Assembly (NCBI GenBank): GCA_021846665.1
Contig: JAJZWM010000006.1
Coordinates: 1-35,369, forward strand
Direction: 5' to 3'
Source: Nanobdellota archaeon
GTDB taxonomy: Archaea > Nanobdellota > Nanobdellia > Parvarchaeales > Parvarchaeaceae
Length of the DNA: 35,369 bases
Below the pieces are notes generated by a model. That model ran no database searches, was not told the DNA's origin, and saw nothing but the letters and a program-made list of their open reading frames with translations. The position numbers and the translations under genes are program-made. Within the stretch, counting starts at the first letter, position 1. Each line of letters opens with the position of its first letter. Below, in pieces: positions 1 through 35,369 of the stretch.

Positions 1-99
1 AGTTCAAATATACTTGGTAGTTCCATAAGTAGTTTTATAATAGCTATTGCGATTGTAATATCACTTTTAAGCCTAAAAAGTATATCTAAAAAATTATAA
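1..99 (+). CDS. C-terminal end of a membrane-anchored protein (5' partial)
   Basis: An open frame runs in from the left edge and stops at the TAA at 97-99, giving 32 residues. They form a Ser-rich stretch, one hydrophobic segment (about residues 12-25, SFIIAIAIVISLL) and a short basic tail (KSISKKL). This is the layout of a C-terminal membrane anchor on a protein exported to the cell surface, or of the last helix of a polytopic membrane protein. The family cannot be named from this fragment. The next gene has its own promoter, so this one probably ends its transcript here. Confidence 0.5.
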   Translation, partial: SSNILGSSISSFIIAIAIVISLLSLKSISKKL

Positions 100-138
100 A
101 ATCCTTCATTTCATAAGCAGGTTTCTGATTCATCTTCA

Positions 139-186
139 AAAAGTATTTATATTAGTAAAGATATAAGTAGTTATATCAGAGGTGAT
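139..186 (+). promoter_or_regulatory. Promoter, palindromic operator candidate and Shine-Dalgarno of the PadR operon
   Basis: A TATA-like box (AAGTATTTATATTAG, about 140-154) lies where a start site near 172 would be expected. Over that site is a perfect 7-bp inverted repeat, GATATAA (160-166) - GTAG - TTATATC (171-177). GAGGTGAT at 179-186, complementary to the 3' end of archaeal 16S rRNA, sits 5 nt before the ATG at 192. A repressor bound to the palindrome would block initiation. The PadR protein encoded second in this operon is the obvious candidate for autoregulation; that link is inferred. Confidence 0.6.
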
Positions 187-191
187 ATAAT

Positions 192-437
192 ATGAAAATG
201 AACAATGGTGGATGCGGCTGTGGCTGCGGAAACAGAGGAATGAGAGGAATGAGAGGAATGGGCAGGCACGGTATGATGAGAATGCAAGCTGGAGAACTTT
301 CCGAGAAAAGAGACTTGAAGGAAAACCTCGAAGAATATAAAGAGGAGCTGGAAGAGGAAATAAAATTTATCAATAAGAGGATAGAAGAAATTTCCGAAAA
401 TAGTTCTGATGAAAATAGCAACGAGGAAAGCAGTTGA
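192..437 (+). CDS. Small Cys/Gly/Met-rich protein with acidic coiled coil, partner of PadR regulator
   Basis: This 81-residue protein was not recognised with certainty. Residues 6-14 carry alternating Gly-Cys (GGCGCGCGN) with three cysteines, followed by Gly-Met-Arg repeats (RGMRGMRGMGRHGMMRM) rich in possible metal ligands (Cys, His, Met). Residues 33-70 are strongly charged and helical, with a heptad-like pattern typical of a coiled coil, and the tail is acidic. The overall plan recalls DUF5320-type small proteins. It has a strong Shine-Dalgarno and its stop overlaps the start of the PadR gene (TTGA), so the two are translationally coupled. A metal- or redox-responsive role is possible but unproven. 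Confidence 0.7.
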   Translation: MKMNNGGCGCGCGNRGMRGMRGMGRHGMMRMQAGELSEKRDLKENLEEYKEELEEEIKFINKRIEEISENSSDENSNEESS

Positions 438-805
438 ATATGAATGGCAGACGTTGCAGATGCGGGCCTTTTAATGTTGATATTATCCCAAAAGGCCTGC
501 TTCAGCCGTTTATACTTAGATTATTGGTGGAAAAGCCAATGCACGGCTTTGAGATAATGGAGCAAATATTTGAAAAGACAGATGGAATGTGGAGACCTGG
601 GCCTGCTGCAGTTTATCCGTCACTTGCGCAGCTGGAAAGCTCGGGCTATATAGAATCTGTTAGCAAAGAAAATCAGGGAGAAAAGACGAGAAAACAGTAC
701 AGGATAACAGAAAAAGGGAAAGAAGCAATAAAGGAATATGATAAAATGAGCGGAAATATAGAAGAAAATATAAATCATTTTATGCATTATCTAAAAAGGT
801 TTTAG
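434..805 (+). CDS. PadR-family transcriptional regulator
   Basis: This winged-helix repressor of 121-123 residues matches the PadR family. The N-terminal helix plus winged HTH spans about residues 18-95, with signature stretches KGLLQPFILRLLVEKPMHGF, YPSLAQLESSGYI and KQYRITEKGKEAI, followed by a short dimerisation helix. Two starts are possible: TTG at 434, giving a 4-nt TTGA overlap with the upstream stop, or ATG at 440. The extreme N-terminus carries two cysteines (RRCRCG), echoing the Cys-rich upstream partner; this is not a usual PadR feature. It probably binds the palindrome at 160-177 and controls its own operon. The ligand is unknown. Confidence 0.9.
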   Translation: MNMNGRRCRCGPFNVDIIPKGLLQPFILRLLVEKPMHGFEIMEQIFEKTDGMWRPGPAAVYPSLAQLESSGYIESVSKENQGEKTRKQYRITEKGKEAIKEYDKMSGNIEENINHFMHYLKRF

Positions 806-862
806 GTATTCTATCTGTTCACATTAAAAAGCTTATTAATTCTATGAATGACCTATAGATTT

Positions 863-3214
863 ATGGAAAATGAAGAAAAGTTAATTCTTTGGTTTAAAGA
901 CATAAAAAAAGAGGACGTTCCCAAGGTAGGCGGAAAGTCAGCAAATCTCGGTGAAATGACAAATTACATTGAAGTTCCCGTTCCTCCCGGATTTTCAACT
1001 ACATCTTATGCATTCAACAAGTTTCTCGATGAAAATAAAATAAGAGAAAAAATAGAGAATGCAGTAAAGAATATAAATGTAGAGAATGAAAGCGATCTTA
1101 AAAAGGCAAGCGAAGAAATAAAATCCGCTATAATAAATTCTGATTTACCAAAGGACCTTGTTTCTCAGTTATTAGACAGCTATCATAAGCTTGTCAAAGA
1201 GAGTAACGCGGAGTTTGTTGCAGTCAGGTCATCTGCAACTGCTGAGGATCTGCCGGATGCAAGTTTTGCGGGCCAACAGGATACATACCTGAATGTACAC
1301 GGCGATGATGAATTAATTGAAAAGGTAAAGGAATGCTACTCCAGTTTGTTCAATGAAAGAGCGATATACTATAGGGCAAAGAACAATATAGACACAAAGA
1401 CAGTTGCACTTGCAGTAGTTATACAAAAGCAGATATTTTCAATTGAATCTGGGGTTATGTTTACATTAGATGTTTCAAATGGAGATCAGTCAGTTATAGT
1501 TATAGAAGCAAGTTATGGTTTAGGAGAATACATTGTAGGTGGGATAGTAACCCCCGATCTTTTCTATATAGACAAGAAGACAATGCAGATAAAAAGAAAA
1601 GTAATAGAAAACAAGGACCGAAAGCTTGTAAGGCTAAAGGAAGGCGGAACAAAGGACGTTAAATTAAGTGATGAAGAGGCAAAGAAACAGTGTCTTGAAG
1701 ACGAAAAAGTTATAGAGCTTGCAGGATATGGTATGAAGATAGAGCAGCATTATAAGAGACCTATGGATATAGAATGGGCAAGAGACGAGGATGGCAAGCT
1801 TTACATTGTACAGGCAAGGCCTGAAACAGTATGGTCAAATAAAGACAAGATTAAAACCGCAGAAAATAAACAAGGTGTTATACTTTCTGGTTTACCTGCT
1901 TCTCCTGGGTTTGTTTCCGGGCCCGCACATGTTATACTTGATGTGAAAGATATTGACAAGTTCAAATCTGGAGAAATTTTGATAACCGTTATGACAAGCC
2001 CCGACTGGGTTCCCGCAATGAAAAAAGCAAAGGCAATAGTTACTGATGAGGGTGGGATAACCTCACATGCTGCCATAGTTTCAAGAGAGCTTGGAGTTCC
2101 ATGTATAGTAGGAACTGGAGGAAGAGGAAAGAAAGCAACGGATGTTATAAAGACCGGTGATATAATAACGGTGGATTCTAAGAACGGATTAGTTTACAAT
2201 GGAGAAATAAAAGTAGAAGAAGAGAAAGAAGAAAAAGGAAGTCAAACCGTTGTAAATGAAGGGATGGTAATAACTGGCACAAAGATACTTGTAAATCTGG
2301 GTGAACCTGATCTAGCAGAGAAGACTGCCAAACTGCATGCAGATGGTGTTGGATTAATGAGAGAGGAATTCATCTGGGCAAACATAGGTAAACATCCTCT
2401 TTATCTTATAAAACAAGGAAAGGCTGATTTTTTGGTTGATACGTTAGCAGACGGTATAAGAAAAGTTTGTGCTGCTTTTAATCCAAGGCCTGTAATCTTA
2501 AGATTCAGCGACTTCAAAACTGATGAATATGCTCATTTGGAAGGTGGTGAAGAATTTGAACCAAAGGAAAGTAGTCCTTTGTTAGGATGGAGGGGCTCTT
2601 CAAGATATTATGATCCAAAGTATAAGGATGCATTTGTATTGGAGTTAAAAGCCGTTAAAAAAGTAAGGGAAGAGTTTAGACTTAAGAATCTGCACGTAAT
2701 GGTTCCTTTTACAAGAACTGTGGAAGAACTTGAAAAAGTTCTGGAAATAATGAAAGAGAACGGTTTAGAAAGGAATGAGGACTTTAAGATATTTCTTATG
2801 GCAGAAATACCAAGCAATATAATACTTGCTGATAAGTTCAATAAGTACATTGATGGCTATTCTATAGGTTCAAATGACCTTACAATGCTTGTTTTGGGTG
2901 CAGACAGAAACAATGATACATTAAGCAGCATATACGATGAAAGAAATCTTGCAGTTTTGAGGATGATAAGATATTTGATAAAAGTAGCACATAGAGACGG
3001 CAAGACAGTTTCCATATGTGGGCAGGCTCCTTCCGAATACGATGAAATAGTTGATTTCTTAGTAAGATCAGACATAGACGATATATCAGTAAACCCAGAT
3101 ACTGTAGAGCATGTAAGGGAATTAGTTGCCTCGATAGAAAAGCGGGTTGAACTTGAAAAGGACCTTAACCAGAAAGATGAGCATATAAAGGACTGGGAAT
3201 TTCCGGTTTTATGA
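863..3214 (+). CDS. ppsA: Phosphoenolpyruvate synthase (pyruvate, water dikinase)
   Basis: The enzyme converts pyruvate, ATP and water to PEP, AMP and phosphate, feeding gluconeogenesis in the cytoplasm. It is full length for the family (783 residues from ATG 863; 788 from ATG 848). In order it has an ATP-grasp nucleotide-binding domain (VGGKSANLGEM near the start, later VAVRSSATAEDLPDASFAGQ), the phosphohistidine swivel domain with GGITSHAAIVSRELG (His about 402), and the PEP/pyruvate-binding TIM barrel ending in CGQAPSEYDE and VNPDTVEHV. I prefer ATG 863 because the TATA-like CTTATTAAT at 832-840 would start transcription near 862, leaving 848 outside the mRNA. The start MENEEKLILWF also fits the family. 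It stands alone between the PadR operon and the 7S RNA. Confidence 0.97.
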   Translation: MENEEKLILWFKDIKKEDVPKVGGKSANLGEMTNYIEVPVPPGFSTTSYAFNKFLDENKIREKIENAVKNINVENESDLKKASEEIKSAIINSDLPKDLVSQLLDSYHKLVKESNAEFVAVRSSATAEDLPDASFAGQQDTYLNVHGDDELIEKVKECYSSLFNERAIYYRAKNNIDTKTVALAVVIQKQIFSIESGVMFTLDVSNGDQSVIVIEASYGLGEYIVGGIVTPDLFYIDKKTMQIKRKVIENKDRKLVRLKEGGTKDVKLSDEEAKKQCLEDEKVIELAGYGMKIEQHYKRPMDIEWARDEDGKLYIVQARPETVWSNKDKIKTAENKQGVILSGLPASPGFVSGPAHVILDVKDIDKFKSGEILITVMTSPDWVPAMKKAKAIVTDEGGITSHAAIVSRELGVPCIVGTGGRGKKATDVIKTGDIITVDSKNGLVYNGEIKVEEEKEEKGSQTVVNEGMVITGTKILVNLGEPDLAEKTAKLHADGVGLMREEFIWANIGKHPLYLIKQGKADFLVDTLADGIRKVCAAFNPRPVILRFSDFKTDEYAHLEGGEEFEPKESSPLLGWRGSSRYYDPKYKDAFVLELKAVKKVREEFRLKNLHVMVPFTRTVEELEKVLEIMKENGLERNEDFKIFLMAEIPSNIILADKFNKYIDGYSIGSNDLTMLVLGADRNNDTLSSIYDERNLAVLRMIRYLIKVAHRDGKTVSICGQAPSEYDEIVDFLVRSDIDDISVNPDTVEHVRELVASIEKRVELEKDLNQKDEHIKDWEFPVL

Positions 3215-3235
3215 ACAGTATTTAGTTTATAAAAA

Positions 3236-3255
3236 AGAGATTCTCTCTACTTTTT
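3236..3255 (+). terminator. Candidate terminator after ppsA
   Basis: A short hairpin AGAGA-TTC-TCTCT (3236-3248) is followed by a T run (3251-3255), 21 nt after the ppsA stop. The stem is weak and archaeal terminators often need only the U-tract, so this is tentative. Confidence 0.35.
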
Positions 3256-3321
3256 AGCTTTTAAAGCGATTACACTATTACAATAGTTATTTGTTTTAGT
3301 TATGCTGTCTATTAGCGATAA

Positions 3322-3340
3322 TACCTATTTATTTTAATAA
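3322..3340 (+). promoter_or_regulatory. TATA-like promoter of the SRP 7S RNA
   Basis: CCTATTTATTTTAATAAAG is a good archaeal TATA/BRE-like region, centred about 25-28 nt before the expected 5' end of the 7S RNA near 3355. Confidence 0.5.
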
Positions 3341-3354
3341 AGATTAGCTAATAT

Positions 3355-3621
3355 CTGACAGGCTAGCCGGGGAGTTAGTCCCTCCCTGTATCACAAATGG
3401 ACTTTAGGTGAGGTGAAGCGTGGCTGAGGGATAGTAACTCTATACATGGTAACAAAGCTATCGTAGATTTACAGCCCTATAGGATGCTTTGGCCTAAAAA
3501 CCCAGCCAGGCCCGGAAGGGAGCAACTGTAATTAAGCTGAAGCGTGCTTGTAGGTAAACTGTAAGGAGAAAATGTTGTTACTCTCTATATGGATAGCTAT
3601 TTCGAAGCCATGGCCTGTCAT
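3355..3621 (+). ncRNA. ffs: Signal recognition particle 7S RNA
   Basis: This is the RNA scaffold of the SRP, which binds SRP54 and SRP19 and docks with FtsY; the FtsY gene is in this window at 18152. The diagnostic helix 8 is present: GCCAGGCCCGGAAGGGAGCA with a GGAA tetraloop at 3514-3517 and the 5'/3' asymmetric-loop sequences. The ends close by an 8-bp helix 1, TGACAGGC (3356-3363) with GCCTGTCA (3613-3620), the end-to-end pairing expected of archaeal 7S RNAs. The length, about 267 nt, is slightly short for archaea (near 300). T-rich sequence at 3627-3638 (CTTTAACTTTTATTT) is a likely terminator. Exact ends are uncertain by a few nucleotides. Confidence 0.93.
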
Positions 3622-3702
3622 CTGCTTTAACTTTTATTTAAAGCATCGAAGAGAATCTATAGCAATAACTTAAAATAGATTAGCTACTCTAATTTGTAAT
3701 AA

Positions 3703-3797
3703 GTCGGGGTGACCGAACGGTAAGGTGCATGCCTGCTATCCAGAAACGGAAAGCATGTTGGCGCAAGCCTTAATGGGTTCAACCCCCATCCCCGACG
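3703..3797 (+). tRNA. tRNA-Ser(GCT) with a 13-nt intron at position 37/38
   Basis: Acceptor GTCGGGG (3703-3709) pairs with CCCCGAC (3790-3796), and the discriminator is G3797. The D stem is ACC/GGT. The T arm is ATGGG-TTCAACC-CCCAT. A long variable arm (GGC-GCAA-GCC) marks a class II tRNA. Anticodon stem CATGC (3728-3732)/GCATG (3753-3757) encloses 20 nt instead of 7. Removing 3739-3751 leaves the loop CTGCTAA with anticodon GCT (3735-3737), reading AGC/AGU. The intron is at the canonical archaeal 37/38 site. A bulge-helix-bulge can be drawn with CTG/CGG pairing, but the fourth base pair is missing, so the motif is relaxed. A TATA-like stretch at about 3667-3683 precedes the gene. Confidence 0.94.
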
Positions 3798-3896
3798 TTT
3801 TGTTTCTAAATTATAAGTTTATTTTTGTTCTTTTGATATTTAAAATCGTTTTTATTATAAAGTTAAGTATATATTCTAATAATTTAACGTATTGAT

Positions 3897-4118
3897 ATGG
3901 AAAAGAAAGAAGATAATACGATTTATAACGCAATAACTGGAATAGCAAAGGTTATAAAGGATAACATGAATGAACAGAAAGAAAGACCTAGGAAAGTTTC
4001 AATAAACTTGGACAAGCTTGAGATAAATGTGTCAGGTTTGAAATATCCTGTAAAACTTTCTGCAAAAGTTGACCTTGATTTTTCTGGTAAAAATAAAGAA
4101 GAAAAACCACAGAAATAG
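3897..4118 (+). CDS. Small conserved-looking protein, paralogue of the next gene
   Basis: The function of this 73-residue protein is not recognised. After a helical, charged N-terminus (1-30), residues 33-63 form an alternating pattern suggesting several beta strands (KVSINLDKLEI, then YPVKLSAKVDLDFS), and the tail is Lys/Glu rich. This core aligns without gaps with residues 29-59 of the protein at 4206, with 15 of 31 identical. There is no membrane segment or cysteine. The TATA-like AGTATATATTCTAAT at 3866-3880 is about 25 nt before the ATG, suggesting a leaderless mRNA. It sits upstream of the uL16 gene, but its promoter is separate from that of its paralogue. Confidence 0.75.
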   Translation: MEKKEDNTIYNAITGIAKVIKDNMNEQKERPRKVSINLDKLEINVSGLKYPVKLSAKVDLDFSGKNKEEKPQK

Positions 4119-4205
4119 TAAAATTTTAAATTTTTTATTTACTATTGAAAGCCTTTACTTTAGTATATAAATATTTATAAAGGCTTGTAAGTATATAATA
4201 ATCCT

Positions 4206-4406
4206 ATGGGAAAGAATGATAATGAAAACAATAAATTGTTTAGTATGTTTCCACAGATGCTATTTGACGTGCTCGGGGGTAGAAACAAGAAGTTTTCATT
4301 CAATCTCGATAATTTTGAAATAAAACTACCAAATATAAAGGAACCTATAAAATTATCTGGTAAGATAACAATAGATCTTTCAAAACATAAGGAGGACAAA
4401 AACTAA
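4206..4406 (+). CDS. Small protein, paralogue of the preceding gene, co-transcribed with uL16
   Basis: This 66-residue protein of unknown function has core residues 29-59 (KFSFNLDNFEI, then EPIKLSGKITIDLS) that repeat the pattern of the 73-residue protein at 3897. Conserved positions include N-L-D, E-I, P-x-K-L-S-x-K and D-x-S. The N-terminus differs (LFSMFPQMLFDVLGG, amphipathic). A TATA-like element (TAGTATATAAATATTTATA, about 4160-4178) lies upstream. Its stop is one base before the start of the uL16 gene and its last codons contain that gene's Shine-Dalgarno, so it is in one transcript with a ribosomal protein. A ribosome- or chaperone-related role would be only guilt by association. Confidence 0.75.
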   Translation: MGKNDNENNKLFSMFPQMLFDVLGGRNKKFSFNLDNFEIKLPNIKEPIKLSGKITIDLSKHKEDKN

Positions 4407-4407
4407 T

Positions 4408-4923
4408 ATGGCAAAATTAAGACCGGGAAGATCCTATAAGGAATTGAAGTTGCCTTACACGAGGAAATCTAAGTACAAAACAAAAAGCTACATAAAGATT
4501 GCTCAAAGACCAAAAATAACACAGTACCATTCTGGTAATCCAAAAAAGGAATTTGACAGTATGGTTTTTCTTATTTCAGAGAAGTCATTGCAGTTAAGAG
4601 ACAATGCAATAGAATCTGCCAGGATAGTTGCTAACAAGTATCTTACCGACAGGATAACCGATCAAAATTTTCATATAGTTGTTGTGGCTTACCCACACCA
4701 GGTTCTTAGGGAACACAAGCTTGCTACTGGAGCAGGTGCCGATCGTTTTTCCTCTGGTATGCAGAAATCATTTGGGAAACCAATAGGGTTAGCGGCAAGG
4801 CTTTCTGCAGGAAAACGTATTTTTGAGATACATGTTGACAAGGCAAATCTTGCAGCTGCAAAAGATGCAGCATTTAAGATGAGCAAGAAATTAGGCATAC
4901 AAACAAGAGTTATAATAGCTTAA
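4408..4923 (+). CDS. rpl10e: Large-subunit ribosomal protein uL16 (archaeal L10e)
   Basis: This 171-residue protein is of normal length for archaeal uL16/L10e, a 50S protein near the A-site tRNA elbow and the 5S rRNA. Recognisable stretches are MAKLRPGRSYKELKLPYTRK at the N-terminus, the central VVAYPHQVLREHKLATGAGA and GADRFSSGMQKSFGKPIGLA, and the C-terminal AAFKMSKKLG. GGAGG at 4391-4395 inside the upstream gene precedes the ATG, and only one base separates the two genes, so translation is coupled. The gene is followed tail to tail by the adenosyltransferase gene with almost no spacer. Confidence 0.97.
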   Translation: MAKLRPGRSYKELKLPYTRKSKYKTKSYIKIAQRPKITQYHSGNPKKEFDSMVFLISEKSLQLRDNAIESARIVANKYLTDRITDQNFHIVVVAYPHQVLREHKLATGAGADRFSSGMQKSFGKPIGLAARLSAGKRIFEIHVDKANLAAAKDAAFKMSKKLGIQTRVIIA

Positions 4924-4925
4924 GT

Positions 4926-5450
4926 TTAAAAGAACTCTTCATTGAATCCATCTCTTTTATTTACGACTCTTGATAAAACAAATAAAAGAGAAGATAATCT
5001 ATTAAGATAAGCAATTATTTCTTTGTTTTCTAGTTTACATCTTATCGCAGATCTTTCAACCTTTCTAGCTATTGTTCTGCATATATTTATTATACACCCT
5101 AATTCACTCCCATTTGGATACAAAAATCTTATTATGTCTTTTGTTTCACCTGCGAATGAATCTATCTCATTTTCAAGTTCCTCTACATCTTTCCTGTTTA
5201 TATCCATTTTTTCTCTTTTTACAAGTTTAGAATAGCCTGAAGCGTATGCACTTATAATATATATTTTTCTTTCTACTTCTCTCATCGCTGTTTTTATGTC
5301 CTCATATTTTGTCTTCGATACAGCATATCCCACAAATGCATTAAGTTCATCTAAATTGCCTATTAAATTCATTACATTGTTATCCTTTTCTACTCGCTTG
5401 CCAGCAATGTCAGTTCTTCCGTTATCTCCTCTTCCGGAATAATATTTCAT
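4926..5450 (-). CDS. PduO-type ATP:cob(I)alamin adenosyltransferase
   Basis: This family transfers the 5'-deoxyadenosyl group of ATP to cob(I)alamin, making coenzyme B12. The 174-residue length is typical. The N-terminal ATP-binding motif YSGRGDNGRTDI (4-15), GNLDELNAFVGYA (31-43), the helix ICRTIARKVERSA (123-135) and LNRLSSLLFVLSR (149-161) follow the family. The fold is a five-helix trimer. The gene follows the winged-helix gene with a 4-nt ATGA overlap (5447-5450), so the two form one operon. No B12-synthesis gene, B12 transporter or B12-dependent enzyme is visible here, so the cofactor source and user are unknown. Confidence 0.9.
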   Translation of the reverse strand: MKYYSGRGDNGRTDIAGKRVEKDNNVMNLIGNLDELNAFVGYAVSKTKYEDIKTAMREVERKIYIISAYASGYSKLVKREKMDINRKDVEELENEIDSFAGETKDIIRFLYPNGSELGCIINICRTIARKVERSAIRCKLENKEIIAYLNRLSSLLFVLSRVVNKRDGFNEEFF

Positions 5451-5797
5451 TGTTGGTCAGAATCCTCCTTTAAACTGTCTGCGTTCTTTACAAGATAATA
5501 TTTTGCCTTTCTTCTTATTCCATCTATATAAACTCTAAATAAATCATATGAAAGCCTATAATAAACCGTTTTTCCTCTGTGTTCTGATACAAGTATTGTG
5601 TTAAACATAGGGGATATAAGGTTATAAAAGTGCTTTTTGCCGTTTTGTGAATTTATGTCTATATTAAGTGCGTTTGCCAATTCTTCTCTATTTATGCTTC
5701 CTTTTTCTCTTATTAAATTTATTATTTTTTCAGCTTCGGCATAAAGTTTCTTGCTTTTTGGATGTGTGCCATATATCATGACAAGGAGTTCTTCCAT
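5447..5797 (-). CDS. Winged-helix DNA-binding protein
   Basis: In this 116-residue protein, residues 20-75 read as a winged helix: helix KLYAEAEKIINLIREKG, the HTH NREELANALNIDINSQNGKKHF, and a wing LVSEHRGKTVYYRLSYDLF. This resembles ArsR/MarR-like archaeal regulators. No metal-binding cysteines are present (no Cys in the protein), so it is not a classic metal sensor. It is the first gene of a two-gene operon with the adenosyltransferase and may regulate it; that is inference from overlap alone. An alternative start at Met7 (MIYGTHPKSKK) cannot be excluded. Confidence 0.75.
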   Translation of the reverse strand: MEELLVMIYGTHPKSKKLYAEAEKIINLIREKGSINREELANALNIDINSQNGKKHFYNLISPMFNTILVSEHRGKTVYYRLSYDLFRVYIDGIRRKAKYYLVKNADSLKEDSDQQ

Positions 5798-5867
5798 ATT
5801 ATTATTAGTTATTTGATTTATTTATTGATGTGTGCTTTTATTTATATTATAATTTCTTCCAATTAAA

Positions 5868-6521
5868 ATGGTATTTGATGCAATAGCTATCTTCAAAAAG
5901 AGTTTTATTCTACTTTTTACAGATCCATTACTTTTTGCACTAGCTATTATATATGCAGTTATCTACATTGTATTTGCAGTGTATTCTTATTATTCTATTA
6001 AAATTCCAAATATAAGCAGCGTAAATATAAATCCAATTACCGTTTATTACCTCCTAATTTATATAGTGTTAATCTTTCTTGTAACTACATTCATAAGCGG
6101 TATTGTATTTGTGAGAGTGGCAGGAAAAAAGAAAAATTTTCATGGCATAATAACAAAGGCAGTAAAAAGATACCCAGCTTTACTTGCAACTTCCTTTTTA
6201 ACTTCAATTATAATAGCTTTAGGTCTTATTGCATTTATCATACCTGGGATTTATCTTACTTTCAAATTAATTCTTTCACCAGTCTCAGCAGTGGTAGAAG
6301 ATAAGAGTCCTGTTGATGCGATTAAAAGAAGCTGGAATATTACATTTGGTAATTGGTGGTATATGTTTGCATTGTTTGTTCTTTTCTTTATAGTTTTATT
6401 AATAATTAGCTTTTTGCCGTATGTTTCATATTTCTTTTCATTTGTATTGGTTATAAGTTATCCTCTCGTTTTCATAGCTCTTTCAACTATACATAAAGCG
6501 AATAAGAAAAAGGCAATATAA
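5868..6521 (+). CDS. Polytopic membrane protein, GPDPase-membrane-domain-like
   Basis: This 217-residue protein has about five membrane segments (near 20-40, 58-82, 105-133, 163-183, 187-208). The segment IIPGIYLTFKLILSP followed by VEDKSPVDAIKRSWNIT and GNWW is characteristic of the DUF7847/glycerophosphodiesterase membrane-domain-like superfamily, whose biochemical function is unknown. It is probably in the cytoplasmic membrane. TTTATTTATATTATAAT at 5839-5855 places the transcription start about at the ATG, so the mRNA is probably leaderless. It is divergent from the winged-helix/adenosyltransferase operon, and the two promoters share 70 bp. Confidence 0.75.
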   Translation: MVFDAIAIFKKSFILLFTDPLLFALAIIYAVIYIVFAVYSYYSIKIPNISSVNINPITVYYLLIYIVLIFLVTTFISGIVFVRVAGKKKNFHGIITKAVKRYPALLATSFLTSIIIALGLIAFIIPGIYLTFKLILSPVSAVVEDKSPVDAIKRSWNITFGNWWYMFALFVLFFIVLLIISFLPYVSYFFSFVLVISYPLVFIALSTIHKANKKKAI

Positions 6522-6721
6522 TTAATTTTTTGGTAAATTATATCATATCTAAATATTAATATGAGAAATAATTGTTGTTCTAAGATATAGCAAAAAATAT
6601 TGAAATATATTATAATAAGGTATAAAAAGAAATTTGAAATTTGAAAAGTATATTTTGATATTTTAGTTGGTGTATAAGAAAATATTAAACTTCTTAAGTT
6701 GCTTTCTTAGCTTTAAAATAA

Positions 6722-7672
6722 CTAATCTGTTTCATTGAATATTTTAGTATATTCTTCTGGCGTTAATGGATTAATATATAAACCGGAAAGTTCAGCTGAC
6801 CCAATATTAGAAAATCTTGGAGTAATCTCAATATAGAAATGCAGTTCTTTACTCCCTTTAAGCTCATGAAAAATCAAATTATATGAGTGTTTATCAAATA
6901 TCTTATCATTTTTTGCAAGTATTGTTTTTATAAACTTTACCAGGCTTTTTATCTCAGCTCTATCAAGCCTACCTACATAATCAATGTGCCTTTTTGGCAT
7001 TATTATTGAATGTCCTCTAAATCTTGAGCCATAAGGTGCAAATGCGATTGCATTCTTATTTTCTATTAAAACTCTCTCCTTTTCTTTTTTTAACGCTTCT
7101 TCAAGTATGCATTTTTGGTGATTATTTTTTATAATATTAATCTCCTTTTTTATTATCGGTGAAATAAAAGTAAATCCAATTATCTGTGTGTGCTGATGAT
7201 ATAAGCTACCGCCACTTATACTTCCACTATCTTTAAAAGTACAGACCTGTTTTATCCTTTTATCAGAGTACGTAGTATTCTCTGTATCGATTATAAGATT
7301 AAACCATCTCTGCAGTATGTTTTCTTCAATCTCATGAAATTTCTGTAAATGATTAGGAGTATCTATTATTACATATGAATGGCCGTAGTTTGAATACCTT
7401 CTTAAAAAATTAGAATTTTTATAATGTATTATCTCTTCGTTTACAATTGGGTATTTATTATAAATTAATCTTAATTTCCAGGGGTTACCAACAAGTTTTA
7501 TTGTTTTATTAAGATTTTCTTTTCCGTATTCAAACGGACAGTCTTTTGCATTACTTGTTACTTCTTCGTTTTTAAAATCTCTCTGTCTTTTATCTCTTGA
7601 GAATGCAAATATTACTCTTGATCCCGTTATATAATCCTTTCGTATTTCTCCTTTAACTACATCTTCGGACAT
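6722..7672 (-). CDS. galT: Galactose-1-phosphate uridylyltransferase-like protein (GalT, HIT superfamily)
   Basis: The family moves a nucleotidyl group between a sugar-1-phosphate and a nucleotide sugar through a histidine-linked intermediate. The 316-residue length fits GalT. Visible are CPFEYGKEN (45-53, position of the GalT Cys/zinc region), NPWKLRLIYNKYPI (63-76), YGHSYVIIDTPNH (96-108), the active site GGSLYHQHTQIIG (H159-Q-H161-T-Q163) and a C-terminal half with a second HIT fold (ELHFYIEITPRFS). The usual HPHxQ is HQHTQ here; nucleophile and glutamine are kept. The substrate could be UDP-hexose or, as in related enzymes, ADP-hexose. The gene is monocistronic; the 200 bp downstream (6522-6721) hold nothing I can identify. 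Confidence 0.88.
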   Translation of the reverse strand: MSEDVVKGEIRKDYITGSRVIFAFSRDKRQRDFKNEEVTSNAKDCPFEYGKENLNKTIKLVGNPWKLRLIYNKYPIVNEEIIHYKNSNFLRRYSNYGHSYVIIDTPNHLQKFHEIEENILQRWFNLIIDTENTTYSDKRIKQVCTFKDSGSISGGSLYHQHTQIIGFTFISPIIKKEINIIKNNHQKCILEEALKKEKERVLIENKNAIAFAPYGSRFRGHSIIMPKRHIDYVGRLDRAEIKSLVKFIKTILAKNDKIFDKHSYNLIFHELKGSKELHFYIEITPRFSNIGSAELSGLYINPLTPEEYTKIFNETD

Positions 7673-7780
7673 AGCAAGGTAATACTAATTTAGGATAAAA
7701 ATGTTTTTGTTTTATTAAGATTTTCTTAGGGAAAGCGCAATTTATTAAGGTATTATAAGTATCTTCAAATTTTTTATTCT

Positions 7781-7799
7781 AAAGAAATATTTATATCCC
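7781..7799 (+). promoter_or_regulatory. Promoter of pilin-like gene, identical to that at 35067-35085
   Basis: AAAGAAATATTTATATCCC contains a TATA box centred about 27 nt before the ATG at 7819. The same 19 bases occur at 35067-35085, again exactly 20 nt before the first base of the start codon of a related gene. The mRNA is expected to be leaderless. Confidence 0.65.
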
Positions 7800-7818
7800 A
7801 TACTTTCCATCCAATAAT

Positions 7819-9072
7819 ATGTCATTTAATTACCTAAATCTTTTAATAAAAGGTAAGCGTTCTCAGTCCGCTTTGGAATACATGATGACCTATGGCTGGG
7901 CCATCTTAATCATAGTAATAGTAGCCGTTATCCTCTATTCAATGGGTATTTTCAACCCAAGTTCAAGCGTAACTACTACCTCAGTAGGTTTTTCTCCTTT
8001 CGTTGTTTCTTCAGCAGTTTGTAACGATTTTGGTCTTATTGTATCAATAGATTCCGGTGCTTTTCCAAATAATGCCTTTTATGTTAATTTGGATGGTTTT
8101 TATATAGTTTCTGCTTCTGGCATTAATGGGCAGTACAATAAATTATATAATATAACACCTTCTGTTCATAATATATTATTAAAACCAGATAGTTCATCAA
8201 AGATAATAATACCTGAAATAAAGTGTAATACTAGTAAAACTTTCTCTATGTCCGCAAAATTACAGTATTATTATTTAACTCAAGCAGGTAACGTTTCTTC
8301 TAATGCAACAGGTACTATAAATGGACAAGTTTCTAATGAAAATTTTATAAATTTTATTAGAGAACCTCCAAACAGTACATATGGAGATTATCATGGCGGC
8401 TTTATTCTTTTAGATAATAATTCTTATCTATTTAATCATAAGAAAGGATTTACAATTGCAATTTGGTTTAGAGATAAAACGTTGAATCTTTCAAACCAAG
8501 GCTGTAACGATTTCGGATTAGTAGCCAAAAATGGAAGAGGGTATGATAATGAGAGCTATCTTGTTGATTTAGGGACTTCCTGTTCTGTTTCGGGTGATTT
8601 CGCAATAAGGTCATTTATAGTTAATTCAAGTAATGATGAAGAGGTATGGACACCAAGTGGAAATGCAGTTAAGCCTAGTTATTTCTACAATAAATGGGTT
8701 TTATACGTTTTTACGTATAATGCATCTCAAGAAAACGAAAGTATCTATATAAATGGAAAGCTTAACAGCTCACGGCAAGTTTCTGGGACTTTATATACTT
8801 CAATAGCGCCTTTAGATATAGGTGCTAGAGGGATAGTTTATAACGGTGATACCCCAGAATTTGGTTATAGGGTATTTAATGGTACTTTAGCCAATATGCA
8901 ATTTTATAATGTCTCTCTAGATTACTCACAGATTAAACAAATTTACAATGAAGGTATTTATGGCAGGCCGATAAATTATGTGGATCTTATGGGATGGTGG
9001 CCACTTTATGGGAATGCTTTTGATTATAGTGGACATGGAACAGATGGCATATTTATAGATATGTCTCCTTAG
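7819..9072 (+). CDS. Pilin-like (class III signal peptide) surface protein with LamG/concanavalin-like domain
   Basis: This 417-residue protein begins with a basic leader (KGKRS) followed by QSALEY (16-21) and a hydrophobic helix (27-43). This is the class III, type IV pilin-like signal expected to be cut before Q16 with E20 as the +5 Glu, leaving the helix for assembly or anchoring. Residues 52-165 resemble the common core of this surface family (GF...SSAVC...). Residues 190-400 look like a LamG/concanavalin-A-like sandwich: KGFTIAIWFRDKTL, NKWVLYVFTYN, IYINGKLNSSRQ, FNGTLANMQFYNVSL and GWWPLYGNAFDYSGHG. That fold often binds carbohydrates. Many N-x-S/T sequons suggest glycosylation outside the cell. 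A second gene with the same leader starts at 35105. Confidence 0.85.
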   Translation: MSFNYLNLLIKGKRSQSALEYMMTYGWAILIIVIVAVILYSMGIFNPSSSVTTTSVGFSPFVVSSAVCNDFGLIVSIDSGAFPNNAFYVNLDGFYIVSASGINGQYNKLYNITPSVHNILLKPDSSSKIIIPEIKCNTSKTFSMSAKLQYYYLTQAGNVSSNATGTINGQVSNENFINFIREPPNSTYGDYHGGFILLDNNSYLFNHKKGFTIAIWFRDKTLNLSNQGCNDFGLVAKNGRGYDNESYLVDLGTSCSVSGDFAIRSFIVNSSNDEEVWTPSGNAVKPSYFYNKWVLYVFTYNASQENESIYINGKLNSSRQVSGTLYTSIAPLDIGARGIVYNGDTPEFGYRVFNGTLANMQFYNVSLDYSQIKQIYNEGIYGRPINYVDLMGWWPLYGNAFDYSGHGTDGIFIDMSP

Positions 9073-9263
9073 AATAAGTTAAATTTTTCAAGTTCTGTTT
9101 ATTAATAAATTTGTTAAAAACTTTGAAATAAACAAAAATTCCATTTTTATGAAATTTTGAATTAATAACTCAAATTACATAGTTATAATAATCTGCAATC
9201 AATTTTAGTCTTTACATACCTTATTTAATTTAAAGAGGATAAAAATATTAAGTAAGTAAAGAA

Positions 9264-9336
9264 TGCTCCCGCCGGGATTTGAACCCGGGTCAGTGACTCG
9301 AGAGGCCACTGTCCTTGGCCGCTAGACTACGAGAGC
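9264..9336 (-). tRNA. tRNA-Glu(CTC)
   Basis: On the minus strand, acceptor GCTCTCG (complement of 9330-9336) pairs with CGGGAGC, with one T-G wobble, and the discriminator is A. The anticodon arm is GTGGC-CTCTCGA-GTCAC, with anticodon CTC reading GAG. The T arm is CCGGG-TTCAAAT-CCCGG. No intron is present. A TATA-like stretch (GTATTAATAAATTA, 9361-9374) is correctly placed on the minus strand. The 190 bp between the pilin-like gene and this tRNA hold only AT-rich sequence. Confidence 0.95.
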
Positions 9337-9427
9337 AGCATAAATAGTATTAAAACGATGGTATTAATAAATTATAGATTTAATGGCTTAGTATCAAATA
9401 TATTAGTCTTAAGTTGTTACTAAATTT

Positions 9428-10534
9428 ATGAATATGAAATACCTAGCAGCATTAAGCACTACTGTTGGAACAATAATGGGTGGTGGAATACTTGCTTTAC
9501 CATATGCAATAGAGAAAAGTGGATTTTTTGAGGGAATAGCACTTCTTGTACTGATAGGATTTGCGTCTATATTGATAACAATGTATACTGGTGAACTTTC
9601 AAGCCATTTCAAGAAACTTCATCAATTACCTGTGATAATAAGTAAGTATGCAGGTAAAAGACTAAGAATTTCGATTCTTATATTTCAAATTCTAACAATT
9701 TACGGAGCTCAGATAGCTTACCTTACTGGGATAGCATTGATAATGGTGTTTCTTTTTCACTTACCATATACAGTTTCCGTTCTTTTAGTGTTTTTGCTTA
9801 CTCTTCCTTTGATCTATAAAGGTTATAAATTAGTTGAGGATGCAGAAACTCCTCTGCTTTTCATAAAGATAGCTCTTATAGTTGCAGCGGCTTTGTCAGT
9901 TATTACAATAGTCAAGGATGCGAACTTCTATATATATAATATAACGAATCTCTTTGAGCCTTTTGGAATAATTCTTTTCTCATTTACAGGTTACACTGTA
10001 ATACCAGAAGTAAAGCAAGAGCTTGGAGGGATAAAGAAACTTACAAGTATTATTGTCGTTTCCTATATAATCTGTATTCTTCTTTATATCTTCTTCTCAT
10101 TTGCATTTGTTGGGGCTTTTGGCCCATTGGTTTCAACAGTTGCTACCGATGGGATACACTCATTTTACTATGAGATACTGTTTTCTTTAACGACATTGTC
10201 TCTTTTGCTAACACCATATATAGCTCTTAGCCTTGTGTTAGCAGATTCTTTTACTTATGATTTCGGAATAGAGAGAAAGTCAAGCATGTTTTTATCGCTA
10301 GCAGCTCCCTTTGCGATAGCGTTTTTTGACTTAAATTTTGAAAGTATTCTCGATGTTACTGGCGGAGTATTTATTTCACTCCTTGCTATGATGATACTTA
10401 TCGCTGTTTTAATTGAAAGAAGAAAAGCAAAAAAACATATAGGATACCTTGTACCTGGCGGTATATATCTTATAATATTTACTTTTGTAGTAATGCTTCT
10501 TGGTTTAGTATACACTGTTTATTCAATAATATGA
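9428..10534 (+). CDS. Amino-acid permease (AAAP/tryptophan-tyrosine permease-like)
   Basis: This 368-residue integral membrane protein has about eleven hydrophobic segments. The N-terminal motif GTIMGGGILALPYAIEKSG (14-32), with glycines breaking the first helix, is typical of APC-superfamily amino-acid transporters of the AAAP/SLC38 or aromatic amino-acid permease type. FGIILFSFTGYTVIPEVKQEL in the middle matches the broken sixth helix. The substrate cannot be told. It overlaps the pelota gene by 4 nt (ATGA, 10531-10534), so the two are co-transcribed although functionally unrelated. For a small-genome archaeon, uptake of amino acids would fit dependence on a host or community. Confidence 0.88.
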   Translation: MNMKYLAALSTTVGTIMGGGILALPYAIEKSGFFEGIALLVLIGFASILITMYTGELSSHFKKLHQLPVIISKYAGKRLRISILIFQILTIYGAQIAYLTGIALIMVFLFHLPYTVSVLLVFLLTLPLIYKGYKLVEDAETPLLFIKIALIVAAALSVITIVKDANFYIYNITNLFEPFGIILFSFTGYTVIPEVKQELGGIKKLTSIIVVSYIICILLYIFFSFAFVGAFGPLVSTVATDGIHSFYYEILFSLTTLSLLLTPYIALSLVLADSFTYDFGIERKSSMFLSLAAPFAIAFFDLNFESILDVTGGVFISLLAMMILIAVLIERRKAKKHIGYLVPGGIYLIIFTFVVMLLGLVYTVYSII

Positions 10535-11523
10535 AAATTATAAAATTGGATAGTAAGAATAATCTGATAAAAGCAATAATAAAATCCTATAGTGATCTTA
10601 TTTTATTACAATATATATGCGAAAATGGAGATGAGTTGACTGCTTATTCAAGAAGAAAGGTCGTTGTCGGTAAATCTCAGGAGATAAAAACAATAAAGAT
10701 AACAATAATAACAGAAAAAGTAAAACTAACAGAAACATCTTTGGATATCGGCGGTAGAATAACCTACTCATCCGATGAAAATGTCCCATTACATAGGTAT
10801 CATACAATACAAATAAAGAAGGGAACAGGGTTTATTCTTAAAAAAACTAGGCTTTTACATTTTCAGGCTAAGCTTCTTAGACAAGCTGCAGAAACTTCAC
10901 CTAAAGTATTTATATGCGTTTATGAAGAAGGCACAGCATTCTTTTACATAATGTCGAATTATAGGATAAAAAGAAAGATGGACTTTTCAAAAGCAGTAAG
11001 CGGTAAGAGGTTCAAAAATGAGAGTAGGAAAGAATTTTTTACAAAACTTGCTGTCTTACTTTCCGAGGAATACAAGAAAGGTTACAATGCTTTCATAGTA
11101 GCAGGAAAGGCAATGGACAATGAGGATTTAAGGAAAAACTATCTTAAAGATAAAAGTATAATCTATGAAACAGTTTCATATGCAGATACTGGTTTAAGGG
11201 AACTTTTATCAAGAAATAGTATAAATGAAGCACTAGATAAAGCTAGACTTTCAATTCAAAGACAGTTAATCAATGAATATCTATTGGGGATTTCAAAGGA
11301 TGACAAACATTATATTTATGGGGAGGAAGAGATAATCAACGCTTTGGTAGAAAGGAAGCCACAGCAAGCTCTTATTTCAAAGGAATATATACTGAATAAT
11401 AAAGAAATTATCGAAAAGCTTGACAATCTTGGCTGTGAAATTATTCTATTCGATGAAAACGATGAATCGTTAAGCCAATTAAATTCATTTGGTGGAATTC
11501 TTGTAAAATTTACAGATATTTAA
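10531..11523 (+). CDS. pelA: Pelota/Dom34 mRNA-surveillance protein
   Basis: Pelota binds the empty A site of stalled ribosomes and, with a GTPase (aEF1A in archaea) and ABCE1, splits them. The 330-residue protein has the three eRF1-like domains: an N-terminal Sm-like domain (about 1-125, including TAYSRRKVVVGKSQEIKTI and LHRYHTIQIKKGT), a central domain (130-230, KVFICVYEEGTAFFYI) and a C-terminal L7Ae-like domain (235-330, ending GGILVKFTDI). It lacks GGQ, as Pelota should. It is slightly shorter than the usual ~350 residues. Its start overlaps the permease stop. Confidence 0.93.
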   Translation: MKIIKLDSKNNLIKAIIKSYSDLILLQYICENGDELTAYSRRKVVVGKSQEIKTIKITIITEKVKLTETSLDIGGRITYSSDENVPLHRYHTIQIKKGTGFILKKTRLLHFQAKLLRQAAETSPKVFICVYEEGTAFFYIMSNYRIKRKMDFSKAVSGKRFKNESRKEFFTKLAVLLSEEYKKGYNAFIVAGKAMDNEDLRKNYLKDKSIIYETVSYADTGLRELLSRNSINEALDKARLSIQRQLINEYLLGISKDDKHYIYGEEEIINALVERKPQQALISKEYILNNKEIIEKLDNLGCEIILFDENDESLSQLNSFGGILVKFTDI

Positions 11524-11546
11524 TCTAAATTAAAAACAAGTTACCT

Positions 11547-12611
11547 TTGAAAGGTAGAAAATTAAGTTTAAATACAAGAGACTGTGTTTATTTATTAATG
11601 AACAGTCCGAGCATAGCGTTTCTTTTGCCCGCATTTATAGGTCAAAAGCCTGTACAGAGAAGGCAGTTTTTAGATAAGCTGAATGCAGCAGTAAGTAAAC
11701 AGTCTATAGTGTTACTGGATTCAATAGAAACAGATGAGGATAGGTGGGAAAATCTCATAATTGTAAAGTTTGCGCACTTACGGTTTTTTGGAGAAAGTTT
11801 TAGGCTTGGTTTATCAGCGGCTTTGAACCTAGGAGCTGAAAAAATAGTTACATTTGAAAATTATTCTATAGAAAATGCAACATGGTTTACTGATTATTTA
11901 AATGGTGGTAATCTGATCGAAAGTGGGAAAAGGAACTTTAGGGAGATGTTAGTGACAGAAGTTTCTAACTTATTATCATTTGGAAATTCGTACAATAATT
12001 TTTCTTTTAATAGGATATTTACAAAAGAAGCTGCTTTACTCCTTATAGACACAAAGCTAAATGGAAAGTCTTTTCTTGTTGAATCAATAAATATACTTAA
12101 TGCACATGGTATACACACTACTGAAATAATAAGAGAAGAATACGGGAAGGATAATAAAAGGATAAATTTAGCAGAAATGGCTGAATCAATAATAAAGAGC
12201 TTTAATAAGACTTCGATAAATTATAGTTTAATCTCTTCGCTTTCTTATATCATTAATTTATTTATGGTATATACCAGCCTAAGCCTTGGTTTTTTCTATC
12301 CTTTAGCTGTTCTTTTTGGAGGTGAGATAAGTGGGCTTTCGAATTTTATTATAAATGAGAAGATAAACTTCAGGAATAAGGGTTTCCTTAGTTCCGCATA
12401 TCGTTTCGGAAAGTTTAATGCTTTTGTATTGGCAGTTGTAGCTTTCGATATATTAATGATTAGTTTTATATCAAAGTACATGCTTGCTTTTGGAAGGACT
12501 TATTTCTCAATTGTGTCTACCTTTTCAATAGTTGTAGTTTCAGCAATTTCTCTTTTCTTTACCAACAAGCTTATATGGGGGAAGGGAAACCATCAGAAGG
12601 TTTTCCTTTAA
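11547..12611 (+). CDS. Degenerate GT2 (dolichyl-phosphate-mannose-synthase-like) domain fused to a GtrA-like membrane domain
   Basis: In this 354-residue protein, residues 20-110 resemble a GT-A glycosyltransferase: SIAFLLPAF in place of the usual VSVVIPAYNE, and FGESFRLGLSAALNLGAEKIVTFENYS in place of the G-x-x-A-L-x-x-G-x-x-x-A...VVTMDADG region. The acidic DxD has become ENY (104-106), and the N-E of the first strand is lost, so sugar transfer is doubtful. Residues 228-342 hold about four membrane helices. GGEISGLSNFIINEKINFRNKG matches the GtrA motif around NFxxNRxxxF. The first codon is TTG at 11547; ATG 11598 (MNSPSIAFLLPAF) is an equally good start. It may be a carrier-lipid sugar flippase or a pseudoenzyme. 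Confidence 0.65.
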   Translation: MKGRKLSLNTRDCVYLLMNSPSIAFLLPAFIGQKPVQRRQFLDKLNAAVSKQSIVLLDSIETDEDRWENLIIVKFAHLRFFGESFRLGLSAALNLGAEKIVTFENYSIENATWFTDYLNGGNLIESGKRNFREMLVTEVSNLLSFGNSYNNFSFNRIFTKEAALLLIDTKLNGKSFLVESINILNAHGIHTTEIIREEYGKDNKRINLAEMAESIIKSFNKTSINYSLISSLSYIINLFMVYTSLSLGFFYPLAVLFGGEISGLSNFIINEKINFRNKGFLSSAYRFGKFNAFVLAVVAFDILMISFISKYMLAFGRTYFSIVSTFSIVVVSAISLFFTNKLIWGKGNHQKVFL

Positions 12612-12627
12612 AATGGTTTTTATGATC

Positions 12628-12699
12628 TGGACCGGCCGAGATTTGAACTCGGAGCCTTCACGATGCGAACGTGACGTCATGCCATTAGACCACCGGCCC
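12628..12699 (-). tRNA. tRNA-Ala(CGC)
   Basis: On the minus strand, acceptor GGGCCGG pairs with CCGGTCC, giving the G3-U70 pair that identifies tRNA-Ala; the discriminator is A. The anticodon arm is TCACG-TTCGCAT-CGTGA with anticodon CGC (reads GCG). The T arm is CCGAG-TTCAAAT-CTCGG. No intron is present. Confidence 0.95.
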
Positions 12700-12745
12700 G
12701 TATTCTTTATAAATAGCACTTGTTAATATTAATAATATTAAATTT

Positions 12746-13171
12746 ATGGCCAAAATTTCAAGAAAAAAGATAATAGAACAGCCATCTATTTACTTGTTTT
12801 TAGGTATAGTTTCTGCAATAATTATAGCTAGGCTTTATGTTTATTTGGGGGGAAATCTGGGGTTAAGTTATGATGGTATAAAGTTTCATCATATCTTTTT
12901 AGGTATTATACTGGTAATAGTCAGCGGTATAGTATTTTTTGCGTTAGATGAACAGCTTAGAAGAAACAATACAGCGATGTGTGTTACTGCTTTTGCTTTT
13001 GGTTTTGGTACCGGTCTCATATCAGATGAAGCCAATTTTTTGGTAAGTATAGGACAGTACTATAACTTGAGCAATTATTATAAGCCTATAAATTTGTATG
13101 TAGATACTGCTTTTATCCTTTTTGCATTTCTACTTTTCATTTTTTCAATATCTAAAAAGAAACGGAAATAG
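12746..13171 (+). CDS. Small four-helix membrane protein with HH motif
   Basis: The function of this 141-residue protein is not recognised. Four hydrophobic segments lie near 16-34, 46-66, 77-94 and 118-136, with a basic N-terminus and a Lys/Arg-rich C-terminus. Polar residues inside or near the membrane stand out: KFHHIFLGI (46-54) and GFGTGLISDEANFL, where two His and D-E could form a metal or proton site. It is divergent from tRNA-Ala across a 46-bp gap, with CTTTATAAATAG at 12706-12717 as the probable TATA box. Confidence 0.7.
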   Translation: MAKISRKKIIEQPSIYLFLGIVSAIIIARLYVYLGGNLGLSYDGIKFHHIFLGIILVIVSGIVFFALDEQLRRNNTAMCVTAFAFGFGTGLISDEANFLVSIGQYYNLSNYYKPINLYVDTAFILFAFLLFIFSISKKKRK

Positions 13172-13237
13172 TTAACATTCAATGCTTCTTTAAGCTATTT
13201 TGATTTAACAATTTTATGCTTACTATATTAATTGTAG

Positions 13238-13783
13238 TTAATGGCTCTTTTTCTTTGTCGGCATATACTTTGGAATCTCATTTATACTGAAAAATACCAT
13301 TTTTCCGCTATCTATTGCAATTTTTAATTCATTATCTGCCCCTTTTGAATCTCCTATGACGGGATGATAATAAAGGATAGCATCGCAGTCTTTTAACCAT
13401 TCAATATCCGCTTTTGTATAATAATCATATGAAAGCGTTTTTTTACCGTATAAATGTACAAAATGGGATAAATGAGGTATGTAAGGTATATGCCCTCTGT
13501 CTATCGTATCTATTCCAAAGTTTATTGCATTTACTGTGTTTTCATGTGCAATTCTTGCATAATCATGTGCACTTGCATTATTTGGTGTGTAAGGGCCAGC
13601 AATATATATCCTTAAAGGACGGTCTATCTCATTTTCAAGATTATTTTTCTTCATGTAGGAAGCACACTCATTAATTATTTTAACCAATGTTTCCTGCGCT
13701 TTTTCTTTGTCTCCTTTTTCAAGATGTTCAGAAAGAAGCTCTAACTCGCTTTGCTTTTTCGAAAATTTATAGAATCCTTTCAT
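13238..13783 (-). CDS. Nucleoside 2-deoxyribosyltransferase-like protein (DUF4406-like)
   Basis: In this 181-residue protein, residues 57-170 show the Rossmann-like NDT superfamily pattern: RIYIAGPYTPNN (58-69) as the first strand and nucleotide loop, IDRGHIPYIPHLSHF (94-108), YDYYTKADIEWLKDCDAILY (119-138) and SKGADNELKIA (146-156), with E152 at the position of the catalytic Glu. Relatives cleave or exchange nucleoside glycosidic bonds, or act on nucleoside monophosphates. Residues 1-55 add a helical, charged N-terminal extension not usual for the family. It lies upstream of nothing obvious in the pathway, and its substrate is unknown. Confidence 0.72.
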   Translation of the reverse strand: MKGFYKFSKKQSELELLSEHLEKGDKEKAQETLVKIINECASYMKKNNLENEIDRPLRIYIAGPYTPNNASAHDYARIAHENTVNAINFGIDTIDRGHIPYIPHLSHFVHLYGKKTLSYDYYTKADIEWLKDCDAILYYHPVIGDSKGADNELKIAIDSGKMVFFSINEIPKYMPTKKKSH

Positions 13784-13822
13784 TATGATATCAGAAAACC
13801 TGATATATTTAAGGCTTTAAGC

Positions 13823-14218
13823 TCATCTGTAGCTTGTCTGCTTAAGTGCTCTTGCTGCGCTTCTGTAAGGTTTCTGGGCTTCAGTCTGTCTTTTATCGTC
13901 TACAAGTAATGTTCTATCATATTCCAAAAACTTTTTCCTAAGTGCTTTCTCTTTTTTTACAAGGCTTTTTGCGATTGCAGATCTTACTGTCTGTGCTCTT
14001 GCAACTTGGCCTCCTCCTTTTATTGTTATTACTATATCATATTTTTTGTAAAGATTATCAGATAATTCAATAGGCTCAGAAGCTATCATTCTAAAAAGTT
14101 TATCATTAAATGAATGCAATGATTTTCCATTTATGTATACATTTCCACTTCCTTCTTTTATTATGGCGTTTGCAACAGCCGTTTTTCTCTTTGCTACTAT
14201 CATTGCATTCTTTTTCAT
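13823..14218 (-). CDS. rps9: Small-subunit ribosomal protein uS9
   Basis: This 131-residue 30S protein has a C-terminal tail that reaches the P-site tRNA. The N-terminal VAKRKTAVANAIIKEGSGNVYING, the central ITIKGGGQVARAQTVRSAIAKSL and the final QKPYRSAARALKQTSYR with terminal Arg follow the archaeal family. The start overlaps the uL13 stop by 4 nt (ATGA, 14215-14218). This uL13-uS9 pairing is conserved in archaea and bacteria. Confidence 0.97.
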   Translation of the reverse strand: MKKNAMIVAKRKTAVANAIIKEGSGNVYINGKSLHSFNDKLFRMIASEPIELSDNLYKKYDIVITIKGGGQVARAQTVRSAIAKSLVKKEKALRKKFLEYDRTLLVDDKRQTEAQKPYRSAARALKQTSYR

Positions 14219-14625
14219 TTTACCTGTTTAAGTATATTTGCAAGCTCTCCTATTTTAATCTTGTGTATTGGCTTATCAGTTCTTACTTTTGCAATATTGA
14301 TCATTTCTTTATCTTTTAAATCCTCGGGAATCGATTCGTATATCTTTATTCTTTTGAATGCTTCTCTTCCATGGTATCTCTTGTTTCTTATCATACCTCT
14401 GATGGCTCTTCTAACTATCCCTTTCGTATCCCTTGGAAAGAATGGCCCTTTTGACATTGTACCAATTCTTCTTCTTTCAAGGTATTTATTAAGTATATCA
14501 TTTTTATTTCCTACTATGACTATATCTCTTGCATTTACTATATCAACTTTCTCTCCTTCTAACGCCGATTTTGCTACGAAAGTTGAAAGTCTCCCCAATG
14601 TAGAGTCTTTTCCGTCAATTATCAT
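14215..14625 (-). CDS. rpl13: Large-subunit ribosomal protein uL13
   Basis: This 136-residue 50S protein is an early assembly factor of the large subunit. Family stretches are IIDGKDSTLGRLSTFVAKSA, VDIVNARDIVIVGNK, SKGPFFPRDTKGIVRRAIRG and the MIRNKRYHGREAFKRIKIYE region. It is first in a two-gene operon with uS9. The eL18, RpoN and RpoK genes often seen next to this pair in other archaea are absent. Confidence 0.97.
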   Translation of the reverse strand: MIIDGKDSTLGRLSTFVAKSALEGEKVDIVNARDIVIVGNKNDILNKYLERRRIGTMSKGPFFPRDTKGIVRRAIRGMIRNKRYHGREAFKRIKIYESIPEDLKDKEMINIAKVRTDKPIHKIKIGELANILKQVK

Positions 14626-14658
14626 ATCCTTAAATAGAATACATCTCTCAATTTAAAC

Positions 14659-14874
14659 CTATCGTTGTGTTTTATTTTTCTGTTCATTATCAGTTTTGAA
14701 CGTCGTTCCTAAATGCATTGTTTTTTCCCAGTTCTTTTTTCCCTTTATTTCTCTGCCTAAAGCAATAGTATTAGCAATCCATTGTAGTGCTCAATAAATT
14801 GGAGTAGTTACCCCTATGAAAGCTGATTTTAAATATCTATTCTCATCTCCTTTTTCCTTAAGTATAATAGTACT
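14659..14874 (-). pseudogene. Fossil of the C-terminal end of a membrane glycosyltransferase (GT2)
   Basis: The 270 bp between uL13 and the next gene are not empty. On the minus strand a frame open from 14874 reads ...NRYLKSAFIGVTTPIY, a TGA at 14791-14793, then ALQWIANTIALGREIKGKKN and WEKTMHLGTTFKTDNEQ before TAG at 14659-14661. A hydrophobic segment followed by G-K-K-x-W-x-K-T-x-H-x-G is the usual end of polytopic GT2 glycosyltransferases. The TGA falls where Trp (TGG) would suit (IY-W-ALQW), so one base change could explain it. The whole catalytic domain is missing upstream, where 14897-15335 holds other genes. TGA is an ordinary stop elsewhere here, so I call this a decayed remnant. Confidence 0.6.
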
Positions 14875-14896
14875 CTATCGGTAGTTAGTTATTGAT

Positions 14897-15112
14897 TTAA
14901 ATAACTATCTCATTCTTTGCGGCCCAGTCTAAAAGCTTTATTACATCTTCTACAGAATACTTTCTTACTGTATCTGGTAATACCTTTAATATTCTATCTA
15001 AAGGAGGGATATAATCTTTTAGTGCTTGTGGTATAGCAGAATAAGCCTTTACCAGCGAAGTCAATATTTCCTGTGCATCTTCATTTGTTATGTCCGTTCC
15101 AGCAAATCCCAT
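14897..15112 (-). CDS. Small soluble helical protein of unknown function
   Basis: This 71-residue protein is not recognised. Predicted helices (NEDAQEILTSLVKAYSAIPQ, DRILKVLPDTV, SVEDVIKLLDWAAKNE) are separated by a Pro-rich turn (DYIPPLDR). It has no cysteines and no signal or membrane segment. It lies one base after the two-helix membrane protein at 15114 and probably forms a membrane-soluble pair with it in one transcript. Confidence 0.6.
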   Translation of the reverse strand: MGFAGTDITNEDAQEILTSLVKAYSAIPQALKDYIPPLDRILKVLPDTVRKYSVEDVIKLLDWAAKNEIVI

Positions 15113-15113
15113 G

Positions 15114-15335
15114 TCAATAGTATTTATAGTATTTACCCATCTTTGGATAAAAGCTCAATCCTATAAATATCAATCCTATCACTATAAAGATTATTGAGGT
15201 GTATACCTGCTGCAAAGGTATAAATGACAAGATCTTATTTGTGTACCCACTTATATCCTTTATATTTAATCCTAAAAATGATATTCCTCCTATTAGAAAT
15301 ATTATCAATCCTATCAAAAACAGTGATTTTATCAT
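15114..15335 (-). CDS. Small two-helix membrane protein
   Basis: This 73-residue protein has hydrophobic segments at about 4-24 and 45-64 (FIPLQQVYTSIIFIVIGLIF between loop and helix) and a Tyr/Lys-rich tail (YPKMGKYYKYY). The family is not recognised. It is the first gene of the pair with the 71-residue protein (gap of one base). An upstream ATG at 15355-15357 is in another frame, so the start used here is the only one for this product. Confidence 0.6.
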   Translation of the reverse strand: MIKSLFLIGLIIFLIGGISFLGLNIKDISGYTNKILSFIPLQQVYTSIIFIVIGLIFIGLSFYPKMGKYYKYY

Positions 15336-15418
15336 ATATTTTAATAGATTCTTCCATAATTTAACCTTTTCTTATAATATATCGCAAATTATATATTAGA
15401 TTACATACAAGAGAATCT

Positions 15419-15916
15419 ATGCAGAGGAAAAGATGCTTATTTTGTGGAATGCCTGTTGAAAAGGAATGGAGTTTCTGTCCACAGTGTGGTAGGCCTCTTA
15501 GGACACAGGGCATAAATATAAGCGGACTTAATATAGACGTTACAAAGATGGTAAATGAGCTCATACCTCAGGTTTTAAATGGAGTTTTCAATGGCTCTAT
15601 ATTTACGGATAAACAACATGAAAGTCAGCATAGCCATGAAAACAGTTCAAAACAGTCGTTTTCTGCAAAAGAAGTAATAGAACCTGAAGATCTAGTATCA
15701 AAACATGGAGATACGGTTATACATGCGATTTCTTTACCAGGAGTAAGAACAAAAAATGATATTGATATAAGAAAAATGGAAAATTCAATAGAAATAAGAG
15801 CAAAAAATGGCGATAAGCTTTATTTAAAAATAGTAAGAAGGGATAAAAAGCAAAGTATAATATCAGAAGAGTTTGCAAATGAAAATCTTGTCCTTGTCCT
15901 TAGAAAATTAAATTAA
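15419..15916 (+). CDS. Zinc-ribbon protein with HSP20-like C-terminal domain
   Basis: Residues 6-23 of this 165-residue protein form a zinc ribbon (CLFCGMP...FCPQCGRPL; C6, C9, C20, C23). A middle segment (36-60) is hydrophobic-amphipathic (DVTKMVNELIPQVLNGVFNG) and a Ser/His/Gln-rich linker follows (64-85). Residues 95-165 have the strand pattern of an alpha-crystallin/p23-like sandwich (DTVIHAISLPGVRTKNDIDI, NSIEIRAKNGDKLYLKIVRR, NLVLVLRKLN). The LPGV sequence is typical of HSP20 beta strand 4. A chaperone or adaptor role is possible. TATA-like AATTATATATTAGA at 15387-15400 suits leaderless expression; it is divergent from the 15335 gene. Confidence 0.7.
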   Translation: MQRKRCLFCGMPVEKEWSFCPQCGRPLRTQGINISGLNIDVTKMVNELIPQVLNGVFNGSIFTDKQHESQHSHENSSKQSFSAKEVIEPEDLVSKHGDTVIHAISLPGVRTKNDIDIRKMENSIEIRAKNGDKLYLKIVRRDKKQSIISEEFANENLVLVLRKLN

Positions 15917-15964
15917 ATAAAAAAATATAAAAATAGGTTTTTATTTTGTTTTATTCACTCTTGT

Positions 15965-16096
15965 TTATTCTTCGTCAATGTCATCCGAATCGTCTAAATC
16001 ATCATCTTCTAAGTCTTCGTCGTCCAATCCGTCTAGTTCATTTTCTTCGATGATTTCATCGTCGTCTTCTACTTTGTTCTTGTCCTTTTTGGTCAT
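15965..16096 (-). CDS. Very acidic 43-residue protein
   Basis: The frame is open further upstream, but AGGGAGG (complement of 16102-16108) sits 5-6 nt before the ATG at 16094-16096, so this is taken as the start. The product begins with a basic patch (MTKKDKNK), then is almost all Asp/Glu with spaced Leu/Ile (EIIEENELDGLDDEDLEDDD). It is intrinsically disordered and DNA-mimic-like in charge. A TATA box (complement of CCTTTATAAATTT, 16160-16172) gives a leader of about 45 nt, unlike the leaderless neighbours. It could be a histone/ribosome-associated or polymerase-associated tail protein; I cannot identify it. Confidence 0.6.
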   Translation of the reverse strand: MTKKDKNKVEDDDEIIEENELDGLDDEDLEDDDLDDSDDIDEE

Positions 16097-16243
16097 ATTA
16101 ACCTCCCTGGTTTTGTTTTGCGCTCTGCCACTAAGCTTTACTTTTAAGAGATACATATCCTTTATAAATTTTTCTATAATTTGAAAATTTGTAATTATTT
16201 TAAGTTTTATTTTTTGCAATAATTAGATATTAATTATCAAAAG

Positions 16244-16287
16244 GTGAGCGAGAAAGCCCACATTCTTTATAGGTGGGAGGATGTCAC
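16244..16287. other. Unassigned two-stem inverted repeat upstream of rnp4
   Basis: GTGA (16244-16247) pairs with TCAC (16284-16287), and inside it CCCAC (16257-16261) pairs with GTGGG (16273-16277), with G/A-rich internal loops (GCGAGAAAG and AGGATG). The G+C content is high for this region. The TATA-like ATTATTAATAAAAG for the next gene (16288-16302) lies immediately after it, so it is outside that leaderless mRNA. It could be a small ncRNA, a kink-turn-like element or a protein-binding DNA site. It matches no riboswitch I know. Confidence 0.35.
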
Positions 16288-16318
16288 ATTATTAATAAAA
16301 GACCAGTAGTAATATTCA

Positions 16319-16639
16319 ATGGCAGTATATAGAAATGATGGAAAAAGATTCAAGAGAGATTTTGATTATCTAATAAAAACTGCAAAGGAAGACAAGAGTC
16401 TTTCAGAAAGGTATACTTACATAGCTAAAAGAATATTGCTGTCTAAAAAGATAAGATTATCAAAAGAAGAAAAGTTTTTAATATGTAGAAGCTGTAATAG
16501 ATTACTTATACCTGGAGTTAATTGCAGGATAAGATTAAAGCAAGGTTTTTTAACCTATAAATGCTTAAATTGTGGAAGTGTTAGAAAGGTAAAATATGAT
16601 AAGAGGGTACGACGTAAATCAAATAGAATTAGTGAATGA
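16319..16639 (+). CDS. rnp4: RNase P protein component 4 (Rpp21 homologue)
   Basis: This protein subunit of archaeal RNase P pairs with Rpp29 to help the catalytic RNA (gene at 29524) cut tRNA 5' leaders. In 106 residues, the helical N-terminus (1-50) has AKRILLSKKIRLSKEEKFLI matching the family, then a zinc ribbon with C56-x2-C59 and C82-x2-C85 around RLLIPGVNCRIRLKQGFLTY. The 3' end overlaps the eS19 gene by 44 nt. TATA-like TTATTAATAAAAG at 16289-16301 suggests leaderless transcription of the whole cluster that follows. Confidence 0.9.
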   Translation: MAVYRNDGKRFKRDFDYLIKTAKEDKSLSERYTYIAKRILLSKKIRLSKEEKFLICRSCNRLLIPGVNCRIRLKQGFLTYKCLNCGSVRKVKYDKRVRRKSNRISE

Positions 16640-17042
16640 AATCGCAAAGAAACTAGAGGAAGAAAATTTAACTCCACCACCAGAATGGGCATTGTTTGTA
16701 AAAACCGGTTCAGCGAAAGATAGAGTACCTTCGCAAGATAATTGGTGGTATCTGCGTGCAGCAAGTATATTAAGAAGAATGTATACTAATAAAAAACCGA
16801 TAGGCGTTAACCGTTTAAGGAATATCTATGGAGATAAGGAAAAGAATAGATACAGTGGTAGGCATTTCAAGCCTGCAAGCGGTGCAATAATAAGACATAT
16901 ATTACAGGAACTAGAAAAAGCAGAGTTGATTAAAAAAGTAAAGGTACAAGATCATTTTGGGAGGGTTCTAACTCCAAAAGGCATATCCTTTACGGATAAG
17001 GCAGCTAAGGAAACAGCCAAAAAATATGGAATATCAGAATAA
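16596..17042 (+). CDS. rps19e: Small-subunit ribosomal protein eS19
   Basis: This 148-residue 30S protein is shared by archaea and eukaryotes. Matching stretches are GYDVNQIELVNEIAKKLEEE, PPPEWALFVKTGSAKDRVPS, NWWYLRAASILRRMYTNKKP, IGVNRLRNIYG and RHILQELEKAELIKK, with a winged-helix core. The start MIRGYDV agrees with the family, so the 44-nt overlap with the RNase P protein gene looks real, not a mis-called start. It overlaps the PDCD5 gene by 17 nt downstream. Confidence 0.96.
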   Translation: MIRGYDVNQIELVNEIAKKLEEENLTPPPEWALFVKTGSAKDRVPSQDNWWYLRAASILRRMYTNKKPIGVNRLRNIYGDKEKNRYSGRHFKPASGAIIRHILQELEKAELIKKVKVQDHFGRVLTPKGISFTDKAAKETAKKYGISE

Positions 17043-17313
17043 AAACGATTTATTGGAATTGGAGCAGAGAAAGAAAATGGAGCAGTTAAAGCAGGATACT
17101 CTTGTAAAGTTCCTTACAAAAGAAGCAAGAGAAAGGCTTGGAAACTTGAGGTATGCTCATCCTGAATTAGCAGAAGAAGTAGAAAACATGCTTATTGATT
17201 CAGCATTAACAGGAAGGCTTAAGTCCGTTATAGACGATCAAAGATTAAAGGAATTGCTGCAAGCAATAGCGCAGCCAAAAAAGGAGCAGAAAATAAAGTT
17301 TGAGAACAAGTAA
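17026..17313 (+). CDS. PDCD5/TFAR19-family DNA-binding protein
   Basis: This 95-residue protein is close to the usual ~110. The family is a compact helical bundle with basic surfaces that binds DNA and is conserved next to eS19 in archaea. Visible are the helical N-terminus, then LTKEARERLGNLRYAHPELA and the ENMLIDSALTGRLKSVIDDQ core, with a C-terminal lysine-rich tail. The gene overlaps eS19 by 17 nt and is 2 nt before eL39, so all are in one operon. Confidence 0.92.
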   Translation: MEYQNKNDLLELEQRKKMEQLKQDTLVKFLTKEARERLGNLRYAHPELAEEVENMLIDSALTGRLKSVIDDQRLKELLQAIAQPKKEQKIKFENK

Positions 17314-17315
17314 AT

Positions 17316-17462
17316 ATGTCAAGGAACAAATCAGCAAATAAAAAAAGAGCATTGATAAGGCACGCGAGGAAAGTTAGTCGTCCACCCGTATTTGCGCAGA
17401 TAAGAAAATACGGTACAAGGAAGATGGATAGATCTAGAATGAATAAAAATGTAGGTAGATAA
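17316..17462 (+). CDS. rpl39e: Large-subunit ribosomal protein eL39
   Basis: This 48-residue basic protein is easy to overlook by size. It starts MSRNKSANKKRALIRHARKV and has the Arg-Pro-Pro turn and a basic tail (KYGTRKMDRSRMNKNVGR). eL39 lines the 50S exit tunnel. The order PDCD5-eL39-eL31-prefoldin-FtsY is the archaeal order for this protein. The usual C-terminal W-R-R-T-K signature is lost or replaced, so the protein is a divergent eL39. The ATG follows the PDCD5 stop by 2 nt, and its TAA is one base before the eL31 ATG. Confidence 0.85.
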   Translation: MSRNKSANKKRALIRHARKVSRPPVFAQIRKYGTRKMDRSRMNKNVGR

Positions 17463-17463
17463 G

Positions 17464-17727
17464 ATGGCAGAGCAAAAGATATTGATGGTAAATATGCGAA
17501 GGGGGATAGAAAAGGTGCCTCCTTATAAAAGGGCGGCGGCAGCTTCAAAATATCTGAGGGCTTTTATAAAAAGGCACATGAAGGCGGAAGCTGTTAAATT
17601 AAGTCAGGATGTCAATAATGAAATATTCAGTAGGGGAATGAAAGATCCTAAGACAAAGATAAGAGTAATGTGTTCTAAAGATGACAAGAAGATAGTTACA
17701 GTAAATCTTGTAAAACAGGGCCAGTAA
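17464..17727 (+). CDS. rpl31e: Large-subunit ribosomal protein eL31
   Basis: This 87-residue 50S protein lies at the exit-tunnel rim, where SRP and chaperones dock. Matching stretches are KILMVNMRRGIEKVPPYKRA, AAAASKYLRAFIKRHMKAEA, VKLSQDVNNEIFSRGMKDPK and KIRVMCSKDDKKIVTVNLV. Its TAA is directly followed by the prefoldin ATG. In many archaea eIF6 and eL20/LX come between this gene and prefoldin; both are missing here. Confidence 0.95.
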   Translation: MAEQKILMVNMRRGIEKVPPYKRAAAASKYLRAFIKRHMKAEAVKLSQDVNNEIFSRGMKDPKTKIRVMCSKDDKKIVTVNLVKQGQ

Positions 17728-18150
17728 ATGGAAATTGATGAGGAAAAGCTGAGCAATCAGCTGATGGAAATCGAGTATATAAGAAGAGAACTTGAAAATT
17801 ACATAAACGTTCTTAATAACTTACAGATAACACAAGATAATATTGCAAGGGCATTAGACGGATTAAACTCCTTAAAGGGGAACAGTGACGTTTTGCTCCC
17901 TTACGCACAAGATATTTTTATAAGAGGAAAGGTGAACGAACTTAACGATGCAATTGTGGGTATAGGCAGCAACATCTTTAAGTCATTTTCATTTAAGGAA
18001 TTAAAGTCAAAGCTAGAGAATGATTTTAAAGAGGTAAGTTCAAATATAAATTCAATAGCGCAGACAATACAGACTTTACAGGATAGAGGTACAAAACTAG
18101 AAGAGGATGCAAATAAGCTTTACGAAAGCTATCAAAACTCATTAAGATAA
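17728..18150 (+). CDS. pfdA: Prefoldin alpha subunit
   Basis: Prefoldin is a hexamer of two alpha and four beta subunits that holds nascent chains for the thermosome. The 140-residue sequence has two long coiled-coil helices (about 5-50 and 95-138) flanking a beta-hairpin region (SDVLLPYAQDIFIRGKVNEL, then a VGIGSNIFKSFSFKELKSKL segment). This fits the alpha type with two hairpins. It is one base before ftsY and directly after eL31, the usual archaeal arrangement. Confidence 0.93.
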   Translation: MEIDEEKLSNQLMEIEYIRRELENYINVLNNLQITQDNIARALDGLNSLKGNSDVLLPYAQDIFIRGKVNELNDAIVGIGSNIFKSFSFKELKSKLENDFKEVSSNINSIAQTIQTLQDRGTKLEEDANKLYESYQNSLR

Positions 18151-18151
18151 T

Positions 18152-19285
18152 ATGTTTGACTTCATAAAGAAAAAAATAAAGGATTCTTTAAATTCTATAC
18201 AGAAAAAACTTTCAAAAGAAGAAGAAAAGGAAATTCTAGAAGAAGAGAATAAAGAGGAAAACCTATTACAGCAAGATAAATCAGAACTTAAAAAAGATAT
18301 ACTGTCAGAAGATAAAAAAGAAATAAAAGAAGAAATTGAAGAAATAAAGAAAGAAGTCTCTGAACTTAAAAACATTGAAAAAACAGAAAACAAAACTGAA
18401 GAAAAAAAGCAGAAAATTCCTGTAAAGAAAAAATCTATTCTTTCGCATACTGTAACGGAAGAAGACATTGAAATGATCTATTCAGAAATAAAGTCCGCTC
18501 TTCTGGAAAATAATGTTGCATTGTCAGTACTTGAAGGCATAGACAAAGAGTTGAAAAGCAGATTAGCTGGCCAGAGTATTTCAGTTTTTGGAAATAAAAA
18601 ATATCTGGAAAATGCAATAAAAGAAAGTATTGCTGGAGTTTTAATTGCCTATGACAAGGAAAAATTTATTTCCGACGTAAAAAGTAAAAAACCATTTATA
18701 ATACTTGTAATAGGTGTAAATGGTGCTGGAAAGACAACTACGATAGCAAAGCTTTGCAAGTTCTTTCTTTCAAATAATTTAAAACCTGTTGTTGCAGCAG
18801 GCGATACTTTTCGTGCAGCCTCAATAGAGCAACTTGAGATACATGCAAAAAGATTGAATGTTCCAATCATAAAGCATACATATGGCGCTGACCCGGCAGC
18901 CGTTGCATTTGATGCAGTAAAGCATGCCGTTTCCGCAAAAGAAGACGTTGTATTAATTGATACTGCAGGAAGAAGCGACATAAACAAGAATTTAATTGAG
19001 GAATTAAAGAAGGTAAAAAGAGTGAGTAAACCCGATCTTACTATATTTGTTGGAGATGCCTTAACAGGAAATGATGTTGTTAAGCAGGCTGAGGTATTTA
19101 ATAAAGAAATAGGAATAGATGCAAATATCCTTTCAAAGGCAGACGTTGACAAGAAAGGTGGGGCAGTTCTTTCAATATCATATATTACTAAAAAACCCAT
19201 ACTTTTTTTAGGAACTGGGCAAGGCTATAATGATTTAATACCTTTCAATAAGGAAAAAACAGCAAGTTTTATTTTAAGTGAATAA
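18152..19285 (+). CDS. ftsY: Signal recognition particle receptor FtsY
   Basis: This membrane-associated SRP GTPase docks the SRP-ribosome complex. Of 377 residues, 1-95 are a highly charged Lys/Glu coiled-coil region (the A domain that contacts membrane and SecYEG), 100-170 the helical N domain, and 180-377 the G domain. GTPase motifs are G1 GVNGAGKTTT (188-197), G2 DTFRAASIEQL (218-228), G3 DTAGR (270-274) and G4 SKADVDKKGG (328-337; TKxD usually, Ser replaces Thr). GTGQGYNDL is the closing loop. It ends the ribosomal-protein operon; the 7S RNA is encoded in the same window. Confidence 0.97.
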   Translation: MFDFIKKKIKDSLNSIQKKLSKEEEKEILEEENKEENLLQQDKSELKKDILSEDKKEIKEEIEEIKKEVSELKNIEKTENKTEEKKQKIPVKKKSILSHTVTEEDIEMIYSEIKSALLENNVALSVLEGIDKELKSRLAGQSISVFGNKKYLENAIKESIAGVLIAYDKEKFISDVKSKKPFIILVIGVNGAGKTTTIAKLCKFFLSNNLKPVVAAGDTFRAASIEQLEIHAKRLNVPIIKHTYGADPAAVAFDAVKHAVSAKEDVVLIDTAGRSDINKNLIEELKKVKRVSKPDLTIFVGDALTGNDVVKQAEVFNKEIGIDANILSKADVDKKGGAVLSISYITKKPILFLGTGQGYNDLIPFNKEKTASFILSE

Positions 19286-19338
19286 AGCTAAATTTGCAAC
19301 AATTTTAAAATCTAAAGATATAAAAATAAATGTTCTTA

Positions 19339-20640
19339 CTATGGAAGATCGCTGCCAAAACCTACCGTTGGCATAATCCCATTTGGAGGATAAGAACTAA
19401 CAAAAACCCAATTATATAGAGCATCTAATTGTACACCATCAGCATCTGCATAAAAAAATGATAAATATAGAGTAGATTGAGACGTCAATTCATTAGTATA
19501 TGTATCACAGTAAACTTGAGGAGATATTTCACAACCATTTACATTACTAGAAGCTGGAACATAAGTAAAGTTATCTATTTGCCATTGAGTAGTTCCAGTT
19601 CCTACGCTATTATCTGACCAAGAACCATCAGAAAAGCCTTGAACACTAAAAGAACCAGTACTTGAGGGTGCATCTCCGTCATAGTAATTTATACTAGTTG
19701 CTGTTTCACTGTTTCCTAAACCCACAGATGGCTCGGCATTATTATCTGATGTTGAAGGAGCTGCAAAGTAAGCAAATTCTAAGTAAGCTTGATTTGGAAG
19801 CGGTTTTTCATATGTCATTACACCGTTTCTAGTATCTGTAACACCTGTGAGTTGTATAGCTTTTGTACCCTTGTAAGTAGTTGTACTAAAACTTATGGCA
19901 GAGTTCAAATTAAAGTCGCTTTTAGGGGTATTAGCGTTGAAATAAGCATAAAATACATTAGCCCCGTCATCATATTCTCCATAACCTGGAGAAAGTTCTG
20001 GAGCCTCTCCTATTGTAACTTTATTGAAAAGACTTACATTTTTCCTTGCAAAACCCATATAAACTGTAAAAGACGAACTTGCAGGTATGCTACCTACCTT
20101 TATCCACCAAACAGCATACTGTCCTGTATTGCTTTCTAACCAGGAAGGTATAACCGTTCCATTGAAGTAAAAGAACTCAATATTGCTTAGTTCTGCATTT
20201 GAATAGTTTCCATATACCGAATAGTTAGCATTTACCATTTGCTGAAAAGGATAAGGAGTAGCCTGGTTTTGCAGATTGAATATTGTTACAGGTATATAAC
20301 TTATAATATTTGTAGGTTTCTTAGGTAATTGCATTACAATATTCGATGTATTTAATGATACTGCGGAAACATTGATATTTTGCAATTCATTTAAGTATAC
20401 TTTTTGTAATGTAGAATAAACTATACCATACGTACTATTTGATATCGTTAGTGAATTAACATTTGAAAGTGTATTAAGGAAAAAATAATACTGTAGTTTA
20501 GGCATGTTATACGCCTGTATTAATGAATTTACATTTTCATTTGTATTTAGGTTTGCAGATTCTATTCCCAGTATGGTTATAACTGCAAGTATGAGAAATA
20601 GAGAAAAAAATATAGTTACCATCTGCCCTTTATTGTCCAT
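19339..20640 (-). CDS. Secreted DUF2341-like surface protein with pilin-like N-terminus
   Basis: In this 433-residue protein, a short basic start (MDNKGQ) and one hydrophobic helix (8-27) form a signal-anchor or pilin-like leader. The rest is extracellular and Asn/Ser/Thr/Tyr rich. Residues 150-250 (YAVWWIKVGSIPASSSFTVY, MGFARKNVSLFNKVTIGEAP, GYGEYDDGANVFYAYFN) resemble DUF2341, a beta-rich domain of prokaryotic surface proteins. Residues 250-433 look like a concanavalin-like sandwich. Two closely placed Cys (NGCEISPQVYC) may form a disulfide. Abundant N-x-S/T sites suggest glycosylation. It is convergent with ftsY and divergent from elp3. Confidence 0.72.
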   Translation of the reverse strand: MDNKGQMVTIFFSLFLILAVITILGIESANLNTNENVNSLIQAYNMPKLQYYFFLNTLSNVNSLTISNSTYGIVYSTLQKVYLNELQNINVSAVSLNTSNIVMQLPKKPTNIISYIPVTIFNLQNQATPYPFQQMVNANYSVYGNYSNAELSNIEFFYFNGTVIPSWLESNTGQYAVWWIKVGSIPASSSFTVYMGFARKNVSLFNKVTIGEAPELSPGYGEYDDGANVFYAYFNANTPKSDFNLNSAISFSTTTYKGTKAIQLTGVTDTRNGVMTYEKPLPNQAYLEFAYFAAPSTSDNNAEPSVGLGNSETATSINYYDGDAPSSTGSFSVQGFSDGSWSDNSVGTGTTQWQIDNFTYVPASSNVNGCEISPQVYCDTYTNELTSQSTLYLSFFYADADGVQLDALYNWVFVSSYPPNGIMPTVGFGSDLP

Positions 20641-20680
20641 ACATAATTTATATATTCAGCTTTTATAAATTATAAAGCAT
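20641..20680. promoter_or_regulatory. Compact divergent promoter between the surface-protein gene and elp3
   Basis: These 40 bp serve two genes. For the minus gene, TTTATAATTTATAAAAG (complement, centred about 20667) is 26-27 nt from its ATG at 20640. For elp3, ACATAATTTATATATTC (centred about 20650) predicts a start near 20676, 5 nt before ATG 20681. The two TATA boxes face each other across 17 bp, so the two promoters should compete for TBP/TFB. Confidence 0.5.
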
Positions 20681-22258
20681 ATGGATTACTACAATAAAGA
20701 GGAAAACTTATCTACTTTTATGCCCCTATTCAAAAAAGAGATAGAAGAGGGTAGGATAAGGAATAGAAAGGAACTGCTTGCCATAAAAAGAGAAGTATGC
20801 AGACAGGTAGGTATGCGTAATATACCTAAGAATGGTGAGATATTAAATTATTTTTCTCAGGAAGATAGAGAAAAATATGCAAGTATCATGGTTTCAAAGC
20901 CTGTAAGGGTTTTATCAGGGGTAAATGTAGTTGCAATAATGACAAAGCCATACGACTGCCCGCATGGCACTTGTATATTTTGTCCAGGCGGAACAAAATT
21001 TAATACACCGCAGAGTTATACTGGTTTTGAGCCCGCTGCTAGGAGAGCATTGATGAATGCTTATGATCCTTATAAACAGGTAACTGCAAGGTTGAAACAT
21101 TATCTTTTTATGGGTTATAATCCACAAAAAATAGAGATTATAGTTATAGGTGGAACATTTACAACCTTACCTAAAGATTATGTAAAGGATTATGTTACAA
21201 ATGTTTATAGAGCAATGAATGAGTTTTATGGCGAAAAAGTAGACGGCAACATTGAAGCACAGAAACATTTTAATGAAACTGCAAGGATAAGGTGCGTTGC
21301 ATTTGCTGCAGAGACTAAACCAGAGAGATGCTCAAGTGAAGATATAGAAAGGATGTTAGATTTCGGTATAACAAGAATTGAGATGGGGGTTCAGAGCATT
21401 TATGATGAAGTGTTGCTGAAAAATAACAGAGGGCATACAATAACAGATGTCATTGATGCAAGTAGAAGACTGAAAAATTATGGTTACAAAGTTGATTATC
21501 ATATAATGCTTAATCTTCCATTTTCAGATAAAGACAAAGACAGAGAGACAATTAAACAGATATATGGTAATGAGGATTTCAAGCCCGATGCCATAAAAAT
21601 ATATCCTACATTAGTTATCCGTGGTACTGGTTTGTATGAGATGTGGAAAAGGGGAAATTATAAACCTTACCCTGTTGATGAAGTAGTTAATTTAATAGCA
21701 GAAGCAGAGATTAACGCACCTAAATGGCTTAGGATAATGAGAATTGAAAGAGATATACCCTCAATGTTTATAGAGAAAGGGATAAAAGTAACTAACTTAA
21801 GGCAGCTTATTGATATGAAGATAGCGGAAATGGGAAAAAAGGCAAACGATATAAGAAGCAGAGAAGTAGGTCACGTAAAAATTTCAAGGCCTATGAAGAT
21901 AAAGTTAAACAGAGAAAATTACCGATCAGCAAATGGGGATGAGGTATTCCTAAGTATCGATGATGATAACAATAACGCAATTATTGCATTTTTAAGGTTA
22001 AGGATACAGGATAATTCAAATGAATCCTTTGTAAGAGAATTGCATGTTTATGGTGAACATCTAAATATAAATGATAGTAATAATAAAGCATTTCAGCACA
22101 GGGGTTTTGGCAGAGAACTGCTTTCCGAAGCAGAAAGAATAACAAAAGAGGAATATTCAATAAATAAGATAAATGTTATATCTGGTGTGGGCGTGCGGGA
22201 GTATTACAGAAATCTTGGGTACAAAAGATACAAGTGGTACATGTCAAAGGAGCTTTAA
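20681..22258 (+). CDS. elp3: Elp3 tRNA uridine-34 carboxymethylating radical-SAM/acetyltransferase
   Basis: Elp3 modifies the wobble uridine of tRNAs to 5-carboxymethyluridine derivatives using acetyl-CoA and SAM. The 525-residue protein is full length. The 4Fe-4S cluster motif is C93-x4-C98-x2-C101 (CPHGTCIFCPGG), followed by QSYTGFEPAARRA, YHIMLNLPFSDKDKDRE and AIKIYPTLVIRGTGLYEMWK. The C-terminal GNAT acetyltransferase domain (about 385-525) has HRGFGRELLSEAERI as acetyl-CoA motif A and GVREYYRNLGYKRYKWYMSK. It heads an operon with the KH protein and topoisomerase VI. Confidence 0.97.
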   Translation: MDYYNKEENLSTFMPLFKKEIEEGRIRNRKELLAIKREVCRQVGMRNIPKNGEILNYFSQEDREKYASIMVSKPVRVLSGVNVVAIMTKPYDCPHGTCIFCPGGTKFNTPQSYTGFEPAARRALMNAYDPYKQVTARLKHYLFMGYNPQKIEIIVIGGTFTTLPKDYVKDYVTNVYRAMNEFYGEKVDGNIEAQKHFNETARIRCVAFAAETKPERCSSEDIERMLDFGITRIEMGVQSIYDEVLLKNNRGHTITDVIDASRRLKNYGYKVDYHIMLNLPFSDKDKDRETIKQIYGNEDFKPDAIKIYPTLVIRGTGLYEMWKRGNYKPYPVDEVVNLIAEAEINAPKWLRIMRIERDIPSMFIEKGIKVTNLRQLIDMKIAEMGKKANDIRSREVGHVKISRPMKIKLNRENYRSANGDEVFLSIDDDNNNAIIAFLRLRIQDNSNESFVRELHVYGEHLNINDSNNKAFQHRGFGRELLSEAERITKEEYSINKINVISGVGVREYYRNLGYKRYKWYMSKEL

Positions 22259-22259
22259 A

Positions 22260-22775
22260 GTGGAAGATGAAGTATTGATGAACGGGAAAAAAGCAAAAGA
22301 AATAGTAAAACAGAAAAAGCTACTGGAAAAGATTAAGGAGCATGGTGTTACATTTGAATTGGATGGGAACATTGCTTATATAAGTGGAAAGAGTGCTCTT
22401 GAAGTTCTATCAGCTAAAAATGTAATAAATGCCTTCAATAGAGGTTTTGATGCTGCAATTTCATCTTTATTATTAGATGATGACTATGATCTGGTTATAA
22501 TAAGTCTAAGAGATTATAGTAATTCTGAGAAAAGAGCAATGCAGCTTAAAGGCAGAGTAATAGGAACAAGAGGTCTGATAAAGCAGAGATTAATGAAAGC
22601 AACATCCTGCTACATAAATATCTATGGGAAAACTATAAGTATAATTGGGCAGATACAGAATATATCTATTGCACAGTCTGCAATAGAAATGATTTTAAAT
22701 GGTGCAAAACATGATAATGTGTTTTCAATGATAAATAAAAAGAAAGTAGAGGTGTATCTTAATGGAAATCGCTGA
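22260..22775 (+). CDS. KH-domain RNA-binding protein (Dim2/Pno1/Krr1-like)
   Basis: This 171-residue protein starts at GTG 22260, because AAGGAG (22247-22252) lies 7 nt upstream and the elp3 stop is directly before it; the same frame is open further upstream, but that part overlaps elp3. The family has two KH modules and works in 16S rRNA 3'-end maturation with Nob1 and translation factors in archaea. The second KH has the GxxG loop (VIGTRGLIKQRLMKATSCYI), then the ISIIGQIQNISIAQSAIEMI strand-helix. The first module is the LEKIKEHGVTFELDGNIAYI region. The 3' end overlaps top6B by 14 nt, so the genes are co-translated. Confidence 0.88.
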   Translation: MEDEVLMNGKKAKEIVKQKKLLEKIKEHGVTFELDGNIAYISGKSALEVLSAKNVINAFNRGFDAAISSLLLDDDYDLVIISLRDYSNSEKRAMQLKGRVIGTRGLIKQRLMKATSCYINIYGKTISIIGQIQNISIAQSAIEMILNGAKHDNVFSMINKKKVEVYLNGNR

Positions 22776-24627
22776 AGAACTTGCAAAGGGACAAAGAGCA
22801 ATAAGCGTTACAGAATTCTTCGAAAAGAATAGGCATCTTCTTGGTTTTGATAATAAACAAAAGGCATTGCTTACATGTGTAAAAGAAGCTGTGGATAACT
22901 CTTTGGATGCTTGTGAAGAAATGGGGCATATGCAGGAAAGAAACAAAGAGAAAGTAACTTTGCCAGAAATAACTGTGGATGTAAAAGCATTAAGTGATAA
23001 TTACCAATTACTTGACGAAAAACAGAATATAGGTCAGTTAATAGTAAGGAAAAATGAGTTTACTGTTCTTTATAAAGGAAAAAGTGAATCAAAGCAGATA
23101 AGAGCTGGTAAGCTAGCTATTTCATTCGATGATGTAACTTTCGACATATCAGAAAATAATAACAAACTTTTAGTTATTATGAACGGAAAACAGCTGAGGT
23201 TAAAGAAGAATGCTCCAATATTCCTTATAAAAATAATGGATAATGGCCCAGGGATACTTTCATCAAAAATACCTGATATATTTGGGAGGATGCTTTATGG
23301 AAGCAAGTTCCAGTCAATGAGACAAGGTAGAGGTCAGCAGGGAATTGGTATTCATTCAGCAGTTCTTTATTCACAGCTTACAACAGGCAAGCCTGCAAAG
23401 ATAGTCTCTAAAATAAAAAGCGCAAAGAAGGCTAAAATGATGAAAGTTCAGATAAATATTCTAAAAAATGAGCCAGAAGTTATCGAAGAAAGTGATGAAG
23501 ATTATACCTATGAATCCGGTACAAGCATTGAGTTGGAGATAGAAGGTCTTTACATTAGTGGAAACAAGGGGTTAGATGAATATATAAGAAGAACCGCTTT
23601 GGTAAATCCTCATGCTACTTTAATTTATACAAATCCAAATGGGGAAAAGATTACATATAAAAGAGTAATAGACTCTCTTCCAAAAGAGCCTTTAGCAATC
23701 AAGCCACATCCAGAAGGGCTAGAGATAGGTATATTTATGAGGATTTTGAAAAATTCGACTGAAAGGACTGTTGTCTCTGTTTTAGAGAATGAATTGTCTA
23801 GGGTAAGCAAGGCAGTTGCAGAACAGACCCTAAAAAGTGCAGGTATAGATGCTAAGACTAAACCGCAGGATATTGATAGAGTACAGGCAAATTCAATACT
23901 GAAGGCTTTGCAGTCCCTCGATTTAATGAGACCGCAGACCGATTGTTTGTCACCAATAGGGGGAGAAGAACTTGAAAAGAGCTTAAAGAAAGAATATTCA
24001 CCTGAATTTGTCAAATCAGTTACAAGGAAACCAGAAGTTTACAGGGGAATGCCTTTCCAGATAGAAGTCGCTGCAGCTTATGGTGGGGGTATACAGAATG
24101 ATAGAGCAATTTTAATGAGGTTTGCAAATAAAATACCTCTATTGTTTGATTCTTCTTCATGCGCATTGACTCAAAGTTTTTTGGGTGTAGACTATGCACG
24201 TTACGGTCTGAAAGTAGAAAGTAAAGTGCCAATAGGCCCGCTTGTCTTCATAATACACATAGCATCGGTATGGGTGCCTTATACCAATGAAAGTAAGAAT
24301 TCAGTTGCCAGCTACCCAGTAATAATAAAGGAGATAAAACTGGCATTACAGGAGCTTGTTAGGAACCTTTCAGTCTTTCTCAATAGAAAACATAAAAGTA
24401 GTTTGTTTCAGGAGAGAATAAGCTTGTTTGATAAATACGGTATAGAACTTGCTTATTCGCTTTCAAAATTAACTGACATGGAAGAGAAAAAGATAAAGGT
24501 AAAGATAGAAGGGCTTCTTGAAAAGAAGAAGGAAGAAGTTAAAGCAAATGTGGAGGAAAGTCTTAGTAAAGGAGATGTAATATCAAGCAAGATAGAGTCT
24601 GATACATCTACAGAAGAGGAAGAGTAA
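22762..24627 (+). CDS. top6B: DNA topoisomerase VI subunit B with insertion in the ATPase domain
   Basis: Topo VI is the type IIB enzyme that relaxes and decatenates DNA; B is the GHKL ATPase. Motifs are KEAVDNSLDACEE (N box, 41-53), IMDNGPGI (158-165), GRMLYGSKFQSMRQGRGQQG (G2/lid) and IGIHSAVLYSQL. A helix-2-turn-helix region and the transducer with QNDRAILMRFANKIPLLFD follow. Between LPEITVDVK (67-75) and IFLIKIMDNG (152-161) lie about 75 extra residues, where most archaeal B subunits go straight from one strand to the next. The 621 residues exceed the more common ~530. The C-terminus (about 560-621) is a Lys/Glu-rich coil. It overlaps the KH gene and is 2 nt before top6A. Confidence 0.96.
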   Translation: MEIAEELAKGQRAISVTEFFEKNRHLLGFDNKQKALLTCVKEAVDNSLDACEEMGHMQERNKEKVTLPEITVDVKALSDNYQLLDEKQNIGQLIVRKNEFTVLYKGKSESKQIRAGKLAISFDDVTFDISENNNKLLVIMNGKQLRLKKNAPIFLIKIMDNGPGILSSKIPDIFGRMLYGSKFQSMRQGRGQQGIGIHSAVLYSQLTTGKPAKIVSKIKSAKKAKMMKVQINILKNEPEVIEESDEDYTYESGTSIELEIEGLYISGNKGLDEYIRRTALVNPHATLIYTNPNGEKITYKRVIDSLPKEPLAIKPHPEGLEIGIFMRILKNSTERTVVSVLENELSRVSKAVAEQTLKSAGIDAKTKPQDIDRVQANSILKALQSLDLMRPQTDCLSPIGGEELEKSLKKEYSPEFVKSVTRKPEVYRGMPFQIEVAAAYGGGIQNDRAILMRFANKIPLLFDSSSCALTQSFLGVDYARYGLKVESKVPIGPLVFIIHIASVWVPYTNESKNSVASYPVIIKEIKLALQELVRNLSVFLNRKHKSSLFQERISLFDKYGIELAYSLSKLTDMEEKKIKVKIEGLLEKKKEEVKANVEESLSKGDVISSKIESDTSTEEEE

Positions 24628-24629
24628 AT

Positions 24630-25733
24630 ATGGATAACAAGGAAATTGAAGAATCTAGGAAAAAAAGGTTAAGTATACTTGAAAAACTAGGGAAGGATGT
24701 TTATCAGCAGATAGAGAAAGGAGAGAATCCTTATTTGACTCTACCTGTAAGAGGCCTTTCAAACGTAAAATATGATGAAGAGAGTAGGATGATTACATTG
24801 GGTAGCGGTTTGTCTAGAAGGTATTTTTTAAACGTAGGACATGTAAGAAAATTTATACAGACAATGGCAATGGCTGCAGTAAGCAGAGAACTTATAAAAA
24901 GCGACAAGCATACAAGTTTAAGGTCAGCTTTTTACCAAGTAAGGCGTACAATACCTGGAACTAAAATAGATGTAGTAGATGATCAGATAGAGACGAATAA
25001 GGCAATAGAAGATTTAGAATTAATAACAGATCTAACAAGGGAGCAGTTGAACATAAATGCAAATAAGAATGGTGCTGTTGCAGGAGAGGTAATAATAGAA
25101 GACAGAGGGGATGTAATAGACTGGTCAAAGATGGGAAGTGGTGGATGGGCCGTACCAAGCAATGTAGAGGATATTATATTCAAAAAAGTTGATGCAAAAT
25201 TTGTAATATACATGGAGAAGGCAACTATATGGGACAGACTTAATGAAGACAAAGCATGGAAGAAACTTCATTGTGTTATAATAGCAAGCCAGGGGCAGGC
25301 AACAAGAGGGATAAGAAGGCTGCTTCAAAGGCTTAGTAGAGAGCATAATCTTCCGGTTTATGTTTTAACCGATGGAGATATCTGGGGGGTTTACATTTAC
25401 TCTGCAATTAAATTTGGTTCAATAGCTTTAGCACATGTCTCAGATAAGCTTTCCTTACCTGAAGCAAAGTTTATGGGATTAACAATGGAAGATATAGACA
25501 AATACGGATTAAGAAGACACCTGATAAAGTTTAAGGATGTTGATATAGCAAGGATAAAGCAGATTAAGAATTATGAATGGTTTAAAAATAATAAAAAGTG
25601 GATGGAAGAGCTTAGTAAGATGGAAAAATTAGGAGCGAAGGTCGAATTAGATGCGTTTACTGCAAAGGGTCTTTCATTTATGACTGAAACTTATTTGCCT
25701 GAAAAGCTTAAAGATAAAGATTTTTTGGATTAA
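24630..25733 (+). CDS. top6A: DNA topoisomerase VI subunit A (Spo11-like)
   Basis: This is the DNA-cleaving subunit. Of 367 residues, the winged-helix (CAP-like) domain contains catalytic Tyr102 in LRSAFYQVRRT, which replaces the usual LRDxYY. The Toprim domain has E196 (VIYMEKATIWDRL) and D248-G-D250 (VLTDGDIWGVYIYSAIKFGS), the Mg ligands. GQATRGIRRLLQRLSREHNL is a further family block. The length is normal. It lies directly after top6B in the same operon. Confidence 0.97.
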   Translation: MDNKEIEESRKKRLSILEKLGKDVYQQIEKGENPYLTLPVRGLSNVKYDEESRMITLGSGLSRRYFLNVGHVRKFIQTMAMAAVSRELIKSDKHTSLRSAFYQVRRTIPGTKIDVVDDQIETNKAIEDLELITDLTREQLNINANKNGAVAGEVIIEDRGDVIDWSKMGSGGWAVPSNVEDIIFKKVDAKFVIYMEKATIWDRLNEDKAWKKLHCVIIASQGQATRGIRRLLQRLSREHNLPVYVLTDGDIWGVYIYSAIKFGSIALAHVSDKLSLPEAKFMGLTMEDIDKYGLRRHLIKFKDVDIARIKQIKNYEWFKNNKKWMEELSKMEKLGAKVELDAFTAKGLSFMTETYLPEKLKDKDFLD

Positions 25734-25760
25734 TTTCTTAAAAATAAAGAGCAATAAATT

Positions 25761-26081
25761 TTATATTCCCAATTCCGCCCTTGCTTCATCAGTCATTTTA
25801 TCTTTAGTCCATGGTGGATCAAATGTTATATCTAAATCTACTTTCGTGGCACCTGAAAAATCTATCACTTTCCCTTTTATGTCTTCTACCAAATAATCTG
25901 TGACTGGACAGAATGGAGAAGTTAAAGTCATTGTTATTTTTACCTCAGTTCCATTTATCTCTATCTTATATATTAACCCGAGATCATAGATATTCGCAGG
26001 TATCTCTGGATCAAAGCACTGTTTTAGTCCTTTTATTACATCTTCCTCTTTTACTTTAACTTCCATTATTTTTTTATTCAA
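25761..26081 (-). CDS. MIP18/SufT-family protein (DUF59)
   Basis: This 106-residue protein belongs to a family that helps put Fe-S clusters into proteins. Visible are VIKGLKQCFDPEIPANIYDL, GLIYKIEINGTEVKITMTLT, SPFCPVTDYLVEDIKGKV (conserved Cys) and DITFDPPWTKDKMTDEARAE at the C-terminus. TATA-like sequence (complement of 26092-26103) predicts a start near 26071, so ATG 26064-26066 (MEVKVKEEDV) may be the true start instead of ATG 26079-26081. Elp3 upstream is an Fe-S client, but on another strand. Confidence 0.9.
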   Translation of the reverse strand: MNKKIMEVKVKEEDVIKGLKQCFDPEIPANIYDLGLIYKIEINGTEVKITMTLTSPFCPVTDYLVEDIKGKVIDFSGATKVDLDITFDPPWTKDKMTDEARAELGI

Positions 26082-26110
26082 TTATAATTTAAATATATAA
26101 CGGCGTTATA

Positions 26111-26986
26111 TCAAATAAATCTTATCAGAAAATATAATCCTAGAAGAGCGAACTGCATGGGGCCTATAGCAGCCATTGCAGGATAAGCTTTTCCTTTTTT
26201 ACCTAAGAATAATATTATTGACAATCCGATTACTGCGCCGATTATTGCAAATATCCCTGAAAGGAGGTTATAATGAAGAAAGAATTCATCTGCAAGAATT
26301 GCGGGAAATGCCATATCACCTCCTCCAAGAAATATCTCCTGTTTTTTTGTCTTTCTAGCCATTAAAGATATTCCACCGAATGAATTGCCGGAAAATGCCT
26401 TCGCAAGTGTCAACATGTGTTTTGTTATAAAGACAGAGATATAATCATAAACACTTATTATCGCAATAAGTATCAATGCAGTTATTATATTCAGATATAA
26501 TGATATAATTGCAGATATTGATACAAATAAAATTACATTTAAAACGTCTTTTGCGTATTTTCCTGCGTATTTAAAGTAATAGACGGTAAATACAATTGGT
26601 AGAATATAGACTAATAGAGAAAAAACTGCAAGTAAACTACTGTTAGAATTTAAATTGCCATGTAATGGAAAAACATATATGTCTAAAAGTAGCATGTCTG
26701 AAAAGGCATACATAACAAACAAAAATAAAAGTATAATAACAATATTTATTATCTTTAATTTTTTGTATTTTACAAGCAGTAATATTATTGCAGTCGGTAC
26801 AAGTAAACCTGCGATTATTAAATATACTAGATAATAAAAGGGAGAAGTAACATTATAGTTTATTCCTGTTTGCAGTGAAATTACCGAAAACAATTTTAGA
26901 TTTATACCCGCAAAAAAGCTACTTGCTACAAGAACTACTGTAAATATAGTTAGAAGTAGCAAGGCTATTTTAATATTTGTTTTCAT
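26111..26986 (-). CDS. Presenilin/signal-peptide-peptidase-like intramembrane aspartyl protease
   Basis: The 291-residue archaeal A22 protease has about nine membrane segments. The two catalytic motifs are VYDYISV (Y180-D181) and LGGGDMAF (G-x-G-D, D224); the third motif PAL is YPAMAAIGP (269-271 PAM). The family cuts membrane-embedded helices such as remnant signal peptides. It follows the AAA ATPase gene (18-nt gap) with AAAAGGG just before ATG, in the same transcript. The substrate is unknown; pilin-like leaders in this window would be handled by a separate prepilin peptidase. Confidence 0.88.
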   Translation of the reverse strand: MKTNIKIALLLLTIFTVVLVASSFFAGINLKLFSVISLQTGINYNVTSPFYYLVYLIIAGLLVPTAIILLLVKYKKLKIINIVIILLFLFVMYAFSDMLLLDIYVFPLHGNLNSNSSLLAVFSLLVYILPIVFTVYYFKYAGKYAKDVLNVILFVSISAIISLYLNIITALILIAIISVYDYISVFITKHMLTLAKAFSGNSFGGISLMARKTKKQEIFLGGGDMAFPAILADEFFLHYNLLSGIFAIIGAVIGLSIILFLGKKGKAYPAMAAIGPMQFALLGLYFLIRFI

Positions 26987-27004
26987 ATCCCTTTTAATTA
27001 TTCC

Positions 27005-27667
27005 TTATATTATACTATTTGTTTTCTGATCGTATAATGCAGAACATATAAGCAGTGCAATTCTTGTGTTTCCTTTTGACTTCTTGTATATCTTTTCATA
27101 CTCCTCTTCAGTAAAAGGCTCAATAGAATCAGATTTTTTAGATCTTACTGAATTTAATCTGTTTATTATTATCTGTTTTATATCTTCTTTTGAAAGCCCA
27201 GAAATATTGTATTTTTTGAATTGCTTACTCTGTGCTTTAAGTTCCTTTTCAACGCCATTTTCTCTGTTTTCAACTATTAAAATTGCAATTTTTTGGCTTA
27301 GATTATACAAGAGATCTATAACTCTCTGCTGGCTCATTTTGTCAAGCATTTCTATGTTATTGAAATCATCAAGTTCTATTACTATTTTTTTTGTGTTAGT
27401 AATATTTAAGTTTCTTATATTATTGTAAACAGAAGGTGTGAATTCCTCTTTTATAACCTCTATATCCTTTGATTTATTCAGTTCTTTTTCAATAGCACTT
27501 ATCAATGTACTTTTTCCTATACCAGGTGCTCCTTGTAGTACTATTATTCCACCGTGATCCATCGCTTCATTTATGAGTATTAATAATTCTATCCTTTCGT
27601 TCACTCTATCTACTATAGTATCATTATCTGAGTACGTTATACTTATAAAAGGATTATTCCCTGCCAT
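27005..27667 (-). CDS. Compact AAA+/Orc1-Cdc6-like ATPase
   Basis: This 220-residue protein has Walker A GAPGIGKST (46-54), Walker B IVIELDD (95-101; D100/D101 in place of D-E), sensor-1-like LIVEN and a helical lid with GLSKEDIKQIIINRLNS and YKKSKGNTRIALLICSALYD, the last resembling the sensor-2 region of Orc1/Cdc6 and STAND ATPases. It has no DNA-binding winged helix, so it is not a full initiator. It may be a remodelling or regulatory ATPase. A TATA box on the minus strand (complement of TATAATATTTATAG, 27690-27703) is 27-31 nt upstream, giving a leaderless mRNA; the presenilin gene follows. Confidence 0.7.
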   Translation of the reverse strand: MAGNNPFISITYSDNDTIVDRVNERIELLILINEAMDHGGIIVLQGAPGIGKSTLISAIEKELNKSKDIEVIKEEFTPSVYNNIRNLNITNTKKIVIELDDFNNIEMLDKMSQQRVIDLLYNLSQKIAILIVENRENGVEKELKAQSKQFKKYNISGLSKEDIKQIIINRLNSVRSKKSDSIEPFTEEEYEKIYKKSKGNTRIALLICSALYDQKTNSII

Positions 27668-27752
27668 AAATGATAAAGAGATATGATAAAGTATAATATT
27701 TATAGTTTTAAACTTAAATGATTTAAGCTAAAAAAGCTTTAGACTCTAAATA

Positions 27753-27826
27753 GCCCTTGTAGTTTAGCTTGGACAGAATACCGGTTTCCTAAACCGGGCA
27801 CCCAGGTTCAAATCCTGGCAAGGGCA
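27753..27826 (+). tRNA. tRNA-Arg(CCT)
   Basis: Acceptor GCCCTTG (27753-27759) pairs with CAAGGGC (27819-27825), and the discriminator is A. The anticodon arm is CCGGT-TTCCTAA-ACCGG with anticodon CCT (27788-27790), reading AGG. The T arm is CCAGG-TTCAAAT-CCTGG. No intron is present. T-rich sequence at about 27891-27905 may terminate it. The 149 bp to the next gene hold only AT-rich DNA and the hemerythrin promoter. Confidence 0.95.
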
Positions 27827-27975
27827 TATCCCATAAAGAGATCTTCAAAGAAGGATTTCTCTGCCGGAATTATTTTATTATTACCATAAACTTTTTTTAT
27901 TTTATTTTTTAAATATTAAATAAAATACAGGTAGTTATTTATAAAAGTTAAATAGTTTAGATTTTTTAATTTAAC

Positions 27976-28440
27976 ATGCTTGACAGCGTTTTGACTAAGG
28001 ATCATGAAAGAATCGATATATACTTTAATGAATTCTTGCTTTCATTAAGTTCAAAGCCAGATATGAATAAGCTTGATTTGATTGTTTCTTCGCTTAGAAA
28101 CCATATGTTTTGGGAAGAGGAGTACCTTTTTCCGGAGATATTTGAAGAAAATAAATTAAGGATACAAGGCTTAGAGGCAGAGCATGGAGCTATACTGAAA
28201 CTATTAGATGAAGTTAAAAGGCTTATTTCAATAAATGAAATTGAGGACGCAAAAAAGAAAACACAGGGAGTTATACGTGTTCTAAAAGGTCATAATGAAG
28301 CAGAAGAAGGGTATATCTACCTTGAACTTGACAAACTAGAAAGTCAAAAACAAGCAGATCTTCTTCTTAAAGAAGTTGAGCATGCATCCGCTCCAAAGGA
28401 CTGGATATGTAAAGTATTACGTACAGGCTCTTTAAAATAA
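27976..28440 (+). CDS. Hemerythrin HHE-domain protein
   Basis: This 154-residue four-helix bundle has the HHE signature for a di-iron site: H10 (LTKDHERIDIYF), H43 and E47 (RNHMFWEEEY), H70 (LEAEHGAI), H106 and E110 (KGHNEAEEGYI). Relatives bind O2, NO or act in iron or oxidative-stress sensing. It is a stand-alone domain with no signal peptide, hence cytoplasmic. TATA-like TTATTTATAAAAG (27932-27944) precedes it. Confidence 0.9.
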   Translation: MLDSVLTKDHERIDIYFNEFLLSLSSKPDMNKLDLIVSSLRNHMFWEEEYLFPEIFEENKLRIQGLEAEHGAILKLLDEVKRLISINEIEDAKKKTQGVIRVLKGHNEAEEGYIYLELDKLESQKQADLLLKEVEHASAPKDWICKVLRTGSLK

Positions 28441-28472
28441 GTATTTATAGTAGATTTATTCTTAGATTTTGT

Positions 28473-29204
28473 ATGATATCAAACGACAAAACAAGTATAT
28501 TAGGTGAGCTTCTAAAACAAGATTACATAACGGTTTCAGATGAAGAATTGTTGAACCTTATCTCAGAAAACGAGGATTTGACTGTAATTCAGTCGGCGGA
28601 TACTTTTAACTGGTATAAAAATAAGGGAGAAAGCAAGCATATAATAACAAAAAAGGGAAGTAAAAATCTGAAGTATCTAGATAATACCTTAGATTTGTTT
28701 CTTGTAAACCTGGAAAAATTGAAAGAAACGAGTAATTCATACATGATTTCAAATGAACTTTATACTGAAAATTTCTCTGAAAAGGATTCCATCCCAAATT
28801 TATCATTGCTTAATATCTCAGTTTATGATGGTCTAACTAATAGAAATCTTGATGATTATTCCCTTATAAAATCCGAAAGATACTTTGAGTATCCAAATAT
28901 AAAGGATGGTAAGGAAAACTTGAACAAAACGATGAGGGCAAAGTTCTATAGTAAAAAGAAAGGTAATGGAATAACAATAGTTTATAGGCAAACTATAAAC
29001 AATAACAGTATAATCGGTTCTAGAATATACGTTTTTGATAACGGAGAACTAAAAAATTTAGATAAGATAAAAAATGAAAGATTAATAACATTTATGAGAG
29101 CAATAGATTACTGGCACGATAATGAGTTAAAGGAAAGAAATGCAAAGTTGGATAAATTCGGTACTGGCTTAAATGTCCCTTCTTATATGTCCTTGTATTA
29201 CTGA
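28473..29204 (+). CDS. Protein of unknown function
   Basis: This 243-residue protein is not recognised. It is soluble, charged and without signal or Cys. Helical N-terminus (1-95) includes a Trp-Tyr-rich patch (SADTFNWYKNKG); a mixed alpha-beta middle has NISVYDGLTNRNLDDYSLIK, ENLNKTMRAKFYSKKKGN and ITIVYRQTINN; the C-terminus has a helix (ERLITFMRAIDYWHDNELKE). GTATTTATAG (28441-28450) is about 27 nt upstream, giving leaderless expression. The 3' end overlaps the SWIM gene by 7 bp tail to tail. Codon use looks like that of its neighbours. Confidence 0.65.
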   Translation: MISNDKTSILGELLKQDYITVSDEELLNLISENEDLTVIQSADTFNWYKNKGESKHIITKKGSKNLKYLDNTLDLFLVNLEKLKETSNSYMISNELYTENFSEKDSIPNLSLLNISVYDGLTNRNLDDYSLIKSERYFEYPNIKDGKENLNKTMRAKFYSKKKGNGITIVYRQTINNNSIIGSRIYVFDNGELKNLDKIKNERLITFMRAIDYWHDNELKERNAKLDKFGTGLNVPSYMSLYY

Positions 29205-29488
29205 TCTATTTTTAATTTTCCATTTTTTATCGCCAGATTTACGGCAATTATGTGAGAGCATAGTTTATCCTGAAGAGTATACCACTTGCAATCACATTGC
29301 CATCTTTTATCATTTGGTTTTTCGTCAAAGTACATTACATTGTGAAGTTCATTATCTCCCTGTACAAGGAAAGAAACATGCTTTTGTGTTTTATAATCTA
29401 TTTTTACTGAATTAATTAATCTTATACCTTTTATGTAAAGTCTTTCATCTTTCTTAAGGTCTTTATCTTCTAAGATCTTTATTTCCAT
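29198..29488 (-). CDS. SWIM zinc-finger protein
   Basis: In this 96-residue protein, the SWIM motif C65-x-C67-x9-C77-x-H79 is complete (WQCDCKWYTLQDKLCSHIIA). It is a DNA/protein-binding finger found in archaeal and bacterial proteins and in SWI2/SNF2 partners. Residues 10-60 form beta strands that pack before the finger (HVSFLVQGDNELHNVMYFDE). There are no further domains, so it is a minimal stand-alone SWIM protein. It is convergent with the unknown gene at 28473. Confidence 0.85.
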   Translation of the reverse strand: MEIKILEDKDLKKDERLYIKGIRLINSVKIDYKTQKHVSFLVQGDNELHNVMYFDEKPNDKRWQCDCKWYTLQDKLCSHIIAVNLAIKNGKLKIDQ

Positions 29489-29490
29489 GA

Positions 29491-29500
29491 TAATTTATTA
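29491..29500 (+). promoter_or_regulatory. TATA-like box of the RNase P RNA gene
   Basis: TAATTTATTA, centred about 27 nt before the expected 5' end at 29524, is a good archaeal TATA candidate. ATATATAT at 29514-29521 is too close to act as the box. Confidence 0.45.
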
Positions 29501-29523
29501 AATACAGATTGTTATATATATTA

Positions 29524-29820
29524 GCGGTATTGTATACAACAGACCATTAACTTTTAATAAGTTGATGGAGGAAGTCCGTTCACCTTTAAAACTGAAGTGC
29601 AGTAATGCATTGCTTTAAAAGGCAGGCAACTGAGCAGAAACGATACCTATTTTCAGTGTAAAGAGATGATGCGAAAGCTGATTGCTGAAAAGAGGATGAA
29701 ACGGCAGACCTTCAGGGTGCAAACCGGTATTCCGGCGCTTAGTCGAATGTTGTTGCATCTAACTGAGAAGCCTTTGAACAAAGGCAGAGAGATGACAAAA
29801 AACGGGCTATTCAATACCGC
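29524..29820 (+). ncRNA. rnpB: RNase P RNA (archaeal)
   Basis: This catalytic RNA cuts tRNA 5' leaders. P1 is GCGGTATTG (29524-29532) paired with CAATACCGC (29812-29820). Conserved regions are CR-I GGAGGAAGTCCG (29567-29578), the AAACGGCAGACC block (about 29699-29710), CR-III GGGTGCAAACCGG (29715-29727), and the 3' ACAAAAAACGGGCTA (29795-29809) that is the ACAGAA..GGCUUA region with substitutions. About 297 nt is a usual size. Its 3' end touches the promoter of the DUF929 gene. The protein subunit Rpp21 is at 16319. Confidence 0.93.
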
Positions 29821-29853
29821 AATTTATTTAAACAGGCAGGTATTAACATAAAA

Positions 29854-31401
29854 ATGCCAGATGAAAACAAAGAACACAATGCTAATGTAGCAGACAATGA
29901 GAATATAAACAGAGATTTACAGCCAGAAAAAGCTGTAGTTACTGATAATAAAAATGAAAATGCCTCTAATCAACAGCAGAGTTCTCAAAATAATCTAGAG
30001 GAAAGTAAAGTAGAGGTTAGTAGCAATCTCAATGATGATGAGCTTGAAAAATTGAGGAAAGAGAATGAGAGATTGAAAGAAATACAGAGATTAAGGGAGG
30101 AAAATGCCAAACTTTCAAATGGTTATACAGCTTCGTCTGGATTAGAGAAGAATAATAGCAATAAAAACCGGTTAGTCTTTCCTTTGATTCTAGGCGTAGT
30201 AGTTGTTGCGGTAATTATAATAATTTTAATATTTGTTTTTCATGCGCCATCTAAATCAAATATAACGGTACTTGGAGGAAAAGTATTGTTTACTTCTGCA
30301 AATCTATCTGGAGTTTCTAATTCAAATTTAGGGAATACTCCAATACCAAATTCATTGGTACCACCAAATTTCTCTGCAATAAATAACTCTGATACATCTT
30401 TTCAGTTTTTTAAAGGGCCCATAGGTCAGTTAGAACCAAATTATGTGAGTACGCTTTCAAATTTAAGTACTCAATTGGAAGATGTCGGACAGCAGCAATT
30501 AAGCGGAAACATAGAGTGTGTGCCTGCAGGGAACAGTTCAAATGGACCGAATCCTGCTTATTGCGTTCTTTTAATAGGTAGTAACAATTATGATATAATT
30601 CCGATAAAGGTTGGTGGTAATTCAACTATAGAGGTCAATGGAAATTCTGAATTTAAGTTGCCTCTTCTAACCTACAATGGTAAACCTACGTTTGTTTATA
30701 TAGGAGCTCAGGGTTGCCCGTTCTGTGCAGGTATGCGTTGGGCCTTAGCAATCGCCCTTTCAAGGTTTGGAAACTTTTCAAAGTTATTTTATGATAGATC
30801 TGCTACAAGCGATGCAAATGTTCCTACTTTCACATTTGATTATAATGCAAATTTGTTTTATAATGCGGTTTCAAAGCCTTCTATAAATAATGGTGCAGCA
30901 CCTTATGGTGATAGCAATCCAACTCCGTTCTTTGTAGGGGCCTATTATAATTCTAGTTACATAAATTTCATTCCATTGGATGAAATAGGTTCTTCATTTT
31001 TAGTTAATATTACAGGTATAGCGGATGCCTCCCCCTTCGTTTTCAATAATGTAGTACTCACCAGCCAAGCATTTAATTCTTATCATGGGTTTGGAATTTA
31101 CAACTTTTTAGCAGGAGGTGTGCCTTTCTTTGATATTAACAATCAATATGTATTTGATGGTGCAAGCATAAATGCTGGAACATATCTTACATCAAGTGGA
31201 TTAAATCCGGCATATAGCACGCATCAAGATATGCTTAATTCGATTGAAAATCCAACAAGTGGGTCTTTTGGACAAACAGTTTTGGGAGCAGCAAATATTC
31301 TTACAGCACAAATTTGCGAAACATTGAACAATACAGCTCCAGTATGCAGTTTATCATACATATCTAAATTAGAAAATAAATTGAATTCTGTAAAAATTTA
31401 A
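29854..31401 (+). CDS. Membrane-anchored thioredoxin-fold DUF929-family protein
   Basis: This 515-residue protein has an acidic, Asn/Gln/Glu-rich cytoplasmic N-terminus (1-60), a coiled coil (62-88, LEKLRKENERLKEIQRLREE), one membrane helix (108-130) and an extracellular domain with YIGAQGCPFCAGMRWALAIA, a thioredoxin CPFC motif at 288-291. DUF929 proteins are archaeal and of unknown role. Other outside Cys (C222, C237 and the C-terminal ICE...VCS pair) could make disulfides. AATTTATTTAAAC at 29821-29833 suggests leaderless expression. It may take part in extracellular disulfide formation. Confidence 0.82.
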   Translation: MPDENKEHNANVADNENINRDLQPEKAVVTDNKNENASNQQQSSQNNLEESKVEVSSNLNDDELEKLRKENERLKEIQRLREENAKLSNGYTASSGLEKNNSNKNRLVFPLILGVVVVAVIIIILIFVFHAPSKSNITVLGGKVLFTSANLSGVSNSNLGNTPIPNSLVPPNFSAINNSDTSFQFFKGPIGQLEPNYVSTLSNLSTQLEDVGQQQLSGNIECVPAGNSSNGPNPAYCVLLIGSNNYDIIPIKVGGNSTIEVNGNSEFKLPLLTYNGKPTFVYIGAQGCPFCAGMRWALAIALSRFGNFSKLFYDRSATSDANVPTFTFDYNANLFYNAVSKPSINNGAAPYGDSNPTPFFVGAYYNSSYINFIPLDEIGSSFLVNITGIADASPFVFNNVVLTSQAFNSYHGFGIYNFLAGGVPFFDINNQYVFDGASINAGTYLTSSGLNPAYSTHQDMLNSIENPTSGSFGQTVLGAANILTAQICETLNNTAPVCSLSYISKLENKLNSVKI

Positions 31402-31409
31402 CTTTAAAA

Positions 31410-31472
31410 TCACTATCTATTAACAATAAATTATTTGGTTGTGCTATTTATAAAGTAGCTGTAAAATAGTGA
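31410..31472. other. Inverted repeat in the gap before the wHTH gene
   Basis: TCACTAT (31410-31416) and ATAGTGA (31466-31472) are perfect complements 49 bp apart, with a smaller GCTA/TAGC hairpin between. A T-rich run follows at about 31490-31507. It may be part of the DUF929 terminator or a small RNA; nothing more can be said. Confidence 0.25.
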
Positions 31473-31560
31473 GTTAAATTAATTATTGTAATTTTTTATA
31501 TTTTTAGCCAAGATTCAAAAATGATAAATATATTTAAGTCTTTAATTTGCATTAATTAGT

Positions 31561-32430
31561 ATGGATAATGGGGATAACTTGAAGAAGGTAACACAGAATA
31601 TACTAGATACCTCTTACAAAGTTTATTCAGATGTTTCGTTGATAAACAGCTCTTTATTCAGAGCGGCTTCTTCTTTAGGTGTTGAACTACCAGAGATACC
31701 ACAGATAAAACTTGCAGAAATAATGGAGAAGTTAACTGCTAGTTCAGTAAACAAGAAAGGGAATCAAGTAGAGAAATCATCTATGGAAAAGAGGCTTCCT
31801 TTATTTGGTATAGATAAAAAGCTTAAGAAATCACAGGAAAACACTGAAAAAGTGACAGTATCACAGCCCGCTTTAAGTGAAACTCAGAAGTTAAAAGTTG
31901 CGCATGAAGAAAAAATTGATAAAATTATACATGAATTGCCATCTGGTCCAAATTATAAACCGGGAGATTTAGCGGAGGGGAATGTAGGAGTAATTGCGCA
32001 GTCTGGAAATAAAACAGAGACAAAAGTTTCTATGGAAGAAAGAGAAAATAAGCTAAATAAAATACAATCAGCTATGCCATCTAAGGTTATTGTTAAAAAG
32101 GATGATGATTTAATTCAGCCAGCAGAAGCGATTTCTCCAGCAAGTGAAATGAACTCTCAGTCCAAAATGCAGAAGAAAATATTTGAAACAACTAACTTTG
32201 GTAAAATATCTGGAAAAGATGAAGAGGGACAAATAGATGAGATTTTAAATAATCCACTAAATAAATTACTTTCATTAGTCAAGGAAAAGCACTCAATTAC
32301 AACTTCGCAAGCTGCGCAATCTTTAAATGTTAGCAAAGATTTAATTGAAAAATGGGCTAAGATACTTAGTCAGAATTCTCTTATAAGAGTAAAGTATCAA
32401 TTGATGGGAGATATGATATTAGAAGGATAA
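31561..32430 (+). CDS. Protein with C-terminal winged helix, operon partner of KaiC-like ATPase
   Basis: Residues 1-65 of this 289-residue protein are helical (YKVYSDVSLINSSLFRAASS, then LPEIPQIKLAEIMEKL). Residues 66-225 are low in order, Lys/Glu/Ser/Gln rich. Residues 236-289 are a winged helix (LLSLVKEKHSITTSQAAQSL, VSKDLIEKWAKILSQNSLIR, KYQLMGDMILEG), probably DNA- or protein-binding. The next gene begins inside its stop codon (TAATG). TATA-like AATATATTTAAG (31528-31539) is about 27 nt upstream. It is a long linker-type adaptor; the function is unknown. Confidence 0.7.
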   Translation: MDNGDNLKKVTQNILDTSYKVYSDVSLINSSLFRAASSLGVELPEIPQIKLAEIMEKLTASSVNKKGNQVEKSSMEKRLPLFGIDKKLKKSQENTEKVTVSQPALSETQKLKVAHEEKIDKIIHELPSGPNYKPGDLAEGNVGVIAQSGNKTETKVSMEERENKLNKIQSAMPSKVIVKKDDDLIQPAEAISPASEMNSQSKMQKKIFETTNFGKISGKDEEGQIDEILNNPLNKLLSLVKEKHSITTSQAAQSLNVSKDLIEKWAKILSQNSLIRVKYQLMGDMILEG

Positions 32431-33140
32431 TGGAAACGGAAAGTGAAAATGGTATTGGAAGAGAATCTACAGGAATACCTGGATTAGATGAGGCTTTGAA
32501 AGGAGGATTCCCAAAGAATAGTGTAGTATTTCTTACAGGAACGCCAGGTGCAGGTAAAACTACTTTTTCATTGCAATTTTTAGCTGATGGAGCTAAAAAA
32601 GGCGAAAAAGGACTTTACTTTACATTGGAAGAAAGTCCAGAGGATATAATTTCTCAATTTACATTATACGATCCAAAGCTGAAGGAATACATTGATAATG
32701 GACTTATAAAGATAGTAACCATACCTTTAGTTGATTATGATTCTATGAAGGAAGTTGTTTCTTCAGAACTTGATGCAATGGGCGCACAGCGCTTGATAAT
32801 CGATTCCATAACTTACTTACAAATGTTCTTTTCTGATATAATGTCAATAAGAAAGGCTATAATAGAACTTTCAAGCATAATAAAAGCGAGAGATTGCACT
32901 GCTATATTTATAGGAGAAATGCCATATGGTGAAAATAAGCTTTCTGCTTTTGGAGTTGAAGAATTTGCATCAGACGGAGTAATAGCTCTTTATATGGTAG
33001 AAAGACAAAGCTCATTCATAAGAGCCCTTAGGATAATAAAAATGAGATCTACTGATCATCTAACAAAATATATACCTTTAGATATAAAATCAACTGGCAT
33101 AGTAATTTATCCATCTGCGGAGCTTTTCGCAGACATATAA
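32430..33140 (+). CDS. Single-domain KaiC-like RecA-superfamily ATPase
   Basis: This 236-residue protein has Walker A GTPGAGKTT (37-45), the catalytic-Glu region YFTLEESPEDI (E67/E68) and Walker B RLIIDSITYL. GIPGLDEALKGGFPKNSVVF is the KaiC signature start. Single-domain KaiC homologues in archaea relate to signal transduction, archaellum assembly (FlaH) or, as RadA relatives, to DNA repair. There is no FlaI/FlaJ here. It overlaps the wHTH gene and stands 2 nt before rfcS, so the four genes of the cluster are co-transcribed. Confidence 0.88.
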   Translation: METESENGIGRESTGIPGLDEALKGGFPKNSVVFLTGTPGAGKTTFSLQFLADGAKKGEKGLYFTLEESPEDIISQFTLYDPKLKEYIDNGLIKIVTIPLVDYDSMKEVVSSELDAMGAQRLIIDSITYLQMFFSDIMSIRKAIIELSSIIKARDCTAIFIGEMPYGENKLSAFGVEEFASDGVIALYMVERQSSFIRALRIIKMRSTDHLTKYIPLDIKSTGIVIYPSAELFADI

Positions 33141-33142
33141 TT

Positions 33143-34084
33143 ATGGCCCTCTGGATAGAGAAATATAGACCACAGTCATTTGACGAAATAATAGGGCAAA
33201 CAGATATAGTAGCTAAATTAAAGGCTATGGCTGAGAAGAAAGAGATACAGCACATGATATTATCCGGCCCGCCTGGCGTTGGGAAAACAACTTCTGCGGT
33301 CGTATTAGCGAAAGCAGTATTTGGTCAGGATTGGAATCAGAATTTCATCGAATTAAATGCATCTGATGATAGAAAGTTAAGCGTTATACAAGGAAAAGTT
33401 AAGGAATTTGCAAGGACGAAGCCGATAGATGCTCCTTTTAAGATAATTCTTTTTGATGAGGCTGATTCATTGACACAAGAGGCTCAACAGGCTCTGCGTA
33501 GAATGATGGAGGAATATAGTGCAACATGCAGATTTATATTTAGCGTTAATTATCAAAGTAATATAATAGAACCCCTACAGTCAAGATGTGCAATTCTACG
33601 TTTCCAACCGCTTTCCAAAGAAGATGTGCATAAATTTATAAAAAGAATTGCAGAAAGTGAAAAATTGGAAATTGATACTGAAGCAATGGATGCATTGGAT
33701 TATGTTTCAAGAGGTGATCTTAGAACTCTTGTTAACCTAATGCAATCTCTTGCAAACGTTTCAAAAAAGATAGATGCCAAAGCTGTTCTTCAGAGTAGCG
33801 GTTTAATGGATGTATCAAAGACTATGGAAGGGCTAAAAGTTGCATTATCTGGAGATTTCAAAAAATCTAGAGAGATATTCTCAGAAATAATAGATAGTGG
33901 AGTAAATATGAAAGAGCTTTTAATTTCGATTTTTAATATAATTTCAACTACAGATATAGTAAATGATAAGGTTAAAAATTATGTTTTCGAAAAGCTTGCA
34001 GAAACTGATTATAGAATAGTTGAGGGTGCAACACCATTCATACAATTTCAGGCCTTTCTTGCCTTTTTGTCCAGTCTAAAATAA
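33143..34084 (+). CDS. rfcS: Replication factor C small subunit
   Basis: This clamp-loader subunit opens PCNA on primed DNA. The 313-residue protein has the RFC box WIEKYRPQSFDEIIGQ (4-19), Walker A GPPGVGKTT (42-50), Walker B IILFDEAD (101-108), sensor 1 IFSVN (132-136), the arginine finger SRC (147-149) and the sensor-2/lid region RGDLRTLVNLMQ. Length is normal. All catalytic residues are kept, in contrast with the large subunit after it. Confidence 0.97.
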   Translation: MALWIEKYRPQSFDEIIGQTDIVAKLKAMAEKKEIQHMILSGPPGVGKTTSAVVLAKAVFGQDWNQNFIELNASDDRKLSVIQGKVKEFARTKPIDAPFKIILFDEADSLTQEAQQALRRMMEEYSATCRFIFSVNYQSNIIEPLQSRCAILRFQPLSKEDVHKFIKRIAESEKLEIDTEAMDALDYVSRGDLRTLVNLMQSLANVSKKIDAKAVLQSSGLMDVSKTMEGLKVALSGDFKKSREIFSEIIDSGVNMKELLISIFNIISTTDIVNDKVKNYVFEKLAETDYRIVEGATPFIQFQAFLAFLSSLK

Positions 34085-34086
34085 GT

Positions 34087-35061
34087 ATGTTATCTCTTTT
34101 TAAGCCAGAAATGAAAATGTTTGTAGAGAATTATTCGAATAGTATACCTTCTAAGGTATTAAATGCTATAAAAAGGGGCAAATCTCGTTTTGTATTCAAT
34201 GGTCCAGCTGGGACAGGCAAAAATTTTTTAGCAGAAGCAATTGCAAATGAGCTTGGTTCTACATTTGAAGTTATAAATTTATATGAATTGGTTGATGACA
34301 CGCAGAGCGTATCCTCTTTAATATTAGAAAGCATAAAGAGAGTCGCAGTCTCTAAATCACTTTTTCAGCAGAATAAGAAGGTTATTTATATTGAGGATAT
34401 AGAAAAATTGCTGTCAGTTGACGCTTCTATATTACAGAAACTTAATTCAATAGCAAGTGATTCTATAATAATATTTGAATCTGAAACAGGAGATATATTC
34501 AGGGGTAAATACAAAAAATATCTTGTAGCTTATGAAATTATAAGGTTCTACAAACTTAATAGTAGGGTATTAAAAGTTTTTGCTTTAAAACTAGCTGTTT
34601 ACAATAAGCTTAAAGTAAACGAAAGTTTAATTGATAGCATTGTAAGAGGAGCAAAAGGGAATATAGCTAGTGTAATAACCGATCTTAATACAATATATAT
34701 AACAAATTCTACTCATTTAGATACTTTTAGGAATTCAGATGATTCAATATTTGAAAAAATAACGGCAGTATTTTCAGGTAAAATAGAAAACACGGAGATA
34801 TACTTCGCATCGGATATGGAAGCAAAGAACTTTGAAATTTGGCTGGCTGAAAAAGCACCTCAAGTACTTAAGAAAGAAGAACTTTATCATTTTTTTGAGT
34901 CTATTGCTGCAGCAGACATAGTTCTTAATAAAATAAAGAAGCAAAATTGGTCTCTTTTAAAATATGTAAAAAATATAATGGCGTATAGCTGTTATGGTTT
35001 TAAAGTAAGTTTTCCAAAAATTGATTTTTACGCTCCAAGGTGGGATTCTTACTATAGATAG
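34087..35061 (+). CDS. rfcL: Replication factor C large subunit, reduced and catalytically altered
   Basis: This 324-residue protein is shorter than usual archaeal RFC-L (about 400-500). Position and ending (NWSLLKYVKNIMAY followed by YAPRWDSYY) match RFC-L. Walker A is GPAGTGKN (39-46), with Asn instead of Thr/Ser at the Mg-binding position. Walker B is VIYIED (99-104), with Asp-Glu reversed to Glu-Asp. The N-terminal RFC box (PWVEKYRP...) is absent, and no C-terminal PIP box (QxxLFxF) is seen. It lies 2 nt after rfcS. It may form the clamp loader with one non-catalytic subunit. Confidence 0.8.
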   Translation: MLSLFKPEMKMFVENYSNSIPSKVLNAIKRGKSRFVFNGPAGTGKNFLAEAIANELGSTFEVINLYELVDDTQSVSSLILESIKRVAVSKSLFQQNKKVIYIEDIEKLLSVDASILQKLNSIASDSIIIFESETGDIFRGKYKKYLVAYEIIRFYKLNSRVLKVFALKLAVYNKLKVNESLIDSIVRGAKGNIASVITDLNTIYITNSTHLDTFRNSDDSIFEKITAVFSGKIENTEIYFASDMEAKNFEIWLAEKAPQVLKKEELYHFFESIAAADIVLNKIKKQNWSLLKYVKNIMAYSCYGFKVSFPKIDFYAPRWDSYYR

Positions 35062-35066
35062 TATAC

Positions 35067-35085
35067 AAAGAAATATTTATATCCC
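35067..35085 (+). promoter_or_regulatory. Promoter of second pilin-like gene
   Basis: AAAGAAATATTTATATCCC is identical to 7781-7799, and the distance to the ATG (20 nt) is the same. Confidence 0.65.
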
Positions 35086-35104
35086 TTGATTTATAATCAA
35101 TGAT

Positions 35105-35369
35105 ATGTCATTTAAAACCTTAAACACAGAGAATTTAACTATTTTAACAAAAAGTAAAAGATCTCAGTCCGCTTTGGAATACATGATGACCTATGGCTGG
35201 GCTATTTTGATCATAGTAATAGTAGCAGTAATATTATACAGCATGGGTATTTTTAATCCAGCATCAAGCATATCATTAACAATAACAGGCTTTCAGCAAA
35301 CTCCTATATCCTCAGCAATATGTACTCCGACAGGAGTTCTAGTAGTTTCAGTAGAAGATGCAACAGGTA
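35105..35369 (+). CDS. Pilin-like surface protein, second copy of the leader family (3' partial)
   Basis: The first 88 codons are present and the gene runs off the window. MSFKTLN is followed by the basic SKRS, QSALEY and the same hydrophobic helix as the gene at 7819. From KRSQ to FNP the two proteins are identical for about 35 residues, then diverge while keeping the spacing of GF...SSA-x-C. It is a class III, type IV-pilin-like leader (cut before Gln, Glu at +5). What the C-terminal domain is cannot be seen. Like the first copy, its promoter predicts a leaderless mRNA. Confidence 0.85.
   Translation, partial: MSFKTLNTENLTILTKSKRSQSALEYMMTYGWAILIIVIVAVILYSMGIFNPASSISLTITGFQQTPISSAICTPTGVLVVSVEDATG

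Follow-up and report, generated by a model that had tools for sequence, protein, structure and literature searches.

The window analysed here is the whole of contig C1, 35,369 bases long, from a source assembly of 725 kb in 39 contigs. Two pilin-like genes, one in its left part and one running off its right end, carry the same 5′ block. The features are as follows, all coordinates being those of the window.

6722–7672, reverse strand: HIT-domain gene flanking gene 1; a neighbour kept in the relative G001.
7781–7799, forward strand: promoter block of pilin gene 1, BRE/TATA-like AAAGAAATATTTATATCCC, of archaeal type.
7819–9072, forward strand: pilin-like gene 1, 417 aa, ATG at 7819, from translation; orthologue G010_90/G001_08, head 93% identical.
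7819–7863, forward strand: signal peptide of gene 1, MSFNYLNLLIKGKRS, from translation; cleavage expected before QSALEY.
7861–7901, forward strand: 41-nt tract of gene 1, identical to 35162–35202 and private to the source genome among the collected copies.
7864–7974, forward strand: homogenised H-domain (stalk) of gene 1, from the family alignment and codon comparison.
8431–8934, forward strand: Laminin_G_3/concanavalin-type head of gene 1 (Pfam PF13385, E 7e-9).
9428–10534, forward strand: amino-acid permease gene flanking gene 1; a neighbour kept in G001 and G010.
35067–35085, forward strand: promoter block of pilin gene 2.
35105–35369, forward strand: pilin-like gene 2, ATG at 35105, cut by the contig end.
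35105–35164, forward strand: signal peptide of gene 2, MSFKTLNTENLTILTKSKRS.
35162–35202, forward strand: 41-nt tract of gene 2, identical to 7861–7901.

The first-pass annotation had reported 19 promoter bases common to both genes, and 7781–7799 is indeed an exact repeat of 35067–35085; ATGTCATTTAA also recurs in both 5′ blocks (7781 and 35067), as claimed. The distance from block to ATG, given as 20 nt, is equal in the two genes, although the gap itself is 19 nt and 20 is the step to the A of the ATG. Positions 7817–7829 and 35103–35115 are identical as well (ATATGTCATTTAA), the claimed 41-base match is exact, a further 17-nt match links positions 7909 and 35210, and the 35 residues said to be shared by genes 1 and 2 agree throughout (KRSQSALEYMMTYGWAILIIVIVAVILYSMGIFNP). 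The 41-nt tract holds 13 codons, 10 with synonyms and three (M, M, W) without; given the same residues and the codon usage of the window, agreement of all 13 has a chance of about 5e-5. Among them TCC, ACC, GGC and TTG are rarely used in the source genome (7–16%). Allowing up to one mismatch, the 19-nt promoter block occurs in only three places in the 725 kb genome, each upstream of a pilin gene, and its reversed control gave no match at the same threshold. A 38-mer core is common to genes 1 and 2 and to a third copy on contig C19; it is absent from the collected copies of all other genomes, the nearest of which has one mismatch. More distant family members lie on contigs C8 and C10. The two genes are therefore neither the only copies nor whole-gene duplicates, since their heads differ and the third copy exists on C19.

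The order HIT gene, pilin, permease and next gene is the same in the window and in G001 (L025), where two tandem pilins stand between HIT gene and permease compared with one in the window. The G001 tandem pilins have near-identical leaders and different bodies; the intergenic DNA upstream of gene 1 aligns with the first of them and its body with the second (93% amino-acid identity). A crossover between tandem leaders, or a duplication in the reverse direction, would explain one pilin in the window and two in G001. Silent sites of gene 1 match the orthologue at 18 of 32 positions in the leader and 251 of 330 in the body (p = 0.02), and those of the leader match unlinked copies in the source genome. 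Single-pair Fisher tests are modest (p ~0.02–0.04 for the window gene), and the two-copy evidence in the window amounts to one short tract. The AlphaFold2 model of gene 1, built with 30 relatives, is of low confidence (pLDDT 52) and has a helix at 18–41; PilC (7oa8) is among its weak fold matches, a hint only given the quality of the model. Weak profile and fold matches to the clostridial neurotoxin binding domain were rejected as a sign of kinship, since the jelly-roll fold that LamG-like lectins have in common accounts for them.

The source genome is that of a tiny, acidophilic DPANN archaeon resembling Ca. Parvarchaeum, and its named relatives are Candidatus Parvarchaeota bins (Parvarchaeum-like, also labelled Nanoarchaeota). 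Every genome of genus g1 has 4–25 matches to the family, compared with 0–2 in genomes of other families of the class, and the collected set comprises 178 distinct copies from 27 genomes. At the N-terminus, basic residues and a small residue precede QSALEYMMTYGWAILIIVIVA, in alignment columns that are invariant; the pattern [KRHN][AGST]|QSALEYMMTYGWAILIIVIVA is present in 164 of the 178 copies, and throughout the family one basic and one small residue stand ahead of the Q ([KRHN][AGST]|QSALEY). The N-terminus has the layout of archaeal type IV pilins: a short basic stretch, a cleavage site and then some 20 hydrophobic residues. Position +5 of the mature protein is an invariant E (QSALE(+5)Y) in the family alignment, and Glu at +5 is common, though not universal, in mature archaeal type IV pilins. 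The Pfam/NCBIfam class III signal model gave no match to the leader even at E 10, though such models help to detect these proteins and do not define them; single members have weak FlaG, UpsA and archaeal flagellin matches. The source genome encodes an A24 prepilin peptidase (PF01478) on C8 and T2SSE-type ATPases (PF00437) on C36 and C19. On the strength of the motif, the machinery and the weak FlaG, UpsA and flagellin hits, rather than a Pfam leader model, the family is probably an archaeal type IV pilin with a class III-type signal peptide, whose members would assemble into a filament.

The heads vary. Of 61 members scanned with Pfam, 23 have Laminin_G_3, 18 have DUF2341 and about nine have a beta-propeller family, which supports the earlier suggestion of varied extracellular domains on a common pilin-like stalk. 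Elsewhere in the window, 19339–20640 on the reverse strand encodes a 433-aa protein with the N-terminus MDNKGQMVTIFFSLFLILAVITILG and a sub-threshold DUF2341 match, possibly another pilin-like protein with a head type of this family. Distant leader matches at G000:C8:5180-5305, C10:69595-69726 and C10:55283-55408 lie in very long frames of 1142–1376 codons; such matches occur in most genomes of the genus, and the one on C8 adjoins the A24 prepilin peptidase. Four leaders, L068 (G010_100), L082 (G008_70), L090 (G006_48) and L103 (G017_131), are truncated, with promoter and signal intact and the frame stopping 11–34 residues past QSALEY. Failed recombination may have left them as scars, or they may be donors of leaders.

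The first-pass annotation had proposed that, if synonymous divergence fell sharply over the leader in many copies, this would point to conversion, and among the 178 copies from 27 genomes many do show such a fall. At identical residues in codons 0–18, the same codon is used in a fraction of 0.646 within genomes versus 0.444 between them; in the heads the fraction is about 0.36 both within and between genomes, and outside codons 0–18 the between-genome value is about 0.37. Shuffling the genome labels gave 0.419 for leaders against an observed within-genome 0.591 (sd 0.007; none of 2000 shuffles reached it), and the heads hardly departed from the shuffled value (0.376 versus 0.364). Because the heads serve as a control, genome-specific codon usage is ruled out as the cause. 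The nearest neighbour lay in the same genome for 67 of 107 copies when judged by leader, and for 23 of 107 when judged by head. In G005, G008 and G011 there is little homogenisation or none. The silent choices are themselves specific to a genome, reading TCC-GCT-TTG-GAA in all three source-genome copies versus TCA-GCA-TTA-GAG in near relatives, and the non-coding promoter DNA is homogenised within genomes too.

Similar codons would also be kept without any recombination if the leader mRNA sequence itself were needed, for instance for initiation or signal recognition. Consistent with this, the between-genome value in codons 0–18 lies slightly above the background, and ATA at position 16, TAC/TAT and GGC are favoured in most genomes. 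However, an RNA- or codon-level constraint does not account for silent choices that differ from genome to genome, nor for homogenised promoter DNA outside the coding sequence and an identity that stops abruptly; we regard it as largely refuted, and as a full explanation highly improbable.

Where identity stops was mapped, counting from the Q codon, for the 104 pairs of copies from one genome whose leaders agree at 88% or more. Identity collapses (median 0.90 to 0.57) between +60 and +180 nt in 89 pairs and between +360 and +480 in 11, and its 5′ end lies mostly either at −120 to −80, where the promoter is bounded upstream, or at the cleavage site. From these positions, the exchanged unit is the promoter together with the signal and H-domain. 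Further breaks occur at about +780, behind a shared region, in G009_79/80, G017_122/124 and G004_23/32; a scan across the family suggests that the region before them is of DUF2341 type. That breakpoints fall at the ends of shared sequence suggests that homologous recombination made the mosaics.

Some heads have crossed between species. Between −60 and +90, G004_21 agrees with other G004 copies at 0.93–1.00, after which identity falls to about 0.5, the random level; against G017_134 it is 0.53–0.83 identical up to +150 and about 0.85 from there to past the stop codon. The two heads share 0.89 of amino acids and 0.77 of codons, well above the baseline for topoisomerase VI-A between G004 and G017 (0.75 and 0.42), and the head has therefore moved between species to a place behind a local leader. 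In G006_51, sequence from three sources is combined. Averaged over 167 cross-genome pairs with similar heads, synonymous similarity is about equal in leader and head (0.46 and 0.50), since the majority of these pairs date far back; the diagnostic recent ones are only G004_21/G017_134, G006_51/G010_93 and G000_05/G010_90. The G003–G017 pair was left out of the transfer claims on account of its odd topoisomerase VI-A baseline (0.93 amino-acid identity). Between the G003 enzyme (L235) and the G017 one identity is 93%, much more than either has with its neighbours, which points to transfer or bin contamination.

Could the pattern be due to duplication alone, with one pilin gene multiplied in each genome and heads that diverged fast afterwards? 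Tandem copies at L025, L028, L202 and L226 and the 4–25 matches per genome would fit. Yet at synonymous sites the resemblance between heads from one genome does not exceed what chance would give, the nearest neighbour of a head lies elsewhere in 84 of 107 cases, and heads have orthologues behind other leaders in other genomes; moreover, synonymous divergence jumps at a point and does not change smoothly. Recent duplication is refuted as the sole cause and very unlikely as a complete account, although duplication of the 5′ block may contribute. Of the causes that the first-pass annotation saw as implied, then, gene conversion or other recombination is supported, an RNA constraint plays a minor part at most, and duplication is not sufficient.

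All the genomes are metagenome bins, some of low coverage (about 1.7× for FK2.bin89), and some mosaics could be mis-joins. Contigs C1, C4, C9, C11, C16 and C19 of G010, and contigs of several other bins, stop inside pilin leaders, and among the G010 copies listed eight of 18 are at contig ends. The family evidently breaks assemblies, and copy numbers are therefore underestimates. An assembly or binning artefact, in which unrelated contigs were joined through the shared leader or leaders were collapsed, would draw on the same facts, but we consider it extremely unlikely as the source of the pattern as a whole. Leaders within a genome are similar and not identical, the patterns recur where contig naming points to different assemblers (NODE_, k141_, UBA), G001_08 and G010_90 agree throughout although they come from separate assemblies, and orthologues of whole heads occupy one syntenic place with different leaders.

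A second and unexpected feature of the family, one outside the view of the first-pass annotation, is repeat tracts. Long CA, CT or ACAG tracts number 17 across the genomes searched, and every one of them is at the 5′ end of a pilin gene; neither of the two window genes has one. ACAG tracts of at least five units number 10 in the G037 genome (FK2.bin89), all 10 at pilin 5′ ends (L297–L302, L052–L101), where they are coding tracts in the signal peptides. Two CA tracts of at least seven units were found in 11 genus genomes, both at pilins. A search of 28 genomes gave five CT tracts of at least seven units, each of them placed after the TATA box and before the ATG of a pilin copy (G010_92, G014_114, G009_86, L299 and L300; 7–12 units), where tract length may change the spacing from promoter to start. 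In G037 the tract lies between the conserved ATG and the cleavage site. Twelve G037 copies have a mapped ATG, six in frame and six out of frame, and identical start and tract sequences are found in both states. Eight out-of-frame copies, among them the CA copies G021_141 and G009_71, were examined for other starts. Four of these have no in-frame ATG, GTG, TTG or CTG start; two of the others carry a TTG in frame just ahead of the cleavage site, and two a CTG. Downstream, the frame is complete in six of the eight (371–479 codons), and the remaining two are cut by contig ends. A contingency locus has just this anatomy, and the sequence suggests switching.

The tracts might instead be neutral by-products of extra-long signal peptides, in which case the out-of-frame copies would be dead or would use other start codons, as the copies with TTG or CTG would allow. 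This reading is possible but on balance unlikely. It leaves aside the restriction of all 17 long tracts to pilin 5′ ends, and the four copies that keep intact downstream frames of up to 479 codons in the absence of a usable in-frame start; nor does it explain how the same start and tract sequences come to be both in and out of frame.

Several known systems resemble parts of this arrangement. In Neisseria pilE/pilS, silent promoterless 3′ cassettes feed one expression locus. A conserved pilin 5′ part, a variable 3′ part and gene conversion are common to that system and the present family (the pilin N-terminus is the subject of PMC4877100); in contrast, a copy of the present family nearly always comes with its own promoter and a full frame, and no promoterless cassette array was found among the collected copies, which include the four truncated leaders. 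The repeat tract of Neisseria opa genes sits in the signal-peptide region. About 11 dispersed opa adhesin genes recombine, and a CTCTT tract in each sets the reading frame (PMC13183285). The likeness lies in dispersed, recombining copies and in a repeat between start codon and mature protein that is in or out of frame (in G037, and in the CA tracts elsewhere). Every opa gene has the repeat, however, while here a subset of copies does, with a unit that differs by species, and Opa proteins are bacterial outer-membrane eight-stranded beta-barrels without a pilin stalk, unlike the pilin H-domain with lectin or propeller heads described here. The present family would thus work like opa without being homologous to it.

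At the protein level the nearest precedent is Haloferax volcanii PilA1–PilA6, which, according to the PilA passages of that source, share a conserved H-domain but number six copies with small heads, unlike the present family; nothing in those passages describes DNA homogenised across the genome, heads exchanged between species or microsatellites (PMC4371748). Streptococcus sanguinis PilB and PilC are described, in the relevant parts of two sources, as modular pilins with a large adhesive head on a small pilin module, the PilC head being a concanavalin A-like lectin module (PMC8179133, PMC9934059). The extra domain is C-terminal to the pilin module in the present family too; the modular pilins are bacterial, however, and the survey passages mention neither archaea nor recombination at a shared leader.

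Taken as a whole, we think it likely that these genes form a multicopy pilin family with a 5′ block homogenised by recombination and exchangeable heads, with phase variation as a putative further layer in the copies that carry microsatellites. Promoter, signal peptide and H-domain would act as one 5′ block of about 200–250 nt, and the remainder as an exchangeable extracellular head (lectin-like, beta-propeller or DUF2341). Gene conversion and crossover between copies would have their anchor in the leader that the copies share or, in fewer cases, in another zone of homology at about codon 140; recombination would homogenise the 5′ block within each genome and re-pair it with different heads, including those from other species, while selection for a subunit that fits the same filament would hold the leader protein fixed. 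Slippage in the 5′ microsatellites would then switch single copies, through the frame (CA and ACAG tracts) or the promoter-to-start spacing (CT tracts), and the cell would show some of its heads at a time, in a changing selection that probably serves contact with host or partner archaea. Of these steps, retention of the stalk by selection is well supported and the spread of leaders with re-pairing of heads is supported by the mosaics, while we infer switching by slippage from the tracts and their frames. The more specific proposition, that this is a contingency-locus system of surface display in DPANN archaea, with a homogenised promoter-leader handle, heads swapped within and between species and microsatellite slippage turning copies on and off in parallel to Neisseria opa, has in our judgement about an even chance of being right.

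Microsatellite phase variation is treated as bacterial in the literature. In a 2025 review of the subject the word ‘archaea’ is absent from the main text (PMC11868660), and microsatellite density is lower in archaeal genomes than in those of the other domains (PMC12699852). Our search of the open-access literature, which cannot prove absence, found no paper on archaeal microsatellite phase variation or archaeal pilin gene conversion. Pilins with a conserved H-domain, modular pilins and opa-type families are each known separately; their combination in an archaeon did not turn up in that literature. Should the contingency-locus reading hold, microsatellite phase variation would have evolved in an archaeon in parallel to the opa system of Neisseria, and since the tracts are found solely at pilin 5′ ends the question can be tested from existing read data. 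ARMAN cells have been seen joined to Thermoplasmatales by pili-like structures (PMC5864196). A pilin repertoire that is large, shuffling and perhaps phase-variable, encoded in some 0.7 Mb of genome, would offer candidate host-contact proteins and a candidate means of escape from viruses that use pili, and it touches on how ultrasmall DPANN archaea recognise and change their partners.
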